A DNA stretch of 64,000 nucleotides from Punctularia strigosozonata HHB-11173 SS5 (lineage: Eukaryota > Basidiomycota > Agaricomycetes > Corticiales > Punctulariaceae). The stretch is taken from NCBI RefSeq assembly GCF_000264995.1, contig NW_006767435.1, positions 1,946,531-2,010,530 on the forward strand. The letters run 5' to 3'. Every line of letters starts with the position of its first letter. Position 1 is the first letter of the stretch. The notes beneath the pieces were generated by a model. That model did not search any database. It was not told the DNA's origin and saw only the letters and a program-made list of their open reading frames with translations. The translations under genes were made by a program, and so were the position numbers. Below are positions 1 through 64,000 of the stretch, in pieces.

Positions 1-168
1 GCCGTCTTTGCGTGGGCATGGTCGAGGAAATGCAATGCTTTAGCATCCGGGCAGAGGACCGAGAGCGAGACCGTTCAGGAGGGCCTGCGGGTCGTGACAA
101 AACGACTGGCTCGAATGCTTGCCGAGGAAGGGTATGTCAACCCCCACAATGCTTGTAAGGGGTATTGA
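1..168 (+). CDS. 3' end of an unidentified gene (partial)
   Basis: The first frame is open from base 1 to a TGA at 166-168, giving 55 residues that end in NPHNACKGY. The stretch is rich in Glu, Arg and Lys and could be a terminal helix plus a short tail. Nothing in it is recognisable as a domain, and the start lies outside the window. It could also be chance open frame, since 55 codons is short. It converges on the MIA40 gene, with about 350 bp between the two stops. Confidence 0.35.
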   Translation, partial: AVFAWAWSRKCNALASGQRTESETVQEGLRVVTKRLARMLAEEGYVNPHNACKGY

Positions 169-515
169 CCTAAAGCACTGGATAGGCAACATCTTGACAA
201 GACCCTGCAAGTCTTAGACGGACCCCGGTGGGCGATTGGCACTCACGAGTACAGAAGCGAGGACCTTTCAGGACTTGTTCAAGGATGGGTTCGTACTGCG
301 GCGTGAAAGGCCAAGCCAACTGTATCGTTGTGTTATGCGACTTGTTCGTGATATTGTAATCACCTCGTGTAATGAACACATCCTAGTGTTTATAGGTTGT
401 GGAGTAGCTGGCAAGGCCGACAAACCCTGGGCAAATGGAACCTGGAGTGCGAGTAGAGGTAGAGCTGAGCATTATAACAGGAGATAAGATACGGTACATG
501 CTGTCTAATGCTGCA
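169..515. other. convergent intergenic stretch
   Basis: This lies between the possible partial gene at the left edge and the MIA40 stop. Short open frames exist on both strands but none resembles a known protein. I see no RNA gene or repeat; it is probably made of two 3' UTRs. Confidence 0.4.
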
Positions 516-1402
516 TCATGGTGAACCTGTGCCGGTGGATGTGGACGACGAAAGTATTGCTGCGTCCGGTGATAATGATACAGAACCAACAGTGGCTTCA
601 GGTTGCTGATCCTGTCCCCCAGCAGGCGCAGGTGCGTCAAGTTCGTCGTCGTCGTCGTTCATGATTTCTGTTCGCGGTCACTTAAGACCGACCACGTCAT
701 GAACATATTAAGCAAGCACGCACCTTCACCATATACATCCGGATGCTCCCTAAAACAGTCTTGCATCGCCTTGAACTTCTCGACGCAGTTGATACCCTTG
801 GGCTCCTCCTCTGAGAAGACGAAGCAGGAGAATGCGTCGCGGAACTGCTGGCCACACGGTCCATGGGCCATGCCGCCAAGGCAGGGGCAATCCCAGTTGA
901 TCTCGCCGGTCTCTGGGTTGTAGGCGCCGCCGGAGGAGGGACTCTCGCCTTGCGCCTCCTCGGCGGTAGTATCCGGTGCAGTGGAGGCAGAGGAAGAGTC
1001 GGACGGGGTCATGGTTTCCTCCGCGACGAACTCTTCCGTGATCACGGCTGGTTCAGACGCCGTTGGTTGGGCTGGAGCCTTCGATCTTGGCTTTTGAGAT
1101 GACGCAGGGGTGATGGTGGGTCCAGAGCTGACTGCCTTCGTGGAGAGCGGCCGACGGGCTGCGGGCGGTCGCTCATGGTATGCCTACGACAAGACAAGGG
1201 TATACAACCTACCAGTGGTCTCCTCCGCATCAAGCGCAACATTGTTTGCTCCCGACGTTGTCCTCCATGCAAGGTACGCGCCGGCTGCAGCGGTACCGAC
1301 AAGCACCAACGCGCCTTGGTTCCCGCGCGGTATTTGTTGCGCCTGACGCGCAGTTGTCTGCATGCATCGCCGGAGAGGCAGTCGGGACAGTGAGCGCAGC
1401 AT
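516..1402 (-). CDS. MIA40: mitochondrial intermembrane space import and assembly protein MIA40 (CHCHD4)
   Basis: MIA40 is the oxidoreductase that traps small Cys-rich proteins in the mitochondrial intermembrane space by forming mixed disulfides; Erv1 reoxidises it. Three exons read cleanly: 1402-1213, 1131-724 and 667-516, giving 249 residues. The N-terminus is Arg-rich ([14 protein letters not shown]) and is followed by a hydrophobic segment ([16 protein letters not shown]), the presequence plus inner-membrane anchor expected of the fungal long form. An acidic Ser/Thr/Glu-rich linker leads to the catalytic CPC (NWDCPCLGG) and then the twin CX9C core ([11 protein letters not shown] and [11 protein letters not shown]). 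The third exon adds an acidic, low-complexity tail beginning IMNDDDDEL. All catalytic and structural cysteines are present. The gene is divergent from the phosphatase gene. Confidence 0.95.
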
Positions 1403-1915
1403 TATTTTGTGGTAGTAAGCAGGAACAGAGGTATGTGTCAGCGAGGTCAGGCTGCCCCGACGAAGGACTCGGAGGTGGCTGACGAAATTTCGGCGGGGAG
1501 GTTTCCGAGTCCGACTCCGCGAATGAGGTGGATGACGCCGCGTGACTGTCACAAGTGATCACATCGCCTCCGGCAGGCTTGACGACCGACTATCGTCTTC
1601 ACTCTACAGGATTTAATTCATTCGTCAAGCCATTGACCGGGATCTTTTCGGCGTCTACAATTACTCTGTGTGATCATGAGCCGGCCATTGCTAACAGCCT
1701 GCGATGTCGAGGTCGTCCGGAAAGACGTCATTTTGATCCGTCAACGGAGCTATCCCCTCTTCACGCGCTTCGTCGCAACCTGGAGGTCAACGCGAGCCTA
1801 TGATGCAATCACCAGGCTCGCAGCACGTACATAAACCACCCGACGTGCAACGTACGAGCTAGTTTGACGACCACAACCACCGTGGTCCTCGCGAAACCGT
1901 CGTGTTGTTATCGCG
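1403..1915. promoter_or_regulatory. shared divergent promoter region, MIA40 / acid phosphatase
   Basis: About 510 bp separate the two divergent start codons. No clear TATA box or known operator stands out. The label rests only on gene orientation. Confidence 0.4.
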
Positions 1916-3939
1916 ATGTGCAGGCTGGCATCTCTGCTCGCAGTTGTCCTACTTACGGCCCACGTTTCGTGCTACCCATCAGCTTACCTGCAGCGTTCCG
2001 GCACCATCCCAGTGGAAAATGTTCGACGAGTGGACCGCGTGACCGTCCCACACCGCGTCAGACAAGTAGTACCCGACGACGAAAGTTCAGACGACTTCAG
2101 CGTTCTGCACCGTGAGCCCCATTCGTCATTGTTTTCCTTCATCTCAGGTTTGTCTAGACTTGTCTGGCGACTCGCCGTACTTCAGCTCTCCCGGAGTTGG
2201 CCTTACCGCCGCCGTGCCCACCGGTTGCAACGTCACCCGAGCGACCTACCTCATCCGGCACTCGGACATCTACGCCAACGATTGGGAATACGAGAACACG
2301 CTGTCGCCGTTCATCGAGAAGCTTGGCAACTTCACAGACCGGGATGTCTTCACAAGAGATTCGGCACTCGCCTTCCTTGCGAACTGGACGAGCCCGTATA
2401 CGGATCCTGATGAGCAGATTGAGAAGGTGACAGACCTCGGAAAGGCAGATGCCGCAGCGTTGGGAGCACTGATCGCCCAAAGACACGAAAGCATCCTCAG
2501 TGTGAATGGGAGCGGCCAGTTCAAAGTGTGGACAGCGGACGCTTCCAGAGATCAAGCGAGTTTTTGGACATGACACAGGATATGCCGGTGCTTATGAGAT
2601 TTGTTTGCATATAGGATACTGCTCGTGCTTTCGTAGAAGGTTTCAATACGACGTTCTCTGATGTCTCCCTGATCGTTGTCGAAGAAGGAGAAGAACAAGC
2701 CGCGAATACCCTCACTCCACATGTGAGCAATCGAAAATCATCGTCTCTATTTCTCAAGCTAAATTGGCGTTTTATAGGAGTCCTGTGAAGATTATGACTC
2801 GGACGCCGGCTCTACTGAGCAGGACAGGTTCATCGCGATCTATACACCTCCCATCGCCTCTCGCCTGAACCAGCTCACGCCTTCGTTTAACTGGACAAAC
2901 GATGACGTATACGCAGCTCAGAGTCTGTGCGGGTACGACACCGTCATCAGAAACCAGACCAGTGGATTCTGTAAAATATTTGGCGAGGACGAGTGGTTGG
3001 CGTTTGAGTACGGTTAGTGCGGCATTCTGACGCACATGCGAATGCACGAAGCTGACGCTGTGCCTACAGCGAACGACCTGATGTATCACCGCTCGCTCGG
3101 TTACGGAAACGAATTCGCCCCGGTGCTGGGCATGCCCTGGATTTCGGCTTCGGCCCGTCTGCTCTCTGGAACGGCTAACACGACCCAAACGAACGCGAAC
3201 TCGAGTGCTGATACACAGAACCTTTGGATCAGCTTCACACATCGCGAAGGTATGTCATCCCAGCTCGACCTGCAAGGTACATTCACTTATACATGGCGAA
3301 TTCTATAGAGCCTCCGTTCATCGTAACCGCCCTTGGCCTCTTCAATACCTCAAACGCGTCGATGCCGACCAACCGCATCAACTACGAGCGCGCATGGAAG
3401 ACGTCAGAGATATTGCCGTTCCTGGCGAATGTAGCATTGGAGCGCATGGAGTGCGACGCGACTGCCGTCGGGCACAACACGAGCGGAACTTACATTAGGA
3501 CGTTGGTAAACTCGGCCACTATCCCGCTTCCTGGTACGTGCCACGAGCAATGCGGAGGTCGAGGACGCGGCTTACCCATCGCGGTTTAGACTGTGCAAGC
3601 GGGCCAGACGGTTCCTGCCCGCTAGCGGACTTCCAGTCCTTCATCGCCGCGCGTGAATCGCTGTACGGCGACTTCTCTACCGCGTGCGGCCTGAATTCAA
3701 CTAATGCAACGAACACCTTGGGGATATACGAGGGATTCCTCCCCGACGGCGGCGCCGCGGTGCAAGTGACCACCATATTGCTCAATGGGACGGACGGCAA
3801 CGGCGTTGGCGCGAAGAAGAAGGGAGGGAGCGGATCGAATTCTACGAGTACGAGCGAGGCGCTCACGACAACAAGCTCGCAAAGGAAAACCGTAACGATC
3901 GTCGCCGCACTGGTAGCGATTGCTGCGCTCGCCCTCTGA
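1916..3939 (+). CDS. GPI-anchored histidine acid phosphatase superfamily protein with altered catalytic motif
   Basis: This is a multi-exon secreted protein of the phytase/acid phosphatase clan. It starts with a signal peptide (MCRLASLLAVVLLTAHVSCY). The phytase-like stretch HHLSGDSPYFSSPGVGL is formed by splicing near 2115/2151. The motif that should be RHGxRxP reads IRHSDIYANDWEY: the nucleophile Arg-His is kept, but the second Arg and the Pro are gone. The distal HD/HAE-type motif reads SFTHREEPPFIVTALGLF across an intron near 3250-3308. Many N-glycosylation sequons are visible. The C-terminus is Ser/Thr-rich and ends in a hydrophobic segment (TVTIVAALVAIAALAL) without a charged tail, typical of a GPI signal. 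It probably sits at the cell surface or wall. Its activity is uncertain because of the motif changes. Confidence 0.88.
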
Positions 3940-4241
3940 TCGGAGCCAAAATGCAGAGTATCTGTGCACGTTTCGTCGATTGTTGCCAAACCGTCTACTA
4001 TGCATCAACCGGATACGAAACTAGCGTGAGATATGTAACAATTCCCCCGTGCGCACGCCACAGTATACGCTGCCACTATTGATGCATTTCATGACTATTT
4101 CGACAGTAGTAAGAGCAGCCATCTTGTATTGTACGAAGCATATGGACGAGGGATCGACACCGGTCTCACCCACCAATACCCAGAATATACTATACAATTC
4201 ACAAAGAGTGTTTGTTCCAATAAATAGAATCGCCCAATAAA

Positions 4242-5775
4242 TCACTGGAAGTAGAGGCCAACCCATCCGCTGGGGGATGACACAGACAGCTTGTCCTGGC
4301 CGTCCTTGTTGCCGACATAGGCATCGTTATTCATCAGGCCCTGTACGCCCTTGGCGGTGTACGACTTCGCCCGCACGTCCAAGTGGCCGTTGAAGGACGC
4401 ACCCTCGTAGTGGAGGTAGGTGTCGCCACGGCCCTGGACGAGGTGCTCGCTGTTGACCGCACGGTGAGGGCTGCTCGAGAGGTAGCGGACATCCGTCCTG
4501 CCGAAGCCCGTGACCGTGCTGAACGACGCGGGTCCGTCGTGCTCGGCGTGAGATCCATGGACGGGTACGGCGTGCACGTTGACGATGCCGTCGCCGCGCT
4601 GCGTCGTGACCGTCGTTTTGTCAAGGATGGACACTTCGCCGACGATCCAGCCGCGGTACACCTCGAGACCCAGCCGCTTGGCCTTCACGCTCTCGTGCGG
4701 CGCGAGGATGTTGTCCCTGCTCATCTTGTACATCGTGACGAAGAGCGTGTCGAGTTCGAGGCCGGTGGCGTCCGGTGCGAACTGGACGTGCGAGAGTGTG
4801 TGCGTCTTCACGTGGAGGCGCTGGAGGTTCGGCGGGACGTAGATCGTCGCGTCGTATCGCATGCATGCGTCCGTGATGCTGTGCGAGAAGGCCGGGGTAG
4901 AGAGGACGGCGCGGCTATCGGAAGTGGTCCCTTCGGGGCCATCGGCTGTGGGTATGTGCACGTTGACGTCCTTCAGAATGTCGGCATTGTTCGAACGGAG
5001 GGTCATCTCGAAGACGACGTGGGTGGCATCCTCCGCGCCTTGAGCGATGGTGAGTGTGCCGACGGCGTCGCCGCGGAGGTCGAGCATGTGGTCAGCTTTC
5101 TCAGTGCCGATGGGGATATGGTAGCGCTGAGTGTCGTAGTTGTAGATGTAGGGCGCTTGCTTGCCCGAGCATCCGAGAGATGTTCCGAAGACGGGCATGC
5201 CATCCAGACCAGTCTCTTGAGGCTGGAGAAACCTGAGTTGAAGGAACTGAGACTGAGACAAAAGATACTCACGCTTACAGCCCAGATGATGAGTTTGACG
5301 GCCCCGAATATCAGAAAGAGGAGTACAGTGATGCCGAGGGCTTTGCAGAAAAGGCCGCAGCTGACGTGGTCAAGTGTCAGCATGAGCCATGTCCTGATAA
5401 TTCATCGAACACCTACTTCAGACCACAGCAGACGCACCATCCCGGCTGACGTTTCCTCTTCTGGCGCGCAGAAGGAATATCCGTATTAAGGAGAGCCTCC
5501 TGGGCCTCCTCGTCGCCATCTCTGTAGCGCGGAGGCGCTCCAGTCGGCGTCGACAATGCTACCCGCCCAAGTTCATCGTCTTCTTCCGAGGAGACTTGTC
5601 GGTCTGAGAAACCCAAGGTCAACTTTCTGCGTCTGTTGTGACTAGCTGCGGTGCACTCACATTCGTCAAACTTGTCCTTGATGTGCAGCGCAGTCATCAC
5701 CGCGCCGACGGTGCCCCAGAATGTGACACCCCGCTTGAAGTTGGGCGACGTCGGCGTATGCGAGAGCTGCGGCAT
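4242..5775 (-). CDS. conserved single-pass membrane protein of unknown function
   Basis: I do not recognise the family. The start is MPQLSHTPTSPNFKRG. An intron with GTGAGT/CTCAG borders near 5663-5607 probably joins the N-terminus to an acidic segment ending in a Cys pair (GWCVCCGL). A further exon (about 5365-5270) holds one strong transmembrane helix, ALGITVLLFLIFGAVKLIIW. The last exon of about 330 codons (to 4242) is predicted to be beta-rich, with phrases such as NVHIPTADGPEG, and resembles the repetitive beta-sheet domains of adhesin-like proteins (inference). The layout is cytoplasmic N-terminus, one helix, then a large extracytoplasmic domain. The gene converges on the acid phosphatase gene. 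Confidence 0.72.
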
Positions 5776-6926
5776 ATTAGCGTACGCTCGGGATGATGAA
5801 TAAAGGAGGGTTTAGCGCGAAAAGGCCGCCTAAGAGCTTTCCTCATCGTTTGCCGTGGTAGGCGCATTATATGAGCGCCCTGGGCCGGTGCCGATTATCG
5901 CAGAGCTCAGCAGGTTCTCAGGCCGTCCGAGGCTCGCGGCGCAACCGTCGCTTGGAACGGGAAGGTCTAGGAACCATCAAGATTACGCGCGCCCCGCCGT
6001 CCGAAACGAAGCCGCTCGGCGAAGAGAGCGGCGATGAAGAGAGGCACCAGCTATCGGCCACAGCCAAAGCCATGGCTCGAACTTGGCCTCGACTGTGCGT
6101 TCGAAAGGCGGGTTGTAAGTAACACCGACTTGAGCTCTGCAGGGCTGCGTAGGAATCCATCTTTGACGAAGCAGGTGAAAGGCCGCCGCGTGTGAGCGTA
6201 CGGGGTGATGGATCAACACAGACCAAGGGCATACGTGGAAAGCAGGGGAGAGGCGGTGAAATCAAATTCCATGTAATCGCATGAGATATGACATACAGTA
6301 TGGATCCACCTGATGTGAAACATCCGTTTCACTTCTGTCCGCTCTCCTTCAATTCTTGCTCAAACCTTTATTGGATTCACACATAGATAGCCATTAGCCA
6401 TGTACATGTTCAGTCATAGTCTGAAGCCATTAAGAGCACGGTGCAGAACTTATTCTGCCAGAGGGATGCCGGTCAGAAATCTATTAATAAGCATTGTGTA
6501 TCGGCCTGCGCGATTTGCGTAGACTGCTCCTCTCACTCAGATAATTAAATATCTCGGATATGTTGAGATGATACCCCTACTCTGATATGTACCAAGTATT
6601 AAATTATCAGAGGTGCTGTGGGATGCTTGAGGCGCCAAAATGGTACATATATCAGGTGGGTCCATAGTATACCATTCGTAACGCGCTCGCCGCTTCATTT
6701 TCGCTGGGCTCTTGGTTGTGGCCGAGATCGAATGCGACAATGACTCGGATCATTGCTCACCGATCATAGGTCTATTATACTGCTGCCGTTCCGGAACCGG
6801 GACAGGGAGATAGGCGCCCGTCGTATCGGCCGCAGAGCGGTTCGGCGTCGTTATGATGGTCCCGGCGAGCCCGTAGCAAAGCGTAGTTCGACCGAAAGCA
6901 TTTCCGTGGCGCATAGTACTTGGTTG
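5776..6926. other. 1.15-kb stretch without a recognisable gene
   Basis: The part from 5840 to 6265 is GC-rich with short open frames on both strands (for example 6265-5918 on the minus strand), but none resembles a known protein and none has convincing splice partners. The part from 6270 to 6780 is AT-rich and looks noncoding. No repeat with clear ends was found. Confidence 0.4.
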
Positions 6927-7633
6927 CTACCCGCGCGCCTGCGTCGATGTTGAGGAAGCTTCCAAAGCTGAGTCTGCAAGCCTTGAAGTTTTGGATCCCT
7001 CGGACGCTTTATTCTTCATGGCATTGGAGACCGCTTTACTTCGAGCATAAGCCGCCTGCCCGACGAATGCGACAACACCCTGGCGAGTAGAAAGCGTATA
7101 GACACCGTATAAAGAGGGAATTATTTTGCTTACTATGACAATGAGAGCGATGATTGTCCTATCCTTCCACCTATCGTCTAGCTGGGGATTCAGTTCCGGG
7201 CGGGATCTCCATATTTCAGCTCGCTTGTTATAGTTTCGCCTTGCAGACGCGTTCTCTTGCGCCAGGAATGCTTCTGCAGGCTTTCCCCGGAGGGCATCGT
7301 ACGCGGCGCTGATGAGATGGAAACGCTCTTGCGCAGTCTCTGGCGGAACAGATCGGGAAGCTGGTGAATCAGGGTGATAGATTCGTACCAGGTCATAGTC
7401 TACGGGAGACAAGCTAGGCTTCAGTCAGACTCCTCCTGAGGGTTGCATGGCGTACATCGTTGTTTGATGTCGCTCTCGGACGCAGCAGGGGGAAGATGGA
7501 AGATTTGGTGAGGCGTTGGATGTCTGTGAGCTGGCCATGGGTAGGGATTCGGCGCGTTTGAACCATATCTTCTTGCGCATCCGTATGTCTGAAACAGAAT
7601 ACTTTGTTGACATCGCCGAGGGATGTGCAACAT
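6927..7633 (-). CDS. membrane-anchored J-domain (DnaJ-like) protein, probably mitochondrial
   Basis: J-domain proteins stimulate the ATPase of Hsp70. An intron (about 7463-7400) splits the J domain: the first exon carries IFHLPPAASESDIKQR and the second YYDLVRIYHPDSPASR, so the HPD tripeptide is present. Helix IV-like sequence follows (RFHLISAAYDALRG). After a basic linker comes a hydrophobic segment, TIIALIVIVSKIIPSLYGVY, likely a membrane anchor, and then an Ala/Ser/Lys-rich tail. The N-terminus MLHIPRRCQQSILFQTYGCA is basic and lacks acids, like a mitochondrial presequence. This resembles small fungal J-proteins bound to the inner membrane, but no exact orthologue is claimed. The next gene upstream is HSP20, another chaperone. 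Confidence 0.85.
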
Positions 7634-7979
7634 CACCAAGCGTCGGACGTCGACGACGACCGTGACAGACAAAGGTCACTCCGATCCAATGACCACGTGA
7701 ACACTTACCGCTTTCATTCCATGTCAAGTCATGCACATCTTTGTTTCTAACTGCTTGGGACATCAACGTGCATCAACCTCGCTGTTGGCGAGTGATACCC
7801 TATCTCGAAGCCTGGCCCAGAAGAATACTGGCTGACAATGCAGATCACCCCATGTCTTGTAAGGGGTTCGGGGAATATTTCATACGCATAACGCTGTTCG
7901 ATCGCAGACTTATTGATTCAGAATACATTGGACTGCCAGCAACGTTGATCAACGAATGCCCGTACATGTGTTTATTAAC

Positions 7980-8506
7980 TCAGGCGACGTTGATCTTCTT
8001 GGGGGCGGTTTCTGGTGTTGTTCTCGGGAACGTCACCGTCAACACACCGTTCTCCATCGACGCCTTGACGTCGCCGTCCTTGATTCCTTGTGGCAATGGG
8101 AGCGTCCTCAAGAACTTGCCGAACCGCCGCTCGCGCACAGTGTAGCCGTTTTCGTCGTGCTCGCTCGAGGTTTTGCTCTCGCCGGAGACGGTGAGCCGAT
8201 TGTTGAGCACTTCGATACTGACGTCTTCTTTCTTCAAGCCAGGAAGCTCGAATGTCGCAGTGACAGTATTGGTTTCCTTGTTATCGTGCAAGTCCATTCT
8301 GGAACGCTTCGGTTAGCTGCTCACTCTTAAACTATGTACAAGCGGATGATCGCATACCTTGGACGAACTTGACTAGATGCTCCGCCTGACGAGTGCTGGA
8401 CTTCGCCGCCGTTGCCGGCCGTGCGTGCATTGAACGCCTCTTCGAAGAGACGGTCGAAGTCGGATACGCTGATGACGGGTTCGTACCAGAAAGTCGAGAG
8501 CGACAT
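7980..8506 (-). CDS. HSP20: small heat-shock protein HSP20 (alpha-crystallin family)
   Basis: This is an ATP-independent holdase that binds unfolding proteins. Two exons, 8506-8358 and 8298-7980, give 155 residues. The N-terminal arm begins MSLSTFWYEPVISVSDFDRL. The alpha-crystallin domain runs from about residue 50 to the end, with ATFELPGLKKEDVSIEV at its start and the signature GVLTVTFPR near the end. The C-terminus APKKINVA supplies the I-x-V motif used in oligomer contacts. The intron lies just before the alpha-crystallin domain. A candidate heat-shock element and a TATA-like TATATAAC lie upstream. Confidence 0.95.
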
Positions 8507-8588
8507 GGTCAGGTCGTTGTTGAGAGGACTTAATGTGTGGAGATATGCGTTACGATTGAGTTGGTCTCCATAACTCGCCCCAAGGACA

Positions 8589-8753
8589 GTTATATACCTC
8601 GAGCGATGCCACTTTCTACAACGTTGACGAAATCACTGGCGTCAGTAACGTATACCTTCACATCATAGCAAACAGAAGAAGACTGTTCTCGGCTATTCGA
8701 AATGTAAATCAAGCTTGTGACACAGCATTCGAAAGAAACTTCCGAATGCTTCT
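8589..8753 (-). promoter_or_regulatory. HSP20 promoter: TATA-like box and candidate heat-shock element
   Basis: On the coding strand of HSP20, TATATAAC (8596-8589) lies about 85 bp before the start codon. Further up, at 8734-8753 (plus strand), the 20 bases AGAAACTTCCGAATGCTTCT read as four 5-bp units in the nGAAn/nTTCn register, with the third unit imperfect (gAATg). This is the layout bound by heat-shock factor. The assignment is inference from motif and position. Confidence 0.5.
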
Positions 8754-9146
8754 GAGAAGCCGCACGCCATATCGGGAAGGCGGAAGCAAACGTACGGGAT
8801 GCAGATGCGGCTGAGGTTCATTGGACTTTCAAGCATGACCACCTGCTCACTCGTCCGCGCAGGATGCGCGCAACCGGTCATCGGATTTCGCATATTGCTC
8901 TAACCAAGGTTCCACACAGCGAGCGCGCATGATCGTCTTACTGAATGTCTTCAAGCGAGACATGGGATCTATCGATGGGTATGGGGTGGCTCGGTTGTCA
9001 GGAACTATCGATCTGTGGTGGTGGGTGTAGTTGACGATAACTCTGCATCCACCACACGAATAATGGGTTGACATCCCACCGCAGGGGACGTGAGTGAAAA
9101 TTCGGCAACAGAGAATACATGATGGAACCAAAGCGGAATCGACGAC
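8754..9146. other. intergenic stretch between HSP20 promoter and RPS2 3' end
   Basis: There are no convincing coding frames, RNA genes or repeats here. It probably contains distal HSP20 promoter sequence and the RPS2 3' UTR. Confidence 0.35.
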
Positions 9147-10035
9147 CTAATAGGCCTTCTTGCCCGCGGTGAGCTGAAGGTGCGCACTGTGCTCGTCGTA
9201 GGGCAGCTTCGACACCGGGATCTCACGCCAGAGATCAGGAGTGAGGAAGGCGTAGGTCTTCGTGATCTGCAAAGAACGTGAAACGGGGGCCTCATTCGAA
9301 TGGAACGAGTACGTACGGCAACGAAGGTCGCCTTCAAGAAGTTGCCCATAGTCGCAGTCGAACCCTTCGACTGAGTGTACACGTCCTGAACGCCGGCAAG
9401 CTGAAGCATACGCTTCGACGCCGGGGCGGCGACGATACCGGTACCACGAGGAGCAGGGATAAGGCGGCACATGACGGAGCCGACCTTGCCGCTGACTTTT
9501 GAGGGGACAGTGTGGGGGTCACCGAGCTTGGCACCCCAGTAACCTCTCCTGACGGGGATGACGGAAAGCTTCGCGAGGATGATGGCGCCGCGGATCGCTG
9601 TTGCAACTTCCTTCGCGCACTTGACACCAAGACCAACGTGACCGTCAAAGTCACCGATGGCGACGAACGCCTTGAAACGCGTGCGCTGGCCGGCACGAGT
9701 CTGCTTTTGCACGGGCATGATCTTCATTACCTCATCCTTGAGCTTGGGGAGGAAGAAATCGACAATTTGGTATTCCTTGACGGGAAGCGAGAAGAGGTAA
9801 ATCTCCTCCATCGACTTGATTTTCCCGTCCTTCACGAGACGACCCAGCTTGGTGACGGGAACCCTGTGTTCGTCACAGAATATTATTTGATGTTAACTCC
9901 GTACGGCGCCTGTTGTACGCACCACTCCTTCTCCTCGTCTTTGCGACCGCCACGGCGAGGTCCACGGCGCCCCCGGCCGCGATCACCACCACGTCCACGT
10001 CCGAATCCTCCGCGTCCGCGTCCAGAGTCAGCCAT
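9147..10035 (-). CDS. RPS2: 40S ribosomal protein S2 (uS5)
   Basis: This is an essential small-subunit protein near the decoding centre. The first exon encodes an RGG/GRG-rich N-terminus ([17 protein letters not shown]), typical of eukaryotic S2 and a methylation target. An intron with GTGCGT/ACACAG borders (about 9923-9862) splits the Trp codon before [15 protein letters not shown]. The conserved body follows: [39 protein letters not shown] (S5 fold), [17 protein letters not shown] and [21 protein letters not shown] second intron (about 9318-9268) precedes [15 protein letters not shown]. The C-terminus is [10 protein letters not shown]. Codon use is strongly biased toward C-ending codons, as expected for a ribosomal protein. 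The gene is divergent from the antizyme gene. Confidence 0.97.
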
Positions 10036-10785
10036 CGTGATGCCGGGAATAGCTGTGGTATCGGATGTCAGTACATGAAGCTCATCCGACTCTAACAGCG
10101 GCGATCCATCGCAATGAGCAATCCGATCCAGCCTCCATCCCATTCACAGCGTCCCAGCATACACTCAAAGACCATTATAGCATCAGGATACGCACAGTTT
10201 TGAGTCTTGCGGGTTGTCGGCGTCGACGAGCAGTGTAGAGAGTACCACACTAGATTTGGCGTCGATAAGTCCAAATCAGGAATTACTCCCCCAGTTTACG
10301 TATAGTCAACACTTATCAGAATTACTCCATTCCAGATTAGATCGATTCTTCCGACAGTCCTCCGGGCCAAGCTTGGCATCTACTCATACTTTCATCCACA
10401 GCTACGCGTATTGCGTGGTGATGATATAATGACCTTAGGCTCAACTACGACGTTAGAAATAAATTGAGCGCATGTGCAATAGGCCAGTTAATTACTTGTG
10501 TGAATGAGGGTGGCGTGGGTCCGGTGGACCCCGGCTTACGTGATCGATGGAGAGATTTATATGTTCCATGCCATGAGGCCCGCTTGCTTGCTGACTCTTG
10601 CCCGCGCGCACGTCGCTGCTCATCGTCCCGAACTTCGATCGGCAAGCGCATGATCCGTTCTCCAGTTGAAAGCAGACGCTGATATCTCACTACTAGCCTC
10701 TTGCTCATCCAGCCGCTTTAGCTGCTTGTTAGAAACTCTCCACCAGCTCAACACCTAACAGCATATCAGATCAAGTTGGCACCTC
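10036..10785. promoter_or_regulatory. divergent promoter region, RPS2 / antizyme
   Basis: About 750 bp lie between two divergent starts. Short open frames occur on both strands, without similarity I can see. It presumably carries both promoters and 5' UTRs. Confidence 0.4.
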
Positions 10786-11878
10786 ATGTCGAATTTCTCG
10801 ATGTTAAATTCCAACAAACCGATATCTAGTCTTTGCCCCACGTAAGTGCGATAGTTCGCGGGTCGGAAAACAAACACTCACCGGATGATGCAGCAACGGC
10901 CGTCACGCCGTTGGGGATGGGGCTTTCCTCGCTGACAGTGTCCTTGCCGTCTGCCACCTCCAGGGCGAAGACGATATCTACTACTACTCCACTACCTTCT
11001 CTGGCGGGCCCGGGGTGAGTATTCATCGCAGCTCATCTTGTCGAACGCCATCGCTCATACGTCTGTTACAGTGGCGTTTTTGACGCCCCCAAAGCGAAAT
11101 GCCCTCCTGACAGAGGGTCGTCGGACTGGGTGACAGACAGTCCGGCGCCGATTTTCTCCGCCTCTCCGTTCCCGCTTGAATCTACTTCTCCTCAAACGCC
11201 GCCCGCGCCCGTCCATTTCCCAAGAGATATCGTCTATCCTCCCACCCCTCCTCTGGAGCACGCAGAGGCAGGTGCGGACGTCGAGCCGCTGGCCTTCCCG
11301 ACGTCTGTGCCGCCTACCTCTGCCATAGCGATTCCCAAGTCAATGTCAAGCCGGATGCAGCTCGCCACGCCCCCGTTGACTCCGGAGAATACATACGATG
11401 GCGAGGGTGGAGGCAGCGTAGCAGCGATCAGCGCCAAGCAGAAGGATGCAGCGCTCGATTTCCTGACTGCCCTTTTCCCGCGCAACGGCCTTACCGCTTT
11501 ACCATACGCCAAAAGCGTCTCCATATCAGCGCCAAACCTCGGCGCCGCATTCGACGGTGTGGTGCTCAATCTTCCTGGCCAGCCAAAGACGCTCTATGTT
11601 GATGGTCAAAGCGCGGAGAATGTAAACTTGCGAGAGAGGTATGTTATGCACACGTTTGCAAGACATTGTGCACTAAGATTATATTTTGCAGTATTGTTGC
11701 TCTCCTCGATTTGGCTGACGAACGCCTTGAGTGTTCTGCTCTCGTCATTGCGTTGCCTCGTTCATCACCTGCTCTTGGCGAGCTACTTCACTCGCTGATG
11801 TATGTGGGCGGCACTGTCGTCACTAAGCCGCCTTTCGAGGTTGACGCAGCATATGTACTCGTCGGGATGGAATTGTAG
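10786..11878 (+). CDS. OAZ: ornithine decarboxylase antizyme, expressed by +1 programmed ribosomal frameshift
   Basis: Antizyme binds ornithine decarboxylase, sends it to the proteasome and limits polyamine uptake. Exons are 10786-10841, 10894-11014, 11072-11638 and 11692-11878. The first frame runs 62 codons from MSNFSMLNSNKPISS through YYYSTTFSGGPGWRF to a TGA at 11081-11083. Skipping the T at 11081 continues as DAPKAKCPPDRGSSDW, matching the DAPHPP start of animal antizyme ORF2. The second frame carries the antizyme core: GVVLNLPGQPKTLYVDG, then SIVALLDLADERLECSALV, HSLMYVGGTVV and the C-terminus AAYVLVGMEL. With one base skipped the exons total 930 nt, or 309 residues. Known antizymes shift when polyamine is high, so the same control is inferred. 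A simple open-frame reading would miss the first part. Confidence 0.9.
11078..11083 (+). promoter_or_regulatory. antizyme +1 frameshift site TTT-TGA
   Basis: The last sense codon of the first frame is TTT, followed by the stop TGA and then C. It sits 7 nt into exon 3. The known site in most animals is TCC-TGA-T; TTT-TGA is a variant I recall from nematodes. Slippage on TTT-T puts the ribosome on GAC (Asp), the residue that begins ORF2 in other antizymes. A second in-frame TCC-TGA at 11105-11110 is not used, because its frame is closed by the TGA at 11081. Confidence 0.82.
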
Positions 11879-12104
11879 TGGGAGAAGCAACCCTATCAGG
11901 GTATACCTTCTCATCTTGTATGTAGTACGATAATTTTATGGGTACCCTTTCCCGATGTCGGTATGTGAAGCGCCCAGTGCCGTTCTCATCTTCGCGTCTG
12001 CGACCGCAGGTTTGCTTCAACCGACTACGACAAAATGGCCAACGCGACCCATAGGTCGCTAGAGCACTCCTTCGACTGCTTCATTACCTCTTCGCTGGTT
12101 TGTC

Positions 12105-13408
12105 ATGGGCGGCCTCGGTAGTCTTCTTGGTGCAATCCTCCGGATTGTCTGCGGCTCGTCCAGCTCCAAGGAGGAGTCCGGTGCCGAGCAGCCCTCACAA
12201 GGCCACTATCCTCAGCAGCCTATTCAACAGCAACCGCAAGCTTACCCGCCCCCTCAGCAACAACCGCAATCTCCACCCCCTCAACAGCCTCATACTTATG
12301 CGCAAGCAGCGCAATCACCGTCTGGAGCTGCTTCTCAACAAGAGGGATTTCTACCTGTGGAAACTCACCATAGGAAGCACCATGGCAAGCATGAGAGACA
12401 TGAGGACGACCGGAGCCCGTCCAGACCTCAGGAGCGGACGCAGCACGCTCAAGAACAGCAGCAGGAGCGTCCCCAGAATCAATATCACTCGGGAACTGCC
12501 TCCCCTCTACATTCGCCTCCACGGCACGAAGAACAGCGTGCTGGCCACCACTATGTTGTACGTGACTGCATCAGTCGCTCTCGCCTGCGACAACACGTCT
12601 GGATTATGCACCACAGGACCAAAACCAAGTAAACCAACACAATGAACAGTACATGGCTCTTCGTGCCGAAGCGAACGAGGAGGGTGATCAGATGTCGCGC
12701 GCGTTCCAAGAAAGTCACGAAGCGTACTCGAGAGGGGACGGTGCTATGGCGAAGGAACTGTCGAACAAAGGGAAGGCCCACCAAGCGAAGATGGAGGAAC
12801 TCAACCACAAGGCAAGCGAGTGGATTTTCGTCGGTACGCGACATAGATATGCCAGTTGAGATTCCGCTGATGATCTGGTACGGGTCCATCACACAAGAGA
12901 ACAATAAGGTTCGCCCTTCTCGTCCACCGACCTGACTTGCATATTGTTTACACTTCTTCGCTGCAGGACAGCCAACCTGGAGAAGTCGATTTACACGGAC
13001 TTTACGTCAAGGAGGCTATCAGCTATACCGACCGGGCTGTACAGGAAGCCCGTCAGCGCGGAGACGGGGAGATTCACCTCATCGTTGGTATGCCTGGATT
13101 TGATCTTTCTGAGAGCCGACCCTAACAGTTAGACAGGAAAGGGATTACATTCCAGAGGTCATGCCGCGAAACTCAAACCCGCCATCGAGGAGCTCATGGT
13201 CAAGTATGCTTGAACTGTCTCTATCGGTCTTTTGCTTATCACTAACCTGATTCTCCGTAGGCATCAGCTCATCACTGAACTGGACCCGCAAAACTCTGGC
13301 GTGCTCATTGTCCACCTCGATGGACGGGGCGCCAATAGACCTGGCGCCCTTGGGACTGACGAAATCGCGGGTCGGCTTGACCGCGACGAAGGATGTACAA
13401 TCATGTAG
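12105..13408 (+). CDS. DUF1771 and Smr domain protein
   Basis: Smr domains bind or cut nucleic acid; fungal DUF1771-Smr proteins act in mRNA quality control or are uncharacterised. The first exon (12105-12557) starts MGGLGSLLGAILRIVC, a hydrophobic start that could be lipidated (MG). A long Pro/Gln-rich, then His/Arg/Gln-rich, disordered region follows. Exon 2 (from 12617) holds DUF1771: YMALRAEANEEGDQMSRAF to KASEWIFV. A 4-codon microexon (ENNK) joins it to DSQPGEVDLHGLYVKEAI, whose DLHG is the Smr signature, then to HLIVGKGLHSRGHAAKLKP with the GKGxHS loop. The C-terminus is VLIVHLDGRGANRPG. At least five introns are needed, all with good borders. Confidence 0.92.
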
Positions 13409-13833
13409 CGGTGTTTTCTCTTCGCGCAGATTCACACATGTTCTTGGAATTCGACAAATACAGGTGCTGCTAGTGTCGCCGACGTTGACTCGACCACTCC
13501 TTGGGTGGTATGTACGAACAGGACAATACATCTTACCAGAGCATGAAGATGTCTTTTCTTCTGCTACAGTAGTTGCAAGGTGCAGCAACCATCCATGCAG
13601 CGCGGAAATACGCTCTGCTGCGTGACCTCGTACTGCACCGAAAATGATCGGGTTCGTGGTGAAGGGTTCGACGTTCGCCGTTCAAATGCAGTCCAAGCAG
13701 TTGCTCAGTATAAATACATGACGCGCGCGGGCCTCTGACTCTTACGCCAGCTGCTTGGTTCAGATTGTTGCGCACCTGTCGCTAAGTCTTGGCATTGTCC
13801 ACGGCCTTGTATACGTACTCCACGCTGGCAAGT
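13409..13833. other. intergenic stretch before the paraoxonase-like gene
   Basis: Both flanking genes run rightward. There are short open frames only (for example 13588-13145 on the minus strand, mostly antisense to the Smr gene). TATAAATA at 13709-13716 is a plausible TATA box about 120 bp before the next start codon. Confidence 0.4.
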
Positions 13834-15349
13834 ATGACAGGGGCCACCGTCACCGTTGGCTTAACCGCCCTCGCCATCCTCCTTGGCATCTATCAAGTTC
13901 ACTTCAAACCTATCATTACCGGTTTCGGTCTGGGGCGGGTCGTTGAACCTAAAGGAAACACTGACTGTCACACTGTCCCTGATGTTCAAGCATGCGAAAG
14001 TACTTATCGCTCTCCAACTCCTGATTAAACGTACTTAACCGAGTAATTCGCGGCAGAGTTGGTGTTGCACCAACCATCGGGATCTGTCTATTTGGCGTGC
14101 TCCACGCCGGCAAGCAGGGTTCAATGGATGCCTACGGTGAACCACTTCAATGCTTCAGGAATGAACGATCAGGATTATGTTGCTGTTTACGATCCCCCTG
14201 CGCGGAAAGTTACGCGCTTGAGCATCACTGGTTTTGAGTCTCCCCGTGGTCTATCGGTACACGGAATGGACGTGGTTCCGTCCTCTACAGATCCATCACA
14301 ACTCTTTGTGTATGTCGTCAACCATAGGGCGCCTCACGATGGCCAAGACGCCAACCAGGTTGGCGCCGATTCGTCCGTGGAGATTTTTCGCACGTCGGTA
14401 GGAGGGTCAACGATGGTACACGTTGCAACCGTCGAGGACCCAGTGATCGTAACGCCTAATGACCTCGTGGGGAGTCCTGACGGCAAAAGCTTCTGGTTCA
14501 CCAATGACCACGGCTCCAAGACATCTCTGGTAGGTTCTGTTTTGCATCTGCGCGGTGCTCTGCTGATCAGCAATCAGACTCGTCATCTTGAGCACTGGCG
14601 CTTCAAATTTGCGGCATCTGTGGGCTATTGCCATCTCGACGAAGGTTGCAGATTCGCGGTGCAGAATCTCCCGGGAGCAAACGGAATTGCGCGTAACAAG
14701 CACGACGTCTTCTACGTTGCGAACGACAGACACCCTGAGATTCGGGTGCTGGAGAAACAGGCGGACAATTCATTGGTAGTAACCGACCTTATTAAGCCAG
14801 GTATGACGGGCATACCCACATCCCACTGCAGAGTTGTTGTCTCACTCAAGGTGCAGACTATCCCATTGACAATCTGGTCGTGGATGAAAATGGTTATCTA
14901 TGGGCATCTGGTACGTATCATGACGATCGAGCTTCCGCCGAAGGTATCTAACCTTGTTCATCAGGCACCGTCAATTGTCTCCAGACAGTGTTCAAGCACT
15001 TCGAAGATCCTTCCATAATCGCACCTTCTTCGGCTTTGCGTATATCACTCAACACCGGACGTGATGCTTACTTCGGCGAGAAGTATAAGATTGAGAAGGG
15101 GAGCTTTTTCACGTGAGCATATAGTAGCGCGCTTCTGACATTTCTGCAGATTTTCGAGGACGATGGCGAACTCGCCCCTGGAGTAACCTCGGTTGCTTAC
15201 GACGTCGACCGTAAACAGTTGTTCCTTCACGGTAAGATGGCCGTCTTGCAGTGGGAATCTGACTGGCTGAAACCTGGTCAGGCTTGGCGAGTCCTCATTT
15301 GACGGTATGCAACATTGAGGTCTCCACTTCCAATCAGGTGCAGCTGTAG
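13834..15349 (+). CDS. paraoxonase/arylesterase-like six-bladed beta-propeller protein
   Basis: The family hydrolyses lactones and esters using calcium held in a propeller. The chosen ATG gives an N-terminal signal-anchor helix, VTVGLTALAILLGIYQVHF, as in animal PON proteins. The body contains VYLACSTPASRVQWMP, VNHFNASGM, RGLSVHGMDVVPSS, FVYVVNHRAP, VTPNDLVGSPDGKSFWFTND and LPGANGIARNKHDVFYVAND, the repeated blade motifs with calcium-binding Asn and Asp (N in TPNDL, N and D in FTND). Later exons give YPIDNLVVDENGYLWAS and ELAPGVTSVAYDVDRKQLF. Introns lie at about 13999, 14530, 14803, 14912, 15100 and 15232. The product is probably bound to the ER or outer membrane with the propeller in the lumen. 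Its substrate is unknown. Confidence 0.87.
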
Positions 15350-15665
15350 CAGAAGTATTCGTTTACATGTTGGTACGGCGGCAATTCGATGAGTACTCTC
15401 CCGCAGGCTATGATGGACGCCCGACATCTTGCCTGCTCGCTAGTTGATACTGAGTAGCAACACCCAATATTCCCAATATATATCCGAACTCGAATGTTAC
15501 AGCGATGCGTTCAAGTGGACTCTCCGATTTTGTCAATGCTGTCCGCATCAACAACCATTCCGCGAAGAACACACAGACGACACAAAATGCTGCGAAGCAG
15601 CCGCTCAAGTCCTGGTGATTTCCTGCGGCATCAGATGTCGTCTGCTATGACTGTAAAGCAAGAAC

Positions 15666-16298
15666 TCACACCCAGGTGCAACGGCCCATGCCGCTGGCAA
15701 GCCCGGTGTAGTTTGATCCGATCGTCAGTTGAGCCTTGAGTTCCTCTTCATAGAAGAAATTGATGGTGGCGCCCCCGAAGTGGATAGAACCAGCGACGAC
15801 AGAGTACTCTACATCATGCCCGAGCAAGTCGTCCCAAGAGCTGTAGAAAACATGGGCCTTGAACCCCCCATGCTTCCCCGCACCGAATACTGTGCAGATC
15901 GTAGATTAAGGAACCCCGAATCCCGAAGAAACCTGGAAGGAGGTGTGGAGTACTGATCCTTCGACGGTGACGTTGCAAGGCATGTACTGCGTGAAAGTGC
16001 CGGTGTCGACGTGCATAGGGAGAGGCTTCGCCTCGGCGAGCCACTTGTTGAAGCCCTTGGAACCGCCTAGGCACTCAATCTCGTGCAAGTGCTGCACCAT
16101 CTGGCTGTACAAGGGGGAGGCGGGGTTGAGGCGCGAAGCGTTTAAAAGACACGACTACCTACATATCGTCATGAGGAGCCGTCGCATCGTGCACTTGACG
16201 CCCTTGAGCGCAGATTTCACGCTTTGAACGTTGTAACCATCGCCATTCGCTGAGGCACGAGCATCGTCCGTGGAAGCAGCGACAGTTTCAGACGGCAT
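15666..16298 (-). CDS. conserved hypothetical protein, beta-rich
   Basis: I do not recognise the family. The start MPSETVAASTDDARASAN is a low-complexity N-terminus. It is followed by a helical stretch (KSALKGVKCTMRRLL), an exon with MVQHLHEIECLGGSKGFNKW and TGTFTQYMPCNVTVEGSV, and a last exon with GGFKAHVFYSSWDDLLG, SIHFGGATINFFYEEELKAQ and GLASGMGRCTW. The Gly-rich, aromatic C-terminal part looks like a small beta-sandwich. No signal peptide is seen. Exon joints near 16155/16105 and 15930/15895 are approximate, so the protein length is uncertain (about 180 residues). Confidence 0.58.
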
Positions 16299-17653
16299 AG
16301 CAAACTACCTCACTCCTCTGATCAGCCATCGGCGCATACCTACGAAGGCATCCGACTCACATGTAAAGCGAACGAGTTAGATAGACGGGACTAGTAGAGG
16401 ATGGAGCTTATGTCGCGAAGATACGATACCTCCCGGCAGAGATCATCTTCGGTTTCCAAGAATTTCGCGGCCGCCTTTGTTCGTACGCATCCGTTAGTAC
16501 CGGATCTTCCTTGAACCAGCCTATAGAATAGCACAGGATCCGGCAAGAGCGCTCCGTAATAGGACTGTCACTGGATGAAAGAAGGAAACTTCAGCAGGAT
16601 CCCCATTATGTACCAAGTCGTGACCGCCAGGCCATGACAGTTAGGCACCTGAGAACCGCGAATCGTAGAGGCTCCAGGGAAATATGTTCGGATTTAGCCC
16701 AGCGCCGTAGCATCTCAATATGGTGTATGATGAAGAGCCCATTTGATCTGTGCTGGCGCGGGCAGCGATGTTTTTGGTTATAGGACGATTGCGTGGCGGG
16801 AGGCGATGCAACAACGAGTGGACTTTGACCCCGGTGTGGTGAGCAACGTCAACACCATCCGCACATCGCGCCTAGGAAAGGATAGAAGACATTTCCAGAT
16901 CTGCAGACACACGACGCCCAAGCCCAAGTGTCGCACCGTCCAGATCATGCGGTACTCAGGCATCTGAGACGTAATAATATCATATTGCAATGACCTTGGG
17001 GAGCAGCAAAAGGAAGGTTTGCAGCGTATAGGTCGATTCCCAGTGCATGTTGCTGGGATGTTCGTTACAGTTGACACCCGTGAATTCGTGAGATTGCGCC
17101 GATCGTAAGAGGTCCGAGGCTTGCATTGATCTCACGGCAGTTACATACTGGTCAAAGTCCGAAGGAAAGTGGCCCGTGAACACTTCTTGAACACCTTCCA
17201 TCCGCGTTGCTCCGATCTGAAACTTCAACGTTCTGGTCAGAGCCGCTGTATTCCCTGCGCTATCCATATCGGTCTCGAACAACTCGTCTCAATGACTGCA
17301 CTTTGCGTACCATATGCTCGAGCTGGACGGTTCAGTGTTACTGTTAGCGCGGCCGGCGACGCGGTGCGTCTGATCGTGATGAGCTCGAGGACCGAGACAG
17401 TCCTCCGATCTTGAGACAACGGTCTGTACTAGTAGCGTGATCGATCTGCCTGCTCGCTTCACGATGCCAAATACTGCTCAGGTCCTCTCTCTGCTCGCCT
17501 GTACTTGCAGCTAATCTTGCAGCCTGAACATATGCTACGCCTCAATGCCGCTCCGGCTTCTCACGTGTCGCTGCGCGCCTTATCACGTCGGACTCGATAC
17601 TCATGCGCACTTCAGCTCGCGGTCCTCGTCCCATCGCTTGCACACCTTTCACC
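16299..17653. other. 1.35-kb stretch with no confident gene
   Basis: Open frames occur on the minus strand at 17419-17237 and 17282-16980 (with the phrase HFPSDFDQYVTAVRSMQ) and overlap in different frames. They may be remnants or exons of a gene I cannot assemble, since neither begins with an ATG in good context. The right end contains the bleomycin hydrolase promoter. Confidence 0.3.
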
Positions 17654-19426
17654 ATGGGAGCCGCCCCCTCTAAGCCTGCCCCGTCCTCGCTCCCAGCTCA
17701 GAGTGCGGATGACGAGAAGATGCTGGCGCGGCTGACGGCCATGTCGCTGGAGCACGGTGCTGTCCGACCTGCGGCTGAGGATGGCTCCGTGTCTTTCGAC
17801 ATCGTGAGCAAGTGGGAGGAGGACGCGTCTGCGGATCCGAAGATCCAGCTCTCGCGAACGATCCTCTCGCATACCAATCTCCAGGAGGCGTTGCTCTCTC
17901 GGTCGGCGATCGTTGCGGACCCTCACGTCTATAACACCGAGGTTGCGTTCAAGACCAGCCCTATCACCTCGCAGAAATCGAGTGGTCGATGCTGGCTCTT
18001 CGCGACCACCAATGTTCTCCGGTACAATATCATGCAGAAGTTGAATTTGAAGGAGTTCCAGCTCTCGCAGGTTCGTTCGTTCTGCAGTACCAGATTTCAT
18101 GGCATTGAACAGAATTCAGTCGTACGTATTCTTCTGGGACAAGCTCAACAAGTCGAACTACTACCTCGAGCTTTCCATCGAGCTCGCGGACCGACCACTC
18201 GATGATCGTCTCGTCAACCACCTGGCTGGGGACCTGATCAGCGACGGTGGCCAGTGGGATATGGCTGTGAACATTCTGGAGGTAAGCAAGGAGATCATTA
18301 CACAAAACGACTCACCATCTCACTCGATTTCCCAGAACTACGGTGTCGTCCCGCAGCCAATCTACCCCGAGTCCACTCACTCCTCGCTCTCTGGACCGCT
18401 CAATACGCTACTGAAGACCAAGCTCCGTGAGGATGCTCTGATTCTCCGAGAGCTGGCGGCCAGTCTTCGGGCCAACTCTTCGCTTTCCGAGGAGGCGGTT
18501 TTGGCTACGCTCCGCTCCAAGAAGGAGTCGCTGATGGCGGAGGTGTACACGATCATGTCGGCCACGTTGGGCGTGCCGCCGAAGCCCGACGCACCCTTCA
18601 CCTGGGACTACTACGACGCCGACGGCAAGCCGCACACGTGGACAGGCACCCCCCTTGAGTTCTACAAGGCGTTCCACGCCAAGTCGTATGCTCCTTCGGA
18701 CTGCTTCTCTCTCATCAACGACCCTCGGAACGAGTACGGAAAGCTCTACACCGTCGACAAGCTGGGCAACGTCTGGGGAGGGCGCCCAGTTCTCTACGTC
18801 AACACCAAAATCGACGACCTCAAGAATGCGGTCGTGAGGATGGTCAAGGCGGGCGTTCCGGTCTTCTTCGGATGCGATGTCGGGAAGTTTTCTGATCGGG
18901 TGAAGGGTATCATGAGCACTGGGCTGTACGAATATGAGGTAAATGTCATTCAAGAGAAGCTATGCAGTAGACCGAAACCAGCTGATTCATATCCACCAGA
19001 ACGCGTTCAACATCAAGCTCGGTTTGACGAAGGCCCAGCGCCTTCAGGTCAACGAGTCAGCCATGACACACGCCATGGTGATCTCTGCGGTTCACCTGGA
19101 TGGATCTGGAAAGCCAGTGCGCTACAAGGTCGAGAACTCGTGGGGTGAGGAGCCGGGAGAGAAGGGCTGGTTCGTGATGACCGACAAGTGGTTCGAGGAG
19201 TACGTATCAACCGCTGCCTGGTTTTGACCTACTCTAACGTGGTCGGATCAGATTCGTTTACCAAGTCGTTGTGCCTAAGTCTCTGGCACCCAAGGAGCTG
19301 GTAAAGGTCTTCGAGGGTAAGGAGAGGATTGTCCTCCCTGCGTGGGACCCGATGGTGCGTAAATCTTTCATAGGCTGGACGAAGTGTTCACACCAGCGCA
19401 CTGTAATACAGGGCGCCCTGGCTTAG
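17654..19426 (+). CDS. LAP3: bleomycin hydrolase / aminopeptidase C1-type cysteine protease
   Basis: This is a papain-fold (C1B) peptidase forming a self-compartmentalised hexamer; it removes N-terminal residues and hydrolyses homocysteine thiolactone and bleomycin. The ATG at 17654 has a good context and gives MGAAPSKPAPSSLP. The active-site Cys lies in QKSSGRCWLFATTNVLRYN, the His in ESAMTHAMVISAVHLDG, and the Asn in RYKVENSWGEEPGEKGWF. Other conserved parts are YVFFWDKLNKSNYYLE and DVGKFSDRVKGIM. The C-terminus ERIVLPAWDPMGALA carries the tail that enters the active site and limits trimming. Introns are at 18069-18121, about 18281-18333, 18936-18998, 19200-19249 and 19352-19411. An in-frame upstream ATG at 17603 offers a longer form. 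Confidence 0.95.
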
Positions 19427-19610
19427 TCGACCGTGTCGTAGTACATTTGGATTGTTCAAGAGAACATGTTCGAAGTTCAATACAGGCATTGGGGTTACAT
19501 TGACTACAGTTGCAAAAGCGAAGCAATTCCGTGTGGAAAACAAGATAAAAAGTAGCACAACATGCGGATATCGATAGCGTATGAGAATGGGCTTGGGTCG
19601 AGCGATCGTG
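19427..19610. other. convergent 3' spacer
   Basis: Only 184 bp separate the bleomycin hydrolase stop from the stop of the next gene on the opposite strand. This short spacer must hold both polyadenylation regions. Confidence 0.5.
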
Positions 19611-21035
19611 TCAGAAGGTCACCATGTCGGCTTTGGGCTTCCTCCACCGGTTGACCATGCGGGTCTTATCCATCGCGCGTTTGAACAGATGGCGTACGGT
19701 TGCCTTGCGCGTATCTTCGCCGAAGTCTCGGCGGTCTGCAATTTCTGGCGAATGATTCATGAAGGAGTACTGTCCGGAGACGTCATCCTCCTCGAGGGCG
19801 GCTGTAGCAGCGTCATCAACACTGCTTGGAAGAGGCGACCAAACGGCTGGGATGGGTGGGAGAGAAGGCGGCGTGTCGGAGGCAACGGCTTCGCCGATAG
19901 GCGGAAGACCGACTGCATATGCAGCGAAAGGGGCTAGACTCTGTCTGGGGCGGTAACTTGTCCACTTCATCGCTTCGCGCGGAGGTGGTGCGACCTGTTC
20001 GATTGGGCATGGGGCATCGCCTACGCCGTCGGTCACGATGTGCCCAGTGCTGCCGCCTGACGCGATCTCCAGCTTGGAATCATCGATGGTTCCGGGTGCA
20101 ATATATGGTGAGCCCAGCATTGCGCGGAGATCCTTGCGTGTTCTGGGCGGAGGGGCAACACTGCTTATGGAAATGCACGAGTCGCGCTGTGGCGGACGAT
20201 AAGGCAGTGGCGATTCCTTGAACAACACTGCTAATAGTTCTGCAGATCGGTGTTTGACACTTGTCTCCAGCACAACCAATGGGGACCGAGCGTCCAATGT
20301 GTCCTCGTCAATGTTCCTGCACATACAGTCGGGCAATGACATGCCTCCCGTAATTGCTGCGGCTTCCGGGTGGCTATCGCCTTCGACCGAATATAAAGCC
20401 TCATTCTCCTCCTCTGTAACAGCGATGAATGGTACATTGGGTTGAGAAAACAGGTCTTCCTCGAGCTCCCCAGCTGAATAGCTCCAGAAGGCACTCATGG
20501 CGCGCACTTCATCCAACGTGGAATCCGACCAAGGGATATCGGACGACAGCATGGGAGGTTGAGGGAAAGCGGAGATCGAGATGGCGTCGCCGGATTCGTA
20601 GCTGCATACCGACACCGCGGGAGACATGGACAAGGACGCCTCCGTCACGACTACCACGGGCACTTCGCGAACAGGATCCAGCTTCGACTCCTGGACGGTA
20701 CCCCAGGGCTCCTCGTCGTCCCCGTTGAAGTCGGAGGTGGCGACTGAGAGCGCCTCCAGCGAATGCTCGAATTCGATCTCGACAATGCGACCGAAGCGGC
20801 GTTTTCGCACGTTGGTGTTTTCATCCATAGATGGCAACGCTGGGCGTTTGATATGACTCTGGAATCCTCGTGCAGAGGCCTCATCGGACATCACATCGAG
20901 TACGTTTAGGTACCGAACGGAGGTCGGCGAAGGGGAGGTGCGTTGGTCGCGAATGGAATCACCACGATCCAGTAAACGCCTCTTCCTAGGCGGAGTCGAG
21001 CTTAGCAGCACATCCTCGTCAACAAAGAAAGTCAT
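19611..21035 (-). CDS. hypothetical Ser/Pro-rich, mostly disordered protein
   Basis: One long open frame gives 474 residues from the chosen start (MTFFVDEDVLLSSTPPRKRR). An upstream in-frame ATG at 21125 exists but falls in a weaker context. The basic stretch PPRKRRLL and a second one (NVRKRRFGRIVEIEFE) could be nuclear localisation signals. The rest is acidic and Ser/Pro-rich, with no predicted globular domain except a short basic helix near the end (HLFKRAMDKTRMVNRWRKPK). The motif RKRRFGRIVEIEF is reminiscent of short docking motifs in cell-cycle or transcription regulators, but I cannot name a family. No intron is needed. Confidence 0.72.
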   Translation of the reverse strand: MTFFVDEDVLLSSTPPRKRRLLDRGDSIRDQRTSPSPTSVRYLNVLDVMSDEASARGFQSHIKRPALPSMDENTNVRKRRFGRIVEIEFEHSLEALSVATSDFNGDDEEPWGTVQESKLDPVREVPVVVVTEASLSMSPAVSVCSYESGDAISISAFPQPPMLSSDIPWSDSTLDEVRAMSAFWSYSAGELEEDLFSQPNVPFIAVTEEENEALYSVEGDSHPEAAAITGGMSLPDCMCRNIDEDTLDARSPLVVLETSVKHRSAELLAVLFKESPLPYRPPQRDSCISISSVAPPPRTRKDLRAMLGSPYIAPGTIDDSKLEIASGGSTGHIVTDGVGDAPCPIEQVAPPPREAMKWTSYRPRQSLAPFAAYAVGLPPIGEAVASDTPPSLPPIPAVWSPLPSSVDDAATAALEEDDVSGQYSFMNHSPEIADRRDFGEDTRKATVRHLFKRAMDKTRMVNRWRKPKADMVTF

Positions 21036-21446
21036 CACGAGACGATGGACGGTTGTGCAATGGAGATAGGTGCTGGGCTGCTTCGTGTTAAACCATGGGC
21101 AGACGACACTTGGATATGCACTCACTCAGGTGTATAGGATGAGGGGTAAGGGTAGGGCCTTGTTGTTATTGTGGTGGGACCTGAACGGCGCGCGGAAGCC
21201 ACGAACAGACGGACCTTGGTAATATGGTTTTTCGGCGTGTTGACACGTTGAGATTGAACTGACAACCTCTGACGTCCGCGATGTCCACTTCACACATAGC
21301 GCCAATCAGCTGCTGCATTCGTCGCTTGCGCAACCTACATATCACCCTACGTACAACACGGTCTATCATTCGTCCAGGAACAACGCAAGCTATCTGCACA
21401 TACCACTAAATATATGCATCATGAACGATAAGCTACCGAGCCGCTT
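21036..21446. other. intergenic stretch
   Basis: The stretch holds the promoter region of the Ser/Pro-rich gene and the 3' end of the next minus-strand gene. Only short open frames are present and no repeat was seen. Confidence 0.35.
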
Positions 21447-22437
21447 CTACGCGAAAGGCTCGACGTCCCGAGCAGTCCCACATACAAGTGACGCTTCAGC
21501 ACCGATCCAGGACAAGTCCGGCTCATAGGCGGTGTACAGCGATAGTTCGATGCTCCTGATCTGATTCTGCCATCCAGGCAATTCAGCGCACGCGACAAAC
21601 CTCAGCTCATCGCCCTGTTCTGCGGTCGACCAGAGTTCATGATGTTTTGGGAAGGTTACATCGTATAAGTGGTAGCGCGGATCTGCCAACTTGTTGTGAT
21701 AGCAGGTCCACGTCCGCCTTGTCTTTGCGAGCGAATGTTGTCTCAGCTGTTCTGGCTGGGTGCTGAATTTCTTATGCAGGCGGATTTCGCCCCAGGACCA
21801 GCTCCCTGCTGGCGCTTTGGGATAGTCAGCCCAGCCTTGATCCCGTGAAAGGACTCGGGCGCGTAGTGCGACTGCAAAAGGAGGGATATCCTCAATAGAC
21901 AGCAAAGTAGAAGCATGTTCGCCTAAGGAATATGCTACCGAGGTATGGAACCTCCCTGTTTCCGTTCGATGTAGGATTGGAGCAAGGTGTGAAACAATCA
22001 TTAGGGCCAGTTCCATAGGCAGGTTCGGTCGGCCATTCTGTACCCCTTCGCGAGTGAAGCAGTAGACCACACGATCCAAAAACTTCGCGTACGGACGCCG
22101 TCCGCGAACAGACGCTGGCGGACTTAGGAGTCTTAGTAAATCTATGGATATTCAGCATAAGTGACCGCAAAAAAATGTGCCTGGTACCTCCGAAGGCTGG
22201 ATCCTGTTGCGGAACAGGTTCAACTAACGATTGAATGGTTATAGTCGCGCATAGCTCATGAGTGAAGATGTACTAGATGCCGATCTCAGCGATGGAAACG
22301 CGGTCAGAAAAAAGCTCACAACGTACATCCAGGTGGTCGATTTTGCGCGTCAAATCCCGACGTATCACATGTGTCGGCACGGCGACAGCACTACTTTCGC
22401 TGCCCCATCGATCACATTCCTTCCGTACGCTCGTCAT
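21447..22437 (-). CDS. hypothetical protein, possibly F-box-related
   Basis: The long last exon contains YCFTREGVQNGRPNLPMELA followed by LMIVSHLAPIL, which resembles the start of an F-box (LPxEL...IxxHL), and then a Trp-rich beta region (GSWSWGEIRLHKKF, HELWSTAEQGDELRFVACAE, IRSIELSLYTAYEPDL). Two upstream exons can be read: 22437 to about 22324 (MTSVRKECDRWGSESSAVAV) and about 22270-22196 (YIFTHELCATITIQSLVEP), joined by good GT/AG borders to GDLLRLLSPPASVRGRRPY. The proposed ATG overlaps the stop of the next gene upstream as ATGA. This is unusual in fungi and may mean the two are one gene. Function unknown. Confidence 0.6.
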
Positions 22438-22899
22438 GATACTGTATAATCAAGGTCAGAATACGAAGAGTCCCCAGCAGAGTACTTAGAGATATACTTC
22501 GCCGCGTCCTCCATGAGGTCACGCACTGCGGGCCAGGCCATGGTATCAGCTTTCTGTGCTGCGTTCGCTAGACCTGCTACAAGAAGTAGGACATCTGTTC
22601 TGATATGTTGTCTTTCGGGAGATGATTTGAACCATTCCTAGAGAGTGATGAGTTTGTCAAGGGTTCACCTACATGACAGTTCTTACAGGCGCAGATGTAA
22701 GGAGCAATGCATCGTCAATCAGATTGATAAGCCGATCCTGTAAGGGAGGAGGAGCTGCGAGAGCTTCCCGAACGAGCCGAAGATGCCTTGTAGCACGATT
22801 ACTAGCCTGCCAAGCCATCGGATTGTAGGTTGTAGGGTATTCTGGATCCTGTAGGACATGCAACAGGCAACGCACAGATTTAACATTCATCACGCACAT
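22434..22899 (-). CDS. hypothetical helical protein (possibly the 5' part of the next gene)
   Basis: Two exons are joined by an intron at about 22688-22643 with GTAAGA/CTCTAG borders. The first has NVKSVRCLLHVLQDPEYP, NPMAWQASNRATRHLRLVRE and LQDRLINLIDDALLLTSAP; the second has RQHIRTDVLLLVAGLANAAQ and AWPAVRDLMEDAAKYI. The helices look like alpha-solenoid (ARM/HEAT-like) repeats, but I do not recognise the family. The ATG at 22899 is the first in frame; the open frame extends to 22962 and a TATATAAG lies at 23034-23027. The stop overlaps the next ATG as ATGA, so a single longer gene spliced across 22440-22320 is a real alternative. Confidence 0.55.
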
Positions 22900-23050
22900 A
22901 GTGGCGATTATTCTCCCGCCACATCCGCGCTCAGTCACAGGAAATCTATTTGAGCGAGACACAAAGTTATCGATGATACAAGCCCTCGGGGAGAATATCG
23001 AAGTGAAAACCCCGGGCGCGTAGGCTACTTATATACTACTACTACTGGTC

Positions 23051-25135
23051 CTACGACGATTTCTCGGCTACATATGGCGAAATTAGCATTGGGCACTGAC
23101 TGCCTTGCCCAAACTTGCCCTTGACGTAAGGGCGTGTTAACACTCTACAAAAGCATTTGTCAATAATCGTCAATCACGAGACAGCGAAACATACACATTG
23201 GCTTTGATGATCTTTTCCTCGGTCTCGCGGAAAACGAAGTCGGTCAATAGAATATACATGAACGTTTTCATCTCGATCATGGAGAAGCGCATTCCAATAC
23301 ATGACTGGTCATTGAAGTCAGTGCGGCCTAAGAAATTGTTCGATCGACTTACTCGAGGTCCTGCTGAGAAAGTGAGGATGTTTGCGTAAAGTCCAGGTTG
23401 TTCGTGGACAGCTTCAGGCAAGTGATCCCAGCGATCGGGGCTTAGACATTCAGATCAGTGAAGGCAACACCATCCAGAAAGAGCAAGCCTACTTGAACTG
23501 CCACGCATCTGAGCCCCAGACTTCCTTGTCGAGATTGAAGGCCTCCACGGGAACGTGCACAAAGGAGCCTTTTGGCACATGCACAGAGCGCTCGGGGCTC
23601 TCTGCTATTGTACCATTAGGCTTCCGTATCTTCACCGGTGTTGAGCTGGGCACGATGTCGTCTTGCGTGGCGACACGTAACGAAGAGTGGACCGGTGGGA
23701 TCAATCGCAGGCTCTCCTTACACACATTGTCCAGGTATGGAAGGTTGGCTATTGCGGTGTGCAATGATTGCATTTCTTCCTCATTCAGGGATGACAAATC
23801 CGGAACAGAAGCCGCCAGGCGGAGTAATTCAGCGCGAAGTCGAGTTTGGACAGCCTGGTTCTGAGCTAGCAATAGCAGCGTCCAAGTCAACGCTAGAGAC
23901 GTCGTGTCCGAACCAGCAAACATAAACGTATTGATATTGTTGAGGATATCTTCGTCGGAGATGCGCTGTTCGGGGGGCAGATCAGCGGCGGCATTGGACT
24001 TCACTGGGGTTGGTTGTCAGTTTCAGTTCCTACGGCAGGTAAATGTCCACTCACAGAGTACAGACAGGAGGTCACGCCCTTCATACGGTTTCCCCGCCCT
24101 CTCTCCTTCAACCATTCTGCGCTTCTTCTGTTGAATGAGCTCCCCCGCAACGCGTTTAATAACCGCTTGGCTCTTGCGTACAACTTTCACAGCTTTATCC
24201 GGCTGGCGAAACGTCAGACCGCGGTTGACGACAGGCTGAAATTGGACTTACGAAGAGGACGTCAATAATTGGGAGATAGAGACTCAACACACTCCGACGT
24301 CCTTGGCTCTGTGAGATGGCGATCTCAAACATATCCTTGTAGGCTGTAAACAACTCGTTCGACTCGTCCTCGATTGCATTGAAATGGTAGTCAAAGCCCG
24401 CAAGTCCGATGACATCGAATGTGGCCCGGCTGATCCACATCGCCACGTCCAGGCGTACGTCGTTCGCCAATTTCTGCTTCTGAATGATAGTCATCCAACG
24501 ATCACGTAGTTGTCCGCCTTTGCGAAACACAACCGGAACGAGCGAGCGCATATTCTGTACGCCGAAGGCGGGCGTCGCTACGCGCCTTTGCCGTTTATGT
24601 ACCTTAACCTGAGGTGAGCATCAGTCTGCCTGATATTGAGACCTTACACACCTGGCCCTCAGCAGCAAGCATCCCACATCCAATCAGGTTCGTGATAAGA
24701 CGGCGGGACTGCCATGGTTTCTGGTATATGGTGCTATTCTTCATAATATGACTCATGGCGAGCGGATCGAGGGTCAAGAGACGATCATCCCACTGTAATG
24801 CGTCGTGAATCACCGAGTACGCGATACCGAAGGAAAGGTCCTACAGGTCCCATGCCTCGTATGTGAACGTTCCGTCCATAATGTTCGACCAGTAACTCGT
24901 GTGTTTTAGGTGAGCGTGCCGGACTGGGTAATAACGCTTGGTTTAGTGACACTCCGGTGGCATAGCGATGCACGTACTCAAGGACGAAACCTAAGTGGTT
25001 TCCCCAGAATCCCGAGACGGGAGGGCCTGCCAACCTTCGGAGTGGGTTGTATCTCGGGGCAATGAGAAACTTGTAAACAATCCATCCAGCGGACAACAAT
25101 ACGATGGCAGCTAAAGAGCTTGCTAAGTGCGGCAT
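23051..25135 (-). CDS. cytochrome P450 monooxygenase
   Basis: This is a membrane-anchored fungal P450 whose substrate cannot be told from sequence. The N-terminal anchor is MPHLASSLAAIVLLSAGWIV, with the Pro-rich hinge LAGPPVSGFWGNHLG. The I-helix oxygen motif is FMFAGSDTTSLALTW, the K-helix ExxR is KESLRLIPPVHSS, and the PERF-like motif is FKPDRW (formed across an intron near 23490-23430). The heme ligand loop FSAGPR-SCIGMRFSMIE is split by an intron (about 23363-23313), so the Cys is present. The last exon (about 23142-23051) gives VLTRPYVKGKFGQGSQCP and the C-terminus. At least eight introns are needed. All core motifs are intact and no redox partner or biosynthetic gene is nearby. Confidence 0.95.
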
Positions 25136-25570
25136 AGCGACTGATAATTTGGGCGTGAGTGTAGCGCAGACCTCTCAGTTAAGGCTTTCGGGAAGGCCTG
25201 GGTACCATCCAGAGTGGGGGCGAGACATGTTCATGGATCTCAATTGTTCAAGCAGTCCGAGCCATTGACGGAGGGTGAGACAATAGAATCGCTCACGTGA
25301 TCGTTATTAGCAGCAGGAAACCTTATACTAGAGAGCTTCTGAAATCGATAAGGCAGACCGCTTGCACACATCACCAACATCACGTGATTCAATATCAAGC
25401 TTGAAAAGTCCATCTCGTGCCGTGGTTATGATTCCTTTGCTTAGTCCTCAATATGAAATGTTCGTATCAACCATATGTATCATTCATATTGACGGATTTT
25501 CTGGAATCGCCATTGTGCAGGAGGAGATAGATTTCTCGTATTGTTCTATAAGCCACGTGGCGTTGGTGAT
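25136..25570. other. intergenic stretch upstream of the P450 gene
   Basis: This is the probable P450 promoter region, rich in short AT tracts. No convincing coding frame or RNA gene was found. It ends at the short palindromic repeat beginning about 25575. Confidence 0.35.
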
Positions 25571-25574
25571 TTGT

Positions 25575-25715
25575 GCACGCGGTCTGCCCTATATATCGAA
25601 AATCCGTATTCAAATCGCTCGATTTGGCGCGGTTTATGGCCACAAAATACCGATATTTCGTTATATATCGAAAATCAGAAGCTCTCTACTGCAGCTTGCA
25701 GTAATTATACTATTA
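25575..25715 (-). repeat. short palindromic interspersed repeat, copy 1 (MITE-like)
   Basis: About 115-140 bp here align, in opposite orientation, with 30676-30800. Shared blocks include AAATCGCTCGATTTGGCGCG, GGCCAC(A/T)..AATA and TATATATCGAAAAT, with the outer AGCT(T/C)TC. Each copy has partly self-complementary ends (TATATATCGAAAAT is present at both ends of this copy in the same sense, and TATCGATA-like cores recur). It contains no coding capacity. The repeat touches the 3' end of the F-box gene. Confidence 0.68.
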
Positions 25716-26532
25716 TACATGGTAGCATGCGATGATATTGAACGTTAAGTAGAGCAATGCGTCATCCCAATATTCCCGAGTCGTGATTGTAAAGCCCGCA
25801 AGCATTTCGACGGTATCATGACTGTATGAGACTTCAAGCTTCAGACTTTGACCATGGACCATCTCCAGGTCTTCCACGTCACGCGCCTCAACGCCAGAGA
25901 GGCGGAGATGAGTCAAGCTGTTTGCAGGAACGAGTATCGCAAGACGGTCCCAGAAGGGTCGCGTATCGCCGTTGAATGTCGTGATATGCAGTCGGCGTAG
26001 GGCGGGAAGGATGGGATCGGTGGAGTCCCAGAATGGATCGCGCGAAATCGAGAGGGTTGTAAGGATGGGGAATTCGACGCGACCGGGCGCTGCTATGTTC
26101 AACGTGTTGCCGTGGAGGAACAGAGTTTGCAGCGTTGGCGCCACCATCTGCAGCAGATCACCTGTAGCGGCCATTAGTCTGGTCGACCACTGATGCTGTA
26201 GGGAGACCAATGCCCCTCGCACTCTGGGCACGCGCTCGTCCTCCGCCCACGACGCGAGGTCGACCTCGCCCCAATTCGGGGCGGAAATGAACAGATGACG
26301 CACGATGGGCGCTTTGTGCGTCCTTGCTTGTTCCCAGCGGAGGTGCGCTGCAAACTGATCGACTTGCCGTATATCATGAACGGCGATGGACTGGTAACGC
26401 ATATCCTGGGTCCCAGTGGGAGACATCGCGAACATATCGAGAGGTCAACGACAGAGAGCGGCCGGTAGCGCCACCATCCAAGCAAGCAAACGAGAAGACC
26501 TTCACCCAGATTTCCGTAGGGCAGCGGTCCAT
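25713..26532 (-). pseudogene. F-box protein gene with a reading-frame break
   Basis: F-box proteins recruit substrates to SCF ubiquitin ligases and are very numerous in basidiomycetes. The first frame starts MDRCPTEIWVKVFSFACLDG and continues through GRSLSLTSRYVRDVS, a clear basidiomycete F-box. Near 26420 the frame must shift to reach MRYQSIAVHDIRQVDQFAAH and the rest (IVRHLFISAPNWGEV, LQTLFLHGNTLNIAAPGRVE and leucine-rich-repeat-like strands such as LTHLRLSGVEARDVEDLE). A GT..AG pair of only 19 nt spans the break, too short for an intron, so an indel or sequencing error is likely. The C-terminus ends shortly after EYWDDALLYL, next to the palindromic repeat at 25575-25715, and may be truncated by it. 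Confidence 0.68.
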
Positions 26533-26634
26533 GTTAGTGAGAGCGATAATGAAAGGTTGATGTCGTTCCCTTGCAACCAGAAAGAGAGATTATATCCCAC
26601 ACGATCTCTTGCCGTTAATCAGCGCAAAAACATC

Positions 26635-26720
26635 TGCCCCAGTGAGGCTCGAACTCACGACCTTCCGATAACGTTACGAAGGTAACAGTCGGACGCTGTA
26701 ACCAACTCAGCCATGGGGCA
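26635..26720 (-). tRNA. tRNA-Asn(GTT) with a 13-nt intron
   Basis: The minus strand folds as a complete tRNA. The acceptor stem is TGCCCCA/TGGGGCA, the D arm GCTGAGTTGGTTACAGC, the anticodon stem TCCGA/TCGGA, and the T arm GTGAG-TTCGAGC-CTCAC with the box B core GTTCGAGCC. The anticodon loop reads CTGTTA, then the intron CCTTCGTAACGTT, then A, placing GTT at positions 34-36 and the intron at the canonical 37/38 site. The intron contains GTAAC, which can pair with the anticodon segment GTTAC, as in nuclear pre-tRNAs cut by the splicing endonuclease. Mature length is 73 nt before CCA addition. Confidence 0.9.
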
Positions 26721-26958
26721 TATATTAATTCACATGCTTCATAATATATCAGTAAACTGACAGAAGTCCCATTCGACTTGCCGACTCAGCATCGATGATG
26801 TCAGTACGGCTCTCATCGACGTCACGAACTTCTGTCCAAGTTCAAAGTGACGCATACCACTCCAGAACACCACGCCGGAAGATTTTGGGCGAGCGTATAT
26901 AAGTCTCGACGCGATGCCAACACATGCCAGCCTTTCACGATCTTCACGAACTATAGAC

Positions 26959-27253
26959 ATGGTAAGCTTCTTTCGTTGTTAACTCCGATTAATCTATTAA
27001 TCGCGCGAATGTGATGCCAGGGATCCATCTTCTCTACTATCGGTGCCGGCATCAATGCCGTAATTTCCGCTATTGCTAGCGTGATCATGGCCATTGTCGG
27101 AGCAGTTACTACAGTACGTCGAGTCTTGCTTCACCTATCCGAGCACAGTATTCACGACAACGACAGGTGATTGTCACTATATTCAATGTTATCGTCGACA
27201 TTATTTGCTGCCGGTGCGGATCACGGCGCGCGGGAGCCACATCAACGTATTAG
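26959..27253 (+). CDS. small hydrophobic conserved fungal protein (60 residues)
   Basis: Three exons are too short for routine gene calling: the start codon alone (26959-26961), 27021-27113 and 27167-27253. Together they give MGSIFSTIGAGINAVISAIA, then further hydrophobic sequence (VIMAIVGAVTT, VIVTIFNVIVDIICC), and a Cys/Arg/Gly-rich tail (RCGSRRAGATSTY). One or two membrane helices are predicted. The MGSIFS start is also a possible myristoylation signal. I recall short proteins of this MG(S/G)IFS type in many basidiomycete genomes, always unnamed; function unknown. It lies between the tRNA and the transposon cluster. Confidence 0.83.
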
Positions 27254-27438
27254 CGCTGAACGCCCGGGCGATTCGGCGCGCTCTCTTACGCCTGTGCACT
27301 GTTGCATGAACACTAAACGAGCGAATATACCCTAATGTGCTTTTAATCAACCAATTCAATCCATGCTTGTGAAAAAAAAAATTGTTGTCTCGTAGCTGCG
27401 GTTGGGAGATACTCTCCGGTTCGGTTGCAAGGAAAATA

Positions 27439-27683
27439 CTGTAGTTTTACGACCTTAGGTTCGTCCCCTGTCCCCTGGCAGCCCGAACTGAACCTAATTT
27501 CCCGTGTTGTCCCCTGTCCCCCGCCAAAATCCAGGGCTGGGACTGATCGTGAGAATAGAATTTCTTACTGTGTGAATATTTTTAACTGACTCTGGTCAGT
27601 TTGCGAACTTCCCACGGCCCCGAACTTGCAGCTGTCCCCTGTCCCCCGGGAGGCGGACCGAACCTAAGGTCGTAAAACTACAG
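27439..27683. mobile_element. MITE copy 1 (245 bp, TA target site)
   Basis: This is a nonautonomous element with perfect 25-bp terminal inverted repeats, beginning CTGTAGTTTTACGACCTTAG and repeated exactly in inverse at the right end. TA dinucleotides flank both ends, consistent with Tc1/mariner/pogo-type insertion. The interior has subterminal runs of the type GTCCCCTGTCCCC near both ends and no coding frame. It lies 88 bp left of the pogo-like transposon. Confidence 0.87.
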
Positions 27684-27771
27684 TACGAACACGATATGAA
27701 ATCATTCAATCGAAGGATTCTCCGTTCAGACATCAGCTCAGAAACATGCTGATGCTGGATAATGACATGTA

Positions 27772-27945
27772 CAGTCAACTCTGTCTTAACCCATCTCTCT
27801 GGGAACCCATACTCTGTAGTAAGCCATACATTCGGGTGTCTCCCAACTTGGGGGAATAGTAAAATCCCATATCTCTCCTGTACTCCATAACCCATGAGCC
27901 TGAGATAGATCATAACCCATAATTCAAGCTGGAAATCGGGTCATT
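27772..27945. repeat. left subterminal AACCCAT repeats of the transposon
   Basis: AACCCAT or near copies (GCCAT, TCCCAT) follow at 27788, 27804, about 27821, 27864, 27889 and 27914. The right end shows TCCCAT, AACCCAT and, within the inverted repeat, AACCCAT again (30600-30655). Repeated short motifs near both ends are commonly transposase-binding sites; that role here is inference. Confidence 0.6.
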
Positions 27946-28106
27946 CCGAAAGGTTGCCGAGGTCCGGATCCATTGGCATCATCGTTGTGATGTCGGGCAG
28001 CCGGTATGATTCCGGGGCAACTTGTCGGCGCTGTGCGCAAGCGAGACAAGAAAAAAAATTGCTCGGACCTCCTTGACCTAAGCCCTGCCACACGTCTTGT
28101 TGCACC

Positions 28107-30520
28107 ATGTCTCCTCTCAATATCGTAAAGAAAGGTTTTGAAAAGCTCAATGCGGAGACGCGGGCCCGTGTTGCTGCGCTCCGTGAAAAGGCCAAACACA
28201 GAGCTCTTTCGGCAGAGGAGGAACGGTTCATTGACAACGATGCAAATCACATAGATGAATTGCGCATCATTGAGCTCCTCGAGAATGCGTCAAACTACTG
28301 TACTTTTACGACCGTAAGTTCGTCCCGCGTCCCCGGGGCACCCGAACCGAACTTATTGTCCCCTGTCCCCCTGGCACTCCGAACCTCCGGGACACATTAT
28401 ATCTGACCGTGAGAGTCTTAAATCTGACCGTGTGATCAAGAAAATCTGACCTCGTAAGCACGTGTCCCCCGGGCAGGCTGCGGATGAACTTCCCACGGCC
28501 GCGAACTTGGGTCGTGTCCCCTGTCCCCCTCCGACCTGGCCGAACTTACGGTCGTAAAAGTACAGTATTCTAACACGGTGTCGAAATTCACGGAGCAGCA
28601 GAAAGCTGTGTTGGACAAATTGATGAAGCTCGGGAAAGGGATCAAGGACACTTTAGTGCCCAAACGGAAGAGTAAGTTCTTGTGATGCATGTGAGGTGAC
28701 ATAAAGGCCTCATCGCAGACACAGGAGCAGAGGAGCGGAAGCCGAAGGATACTGAGAAGAAGCAGTCCAAGGAGCCGGTTTTCACAAAGAAGGAGAATGC
28801 TACAATTGAACAGCGCATCGAAATCCTGGACTGGTATCATAAGAACAAGCATGCCTTCAATCAACGAGAAACAGCCGATATCTTCAACAAGAAATATCCG
28901 AACCTCTGCCTCACACAGCCGACCATCTCAGCGTGGCTTAAGGAGGAACCGAAGTGGCGAGAGCGATATGCAGAAGTTGTAGCAAAGGGTCATGGAGGGC
29001 AGGCGAAGCGGTTGAAGCAGACTGAGCACCCCGAGATCACGGATATGCTCGAGCTCTGGGTTGCGGAGGCCATGAGGAACGGAGTCTTGCTGACAGGAGA
29101 GGTTCTTCGCCAGAAGTGGACACACTTTGCTGATATGGTTGGGATACCAGAAGATGACCGCCTGACTCTCAGTGAGGGATGGCTGACGGCGTTCAAGAAG
29201 CGCTGCGGGCTGAAGGAGTATAAACGTCATGGGGAGGCTGCATCGAGCAACCCTGAGACGATTGAGGAGGAACGTGCTCGTGTCCGCGCGCTCATCGAGG
29301 ATGGTGGATACACCATCAAAGACATCTTCAATATGGATGAGACTGGTCTCTTCTGGAAGTATGTTCTTGTCTATGTGTGTTGCGGCCGGATGGCGCTGAC
29401 TGGCGCTGTACATAGGATGCCACCTGACCGTGGTCTGCAGGACAAGCCCTCTGCCGGTGTTAAAGGGTGCAAGAGCCGGCTTACTTTTGCATTCGCGATG
29501 AACGCCGACGGAAGCGAGAAGTTACAACCTGTCATCATTGGCAAATACCAGAGGCCACGCGCGTTTGAGAAGAAAACTGGGGAGCAGCTGGGGTTCTATT
29601 ATCGCAACAACGCAAAGGCATGGATGACGATGAAGCTGTTCCACGAGTGGGTTGGCGGATGGGATGCGAAGCTTCGCCAGAAAAAGAGGTCCGTTCTCCT
29701 CCTCGTTGACGGATTTAGTGCACATGTTGCACCCGATAACCTCACAAACATCCGTGTCGAGGTTTTCCGGCCAAATCTCACACCACATGTCCAACCTGCC
29801 GATGCCGGAACCATACAATGCTGGAAGGCCCACTACCGCAGCGCCTTCATTGGGCGAGCTATTGATCGCTACGACATGGGAATCTCTCCGGAAGATATAT
29901 ACGACATCAACATCCTTGAAGCCATGCGCATGGCGATATCAGCTTGGAGCAAGGTGGATACGACAACGATCCGCAACTGTTGGCTGAAGACCGGCATCCT
30001 CCCTCCTTCCGTTCTTGCACCATCTTCACTGTCCATTGCTCCTTCGATTCCAATTGCCTCCCTCCTCAACTCAGATCCTGTAGCTGCTGCCGAAAAGGAG
30101 GTCGAAGATACGCTGGAAGAGCTGCAATCCCGTGGGGTCTTACAGCGAGTCAACCGGATGGCCATCGGTGAATTGCTGAATCACACAGGTGAAGACATTG
30201 CGGCGGATGTAGGCACATCGGACGAAGACATCGTGCAATCGGTTCTTGACGTGAAAAGAGGACAAGATCAGATGGAGGCAGATGGAGGTGACGACGCAGA
30301 AGAGGGAGATGATGCTGCGCCGCGACCGACACGCCGAGAGGCGTTGGAGGCGGCGCAGACGTTGCGCAGCTATCTCTCCAGCATGCCGGAGGACTTTGCT
30401 CGCGTATTGGAGAACAATCTACTCACTTTTGGTCGCCATACCCGTCTTGAAGAGGCTCGTAACATGCGCTCGACGTCCATCACCGACTATTTTGTTCCCA
30501 GACAGGCTGCCGCCTTGTAG
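28107..30520 (+). CDS. pogo/Tigger-type DDE transposase (interrupted by a MITE)
   Basis: The transposase has an N-terminal basic coiled region (KGFEKLNAETRARVAALREK), a psq/CENP-B-like helix-turn-helix (IEQRIEILDWYHKNKHAF to TQPTISAWLKEEPKW), a second HTH-Tnp region (LRQKWTHFADMVG to LTAFKKRCGLKEYKRHGEA) and the DDE endonuclease. Catalytic Asp residues lie in FNMDETGLFW, LLLVDGFSAH and QPADAGTIQ, with 30 residues between the last two (DD30D). Introns are 28672-28718 and 29359-29415. The MITE 28298-28565 with its extra TA interrupts the first exon. Without it the exons total 2040 nt (679 residues) with no stop. An Asp/Glu-rich tail precedes the C-terminus. As it stands, the MITE brings in stops and separates the N-terminus. 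Confidence 0.93.
28298..28565. mobile_element. MITE copy 2 (268 bp) inserted in the transposase gene
   Basis: This belongs to the same family as 27439-27683. Perfect 25-bp inverted repeats begin CTGTACTTTTACGACCGTAA, flanked by TA at 28296-28297 and 28566-28567. The interior again has GTCCCCTGTCCCCC-type runs near both ends, with AATCTGACC repeats in the middle. The insertion splits the transposase codon series, and removal of the element plus one TA restores frame exactly (NYSNTVSKFTEQQ). Confidence 0.9.
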
Positions 30521-30675
30521 AATACATACATTGTCCTTGCACTGTATGTATACGATGATATTTGAGCCGCAAATCGAGTTTTTCGCCACCTCTCTCGCAT
30601 CCCATACTCTTCGATAACCCATAATTTTGACCCTCTCCCGAAAGTATGGGTTAAGAGAGAGTTGACTGTAATTGG

Positions 30676-30800
30676 ACTAGGGAGCTTTCAATTTCGATAC
30701 ATATTGAGATTTTGATATTCTGTGGCCAAAACGCGCGCCAAATCGAGCGATTTGGATACGAAACCTCGATATATATCGGTTTTGAAAGCTGTCTACTGTT
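30676..30800 (+). repeat. short palindromic interspersed repeat, copy 2 (MITE-like)
   Basis: This copy is homologous to 25575-25715 in inverse orientation. Both ends carry AGCTTTCAA in opposite senses, with TTCGATACATATTGAG on the left and CTCGATATATATCGG on the right, so the copy can fold into a long imperfect hairpin. The core CGCCAAATCGAGCGATTTGG is itself palindromic around TCGA. It starts only about 8 bp from the right end of the pogo-like element and lies 90 bp upstream of the TBC gene start, inside its promoter. Confidence 0.68.
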
Positions 30801-30889
30801 GCCGAATTTGAATAACCTCCGATCGTCTGTGGCGCCTCCAGCTTCAAGGCGCGTTGTGCATGAAAGTCTCGTCACCTTCGCTCGTATAG

Positions 30890-33255
30890 ATGTCCACTTC
30901 CCCGCGGCATCCACGCCCAGACTCCTTGCCTCTCGATGAGCCATCTGCAGTCAACCTGGACTCGTTGTTGTCTCCAACTGAAAGTGTGACGACCACATCC
31001 CCCATCAGAAATTCCAGTCGCAGTTCAGAGTCCGGAGAATCGACACCTGGCGATGAAGTGCGTTTCTCCACGGTGCCGCTCACCTCCACCGCCGATGCCG
31101 CTGTCTCCGGCAGACACTCCATAGGTTCGGTGAGCTCAGTTAAGGCGATCCGCAAGTCCAGTGTCTCCAGCACGTCATCAAAGGATCCCGGGTCTCCGTC
31201 ACCTGAATCAGAAACACCAGTAGAAACCCGACACAAACATTCGTCGTCCGCGTCATCTGCGAGCTCCCTGCCGCCCAACGTCAATCGTCTGGATCTGCAA
31301 AAAGTGCAGGATGAAGATGGCGCCTCTCGGCGGAGGATCAGTGTAGAGGGACACCAGATGTTGCAGGAAGGTTTCAACAAGGCTCAATCACAGAGTCAGG
31401 GCGAAGCGGAGGTTCAGGCTCACGGTGGAGCCATTGATTGGGGTATGTGTCTCTCGTACAGCTTGCATATGTGATGCTCATTGTTGCAGAGTTCTGGGGC
31501 GAAGTGATGGCGGGTATGCCATCCTACGTTACGCTATCCACCATCGCTCACCCTTCGCATGTCAGATTATGAAAATTTTGCGGCTGCGAACTCTGAGAAG
31601 TTGGCACAAGCGATTGAACGAGGAATACCCGACGCTTTACGTGGAATGATGTGGCAGCTCATGTAGGTACGACGGACTAGTCAAATCTTGCCTGTGATCT
31701 CACTCAAGCACGTCACAGGGCTGCATCGAAAGAACCGGAGCTTGAAGCGACATATCTGAAGTTGTTGAAGGATACTTCTCCTCACGAGAAAGCTATCATG
31801 CGGGATTTGGGCCGGTGAGCATACCGCACGCCCTTGATAACTTATTGACTGACGTTGAATAGTACGTTCCCTCATCACGAATTCTTCAACAATGGTCAAG
31901 GCATCGGCCAAGAAAATCTTTTCAACGTCTTGAAGGCGTACTCGCTGTGCGTACCTTCAGCTTCAGCTCGATCGGGCCGTGCTCACCGTGACAGGAAGAT
32001 ATGACACGCAGGTGGGATACTGTCAGGGCATGCCGTTTCTTGTGGCCATTCTCTTGCTAAACGTGCGTATGCGCGTCCTCGTTCCTCGCTCGCTTCCCAA
32101 CGTTGTGACAGATGCCAGACGAAGAAGCTTTCTGCCTACTCGTCAGGCTCATGTACACTTATGATTTGCGAGGTCATTTCCTGCCGGAGATGCCTAAGCT
32201 GCAGCTGCGCTTGGTTTGTCGCCACTACATCGTCAAGACGCCTTCCCTGAAACCATGCCGTAGTTCCAATTCGAAAGATTAGTGGAAGAAATGCTGCCTG
32301 TACTGCATGTTCACTTCCTCCGCCAAGGAATCAAATCGAGCATGTTCTGTTCGCAATGGTTTCTCACTCTGTTCTCATACCGGTATGCAGGATGCATCGA
32401 AGGTCGTCACCTATAACTGAGACATGGAACAGGTTCCCACTCGAAATTGTTTATCGAATATACGACAATATTCTTGCAAATGGTATAGAAGCCATCTTCG
32501 CTTTCAGCCTGGTCCTGCTGCATTCCAACGAGCAGAAGTTACTATCGATGAAGTTCGACGAGATCCTTGCTTTCCTGAATAGCAGAGTGCTGGAGAATTA
32601 TTTGGCACGTTGTTGCGCTATCCGGACTCTTACGGTGATTGATTCGCCATGCGCAGATGGAAGAGCGGCCTGAAACGGCGGAATCGGGCGAAGTACGACC
32701 CAAGTACAAGGTGGACAGCTTTGTCCAGGATGCGATCGCCCTCAGAATCACCCCATTCATGCTCGATGCGTATGCACACGAGTACGAAGATATGGTTCGA
32801 GCTCGGGACGCGCATGCCATCGAGATGGACGAGCTAAGGAATAGCAACCGGGCCCTACTAGGCCAAGTGTGCGTCTCACTCAGTGCCTTGAGCCCATATA
32901 TTATTGATTTGTTATGATTTACAGCAAACGACTTGAAGAGAACCTTGCCCAGCTTAATACCGAGCATGTGGAAGTTCTGGTGAGTGAACGCGAATATCTG
33001 AATATGTCGGACCATGCTGAACTTGCGCAGAATGAACTTGTAAAAGCAAGATTAGAAAACGATAACCTCGAGTCGGAGCTCGTCCGATACAAGCTATTGT
33101 AAGTAATGGTACCATTCCAGTGAACCATGGTTTCTGATCTATTATCCAGGTACGCTGAGGTAATGCATCAGAATGCAGACGCTATGTCATCACATAGGAT
33201 GTCGGGCAGGGTAAGCCTGCACAGCACGAAAAGCAGTAGGAGCGGTGGTGGTTGA
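30890..33255 (+). CDS. TBC-domain Rab GTPase-activating protein (GYP5-like)
   Basis: TBC proteins speed GTP hydrolysis by Rab GTPases in vesicle traffic. A long Ser/Thr/Pro-rich, disordered N-terminus (MSTSPRHPRPDSLPLD...) precedes DYENFAAANSEKLAQAIERG and the TBC core. There, IPDALRGMMWQLM opens the domain, IMRDLGRTFPHHEFF carries the arginine finger (IxxDxxR), and DTQVGYCQGMPFLVAILLL carries the glutamine finger (YCQG). Then come FCLLVRLMYTYDLRGHF, WFLTLFSYRFPLEIVYRIYD and EAIFAFSLVLLHSNEQ. The C-terminus is a coiled coil (KRLEENLAQLNTEHVEVL, KARLENDNLESELVRYKLL), typical of GYP5/GYL1-type proteins. About ten introns are present. The joint near 32600-32650 is uncertain. A palindromic repeat copy sits in the promoter. 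Confidence 0.92.
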
Positions 33256-33481
33256 AATTAAACCATACAACGCTATCTACTGAACTCCGATATTCCTACG
33301 GGGTGTGTGCATACGTGATGTATCTGAGATCCTTATTTTTAGAGCTGGCATCATGGTATATATAAAGGTATGATACACGGGATTGACATCTATGTTGGTT
33401 GAGAGAGATTTGGACGGCTTCAAATACGTCGCGGTGCAAACATAATGTGCACTTCACGAAGTAATCCGTTCCCCAACGCGT

Positions 33482-34978
33482 TCACGCCATGTCGCTACCG
33501 TTAGAGAGTAATCGGATATTCTGCGCTTCGCTTCGTCGTGCTAGCTGATTCAACTCCGCTTTGATCGAAGCCGTATCCCACACTCGTTGCGTGTCGCCGA
33601 TTGCAGCCATTATACACGCAATGATGCCAGATACCAAAGGTGCCGCTGATGTTTGGAAAGTTTCGGGCAGTGAGCATAGCAAGTATCGGAGTTAGGATAT
33701 ATGCTTACAGAATGAAGTACCCTGTGTTCCACCGAGTTGGAACGTCCGTCTCTCGGGATCATCAGGGTGTGCGATAGAAGGCAAGTCTTCTCCAGGAGCG
33801 TAAATATCGATTTCTATCCGATTGATTGATTAATTATTGAGGCTATGTTTTACAGATGTTTGGAAAGTGTGATACGCACCGGGCCCGTAGTTTGAGAAAC
33901 TTGAGATGCGATCTTGATGATCAGTAGAGCCGACAGTAATGACTTCCGCCATCCTCGCGCTTACTATCCGAAAAGCGATTGAAAAGCGATTGATATTTGT
34001 CGCCGCTGCTGGAAATGACCATGTCAGTACCCCGAACCCCCCCCCCCCACCCCACACACACACCTCCGAGAGCACAGCGCTGACAGTCGTTGCAGGAGGA
34101 AGTTCGCAAATATGTCCCTTCCAGTATCCACGGGTCGATACCACCAACACGGTGACCCCAAGAGCAATTCACGATGCTGGGATAACGAGAATCAAGGGTC
34201 TCGTGGTGTTGGGCGATCCTGGATACGGCATTGATCATGTCAGACGCAAGGATATCGGCGCCATGTCGCGTGAACTTGCAGAGGATGAGTTTGCAGTTCT
34301 TCGCTGCACCAAGGGACTGTCCAGCGATGAACGTTGCCGCCAATGTGCCATGAGTGTGTTCGTCATTGTCAAATTCCATCGGCAGAGCATTGGGATCCCG
34401 GATCGCGTCGAAGTAGGTCAAATCACGTCCGTCAAACTCCTACAGAGCAAATCCCGATGTAGCATCAGCAAGTGTGTTCAATGCAGGAATAGTGAGGGTG
34501 TCCGTACGACTTACTCCGTCTATGTTGTTAAGACCTGTGTCAATGACGTACACGGGGACATCCTGACCGTATTCAGGCTGACAGACGTATTTCCAAGGAC
34601 CCTGCGGGGATACAACGCTCCCTTTGTGAGATGCGCGCCAGAGGCCCCAATTTCCGGTGTCCGTGATCTTCATCCCGTACCACTGCAGCGGAGTGTCTTC
34701 TTGATAACCCCGAACCTGAGACGAAGCTTAGTATGCTTACAACGAAAGGGTGTTTCAAACCGACGTACGATCTTATCGTCCTGAATCAGAGCCATCACCT
34801 CATCTGTGAAGCTGCCGGCGTAACCGTGCACTAGGTAGCGGAAGACATAGGTAACACCTTTCGCGGCGGAGGGTTTGCCGGACGCATGGGCTTTGCGGAT
34901 GGCAGTCAGATGCTCGTCTTGCTTAGTTGCAGAAATGCCATCCTTGAAAAGGACCATCACATTGTTGAATTTTGACAT
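33482..34978 (-). CDS. subtilisin-like serine protease (S8) with an internal inverted segment
   Basis: This is a proteinase-K-type protease with an I9-like propeptide (MSKFNNVMVLFKDGISATKQ ... GYAGSFTDEVMALIQDDKI). Catalytic Asp is in VPVYVIDTGLNNIDG, His in DEHTHGTLAATFIAGQ and Ser in QGTSFSAPLVSG, the last split by an intron (about 33711-33655). No signal peptide is evident, so it may be intracellular. Between SIVNCSWGHRVGG and MAEVITVGSTDHQDR the coding strand makes no sense. The expected part, with the oxyanion-hole Asn (RLIFVAAAGNDH), instead reads on the plus strand at 33953-34137. In the present orientation the enzyme lacks that region, so the locus is either inactive, in one state of an inversion, or misassembled. 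All other splice borders are normal. It ends with a conserved-looking ELNQLARRSEAQNIRLLSNG. Confidence 0.88.
33953..34137 (+). other. 185-bp inverted exon-intron-exon segment inside the protease gene
   Basis: Read on the plus strand, this segment encodes LALTIRKAIEKRLIFVAAAG plus NDH, then an intron 34023-34095 (GTCAGT...TTGCAG, with CGCTGAC branch-like sequence), then EEVRKYVPSSIHGS. These are the strand-helix and AGN oxyanion motif that S8 proteases carry between NCSWG and EVITVG. The dinucleotide AT occurs at each border (33951-33952 and 34138-34139), which is self-complementary, so the breakpoints are ambiguous by 2 bp. Flipping the segment gives continuous frame at both joints. Confidence 0.85.
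34038..34071 (+). repeat. homopolymer C run and CA microsatellite
   Basis: A run of 12 C beginning at 34038 is followed by CCCACACACACACACC. It lies in the intron of the inverted protease segment. Such a run is prone to slippage and could cause sequencing or assembly trouble here. Confidence 0.8.
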
Positions 34979-35717
34979 CGTGCCAGAGTGCGGGGTGGAT
35001 TGGTGCTGCTGACAGGACCGAAGAGTTGCTTGGCTGATCAGACACAGTGATGTGCTGGATTTATATCTTATGAGCTGAGGACAGGAAGCATTACCAGCCT
35101 ACGCCTAGGCCTGCGTTAGTCGAGGCACCGGAAGAAATGGCTGCGTGCAGGCAACAGCATCGGTCCTGGTCTTGACAGCGGACGGAGATTGTTCAGGCAC
35201 GCTCCGTTCCTTCAGATCGCGAGAACCTTGCGTGCGCCGAGTGCGCCGTTGGTGTGCTATCAGCGACGGTGTTATCCGGATGCAGGCGGCGCCGCATAAG
35301 TAAGTACGAAGTCCAGCCTGAAACTGCCTGCCAGAGGATTCGTTCTCTCGTCAACATCCTAACATCAGGCACCGCAATGCATTTACCGACACCTCAGTCT
35401 AAATGCTAGCCTGAATCCGTTCGGCGTTTCGAGCTCCCCGATGTGGTGTGCCTGAACGACGCACGCAGTCCCTCAATGTGATCCCGAACCGCGTAAAATG
35501 AAGAGTCATCACGATCTACGTCGGTGCGACAGAGTGACGGAAACTTGGAGGCGATAAGTAATTCGTATCCGTCGCGCAGCTCACGCAGTTCGTTGATGAA
35601 CTTACATAGAAGTGGGACGAAACGTGGACGCGACGGGGCCTGAGAAATCTCCCGCGGAGGTTTCCGATTACGGGGCTTGTGATCGACGTCACTGCGGACT
35701 ATGTCCTTCTCTTGTCC
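34979..35717. other. 740-bp divergent intergenic stretch
   Basis: This lies between the divergent protease and ADCK-like genes. A minus-strand frame (about 35720-35406, with KFINELRELRDGYELLIASK and a Ser/Thr-rich end) is open but has no ATG and no clear upstream exon; it might be an exon of an unrecognised gene. No RNA gene or repeat was seen. Confidence 0.3.
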
Positions 35718-37904
35718 ATGAATCAATCCGTCCTACGGTCGCTGCGCTGTAGTTACCAGCCCTTGCGTAGCAGGTCAATACCGCTTTATACGTATCCTCG
35801 CCGGACCCTTATCTCGCAGCCAATTCGATGGTCGCACTCGACGTCCGGCAACGGACACACCGCCGGTAACAGCCAACGACGGCGGAAATCTTGGGCAAAA
35901 TATTCGGGAGCGGCGCTCGCCGTTTCTGTGGCCGGATGGATCGCGTACGAGAACACCAAACCGTTCCGGTATGCTGTACTGGCAGGCGTTCGATGTTCCA
36001 GGGTAGCAGGTGCATTGTACTGGCGCACTCAGAAAGTCGCGCGATTATGACATCCTTCGATTTATAGCCGCAGCCATCGCGGGCGTGGTGGATTACAAAG
36101 TGACGTTTGCCAAGACATATGCATCCGAAGACCAAAAACAGGATGCATACTCCGCATGTCACAAGCGGAGTGCGCAGAGGGTGTTACGTGCCTTGCTTGC
36201 GAATGGAGGCATCTTCATCAAGTTGGGGCAGCATATGTCGTCTCTGTAAGTGCGGTCTCTTGTACTGACATCGAAGGTCAATCAAATGTGGATTTAGGAT
36301 AGTGCTTCCGGTGGAATGGACGACCACGATGAGACCCCTTCAGGACCAGTGCGAACCTACTCCCTACGAAGCCGTCGATGCGCTCTTCATGTCTGACATG
36401 GGCCAGTCAATACCGGAGCTCTTCGAGGGCTTTGATCCCAAACCCATTGGTGTCGCTAGTCTCGCACAGGTCCATGTTGCGCGGCACAAATCGACCGGGC
36501 AAGAAGTCGCTGTCAAGATTCAGCACCCGCATCTCGTTGAGTTCTGCGATATTGACATGAACATGGTTGAAGTCACCCTGGGCTGGATCAAGTACTGGTT
36601 CCCCGAGTTCGAGTTCACCTGGCTAGCGGACGAAATGCGCCAGAATCTACCCAAAGAGATGAACTTTGCCCACGAGGCCTCTAACGCTGCGCGTGCCAAA
36701 TCGGACTTTGAAGGAGTACGCACGTCGTTGTATATCCCCGAGGTTATCTACGCCACGAAACGTGTGCTCATCATGGAGTACATCCGCGGCAGGCGGGTGG
36801 ACGATTTGGAATACCTTGCAGACCATAACATCGATAGGAACAAGGTCTCGATAGAGCTGGCAAGGATATTCGCAAGAATGGTGCATATCAACGGATGGTT
36901 TCATGCTGTACGAATTCCGCTGACCCTGTCGTCGGTTTGATGCTAATGCCTCTTACCTGCTAGGATCCGCATGCGGGCAACTTGCTTATACGTCCTTCGC
37001 CTCGAAGCTCGAAGTCGCCCTACAACTTTGAGATTGTCCTGCTTGACCATGGCTTGTACTTTGACCTGGACACGGAACTACGGGTGAACTACAGCCGATA
37101 CTGGCTATCACTCATAGCACCAGCATCTCCTCAGACAAACGCAGACAGGAGGAAGTACGCAGAGGCGTTTGCCAACATAGGGCCGGACTTAGTCAGAGAC
37201 CCACGTTGTCTTGCTTTGATTTTGCTGATGGATCAGTGACAGTACCCAATCTTTGAGGCCGCTCTTACAGGCCGGACTTCCCTCGAAGGTACCTGGGAAG
37301 AGGAAGGCACCGGTCCATCCTGGCGCGCCGCATCCAGCATGCTAGACGTAATGCCGCAGACGGAAGAGGAACTCGACGCGATGCGCCACGCCGTTGTCAA
37401 TCGGGAGGGATTAATACTCTCGGTGTTCGATGTGCTGAGGAGGGTGCCCAGGAGGGTGTTGATGGTGCTGAAGCTCAACGATCTGACAAGGAGTCTGGAT
37501 CATGCCTTGAAAACAACTCATTCCAATGTGAGGGTGTTTCTTGTCATGTCGAGATACTGTGCGCGGGCGGTGTGGAGGGATGATAGGAGAAGGTTGTTCG
37601 AGGAGATGAGGGAGAAAGGATTCCTCTCGCTCGGTGTGTGGCTGGAGTATGTCAGGCGCTGGTGGTAAGAGCACATCCTTCACTCTTCAGAATTCGAACC
37701 TCGTTGAGGGATCACGACAGGCAATATGAAAAAACATTCCGAGGCCTCGGTGCGGTGGAGACGTACATGGACCTTCAAGCGTGGAGGGTGAAGACCAGCG
37801 CCTATCTCACCGGTCTGTGGAAATGGGGCTTCGTCGGGGCGCACTTGGCTGCTGCAGGTCTGGCAGACACCACGCAAAACACGGAGGAACCTGCTCGCAC
37901 TTAA
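35718..37904 (+). CDS. ADCK1/MCP2-type ABC1 (UbiB) atypical kinase-like protein, mitochondrial
   Basis: This is a member of the UbiB family linked to mitochondrial lipid and coenzyme Q homeostasis. The Arg/Ser-rich N-terminus MNQSVLRSLRCSYQPLRS looks like a mitochondrial presequence, followed by a hydrophobic helix (YSGAALAVSVAGWIAYE). UbiB hallmarks follow: the KxGQ motif in GGIFIKLGQHMSSL, the Ala-rich loop substitute GVASLAQVHVARHKS, the ATP-binding Lys in EVAVKIQHP, the catalytic loop DPHAGNLLIRP and the DxG variant VLLDHGLYFDLD. LPVEWTTTMRPLQDQ is the typical ADCK1 phrase after KxGQ. The C-terminus reads YMDLQAWRVKTSAYLTGLW and a Gly/Ala helix. Introns lie near 36005, 36246, 36908, 37190 and 37665. 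Confidence 0.92.
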
Positions 37905-38051
37905 ATCGAAGTTGGGATGGTGCTGCCAGCATGAAACAAGTATCGGATCATATAAAGCACGCTCGACTTAGAATAGCACGGAATAATACACGCAGCAACA
38001 ACGACAGATCTGGTAGCATTCGTACTTCATGTCAAGAAAGGGTAAAGGGAA

Positions 38052-38596
38052 CTACTTCGAGGAAATCGCAGAGAACGCCCTGTCGATCTCGTCCGCGTGC
38101 TCTTTAAGCGTTTCCCATTGCTCGAGAGTGAGGGTGATGCCCTTCTTGCCGGGTTTTGCCTCGCCGGTGCTTTTGTCCAGGTAGTACTCACGAAGGTTGA
38201 GGTATACGCCTTTACCGAAGGCGGAGACCGTGGCACGCTTCAGCTTGCCTAAATCAACGTATGACTCGCCGCTGGAGGACGTCTTGGCGCCTGTGGACAT
38301 CTCCTCTTTCTTGGACGATTTCTTTACCTGAGAACGCGTTATTTCCAGAACCGGACCATGATGTATGCACACGACGTACAGCGGTCGCCTTCGAAGTCTT
38401 CGCGGTAGATACAGACGCGTCGCCCTTGGACGATCTCGGTTTCTGGTGATGGAGTATCGTTATTATGACCGTCGTCCTAATAGCCCTGAGGCGCTATATG
38501 AACCTTGGTCTTGCGAGGCTCCTCGTCGGTCATGACCGCCTCCTCCTCCTCCTCGTCCTCTTCATCGGACGGATCGAAGTTTCTCCGCTTAACCAT
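38052..38596 (-). CDS. SUB1: transcriptional coactivator PC4/SUB1
   Basis: This is a single-stranded DNA-binding coactivator of RNA polymerase II. Exon 1 encodes an acidic N-terminus (MVKRRNFDPSDEEDEEEEEA) and ends at KTK. Exon 2 (about 38443-38377) is basic (KPRSSKGDASVSTAKTSK). Exon 3 opens with VKKSSKKEEMSTGAKTS and carries the PC4 fold: VDLGKLKRATVSAFGKGVYL, NLREYYLDKSTGEAKPGKKG and ITLTLEQWETLKEHADEID. All beta-ridge residues used for ssDNA contact (K/R, W) appear present. Introns are about 38506-38444 and 38376-38329. The gene is divergent from TOM1, with 265 bp between starts. Confidence 0.95.
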
Positions 38597-38861
38597 CGTA
38601 AACAAGTAAAGGTCGTCGAGTGATTTATAAGGAGGGTCTCTTGACAATATATACGGGTTATTGGGAGTGAGCCAGAGTGAACCCGAAACCGTCGCGATGC
38701 CGCGCCCATTTGCCACAAGTCACGAGAAGCTGTACTCTCCAAGTGACGCGCTTGCGCGTTTGATTCTCGAGTCTTGTTCTGCATTCACAACAACGATCAT
38801 CATACTCGACTAGCGTACTCGGAGCAACCGGCCAGCGGTCTGCTCGTAGTCGTCGAAGACG
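38597..38861. promoter_or_regulatory. compact divergent promoter, SUB1 / TOM1
   Basis: Only 265 bp separate the two start codons, so the core promoters are shared or overlap. No sure TATA box was seen; TATAAAT-like sequence occurs near 38623-38630 on the minus strand. Confidence 0.45.
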
Positions 38862-41800
38862 ATGAAGATAGCGCACAAGTCGAAGAGGGCGGCCACTCCG
38901 GTCAGTGCTCTCACCATGGCAAATCTCCGCCGCGGGACCCAGCGCTAACACTCGGGCCAGCATCCGCAGGTGGCCGATCTCATCGCCAAAATTTCAGATA
39001 CACCGAACGAACTTCTAGGGACCGCTCTGTCGCAGATCGAGACCTGGGCATGGCCGAGGTCCGATTTGAATGCATGGATCAAAGTCCTCAACCGGTTCGA
39101 CGAGATCCTGGAAGACTGTATCCGCGACTACGAAATTGACAAGATCCAAACGCGGCCATTTGACAATGATATCAAGTACCTCGTGTCTGGCATACTCAAA
39201 TTCGAGCGTCTTCTGCTCGAAAATACGACGAATAGGAAAATGTTCGCTTCGTACGACGTCAGCATCCTCTCGCATACCCGTGCGGCATCGGTTTTCTGAC
39301 ACCAATACAGCGAATCAAGAGTCTGATGTCTACATCGGATCTCGACATCCTCCTCCTTGCACTCAACTTGCTCCTCCGCCCCGCACAGCAATATTCTGCA
39401 CAACCTCACGTATCCCAAGCTCTGAGCATCTCCACTCAGCAGCTCCTGTGCCTGGCCAAGCGTTGGCCTCATGCCAGAGATAACAATCTCAGCCTCGTGG
39501 ACCTCGCCTCCGAGCAGGGCGTTGAGCAAGTCAACGGCCTCCCGCCCGAAGCGCGAGAGGTCAACTTTACCTTCTACAAGAAACAGAAGACTAACAAGTC
39601 CAGTGGTGCGGGGTCGAATTCGGCTGATCCGAAAATTGCGCCGCCCCCGACATCTGCTGCTCCGCCGCAAACGCCTGCCCGGAAAACTTCCTCAGGGCCA
39701 GCCACGTCAGCAGCCCCATTGCTCCCGTCAGGTTCAGGAGCTGTGCCCGTCCACATCGATCATCAAACCATAGAATCCCAGAGTGCGATGGACGTGCTAA
39801 AGGAAGCTGTCAACAAATACGAAATCCCTGAAGACGAAGAGAAGTATGAGCTCCTTTGTCGCATTCGCGCTGCCGGCGTGCTCGTGCCATCACCTGATGC
39901 TCTCGACGCGCGCCAGAAATACCTCACTGTCAGACTCTTGGCAATCTCAATTTTCTGCCACACGCATGGCGAGACTCAGGCACAGTCCTCACTCTTCCTC
40001 TATGAGCCGGATCTTGTTGCGCATATCGCTGAGTTGTTGCAGTCGGATAAAGGTGTTCCAATCTCGGTACAGAGTGCGGCCATCGCCGCCTTAGATGCCC
40101 TGGCAAGGTACAGGAACAAGATTCAAGAGGTGCTCGCCGCTATAAACGCGGGCGTTAACCATGGCATCATCATGACGTTGTTGCGACGCACCGTTGCGTC
40201 CGTCTCGGATCCGCTCTCCTCGATGCCCCAGTCGTACGTCGAGGGTGTGTTGTCGTTCGTCACTTATCTCGCTTCGCACACCACCGGTGGCAACATGTTG
40301 GTCGGCGCGGGATTGGTACCCTTGTTGATACAACTGTTGGACAACCGACTACCCAACCGGTTGGCAATCGTAAGTAAGACCGTGCAGCTCACGGACAATG
40401 TGCTGTACGGGTTCCCCAATGCGTTCCAACTGTTCGTGAATAATCGGGGAGTGGATACCCTTGTTGGGAGAATTCAGGTACGCTGGTGAATCTTACCAAA
40501 TGAGTCGGTAATGACCTATTTGGACCCTGAATTGTAGTCTGAGGTAACCATCGATATTTCCGAGTCAAGTTCGGAACCCACCAACGAATACTCGCCTTAT
40601 GGTAGGGTTATGCGTTCTTACATAGCTCCTTACTTACCGATTCGCCGAAGGCCAATTATCCGTCAGCCGCGCAGCGGTGCTAAAGCACACCCTTCGGTCG
40701 ATGCACCGTATGATGCAGTCGTCTGGCACGGCGGAGGGCCTGCGAGGGTTGATCGATTCGTCGCTGCTCAAGTCCATTCATCAAATCCTGGAAAATCGGA
40801 CTCTCTTCGGTCCAAGTATCGTCTCGCTCGCAATCAACATCATGGCTACATTCATTCACAACGAGCCTACGTGCCTAACTGTCATTCAGGAGGCCAAGCT
40901 GCCTGAGGTATTTTACAAGTCTCTCGACGCAGGCATCGAGCCCAGTATCGAAGTGATTCAAGCTATCCCGAACGCTCTCGGTGCTCTGTGCCTCAACCAA
41001 ACTGGCCAGGATCAACTAGCTGCACGGCCGACGGTCATTCCTGGCTTGCTTTCCATCTTCACCAGTGAAAAGCACCTCAAGGTCCTCCAGGACAAGGAGA
41101 ATGCAGTCCTCGTTGGAACAGCGGTGGACGAACTCGTGAGGCACCATCCCAGCCTCAAAGCTCCGGTTTTCGAAGCCATTAAGAGCAGCTTGAGCAAGAT
41201 CGAGGATATGGGCAGCGAGTTTGAGGTACCCGCGAAGCTGAAACCGTGGTATACCCTGGTTCCAGACTCCAACCAAGAGAAGCCGAATTATGAAGAGCAC
41301 TCAGAGGATGTCGTGATGAGTGATTCGCTGGCGGACGGTTCGGGATCAGCGGACGGCGCTGCCACTGGTCACGGCGGTGAAGAGCAAGGCCCGAGGGCAC
41401 ATGACAACATCGTGGTGTCCTTCATCGATGTGTTCGGTCGAGTATGTCACAAAGATACAGTTTCTTGAATGCATCTTGCTGACCCATACACTTGCGCAGT
41501 TCCTAGAGGGTCTGTTCCAGCACAGTGTTCACTGCCGGGACTTCATATCCAAAGTTGACGGCCTTACCCGCCTTGGACGCATCACCGCGTTACCATGCCT
41601 CCCTTACGAGTTCGCGAACAGCGTCGCATCCGACTCTCTCGTACAGGTTATCCGGACGTTGGCAGAGGTCGCGACGAACGAGACTCTGGCCTTCCTGTCG
41701 GGTATCGTCAAGGAGTCTCTCACCGAGACTAAGGACTTTTGGTTCAAAGTGGGCGGGGACTCGAAGTTGATGCCGCTGCTGGACCTTGTCAGCACGGACG

Positions 41801-44800
41801 AGGAACAGGCCAATCATGAGTTTCATAAACTTACAGTTCTGCATACCAGGATCACATTACTGTCTGAGGTGTATGCCACAGCTGGGTTTGGACATCCTCG
41901 CACATCGGTCGCTTTGCTACAGACCTTGATGAGCAACGGGGGCGCTGAGAATATCCCGGATCTTGGCGCATTGCATCGAACATGCGTATGGGAGAATATC
42001 GTGTTCAAGGTAGATCCGGGATCGCAGGGCGTGTCTACCGAGTCCTCTATCTTGTCAGAGCTGTTGCCTCCTGCCGACGACGCCATAGACGGACCTACAG
42101 GTGGCCCGACTGCTCCATCCACGGCGACGACGTCGCAGCCTAGCCTGACTGCCAATGGCAACACGAATGTAGAAGCCGGTCTTAGTCCAACCCCTACGCC
42201 CAATACGACCGAGGATGCCCCGCCACAAGCATCAAAGGACGAGACGCCTCGGCAGAGGAACGGAAAGGCGCTGAGACACCTTGTCACGCAGATACCTATA
42301 TCCCTGGGTCCATTCTTTCAAGGTAGGTCGTCTTGACTTTGTCATCCAATCTGGACCTCAACGGCCATTAGCGATCGTGAAGCTATTCAACGCCCGACGC
42401 CAACTCGAAAGAACTCAGCGACAACAATTCCTCCATTCTGGATCAGTGATCGCGGATGTACTCGTCCAGCATCTCAGTCAGAAGGACATAAGTGAGTCGC
42501 GACTCCGCACTGTGTGTGGGATCTGAACTTAACCCTTTTAGGCGACGTTCTTTCCTCGCATGCTTATCATACCGTCATGTTGGGGCATGCCGCGATCCTC
42601 CTCGTCGAAGGTCAGTTGTGTTCGATATAGCTGCGAATCGTCTGACAGCGCCATCTAGAACGCCCAAATCAAAGTTATCTGAACACCGTTCTTGTCTTCG
42701 CGTTCTACCGGGCCGGTGGCTTAGATGCTGTTCTCGACATTTGCCGCAGGTTTATCAGCTCGCTGGAACGCCTAGTGGGCATAAATGCCGACAATCGGAG
42801 CGAGTCCGACAAACAGGAGCTTGTTCATTCTTATGGCGGGTTGAAGGTTGCCCTGCGACTTTTGGAGCCTCTGGTTACCGCTAAGTCCTTGCTAGAGGCA
42901 ACGCAGACGCAGCTGGTTGCGACCACAGACAAGCCCGAGACAGATTCTGCATATTTTGAGGCCCGGAATTTCCTAGTGAAATTGCGAACCGCGATACTGC
43001 CGGTGGTGCGCACGATGTGGGAGTCTTCATGGCTTCCTCAAGTACCGGTTGGAGTCAGTCGCTCCATCGCATCGGTCGTTCTAGAGCTTGCAAAGGGGGA
43101 AGGTGAGGATGCTGCAACCGGAGACGCCGCCCCTGTGCTACCTCCAACAGCACTCCCCGGTCCCGATGAGACTCGCATTCGCCAATTGACGGATATGGGC
43201 TTCCCAAGATCTGCAGCGGAACGTGCTCTAATACGCATGCACAATAACGTAGCTGCTGCTGCAGAGCTCCTACTGGCGCAACCGTTTGCTCTTCACCCGG
43301 ATCCAGAGCCTGCACAGGCGGCACATGCGGAAGACGCTGAGATGGCGAATGCTGACGAACACGAGGGTGGTGACAACGTATCCACGAACGGCGCTGGCGA
43401 AGCATCAACAACAGAGCAACACGTACCCTCTTCGGATCCCCTTGCAGTGAACGCGCCTGAACCTGCATCAGGGAAAAGCGCGGAAGAGTGGCGACAGGAA
43501 CTCGCCAAGGCGAGGGAACCTTTGCGGAACAACATGGGAAAACTTGCGCTGCGACTGGTGGACGAGCAGCCATCTCTCATTTTCGACGTTCAAAACGCTT
43601 TTCTCGGCGCATCTGGTGATTATCAGACGCAATCAATACGCCAGCTGGTCAGCGACATCAAGGAGTTTCAAACTACGGCATACGATGTTCACGAGCAACC
43701 CATGGCCCTCCGCTTCCGCCTGCTTGCTCTTGTCATGAACAACAGCTCTCGTCCACTGGAGCTCCTCGGGAACGATGACAAGCATTTGATGGACGTTCTT
43801 CTAGCGCTTCTACTTTCCAATCCTATCGCCCTCGACTCTGAACATCCCGTTTTGCCGAAATGGTTGGCAACGCATATGCTGGTGGCGGAGTCGCTGCTCA
43901 CTGCAGGAGAGGATATTCGAAGCATTACCCTGCCGCAGTCCGAGAACGACGAAATACAAAAAGAGGAGCTCATGACTGGACCTACTCATCCCGAAGCGCG
44001 AAGTTTTATGTTCGACTTGTGCTTGCGTCTGCTGGCCGTTCCACAACTACCCCGGGACGAATACTTGTCTTCATTACGTCTCCTAGTCTTCCTTACTCGG
44101 GATCACTCTACAGCAAGTGAATTCATCGCTCGCGGTGGGCTTCCTCTACTCTTCAGCCATCACAAGACTTCGTCCGCAGATGGAGCGAAATCCTACATAT
44201 CTCTCATCGTTCGGCACATCGTGGAGGAGCCTCGTGTTCTGCAACACACCATGCAGAGAGAGATCAAACGCTTACTAGCGCATTCGAAGGCCAACTTCCC
44301 TGATCCCAGTCACTATGTTCGAACCTGCAGCGCAGCTGCTCTTCGTGACCCTGCGGCGTTCATCCAAGCGACCGAAGCTGTTTGCCAGCTTCATCGCCCT
44401 TTCGGTGTAGGTCAGCATATCAGTCTGAAGAAGACCGAGATGTCCGCATCTACATCGGCACCCAAGGATCAAGCGGAAATGCCGGTTGATTCGCCCAGTC
44501 CCTCTGCGGCCGCAGCATCCGGGGCGTTGGATGAGGTGGTGTATTGCTTGATCTCAGAGTTAATGCAAACGGTGAAGCCCGCAGAAACATTCAACGCGGT
44601 CGGTCCTGGGGAATCGGCACCAACCTCAGAGAGCACGCCCGGTGTCACTTCCTCTCCAGCTCCAGCTGCTGACGCCTCAACGTCAAAAGCTGATCATGAC
44701 GTCTCATATCCTTGCTTCCTCATGCAGTGCTTGACCGAACTTCTTTTCTCATACGATGCGTGCAAACTCGCGTTCCTGTCGTACTCCCCGAGAAAACGCT

Positions 44801-47800
44801 CACATCCTTCCTCCAAGGAGCATCCCAACAAACATCGCACAGCGGCGCTCAATTTCTTCTTATACGACTTGATCTCGTTCGGGAGCATTCATCCTCCCAC
44901 AGACGCTGATGCTCGAAAACGAGTCACGCTGTGCAACTGGGCTATGTCTGTCCTGGTTGCACTGTGTGTCAACGGTTCTTCATCGAACGATCTCAAAGAT
45001 GTATCCGACGATCTCGTTTCGGTACGCAAGTTCGTCGTGGACGCCATCAGCCGCGCCATTAAAGAAGTCATCCCCTCCGACACCATTGATGCTCGATATG
45101 GGCGCCTGCTCGCGCTCGCTGAGCTATCTCATCGGCTCCTGACCGTACGGTTCAATACATCAACGCGGAAAGTGCCGGAGGACTCGCCGACGCACATAGC
45201 GAAAGTGATGCTGGAGAAGAATTTTGTGTCCCATTTGACCAACGCTCTGGGTGAAATTGACCTGAACTATCCCAACGTCCGCGGGCTCGTAACGGCGCTC
45301 TTGAAACCCGAGCAGCACCTGTAAGTGCCACCTATGCCTCAAAAGTGCTGTCATTCAATCAAATTGTCAGGACAAAGATAGCGATCAAGATGAGTCGTTC
45401 ATCGGATAAGAAGGAGATATCGGAAGACCAGGCACACAGCGAAAGTTCAATGTCGGACGACGACGAGGATGGCGAAGACGAAGAGGACGAAGACGAAGCA
45501 ATGGACGCGGACGAAGGCAGGGAAGAGACGCCCGACTTGTATAGAAACTCGTCACTCGGAATGTAGGCAATCACATACATCATCTTCCTCAGTGTGCTGA
45601 ATGTGATAACCACAGGTTTGGCGGCGTGAGTGCCTACAGGCATCACCCACAACGTTGCTTACCTAGTGTTTATACAGGAGATGGAAGACGTCAACCTAGC
45701 TCAAGATGAAGAAGCCTACGAGGAAGACGACGGGGATGAGGACGACGTGGAGATGGATTTCGGAGAGGAGACCGGCAGTGATAATTCGTCACAGACGGAC
45801 GAAGAAGATGACTTGGACGCTGAAGACTCCGAAAGCGCATGGGGTGAGAACGAGGACGAGGAAGAAGACGACCTTGTGCATAACGAAGAGGATGACGGTA
45901 TGGGCGGTGATGACGATGACGATGAAGACGAGGATGAGGCAGCGGACGACGAAATTACATGGCAGGTAAGGGACTTCTTGTCGCTTCACCGCACCTCGAC
46001 TTACATCTACCAGGATGATGGCAACGATGCTATCGACGACGCAGACGAAGAAGAGATGATTGGTCAGCCATGGATCATCTTACCGGATACACGAAGCTGA
46101 AACGCTGATAGGTGATATGCCACCCCTACACGATCTCGAAGAAGTCGCAGGCGATTCTGAGGCAGACGAGTGAGTTAGCATTTTTTGCTCTCGATGGATG
46201 TAGTTAAGATCATCGTATAGCTTTGTCGATGAACTTGACGTCCTTCATGCACCGGACGAGGGTGCCGATCCTGAAGGACTTGGTTTCAGTGTTGTGGGGA
46301 CAAACCTGATGGGTGCAGGTCACGCCGCGTTCGCGCCTGGTTTGACCTTCTTTTCTAGAGATCCGAACGGACGCACAGCCGGTGAGTTGCAGTTGCATGA
46401 TGTGTGAGTTTATTCTTCTGATTTCTAAGGCGCGACAGATATCACCGCCGACGTGTTCGGTCGCAGCCGAAACGTGCCCGTACCACCACCTGAAGCAACC
46501 ACACATCCTTTGTTGCTGGACGAATCTCACGGGAATGGTCATGCTAATAGCGGCCTTCCACGCGGTTCCCGCCGATCGCAGCGAGGAAGCAGCCTGGGCA
46601 ATGAACATCATCCGTCTCTCTTCCAAACTATTGAGACCCTACTAGGTGGCCATGGTTTACACGCTTTTCGACAAATCATGGCTACGGCGCCGGAAGGCTT
46701 GACGGATGTCTTGAGTATGCAGTTCTTAGGAGTTTCTACCCAGAACGGCCGTCCCAATGTCCACACCCACCTACACATCGGCAGAAACCCGCGTTCGCGC
46801 GACAACCGCCCGGAAAATCGCGGATTTGATCCTTTGCATACTGGCCAACGCTGGGCGGAAGAGACCAAGATGCTTTATCGTACATCGGAATCGGAACGTC
46901 TGGCTAAACTCGCTGATCACGTCGTTCTCGCCTTGCTACCAGCAGCCATAGAGGAAATCAAGGCGGCGAGAAACCTCGAGGAAGAAGAGACCAAACGTCG
47001 GGAAGCTGAAGCGAAGGCTCAGGCCGATGCTATCGCGGAAGAGAAGGAGGGGCAGCAGAGGAAGGCAGCTGAAGCCGCAAAGGCAGAGGCAGAGGCAGAG
47101 GCAGAGGCAGCAACGCAAGCTCCCGTCGAAGATCAACACACTGTTGAAGCCGACCCGGCCACTGCATCGGCGGAAGCAGGCGTCGAGGATCAGGATGCTG
47201 AGATGCGAGATGTTTCGGACTTGCCGGAGTCGAGCGAGCGCACCGACGATACTGCAGAGGCTGAAATCTCGGGAGCTGGACCATCGAATGCTACCGAACG
47301 AATAACTGTCATGATCCATGGCAGCCCGGTGGATATCACCGACCTCGGTATCGATCCCACTTTCCTGGAGGCTTTACCTGACGATATGCGCGAAGAAGTG
47401 CTGAATCAGCATGTTCGTGATCAGAGAGCTGCCCGGGTTGAACGCCCCGCGGACTCACAGTTGGATGCCGAATTTTTGGACGCGTTGCCGCCGGAGTTAC
47501 GTGCTGAAATTATCCAACAGGAAACTCTGGAACAGAACCGACGTCGTGCTACGGCCCCGGGTGCCCCACCCACAGGCATACCAGCGGACATTGATCCTGC
47601 CAGCTTCATTGCCAGTTTGGATCCTCAGCTTCGTCAAGTAGTGCTTATGGATCAGGATGACGGATTCATTCAAACGTTGCCGTCGCACATGATCGCAGAA
47701 GCGTCCGTGTACCGCGACGCGCTCAACGCTCACAGGGAACGGGAACACGAACAACACTCCTCGGCGGCTCGCGCTCCCCCTGCGCAACCGAAGAAACCTA

Positions 47801-50746
47801 ATGCAGCGCGGGAGTCGATACAACTTCTTGACAAGGGACAGATCACCGTTCTCGTCCGACTCTTGTTCTTCCCGGAAGTCTTAAGGAAGAATCTGTTGTT
47901 CAAGGTTCTGGTCAACGTGTGCGAGAACGGGAAGACTCGCGCGGAATTGCTGAATATCCTTATCAACATACTTCAGGATGGCACTGGTGACTTAGCGGCT
48001 ATCGACAAGAGCTTCTCACAGATGTCCGTGCGGCCCGCAAGAACACCTGGACAGACACCAAAGGCCGCCGGAAAACAGAAGGCTGCAACCGATTATTTCG
48101 GTCCTTTAGCCCTTCCGCGAAGTGAAGCCGTGCCAGAGTTGATTGCCCAACGATGTCTTGATGCGCTGACATATATCGTGAACAATAACGAAACTTCGTC
48201 CCTGTTCTTCCTGTCGGAGCACGAGATCCCGGCTGGTCTTCGCAGATCCGCGTCGAAGAAGGGCAAGGGCAAAGAGAAGCAAGCATCATCAACCCATTAC
48301 CCTGTCGTTCTGTTACTTGGCTTACTCGATCGCCCAACCTTGATGCGGACACCATCTATCCTGGAGTCGGTGGTCGGCCTTCTCGCCACTGTGACACGAC
48401 CGCTGGCTACACTCAAGGAGACCAAGGAATCACCTGCAGGTTCCGTGGACGCAGCGGCAGCCGCGACGACATCCGCCTCGGAGCCCGTCACTACTGAGTC
48501 AGATCCTCCGACCAACCCTACCCCCGTTGCTACCGAAGGCAAGTACATCCGTCATAGTCTCACCATCACGTACTCATTTGTATGCGCAAACAGAAGGCGC
48601 TGGTACATCCACTCAGCCAGCGCAAACAGGACCCGAGAATGATGAGACAAAGGCGAAGCAAGATGACGAAGCGAGGCCTCTGCTCACCGATCCACCGCAG
48701 ATACCCCAGCATGCACTCCAGCTTATCGTTAACATTCTCACCATGGGGGAGTGTTCGGCTCGGACATTCCAACAATGCCTCGCTTTGATCCAACACTTAT
48801 CATACATGGCCGATGCACGTGAAGTTATAGCCCAAGAACTGCGCTCACGGGCTCAGGAACTCGGGCAAAATATTCAGGCTGATCTCGATGTCTTAGCGAA
48901 GGCATTACCGGAGGCACAAGGCGACGTTCTGAGTGGATCTATCCCCTCCAAATTCTCTTCGCCATCCTCAGATCAGGCGAAGCTTCTACGAGTACTGAAG
49001 ACAATCGACTACATGTACTCGCCGAAGTCATCGAGTGGCACCGAACAGGCCCAAGGTGACCGCGAGAAGGTCCAGAGCATCTACGAGTCCTTCCGATTTA
49101 CGCCTCTTTGGAAGCGTTTGGGTGACTGCCTAGCCATCATTGAACAGCGACCCGAGGTCGAGCAAGTTGCTACGGTTCTGTTGCCGCTGATTGAGGCCCT
49201 GATGGTGGTCTGCAAGTACGTCGTTCTGGACACCAAATCGTCCATCAGTCGCGCTTTGCGCACCGTGTCGTCGCCTAAGACCCCTACGACACCTCGGGAA
49301 TCTATGGAGGATCTTTTCGTCACGTTTACCGATACTCATCGCAAGGTCCTCAACCTCATGGTGCGAAACAATCCATCGCTCATGAGTGGCTCTTTCTCCT
49401 TGCTCGTGCACAATCCCCGTGTGCTTGATTTCGACAATAAGCGCAACTACTTCACGCAACAGCTCCATCGCCGCCCTCATTCACGCGAGCAGCACAGCAC
49501 TCTACAACTGAATGTTCGCCGCGCAAGAGTGTTCGAGGACAGCTTCCAGTATCTGCAGCGGAAGACCGGCGACCAGATCAAGTACGGCAAGCTAAGCATC
49601 CGCTTCTACGACGAAGAAGGCGTCGACGCGGGTGGATTGACCCGGGAATGGTTCCAAATCCTCGCAAGGCAGATGTTCAACCCCGACTACGCCCTGTTCC
49701 AACCGTGTGTGGCGGACAAATTAACGTACCAGCCGAACCGTGCGTCTTGGGTGAATCCCGAGCATTTGTCGTTCTTCAAGTTTGTGGGCCGCATCATTGG
49801 CAAGGCAATCTATGACGGGCGGCTGTTGGACGCGTACTTCGCTAGGAGCTTCTACAGGCAACTGCTTGGAAAGCCGGTGGACTACAGAGATGTTGAGTGG
49901 GTTGATCCCGAGTACTACAATTCGCTGTGCTGGATCTTGGAGAATGATCCTACTGGCCTTGACCTGACGTTCGATGTAGAAGCCGACGAGGTATGTGACC
50001 GGTTCAATCATGATTCGAACGAGGTGATGCTCAAGCTACGATGCAGTTCGGTGTCACCAAGATCGTACCCCTCAAGGAGAACGGTACTCAGATTCACGTC
50101 ACGAACGAAAACAAAAAGGAGTTTGTTCAGTTGTCTGCGCAATACCGCCTATACACGTCTATCAAGGACCAGATTGACGCCATCTTGGCTGGGTTCTACG
50201 ACATCATTCCCAAGGACCTGATTTCCATCGTAGGTTCTTTTCATTTGAGCTACCCGAGACACTAGCCCATTTCTATTGCTAGTTCAACGAGCAAGAGGTG
50301 GAGCTTCTTATTTCCGGGACACCGGACATCGACGTCGACGAGTGGCGTGCGGCAACTGAGTACCACGGCTACACCAGCTCGGACCCCACCATTGTGTGGT
50401 GGTGGCGAGCGCTCAAGTCATTCAACCGAGAAGAGAGAGCAAAAGTTCTCAGCTTCGCCACGGGTACTGCACGCGTACCGTTGGGTGGCTTCGGCGACCT
50501 TCAGGGCGTACAGGGCGTACAGAAGTTCTCGATTCACAAGGCATACGGAGAGCAAGACCGCTTGCCGCAGGCGCATACTTGTGAGTTCACGTTGGGTTCT
50601 CTTTTTGGGACCGCGGACTGAACCGTTTCTCTGCGCTTCTAGGCTTCAACCAGATTGACCTACCAGAGTTCTCGTCGTATGAAATGCTGAGGCAGCAGCT
50701 GTTGCTGGCGATCAACGAGGGAGGTGAAGGCTTTGGATTTGCTTGA
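38862..50746 (+). CDS. TOM1: TOM1/HUWE1-type HECT E3 ubiquitin-protein ligase
   Basis: This is a giant ligase acting in ribosomal-protein surplus degradation, mRNA export and cell-cycle control. A 39-nt first exon (MKIAHKSKRAATP) is spliced over 38901-38970 (branch CTAAC) to VADLIAKISDTPNELLG. Next come DUF908 (WPRSDLNAWIKVLNRFDEIL), DUF913 (RMMQSSGTAEGLRGLIDSSL), a UBA domain near 43170-43300 (RQLTDMGFPRSAAERALIRM) and an Asp/Glu-rich region at 45430-46080. Ubiquitin-binding LP repeats follow (TFLEALPDDMREEVLNQHV, EFLDALPPELRAEIIQQ), then a DUF4414 part and the HECT domain from about 49420. HECT parts include YDEEGVDAGGLTREWFQILA and FFKFVGRIIGKAIYDGRLLD. The catalytic Cys in AHTCFNQIDLP is split by an intron (50581-50641). 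The C-terminus is INEGGEGFGFA. It has about 20 introns. The protein is about 3,500 residues, usual for the family. Confidence 0.97.
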
Positions 50747-51226
50747 ACGATGTCGAAAGTGTGTATCGGGAAGAAATCGAAGAGCAACCGCAATATGTAG
50801 AGTCATAGCATGTTCCAATGTAGCATATACCACAACAACTGCCTTTGCATCGGATGATGTTCAGTGCACTGCGTCGGTGACTGGTCGGCCGGTGGTCTCC
50901 GGTCGCCATAGCTGTCGGTCACGAGATCTCATTGAGACGATCACTATTCTTGGCACCTTCCCTGAATATTACATTTGGTGGACAAGGGGAGGGAGCTACG
51001 GGCCTCGACACAGCACAACTTATTCTTGTCCGTTCAACTTTACGGCTGCGGCGGCCATCTATCAGTTTGGAATATCTTACATCGCCCCGGAAGTTGCTGG
51101 CAACTATTCAACCCTCGCTCAGTCTCATCGTGTCTGGAGACTACAGTGCACAACCTGCTAGAGGAGGTACGCTGCAGGGATGGTGCATGGTGCATGAGAC
51201 ACCGTGTCTGAAAGGGTTACAGATAC
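50747..51226. other. intergenic stretch between TOM1 and the channel gene
   Basis: An open frame at 50724-51161 overlaps the TOM1 end and has no recognisable features; I read it as chance. The stretch should hold the TOM1 3' UTR and the channel promoter. Confidence 0.35.
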
Positions 51227-54200
51227 ATGGCTGCTCAGCCTGGTGCACCAGGATACGACCCGGTGGGCCTCCGCCACCCAGGAGAAAGCAGTCCGGTCAG
51301 CACAGAGAGTTCGCACCACGAATACCAAACTATGCATGCCGGCCCCAGCTCAGTGTCTATGGACTCCAACTCCCCGCTGAATACGGCGTCGGGTACAACG
51401 TATCCACCCCGCAGGGTTCAGATAGCAGGAGACTCGCCTACTCTAGGGTATCATGAGCACGAGTCGCAGGGGCGCGCAGCAGGTCCTGGGCCGTCGATGC
51501 CCCAGCCGAGCGTGTCTGACAAAATGGGACATAACAGTCGTAATTCAAGCTGGGACCTGTTAGCGGGGTTTCGGGACTTTGAAGCGGGATATGAACACTT
51601 TGAATCGAGAAATGCTAGCGAGGCATACTTGGCGTTCGCAGAGGGCGATATACCACAGAACAGGGTGTGTCTCTGTCTTCAGCTCGATTTATTGTATTTC
51701 TCTGATCGTGCCGAAGTTTGCAAGATTCTATCACTATTTACTCGCTGCATCCATCGTCACACGATGGACACTCTTTATCGTCCCAGTGCTCGTGCTCCTG
51801 TGGATCCCAGGTATACTTGGCCTCACCGCATTTCCACATGCAGCTATCTGGGGAGTGAAGTTGATGTGGTGGAGCATCTGGTTAAGCGTGTTCTGGGGAG
51901 GTGAGTAACTGCCCAATACTTGCCCATTCTCGAACGTGCAGCGAAGCTGAACATGACGTCCCAGGATGGTGGGCATCACTTGCGACTGCGTGAGTCATAT
52001 ACTTGTTCGCAGCCTCTGGCATCGTCTGAACAGCTAGGTAGACGATCTCTCCCTGCCCTAGCACGCAATACGGTTGGCGTCGTCCTAGTCGGTGCACGAA
52101 AGTATATCGACTGGATCAGTGTTCTCAGCCGCTACGTGGCGCTCTTCATATGGACTCTCGTCTCTTGGATTTCCTTCAACCCTCTTATCAATGCTCGCCA
52201 GCACAACGCTACAAAAGGCGGGGTGCAAGCGGTGGACATCGTCGCGAAGCTACTGTTCGCGTTATGGATCGATGCGGCGATTCTCGCTGCCGAGAAATTC
52301 GCGATACAATGGATTGCAGGGAAATTCCATGAGCGGTCCTATGCTGGTAGAGTTGTTTCACCGTCGCAATAAAGATCCTTACGATATATTGATGGGTATT
52401 GCAGATCGCATCGCTGATCAGAAATTTGCCGTCAAGGTGTTGACTCTGCTCTACCGCAACTCCAGAGATATTCCCGGGCGCACCGATACGCTCAGCAGCA
52501 AAGCTGTCATGACGAAGGACAAACGCATGAGTGTTGATCCGAGGAAGTTTTTCAAGCGCGCGCTCAAGGGAGTTAAGTTCGCGGCTACGACCACGACCAC
52601 CGCACTCGGTAATGTAGCATCGGAAATGACTGGAAGGTCCGTGTTCAAAGATTGTACTGAATACTGCTATTAACCTTCGACGTCGTAGTTCGGTTTTACA
52701 GCCCAACTCGCCCCAGGCCATGGTGCAGACTGCACTTCAATCGGCCAATAAGACCAGATTGGTGAGTGTGGTCGCATGGCCTTCTTCGTTGCGGTCGTGA
52801 CGATCATCGTTGCAAGCTCGCTCGAAGGTTATTCTATTCCTTCCAGAAGGAGGGTCACGATTATCTCCTCGTGGATGACATCCAGCGATTCTTCCCCGCT
52901 CGAGACCAGGCCGACGCCGCGTTCTCCATCTTTGATAAGGATAACAATGGAGACGTCACAAGGGAGGAGATGGAGCTGGCGTGCCTGTGCGTTTGCTGAT
53001 GCTGGTAAACGTGGCGACCTGGTCACTAACGATTGTTGACAGAGAGATCCACCGTGAACAACTTTCTATCGAACATTCAATGAGGGATCTGGACAGCGCT
53101 GTGGGACGCCTTGATAACATCCTCATGTCCCTTTATGTGATTGTTGCCATAATGCTCATCGCAATCGTTTTGGTGAGTGTGCCTGACATCTTCTTCTAGC
53201 TTGTGCTGATGACATTGCAGGATACAAGCCTCATATCTCTCGTCACCGGCGCTGGAACGCTTATTGTTGGTACGTTATACGAAAATCAGGATATGTGCTG
53301 TGACTGATCCTTGTCTTATAGCGTTGAGTTGGCTCGTCGGCGATGCTTTATCAGAAGTACTCTCCAGTATCATATTCCTCTTCATCAAACATCCCTTCGA
53401 CGTAGGCGATGTCATCAACCTTGAAGAGGATGAGGACACGTATACCGTCAAGGAGATAAGGTTATTGAGTTCCATCCTCGTCAATGGCAATGGTGCTTTG
53501 GTACAGGCACCGAACGTAGTGCTCAATGGCAAAGTGGGTGTCGTTGATAAGTACCTATAACAACCGTCATTGATTATACCATCAGTTCATCACTAATGTT
53601 CGAAGAAGTCCCCAGATGTCGGAGACATTTACGTTTGATGTCTCATACGACACCACTTTCGAGCAGATTGAGGATTTGCGCGCGAGAATGATACTATTCC
53701 TACAAGGAGAACGCCGAGATTTCCATCCTGCTTTCGACGTGCAAGTCGTCGGTAAGGACCCCCTTATTGTTCTTCGTTCCTTAAATACTGACGGGGGACT
53801 CGTGTAGATATACCTGATCAAGAAAAGATGTCGCTGAAAGTTGAAATCAAGTACAAGAGCAACTGGCAACAAGGCGCTCTCCGAGGTGAAAATCATTCTT
53901 GGCATATGGACACATATCTTGATGACATTTTTCTCTTCAGCGAAGCGCAGGAACAAATGGGTGTGCATGCTCAAGACTAAGCTCGCAGAAATACCGATCT
54001 ACGGACCCGGTGGCAGTCCCGACGTCAAGCCTACTGTCTCGAGGTACACAAAGGTACCTTGGGAAACGGTGCAGGATGAAGACCGAAAAGCGGGTGAGAA
54101 ACATCCCGCCAAGGAGCGAATGCCCACAGGAGGCTGGCATTTGAGTGACAGCAATTACCTGAGTTCGTTGATTCATCACTGTATCGGTTTTCCCTAAGCT

Positions 54201-54451
54201 CGAACTCTTATTCAGATGACGATTCGGGAGACATTTTCGGCGACGCCAGCGAACTGTCCATGCCCGATCCTCGCAGGACGCCAACACCCTCCGTAGCATC
54301 CCGCCAGGGATCTTCCGGACCATCGCAAGTGCCACCCATGCCGGCACCGATCGCCATGCCATCGCCAGCCAACAGTGCTGCTCAAGAATATATCGAGATG
54401 CGGACGCCCAGACAAGGAAGATTCGATGGATTGCCTCAACAACAGGTTTGA
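51227..54451 (+). CDS. MscS-family mechanosensitive ion channel with EF-hand (MSY1/MSY2-like)
   Basis: In fission yeast the relatives Msy1 and Msy2 sit in the ER and control calcium after hypo-osmotic shock. The disordered N-terminus is MAAQPGAPGYDPVGLRHP. Membrane helices follow: RWTLFIVPVLVLLWIPGILG, GVKLMWWSIWLSVFWGG, YVALFIWTLVSWISFNPLIN and LLFALWIDAAILAAEKFAI. An EF-hand, FSIFDKDNNGDVTREEMELA, has good calcium ligands (D, D, N, D, E). The MscS pore then reads MSLYVIVAIMLIAIVL, SLISLVTGAGTLIVALSWLV and GDALSEVLSSIIFLFIKHPF, followed by the beta domain (FDVGDVINLEEDEDTYTVKE, VLNGKFITNVRRSP). The C-terminal tail is Pro/Ser-rich. At least 15 introns are used and all core parts are present. 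Confidence 0.95.
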
Positions 54452-54631
54452 GGGAGGTTCTGAGGTGACATAGACAGCATCGGACCCATTTGTTGCTATC
54501 AGTTATACGACTGCTATTGCTTCTCGTATCCGCGAACTATCGACTCGCACTGCATAATAGCATTAACTACCCGCAGTGCGGGCGTACACCAGACATGCCT
54601 TGAGGCTACCTCAAGAACACACAACAGACTT

Positions 54632-56257
54632 TTATACATTCCAGCTCCCTTGCCGAGGACTACCGCTTGAGCTCCATGATCCCGCACCGGATGCATTCCA
54701 GCCACCAGCTGCAGGGCTGTTCCCACCTGCCGCACCCCACGCGGCACCGGCCGACGGACTCGCTCCCCAACCGCTGCCACCCGCCTGGTTCGCTGGGCTA
54801 GCACTAGCGCCCCAGTTCCCAGATCCCGGATTGGCACCCGGGCTGGAGGATGACCAGGCGTTGGCGCCCGCGCCTCCTTGGTTGGCAGGGCTCCCACCCC
54901 ACGATCCACTGTTCGCGCCTGCGCCCCAGTTGCCCCCGGCCCCGCCTGCGGCTGCTGTATTCCATCCGCCGGCACCCCCTGGGCCGCTCGAGTGCCCATT
55001 AGGGATCACCGGGTCGGCCGCGCCCGGTATCAAATCAAGATCATTGGGCGATTTTAGCCCGAGAATGAGGTTGGCGAGTTTTGTTTGTAGTTCTGCAAGT
55101 CCCTACGCAAAGTGAATACAGTGGCGCTAACCATGCCGAGGGACACACCTTCATGACCACTTCTTGCGGGCCCAGACTGCCATCGGTCTCGACTTCGAAG
55201 TAGAATTTGTTCGGCTTTGCGTTGTAATCAAAGGGCTCGTCGTCTCTCGGAGGCTCTTCTTCCTTGGAGTTGATCTCGCTTACTGGCCATTCCGCGCGAG
55301 GGTCTTTCTCATACCAGTAGGATGTATGGCGCAGCTTGTTCCACGGGTCGTACTCAAAGGAAACGGCGGCGCAGGGCGAGAATTTTGCGTGCTCTTTCGA
55401 AATGCCCTGAAGGTCATCAGATCAGCGGCGCCGAGCATATTGATAGTGCTCAAGGGCTTGTATACCTTCTTCGCGATACACCTGACTTTGAGTTCTTGAC
55501 CTTTTCGCAATTTGCAGAGCAGCACAGGGTCGACGCCCTCAACACCTGGTTGAAAGGGTCAGGAAAAGAATAGAGCTTTATGACTGAGGGAACCGAACCT
55601 TTGCCGACCGGACTACCAAAGTTCTCCACCCGTTTTGTCAGCTCCTCGCCTGGATCACCTTGGTCGTCGTCTGATGCCGGGACGACGTCCAAGTGATCGC
55701 TGGTTACGTTCAGGGTTGTATCGTCTTCGGTACACGACACGTGCAGTTGCAGCACTATCGAACAATACGAGCATGAAGACATGCAGGAACAATCCTGAGT
55801 CAGCCATCAGTCAACACTTCGTCGGAGTCGACATGAAGAGCGAGTTGTATTGGGATGGTGTGAGCACGTACTCGCGAGTACCGGATAGCCTCGTCACAGT
55901 TCGTGCTAACCAATGGCACCATCCCCAGCCGATGGGCCAAGAATTCGTCGGAAAGGACCGTCGTGTTGGTCTCGATCTCCACTAAGTCGATAGCTGCGGC
56001 GTAAAGTCGGGTTCAGACGCTGGCAACGGAGAGAAACTGGGTACGACACGCACCAACGGTCGGTATATCGGCCATCATGACTCGCCGAAGCGAGTTCGCA
56101 AAGCTGAATCGCACAGTCCCATAAGCCGGATCGCTCTGAATGCAGCAGCAGTCTAGGACGCGCACGCGAGGTCCACATTCTCAAGCACGAAGTTTACGCG
56201 GTCCTTCTTCAGGTCGCGGATTCGGACGGTTGGCTCTAAACTGCTTGTGCCTTGCAT
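54632..56257 (-). CDS. RPB3: RNA polymerase II subunit RPB3 with a Gly/Ser/Trp-rich C-terminal tail
   Basis: RPB3 forms the alpha-like heterodimer with RPB11 that nucleates Pol II assembly. The N-terminus [20 protein letters not shown] is spliced via GTGCGC/ATTCAG to [16 protein letters not shown] and then [40 protein letters not shown] Cys cluster for zinc, [12 protein letters not shown], is formed across an intron. The body continues [57 protein letters not shown] and [20 protein letters not shown]. After the usual end ([13 protein letters not shown]) comes an unusual tail of about 130 residues rich in Gly, Ala, Ser, Asn and Trp, with repeats of the WG(A/S) type, ending QGSWNV. Confidence 0.95.
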
Positions 56258-56990
56258 TGCCGACAGAAGATGCGTATGCGAGCCCAGAGTCGTCGCTGGC
56301 GAGACAAATCACAGAGTAAGAGCAAAGGGAAGTCCTGTAAGCCAAGTTGCACGTACAATGAGCGAAGTCGTCACGGGACTGCGACGATAAAATAGGGGCC
56401 TTGTCGATGCTTGAAACTGTCCGCCGCGCGCGGATGCGTCCAATTATATCTGCGTCCACTGTGCTAGTTGCTAACACGGCCAGGATGGGATATCTAGCGG
56501 GACAGGGAACGCGTACATATATATACCGTACAGGTAGCGAGGCGTTTGGTATCGTTCCCTCAGGCTGCCGCCCTGTGTTCAAGCTACCAGCTGCCCCGGG
56601 GTCCCCCAGCGTCAGCCCGCGAGTGTTCGCTTCCGTCGTCTTCGAGCTACGTTACCAGAGCGAGACTAAGTCGCTAAGTTCCAGCAGATCATCTTGCCCA
56701 GCTAGGCCTTATGGGCCTATATCGGGGACCTGTTTTCTTAGGCTGTTTTAGGTGTATGCACTGCGCACCTCTTTTTCGTAGGCGATTGTATATATGCACT
56801 CCGTAGCTATGTTCATAGGCATTTCACATTTCAACGAGTCCCTTAAACGCTGCATGATCACGCTCTTAGGGGAAGGGGGTTGAGAATGCTAGGGGCAAAG
56901 TATAATGCGGGGGGATTGCATACGCAAATTGATACAGAGGTGTAAATCACATGAAGAAAGCTGGAAATACGTTTCCTGGATGGTCCTACA
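56258..56990. other. 730-bp intergenic stretch
   Basis: The left part is probably RPB3 promoter, since RPB3 and the quinone oxidoreductase both run leftward. The right part holds the oxidoreductase 3' end. A plus-strand frame (56401-56751) is open but unlike any protein I know. No repeats with defined ends were found. Confidence 0.35.
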
Positions 56991-58460
56991 TTACAACTTG
57001 GCCTTATTGACATTTCGATCATCAGGCCTAACTCGCGCGATAGCCTTCCCCCATGTCCTCCGTTGTTCAAGGTCATTCAGACCACTCACGAGGTCCTCAA
57101 GCGGATACACCTTGTCATAGACGACTGGCGAGCATTTGCCAGATTGGAACAGGCTTGGGAAACGTGACGTTAGGAAGGATGCACTTAGATGTAGGTATAG
57201 GTGGGAGGTGTTGCTACGCACTCGAGAAGTTCTTTCCACACAACCGGTGGCCGTGACGTCTCGTTCCCTGTGATGAGGCGATGGTGAATGGTAATATTTT
57301 CCCGCAAGGCTGCCCACGTACTGCTGTATGCACCCCAGTGAAGACCAACGATAGAGATGTTCTTCAGCAATACGAGGTTGAGAGGGAGCTAGGGAAAGCA
57401 TATAGGCACCAGTTTGTACTTTCGATGGATAAGCTCGGAGTCTTACCTGCTCTATCTTGCCTGCAGCAAAACCGATGACTAGTGCTCGACCCTTCCAGGC
57501 AATGCATTTCAAGCAATCTAGGATAGATGGTCACATCCGACGTATTTGCAATTAGTGGGCAAGATACCTTTGATCATCCCAACGGGGTCATAAATAACAT
57601 CAACCTTTCACAGACACGAGGTGGGTTCCGGCAATATGCCTCTTCAGAGCATAAGTCGAACTCACCCCTTTACCGCCAGTAATTTTCAGAACTTCTTTCT
57701 GCCAATCCTTCTTTGTATAATCGACCGTATAGTCTGCGCCACCATGCCTCCGCGAGACCTCGAGTTTTGCAGGAGAGCCAGCTGCAGCAATAACCTTAGC
57801 ACCGAGTGCTGGCGAGCGTCAATAACCTGAGACAACATGTCCAGAGTCGTCGAAAAACCTTTCGCTAGCTGACACGCAGCTATGCCGACGCCTCCGGCAG
57901 ACGCTGTAACCAGTACCCATTCACCTTCGCGAAGGAAAATATAGATCAATTCAGACCGGTTGAGGACCCGTAAATGCTTCCACATGCCTGGTTTGAGCTC
58001 CGCCCTGCCAACCAGCGCTTCATAACTCGTAGGCCACGTTACGAAGAGCCCTGCTCCTTGGTCGTATGACATGTTATCCGGTAAGGGCACGAGGTTCGGT
58101 ACGGGTACTGTAACCTTTTCCGCGTAGCATCCTTGTGCAGCACCGAAAACTCGGTCCCCTGGCCTGAAGGGGCATCCCTTTGGTATGGGTGAGTCCTTGG
58201 CTATACGTCCGGCAAATTCGTGACCAAGAACAAATGGGAAAGGCGGCTGGTGCTGGTATTTGCCCTGGGCTTGGAGAATCTACGAAAGCGTATTCAGTCA
58301 AACATAGCTGCTTGTATGCAACACTCACGTCGAAGAAGTTCAAGCCAGCGCTGTAAACATCTACAACAACCTCTGAGGGGCCTGGCTTCGGTTCCGGAGC
58401 GTTCGCGTTAATTTGCAGCTTCGACGGATGTTCGTAGTGATCGATGATGAACGCTCGCAT
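56991..58460 (-). CDS. NADPH:quinone oxidoreductase, zeta-crystallin type (MDR superfamily)
   Basis: This is a zinc-free medium-chain reductase that reduces quinones or enones with NADPH. The start MRAFIIDHYEHPSKLQINAN leads to GPSEVVVDVYSAGLNFFD, then GKYQHQPPFPFVLGHEFAGR, DRVFGAAQGCYAEKVTVPVP and SYDQGAGLFVTWPTSYEALV. The Rossmann nucleotide motif is WVLVTASAGGVGIAACQLAK (AxxGVG). Next come YTVDYTKKDWQKEVLKITGG and VDVIYDPVG, LKCIAWKGRALVIGFAAGKI and LKNISIVGLHWGAYS. The C-terminus is YPLEDLVSGLNDLEQRRTWG. The Cys ligands of the structural zinc loop are absent, as expected for this branch. Introns lie near 58330-58280, 57985-57950, 57870-57810, 57670-57610, 57440-57390 and 57260-57130. Confidence 0.94.
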
Positions 58461-58815
58461 GATGGTCAGCAGTCAAGGTGAGAGGCAAGGGAAGGCGCGT
58501 TGAGCAACAACGCTACGCTCGGCTAAGCACACCGGCCTGCTTAATATGATTGCTCTGTTGCGGGGTAAGGCACCGGTTCTCGACAAGTGCCGGTTGGGCC
58601 GGTCCTGGCGTTCATTGTAACACGAGACTTGTAGCCAGGCGCCACTCGCAACGATTGCATTAGCATTTACAAACTCCAGTCGGCTTACTGTACAACTCTG
58701 CTCTGCAAATCCTTGAACCTAAGCTGCACGAAAGTAGAGAGTCCATCCCATACACATAATAAGGACGCAAAGCCTCTCAATCAGTCAGGTTCTTTATCGA
58801 AACTCGAAACGAGCC
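58461..58815. promoter_or_regulatory. divergent promoter, quinone oxidoreductase / NAR1
   Basis: Divergent starts lie 355 bp apart. The region contains an imperfect palindrome around CACCGGTTCTCGACAAGTGCCGGTTG (58571-58596), quoted here as positions with the core ACCGGTTCTC / GTGCCGGT. Its function is unknown. Confidence 0.4.
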
Positions 58816-60948
58816 ATGGCATTTTCTGGGGCGTTGGTCAGCTTCATTGATTGATCCATTTCAACGTTTTCGGCCCTGATGTTCAGCATGCAGACACTCA
58901 CAGATCTCAACGACTTTATCACTCCATCGCAAGCATGCATCAAACCCGTAGAACAAAGCACGCCGGTCCCCGATGCCGCTGAACCAGGTGCCGCATCGGT
59001 GCGTACCTTCACCTGTTCTGATTGTGGTCCACTCACAGATCGTCCCAGACGCAAATACACATAGACTCATCAGGATCTTATTACGAAGTTGGCTCTAAAA
59101 AGCAGCCTGTGCGCAAGTTAGAGCGAGCGGAAATAACGCTAAACGACTGCTTGGCCTGCAGGTGCGCCGGCTTGCCCTTCATGGGATGCAAGATCTCATA
59201 TTCTACTGCAGCGGCTGTATCACCTCAGCCGAATCTGTCCTCATCACTCTTCAGTCACACACCGAGGTCATGTCGTTCCTGGAGAACAATCCTCCGCCGA
59301 CTTCATCCTCGCATAAAACACCTGTACTGTCAATTGCTCCGCAGAGCCTTGCTTCACTCGCAGCGTCCATATCTTCCTCTTCCTCATCGCCACACGTGTC
59401 TTTGCAGGCTGTTTTGCGCCGCGTACAGGCTTTTTGCGGGACCTTGGGGTTCGAGCACATATATGACACTACCTTCGCAAGGCATGTCGCTCTCCTCGAG
59501 CATGCCCACGAATTCTCTGAGCGCAAAAGATCGACTGGGGAAGGGCAACTGCCGATGCTCGCTAGCGCTTGCCCTGGATGGGTCTGCTATGCCGAGAAGA
59601 CGCATGCGGAAATGCTACCTTTCATCAGTCGTACGAAGAGCCCTCAGCAAGTCATGGGTACCCTAGTCAAGGAATGGCTTGCGAAGTCATGGAACAAAAC
59701 GTACGACTTCGTGTTCTTTCGAGAGAGTGACCCTGATTCACGTCCCGTATCAGGCCAGACATGGTCTACCACGTCGCGGTCATGCCGTGCTACGACAAGA
59801 AGCTTGAAGCCTCAAGGCAAGACTTCTACAACGACGTATTCAAGACCCGAGATGTCGACTGCGTTATTACCACCGGCGAGCTTGAACTGTTAATGCGAGA
59901 GAAGGGGTGGGATCTGTCTGCACCCGTTAAAGGCGAGGCTGAAGGTTCGCGATCCGCCGCTACAGAGGACCAGATCCCAGAATTGCTATCTCATCCTGGC
60001 TCGAGTTCTGGGTCATATCTGCACACACTGATCTCGGCGATAACCCGCGGTTCCCCCGCTGCTGCTTCTCCGGGCAACGTGCAGCTCGAGGGGCGACGTG
60101 AGATCGGTGGCACTGATTCCGTCCCATACGCATCCGAAGTTGCAGTTTCTGGCGGTCGACCTACGCCACCCGATGGGAACGACGGAGGCGAATACGAGGT
60201 GTCGTCCAAGATCATGCGCAACACCGACTTTGAAGAATACACCGTGACGCGAAGGAGCACGGGCGAAGTGATGTTCCGCGGCGCGAGATGTTACGGCTTC
60301 CGTAACCTCCAGAACGTTGTTCGCAAAGTCGGTCGTGATGCGGGAGTACAAGTAGGCCGCGGCGCCGCGGGACGATTAACCGGTGGTGTCCGTGGCAGAA
60401 GACGCGGTGCGGTCTCTGCAGCTGGTGCGGACGGAGAAAAGGAGCGCCCGTACGACTATGTGGAAGTTATGGCATGCCCGGGAGGTTGCGTCAACGGCGG
60501 CGGTCAGCTGAGGCCTCCAGCACCTCAGCCTCAGTTTGACGCAGAGGGTTACAAGCGAGACTGGGAAGCCAACGGCGCCAAAGTCGACGATGGGCAGCTG
60601 AGGACGCAAGGGTACGCCGGCAAGTGGGGCGACAAGGAGTGGACGCGCAAGGTCGAAGAGACGTATTGGCATGCATTACCCACTCCCCCTCAATCGCCGA
60701 CAGATGGCGATGGGACCTCGCACTCGGCCGTGGACGGTGTGTCCCGGAAACCAACATCAACCGCGGAGGCCGACCGTCTCGCCCATCGCGTGCTTGTGGA
60801 TATGTGTCGACCGAAGACCATCATCGAGGGCGCAAGCCTCTGGGAGATTCGCATGGACGACGAGGCCGAGGCGCGAAGACGAGATCTCTTCCGGACGCAG
60901 TATCATGCGGTCGAGAACGAGGTCATTGGTCTGGCAGTCAAGTGGTAG
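58816..60948 (+). CDS. NAR1: cytosolic Fe-S cluster assembly factor NAR1
   Basis: NAR1 is an iron-only-hydrogenase-like protein that hands Fe-S clusters to cytosolic and nuclear targets in the CIA pathway. The first exon MAFSGAL is spliced to TLTDLNDFITPSQACIKPVE. The N-terminal cluster uses the Cys in QACIKP and those in TLNDCLACSGCITSAE. The C-terminal H-cluster-like site has ASACPGWVCYAEKTHAE, HVAVMPCYDKKLEASRQDF and MACPGGCVNGGGQLRPP. All eight expected Cys positions appear present. A Gly/Ser-rich insertion (about 59940-60200) separates LMREKGWDL from FEEYTVTRRSTGEVMFRGAR. Introns lie near 58837-58892, about 58998-59046, 59160-59208 and 59704-59757. The C-terminus is HAVENEVIGLAVKW. Confidence 0.94.
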
Positions 60949-63248
60949 GCAGGGACTAGGCTTTCACGGGAAAGCCAGCTCCGCGCATCCACATACCGCC
61001 CGCGCGGCGTTACTGCGTCTTGCACAAGGCGCCGCGGTTAGCAGTCGAGATGCAGAACCCTCCGCGGCATCCCCCGTGTGTATCCCATCCAAAGGGGGAA
61101 AGCCAATGCATGCCACGGCCCATAGCTTGCTCCTTGCCTACCTGAATCACTCTTGCACCTGGTGGCGACCTCGGCTCTTCCAGTCGTCGAGCGCGTGATA
61201 TCGCCTGCATGAATGACCGTCACCGTCTAGACTGGGATGAAGTGAACTTCCGATACCTTCGATGGACGTGTACGGAGGTCTCTTCGCTGGGTATGGTGAG
61301 ACGGGTACGCACGGAAACGACAGCAACAGCCTCGCAACATGTTCGCAGGTCTTCTGCTTTCCCAGTTGTCGAAGTGCTTCTTGAGAGCCGAGATGAATAA
61401 GCCATTCGCTCGAGTACGCTACCTCGTTGTCGCAGCGTGTTGCCGGCGGTTCAGGACGTAATGTGGCGTGATGAGGAAATCCCGACATCGGAGAGGAACG
61501 TTGTCATTTTAATTACACGGCCGTGCACACTCGCGAGGGTCCTGTAGAGTCTGAAAGCGGAGCCTTTGGTAAGAACATCCATGTAACGAGCGGTGACACC
61601 CCGAACCTTGGAGTTGCTTTCGTATGCAGGTACCTGCCTCGCAGGTATAAATGCGAATCCCGATCTTAGCGGGAGTAGCTCACGGCCAGAACGATGTCCA
61701 GAAAAATGATACTATGGGGGGTCTTTTGAGTGCCATTCGGGAAGGCGTTGCGGTTTGGGTGCGCGAAAGATACAAAAGATTCCCGGAGCTTTGTCCATCG
61801 ACGCGCCTGGTTGGGCGAGAAACACTGTCGCGACGTCCCCCCGCAGCTTCAGGGGCAAGCCGGCAAGACAGTGCACATAGGACCCATCAATGTTCGGTTG
61901 ATAATCATTGCAGTGAGTCCGTCCGTGCAATGAGCCCAGGTTCGATACCCCCGCATCGTAGAGCCAATACAACGTCGACGGTGATCCGCGATGACTACGA
62001 AACTTCAAACAAGCGCCGTTGGTGCACGAGGGGACACGAGGTATCGAAACGACGGCGTCTTGAGCCAACCGGACAGCCGTCCCCAAATGCAGCGGGTGAA
62101 TCCGTTATGACCTGGCTGTACATACACGAGGGCCATCCGGGCGGCGTCACCGCGTTTCAACTGGGTCGAATCGGGGCGCGTAAAGTCCGTCGTCGTCACA
62201 ATCGGTAAACATAGACTGGGGTGCATACGATCGTCGAGTGTACAGGAGCTCCTCGGCGAGGTTCTGCGTACGGCGCCCTGTTGTAGTTCGAAGGTATCGA
62301 GGGCGCCGGTGACGTCGAGACTCGCCCTCGACGCCTTGGCTTCGCATGGCCAGAGATCCCGTAAGCTGCAGGCGGATCTAGGTACGCAAGCATCCGTCGG
62401 CCATCGATTCAGGTGCGGCGTATAGATAGCTTAGACTTGGCCTCCAAAGTGTGGGATGTTGCGATTAAACGCCGGCACCGGGGATAAGCAAGGTCCCATG
62501 CAGCCGAAACCGGCAGCGGAGGGCAGACTGCAGGTAGGTTGACTAACCGTTGGATCTACCATTCCTCATCTTGACTTGCGCTCTTGGCGCATCCGCGAAT
62601 GCATGCGCTTGCTCAGTGTGCACTGGAGACTTGGGCGGGTACGTGTCCATGTGGGAGTGACAGGGGTTAATCGAGACCTGTCGATCGACTCATGAATACA
62701 CAGACTTTACACTTCAGCCTGTACGAGTTGTTTATCGTACACCTGCGCTGAAGTCCGATGTCAGTGGCTGGATCACGCATGTGTCTACGCAAGAAGCGTT
62801 TCGCTGTTAGATAGAGAGGATCCTAGCAAAGATACGGGGAGGCGGCCCTGCACACACCCACCACAATCTTCTCAAGACGCGACGGGTGCCTCACACGCAG
62901 ATAACAGCCCTGATCGACAGTTAACCCCGCACTCAACGAGCGGGGAAATACATCGAATGCCGATAATTAGCTCGTTACGCCGTATACAGTAAGGTAGACC
63001 AGAAGCGCGTCCGACAACACAGTAGATCGTCATCATCATCATCACCCCCTATCGCCCCTCATCTAAGCTCAGCCTCTTAGCCTCGTGTGCGCGTGTGCCA
63101 GATACGCGCAGCGAAATCTACCGTCTGCTCGCTCCAACAGGCAAATCTCGTCAGTTAGGCTAGCTTCGCGCCGCCAGTCACGGTGCCTCTTCTTCGCGCG
63201 TGGACGTCCATCCGGTCCTGGCCCACCCGAAGGAGGAAGGCACACCCA
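60949..63248. other. 2.3-kb stretch without a recognisable gene
   Basis: Open frames exist (61651-62208 plus strand; 62086-61712 and 61488-61147 minus strand), but they overlap one another on opposite strands and none resembles a known protein. A GGTTCGATACC sequence near 61940 resembles a tRNA B box but no cloverleaf can be drawn. The right part (62450-63080) looks noncoding and carries a short TCATCATCATCATCACC run at 63029-63045. It may contain an unrecognised lineage-specific gene or a noncoding RNA. Confidence 0.4.
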
Positions 63249-64000
63249 CTATGGGTGTAGCCTCGCCCGCGCCGCCAAGGCGAGAGCGTGGCCCTGGCCG
63301 GCCGGGTCTGCGAGCACCGAGTCGGCAGGGCCTGTCGGCGCGCTCGGAGGGGAAGAGGACGGAGCGGCGTGCCGGCGCGGCTTGAATATGAGTACGACGA
63401 TGAGGCCGAAGATGATGAGCAGGAGGAGGAAGATACACTTCCGGCGACCGGTGTTCTTCTGGTATCTGCAGGCGCGTCAAAGGGCGATATGTTCCGTTCG
63501 GAGCCCGAACACGAGCAGTTGGTGGTGTCACATGTCCGAGATCGGGACGAGATGGGCGACGGATAGCGGAACCAGACAAAGAGAGAGAGGGCAGAAGGCA
63601 AATGACAAAGCCGAAATCGGTCAGCGGAATGAAATGAGATGGGGCGGAAGGCACAAACCTCGTGGCGACGTCGAGCTCCTTGACCGCTTCCTGCATTTGG
63701 ACGGCGGTTTGCTCAATGTTGTATTCGACGCTGTCCAGCAGCGTGCCCTGGTCGATCACGAGCGCGCTCAGCTCCCGGAAGAGCTCGGCGAGCTGGGCTA
63801 TCGAGTCGGCGATCTCGTTCAGCTCCCTGTTCCGTTGCCGGACGTCCACCTGCTCGCCCTGGTGCATCTGCGCCTGTGCCTGTGATTGGCTCCGGGACTG
63901 TATTGGATGGCAAGGATCGCCCGATTGGTCATGCGAGTGAGCGGGAGAAACAAAGAAGCCGAGGGTTGACGCACGAATGTAGCCGCCTCGACGTCATCGT
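63249..64000 (-). CDS. TLG2: TLG2/syntaxin-16-like t-SNARE (3' part; 5' end outside the window)
   Basis: This is a Qa-SNARE for endosome-to-Golgi fusion. The exon at 64000-63975 (DDVEAATF) belongs to the upstream part; the next exon starts after AATACAG near 63901 with SRSQSQAQAQMHQGEQVDV. The SNARE helix is RQRNRELNEIADSIAQLAEL then FRELSALVIDQGTLLDSVEY (central Q in VIDQGTLLD, diagnostic of syntaxin 16/TLG2), then NIEQTAVQMQEAVKELDVAT. An intron (about 63658-63474) joins R to YQKNTGRRKCIFLLLLIIFG and LIVVLIFKP, the membrane anchor. After the anchor come about 45 Pro/Ala-rich residues ending ARARLHP, a luminal tail that TLG2 of budding yeast also has. The N-terminal Habc part is missing from the window. 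Confidence 0.86.

What the first reader, a model, noticed from the sequence alone, without database searches (positions are those of the whole stretch)
33953..34137. Clean 185-bp microinversion inside a subtilisin-like protease gene
The minus-strand protease gene is normal on both sides, but the part that should carry the oxyanion-hole Asn (VAAAGNDH) is read only on the plus strand. The inverted block holds the end of one exon, a whole intron with correct GTCAGT and TTGCAG borders for the plus strand, and the start of the next exon (EEVRKYVPSSI). If flipped, both joints continue in frame: GHRVGG-ILALTIRK on one side and SIHGS-MAEVITVG on the other, with no base lost. AT occurs at both borders. 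Frame recovery at both ends plus a correctly oriented intron makes chance very unlikely. It may be a recent inversion that inactivates the gene, a heterozygous or switchable inversion, or an assembly flip near the C-run. No longer inverted repeats flank it, which argues against classical site-specific inversion.
Basis: partly seen in the sequence, partly recalled or inferred. Interest (0 to 1): 0.88.

Follow-up and report, generated by a model that had tools for sequence, protein, structure and literature searches.

The report
Flipped DNA block breaks protease gene
A stretch of about 185 letters inside a fungal-type protein-cutting enzyme gene lies back to front in this assembly, which breaks the gene; it is most likely a small, recent natural inversion or a sequencing-assembly error, not a new kind of system.

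Summary
A minus-strand S8A (proteinase K-type) subtilase gene has open exons, GT-AG splice sites and the Asp, His and Ser motifs, but the part with the oxyanion-hole Asn reads only on the plus strand, at 33953-34137. Searched apart, the pieces are colinear in an S8 profile: upstream 5-112, block 122-155, downstream 155-240; Pfam gives the same order. The block holds a whole 73-nt GT-AG intron in plus orientation.

Two details are new. The borders are a 3-bp inverted repeat (ATC/GAT); 5.3% of 200000 random inversions have 3 bp or more. The block is nearly centred on the window's only G-quadruplex-like motif, which contains its only C/G homopolymer of 9 or more.

Best reading: a real, recent, clean microinversion, made by microhomology-guided break repair at the fragile intron, that inactivates this allele. 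An assembly flip at the hard-to-sequence C-run remains a serious rival: no reads, fungal orthologue or whole genome could be reached, and the central C-run fits both. Nothing supports a programmed switch. A new example of a known mutation class; modest interest.

The parts
34769..34978 (-). S8 protease gene, exon 1 (I9 propeptide)
   Evidence: open frame, donor GTACGT; Pfam Inhibitor_I9 E 8.9e-6, residues 9-80 of the upstream part
34515..34715 (-). exon 2, catalytic Asp motif (VIDTG)
   Evidence: motif meaning recalled
34140..34439 (-). exon 3, catalytic His motif (HTHGT), ends WGHRVGG at the block border
   Evidence: PF00082 profile 1-119 for the upstream part
33953..34137 (+). inverted block (183-189 bp, ends ambiguous by the 3-bp repeat)
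   Evidence: S8 profile 122-155, on + only
33951..33953 (.). left arm of 3-bp border inverted repeat (ATC)
34137..34139 (.). right arm of 3-bp border inverted repeat (GAT)
33953..34022 (+). exon piece in block with oxyanion-hole Asn motif (VAAAGNDH)
   Evidence: motif meaning recalled
34023..34095 (+). 73-nt intron in block, GTCAGT...TTGCAG, in + orientation
34030..34053 (.). C4-GAA-C12-A-C4: the only G4-like motif (G-rich strand is -) found in the window
   Evidence: four tracts of 3 or more, loops 1-7
34053..34062 (.). the only (CA)5 run found in the window, next to the C12 tract
34096..34137 (+). second exon piece in block (EEVRKYVPSSIHGS)
33880..33952 (-). downstream exon beginning MAEVITVGSTDHQDRISSFSNYGP
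33709..33813 (-). exon, ends inside the catalytic Ser motif (GTSF|S)
33482..33645 (-). last exon (SAPLVSG...), to the stop codon
33921..33923 (-). stop reached when exon 3 is read straight through the block (137 + 172 = 309 residues)

Best explanation
In the sequenced haplotype a 183-189 bp segment of an S8A subtilase gene is inverted without visible loss or gain of bases (shown as an arrangement of the assembled sequence, relative to homology). Inferred mechanism: a break or stalled fork at the G4-prone C12/(CA)5 intron tract in the middle of the segment was repaired by microhomology-guided fold-back copying between the 3-bp inverted repeats ATC/GAT at its edges, or by re-ligation of the freed segment, which left it reversed. 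Inferred consequence: read straight on, the message keeps the propeptide, Asp and His, then runs into antisense sequence and a stop after 309 residues, without the oxyanion Asn or the catalytic Ser; even a splice round the block could not supply the Asn segment. The allele should make no normally active protease. The other exons show no damage, so the event is recent, segregating, or heterozygous between two nuclei.
For: Colinear S8 parts with the block fitting the gap only on +. Whole codons at both borders and a correctly oriented GT-AG intron of 73 nt, within the 53-75 nt range of this gene's others. 3-bp border inverted repeat, reached by 5.3% of random inversions; in PMC8755829 all 59 definite human-chimpanzee microinversions have inverted repeats of 3 nt or more at or near the borders, 45 of 59 are exact reverse complements, and break repair within the inverting segment is the proposed origin. 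The only G4-like motif of 64 kb is almost centred in the block. No stop in the 388 codons of the three parts, and all four flanking introns keep GT-AG. Exact base-to-base joints and no N in the window are hard to get from a misplaced contig (general knowledge, not tested).
Against: No reads, fungal orthologue, sister strain or whole genome could be reached, so reality in the cell is untested. A 3-bp repeat is weak (about 1 in 19 by chance) and the G4/centre link was noticed after the fact. The published definite microinversions are 17-33 nt, not 185, and their authors find two-break re-ligation unlikely at that size. The G-rich tract is also a place where sequencing and assembly fail. The + strand around the block shows no unusual fold that would bring the borders together (z 0.19). 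Absence of decay fits an artefact equally well.
Confidence: 0.55

Rival explanations
1. Assembly or gap-filling artefact: reads failed at the C12/(CA)5 tract, a roughly 185-bp filler centred on it was placed in reverse orientation, and the real gene is intact.
For: The tract holds the window's only C or G homopolymer of 9 or more, centred 2.5 nt from the block's centre (arithmetic by hand), as a failure gap would be. The rest of the gene is undamaged.
Against: Both joints are exact, with no N, overlap or lost base seen. An assembler orientation error normally needs a long inverted repeat (general knowledge), and only 3 bp exist. A 3-bp border repeat is expected in only 5.3% of arbitrary flips.
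Confidence: 0.33
2. Heterozygous inversion in a dikaryon or diploid (a sub-case of the best explanation): one nucleus carries the inverted allele, the other the usual arrangement, and the assembly shows one of them.
For: Gene otherwise undamaged, as expected if an inactive allele is sheltered. Gene style suggests a fungus, perhaps a basidiomycete (inference; not tested).
Against: No allele data; it cannot be separated from a fixed inversion here.
Confidence: 0.2
3. Programmed or site-specific reversible switch that turns the protease on and off.
For: Clean flip in a gene; nothing more.
Against: No inverted repeats of recombinase-site length at the borders: 3 bp only, and 3 of 30 matches in the next flanks. 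No site-specific recombinase among the 9 open frames scanned, out of 66 of 150 aa or more.
Confidence: 0.02
4. Chance antisense resemblance: the plus-strand block is not a piece of the protease.
For: The block alone is weak against Pfam (E 0.11) and unmatched in the PDB; codon usage favours + by only 3.04 against 2.83 bits for one antisense frame.
Against: Position-specific fit, 0 of 5000 codon shuffles reaching the score, only one of six frames fits, frame and intron coincidences.
Confidence: 0.01

Closest known systems
[quoted passage not shown]
   Same: Pure inversion with no base lost; short inverted repeat at the borders (their shortest class is 3 nt, 8 of 59); the proposed break-repair origin lies inside the inverting segment.
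   Different: Here 183-189 bp rather than 17-33 nt; coding and gene-breaking; no comparison genome; G4-like tract in the centre.
S8A subtilases, proteinase K / aqualysin group (Pfam PF00082 with I9 propeptide PF05922)
   Same: I9 propeptide, Asp, His and Ser motifs in order; best PDB matches 1s2n and keratinase 5wsl for the upstream part, aqualysin-1 (4dzt) and 2b6n for the downstream part.
   Different: Oxyanion-Asn segment reversed in this assembly, so the gene as assembled cannot encode the full domain.
Site-specific DNA inversion switches (bacterial phase variation; recalled)
   Same: A defined segment in reverse orientation within or beside a gene.
   Different: No inverted recombination sites and no recombinase seen in what was scanned; eukaryotic gene.

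Membership tests
Microinversion (pure, short) | Segment equals the reverse complement of the expected sequence, flanks unchanged | tested here: met
   S8 parts 5-112 / 122-155 on + / 155-240; whole codons at both borders. The expectation comes from homology, not from a sister genome.
Microinversion (pure, short) | Inverted repeat of at least 3 nt at the borders (PMC8755829) | tested here: met
   ATC/GAT, 3 bp; 5.3% by chance
Microinversion (pure, short) | Size of the published definite set (17-33 nt, PMC8755829) | tested here: not met
   183-189 bp; size is not part of the general definition of an inversion, but this case lies outside that set
Microinversion (pure, short) | Ancestral orientation seen in related genomes | not testable with these tools
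   No fungal orthologue reached: viral contigs none, genome contigs 5 bacterial loci (downstream part as query), plasmids none by blastn
Microinversion (pure, short) | Present in raw reads | not testable with these tools
   No reads or own genome held
S8A subtilase | Catalytic Asp, His and Ser motifs in order on the coding strand | tested here: met
   VIDTG, HTHGT, GTSFSAP on the minus strand; PF00082 above cut-off for both flanking parts
S8A subtilase | Oxyanion-hole Asn segment on the coding strand | tested here: not met
   Only on the plus strand
Site-specific inversion switch | Inverted recombination sites at both borders | tested here: not met
   3 bp only; next 30 nt match at 3 of 30 positions
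Site-specific inversion switch | Dedicated recombinase nearby | tested here: inconclusive
   9 of 66 open frames of 150 aa or more scanned; none is a site-specific recombinase; a Tc5/pogo-type DDE transposase lies at 28700-30520

The most novel reading that the evidence does not exclude
The G4/C12 intron makes this segment a recurrent inversion hot spot: the allele flips repeatedly by break repair, so both orientations coexist in the population or between nuclei, giving a crude recombinase-free on/off polymorphism of a protease.
Probability: 0.04. Interest if true: 0.65.

Novelty: new member of a known kind. Interest (0 to 1): 0.3.

Why it matters
If real, it is an unusually readable example of a clean coding microinversion longer than the published definite set, with its likely trigger (a G4-like, C12/(CA)5 intron) at the centre and 3-bp microhomology at the edges. 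It would let the break-within-the-segment model be tested at a single locus. If an artefact, it warns that G-rich intron tracts can create false pseudogenes. Either way, gene annotation is likely to go wrong here (inference).

Tried and rejected
Whole-genome search: none held. Relatives: with the downstream part as query, viral contigs gave 14 pattern matches and no relative, genome contigs 75 pattern matches and 5 bacterial subtilase loci; 33400-35100 against plasmids by blastn, no match. A codon-usage scan for further flipped blocks gave 76 raw candidate positions but not the known block itself, so it has no power and is not used; whether the window has other flips is therefore open. In that call three of the 13 training stretches held one stop each. 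Block exons score 3.04 bits over 38 codons on +, but one antisense frame scores 2.83, so codon usage does not settle the strand. Hairpin between the borders: + strand 33930-34160 folds no better than shuffles (z 0.19); only this strand and orientation was folded. Splicing round the block on the minus strand: six in-frame routes with loose consensus sites exist, all starting inside the antisense stretch; they could rejoin the downstream frame and so keep the Ser part, but none can supply the Asn segment. Recombinase-type repeats: none at the borders. Papers: searches on inversions (two returned nothing) listed no title or abstract start that reports an intragenic microinversion in a fungus; several listed fungal papers mention small inversions in their text and were not opened, so this is no proof of absence. 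Two searches on basidiomycete subtilases returned nothing. PMC8755829 was seen as abstract, passages and Discussion part 1; PMC7954356 as the start of its abstract and two passages of its reference list; all others as search listing only.

Full report
What is there. The window is eukaryotic in gene style (short GT-AG introns in this gene; ABC1 kinase, P450, bleomycin-hydrolase-like and ribosomal S5-type open frames) and no whole genome is held for it. It is probably fungal, perhaps basidiomycete; this is an inference, and the species was not identified. On the minus strand, from 34978 down to 33482, lies a subtilase gene. Its upstream exons encode 237 residues with an I9 propeptide (Pfam E 8.9e-6) and the first part of the S8 domain (PF00082, profile 1-119, E 9.7e-7). 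Its downstream exons encode 113 residues matching profile 172-274 (E 2.9e-16). The Asp, His and Ser motifs (meanings recalled) are all present on the minus strand. PDB matches are to proteinase K-type enzymes: 1s2n E 6.2e-7 for the upstream part, aqualysin-1 4dzt E 4.4e-9 for the downstream part. The raw open frame of exon 3 running into the block had no PDB match.

The block. Between the two parts, 33953-34137 carries the missing oxyanion-Asn segment on the plus strand only. Counted from the border AT it comprises 24 codons, a 73-nt GTCAGT...TTGCAG intron and 14 codons. Searched alone with an S8 profile built from 17 bacterial subtilases (17 of 35 loci passed the motif rule), it matches positions 122-155 with 16.6 bits; the upstream part matches 5-112 and the downstream part 155-240. 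In a scan of 1942 window open frames of 20 or more residues with that profile, the five best-scoring all lie in this gene, the plus-strand frame 33921-34781 being fourth with 11.7 bits (11.1 for its best stretch); the best frame elsewhere has 3.9. Of 5000 codon-shuffled blocks, 3579 received a reported score, the best 5.3, and none reached 16.6; of the block's six frames only one, on the plus strand, scores above zero (13.7 bits unspliced). Against this: Pfam alone gives the block only E 0.11, below its cut-off, phmmer against the PDB gives nothing for it, and codon usage does not tell its strand. Position, frame, intron and profile score together make the observation secure.

Borders. The border repeat is one base longer: ATC at 33951-33953 and GAT at 34137-34139. 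The inversion could therefore be 183, 185, 187 or 189 bp with the same result. Of 200000 random inversions of 100-500 bp in this window, 5.3% have a border repeat of 3 bp or more. Beyond it the flanks agree at only 3 of 30 positions, and no longer inverted repeat sits at the borders.

The centre. The block contains the only G4-like motif found in the 64-kb window on either strand (34030-34053), the only C or G homopolymer of 9 or more (C12, 34037-34048; an A10 lies at 27372), and the only (CA)5 run (34053-34062). By hand from those coordinates, the motif's centre is 3.5 nt and the C12's 2.5 nt from the block's centre. This was noticed after the fact. It is the expected picture if a break or stalled fork at the tract started the event, and also the expected picture if sequencing failed at the tract and a filler was placed backwards.

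Consequence. Read straight on, exon 3 runs through the block into a stop at 33921-33923: 137 residues from exons 1-2 plus 172, 309 in all, of which 237 are native. Asn and Ser are then lost. Six in-frame splice routes with loose consensus sites exist that could rejoin the downstream frame and keep Ser, but none can supply the Asn segment. The allele as assembled should lack normal activity (inference). No stop is seen in the 388 codons of the three parts and the flanking introns keep GT-AG, so the event is recent, sheltered, or not real.

Mechanism and known kinds. PMC8755829 (abstract, passages, Discussion part 1) describes 59 microinversions of 17-33 nt, all with inverted repeats of 3 nt or more at or near the borders, 45 of them exact reverse complements, and proposes break repair within the inverting segment by microhomology-mediated break-induced replication. 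The present case shares purity and the 3-nt border class but is several times longer. Re-ligation of a freed segment, which those authors find unlikely at about 20 nt, is easier to imagine at 185 bp (inference). I rate a real microinversion (fixed or heterozygous) at about 0.6-0.65, of which 0.55 for the stated mechanism and consequence, and an assembly flip at about 0.33. The exact joints and the border repeat favour the former; the central C-run and the absence of reads keep the latter alive. A site-specific switch is contradicted by the lack of sites.

Verdict. A sound observation, and a new member of a known kind (clean microinversion, here gene-breaking), of modest interest unless reads prove it polymorphic. 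No parallel in a fungus was seen in the listings of the searches made, but listed fungal papers that mention small inversions were not opened.

Noticed in passing
27770-30670: An apparently complete Tc5/pogo-type DNA transposon: 606-residue stop-to-stop open frame with DDE_1 and HTH_Tnp_Tc5 domains, flanked by 25-nt terminal inverted repeats 96% complementary that begin and end at TA. It looks young (inference); nothing links it to the inversion.
   Followed up: partly
27643-28584: Imperfect 43-47 nt inverted repeats (83-84% complementary) sharing one arm region (28279-28338), beside and inside the left end of the transposon; perhaps an older nested element.
   Followed up: no
33482-34978: The subtilase seems to start directly with its I9 propeptide (MSKFNNVMVLFKDG); by eye no secretion signal, so it may be intracellular. 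Not tested.
   Followed up: no
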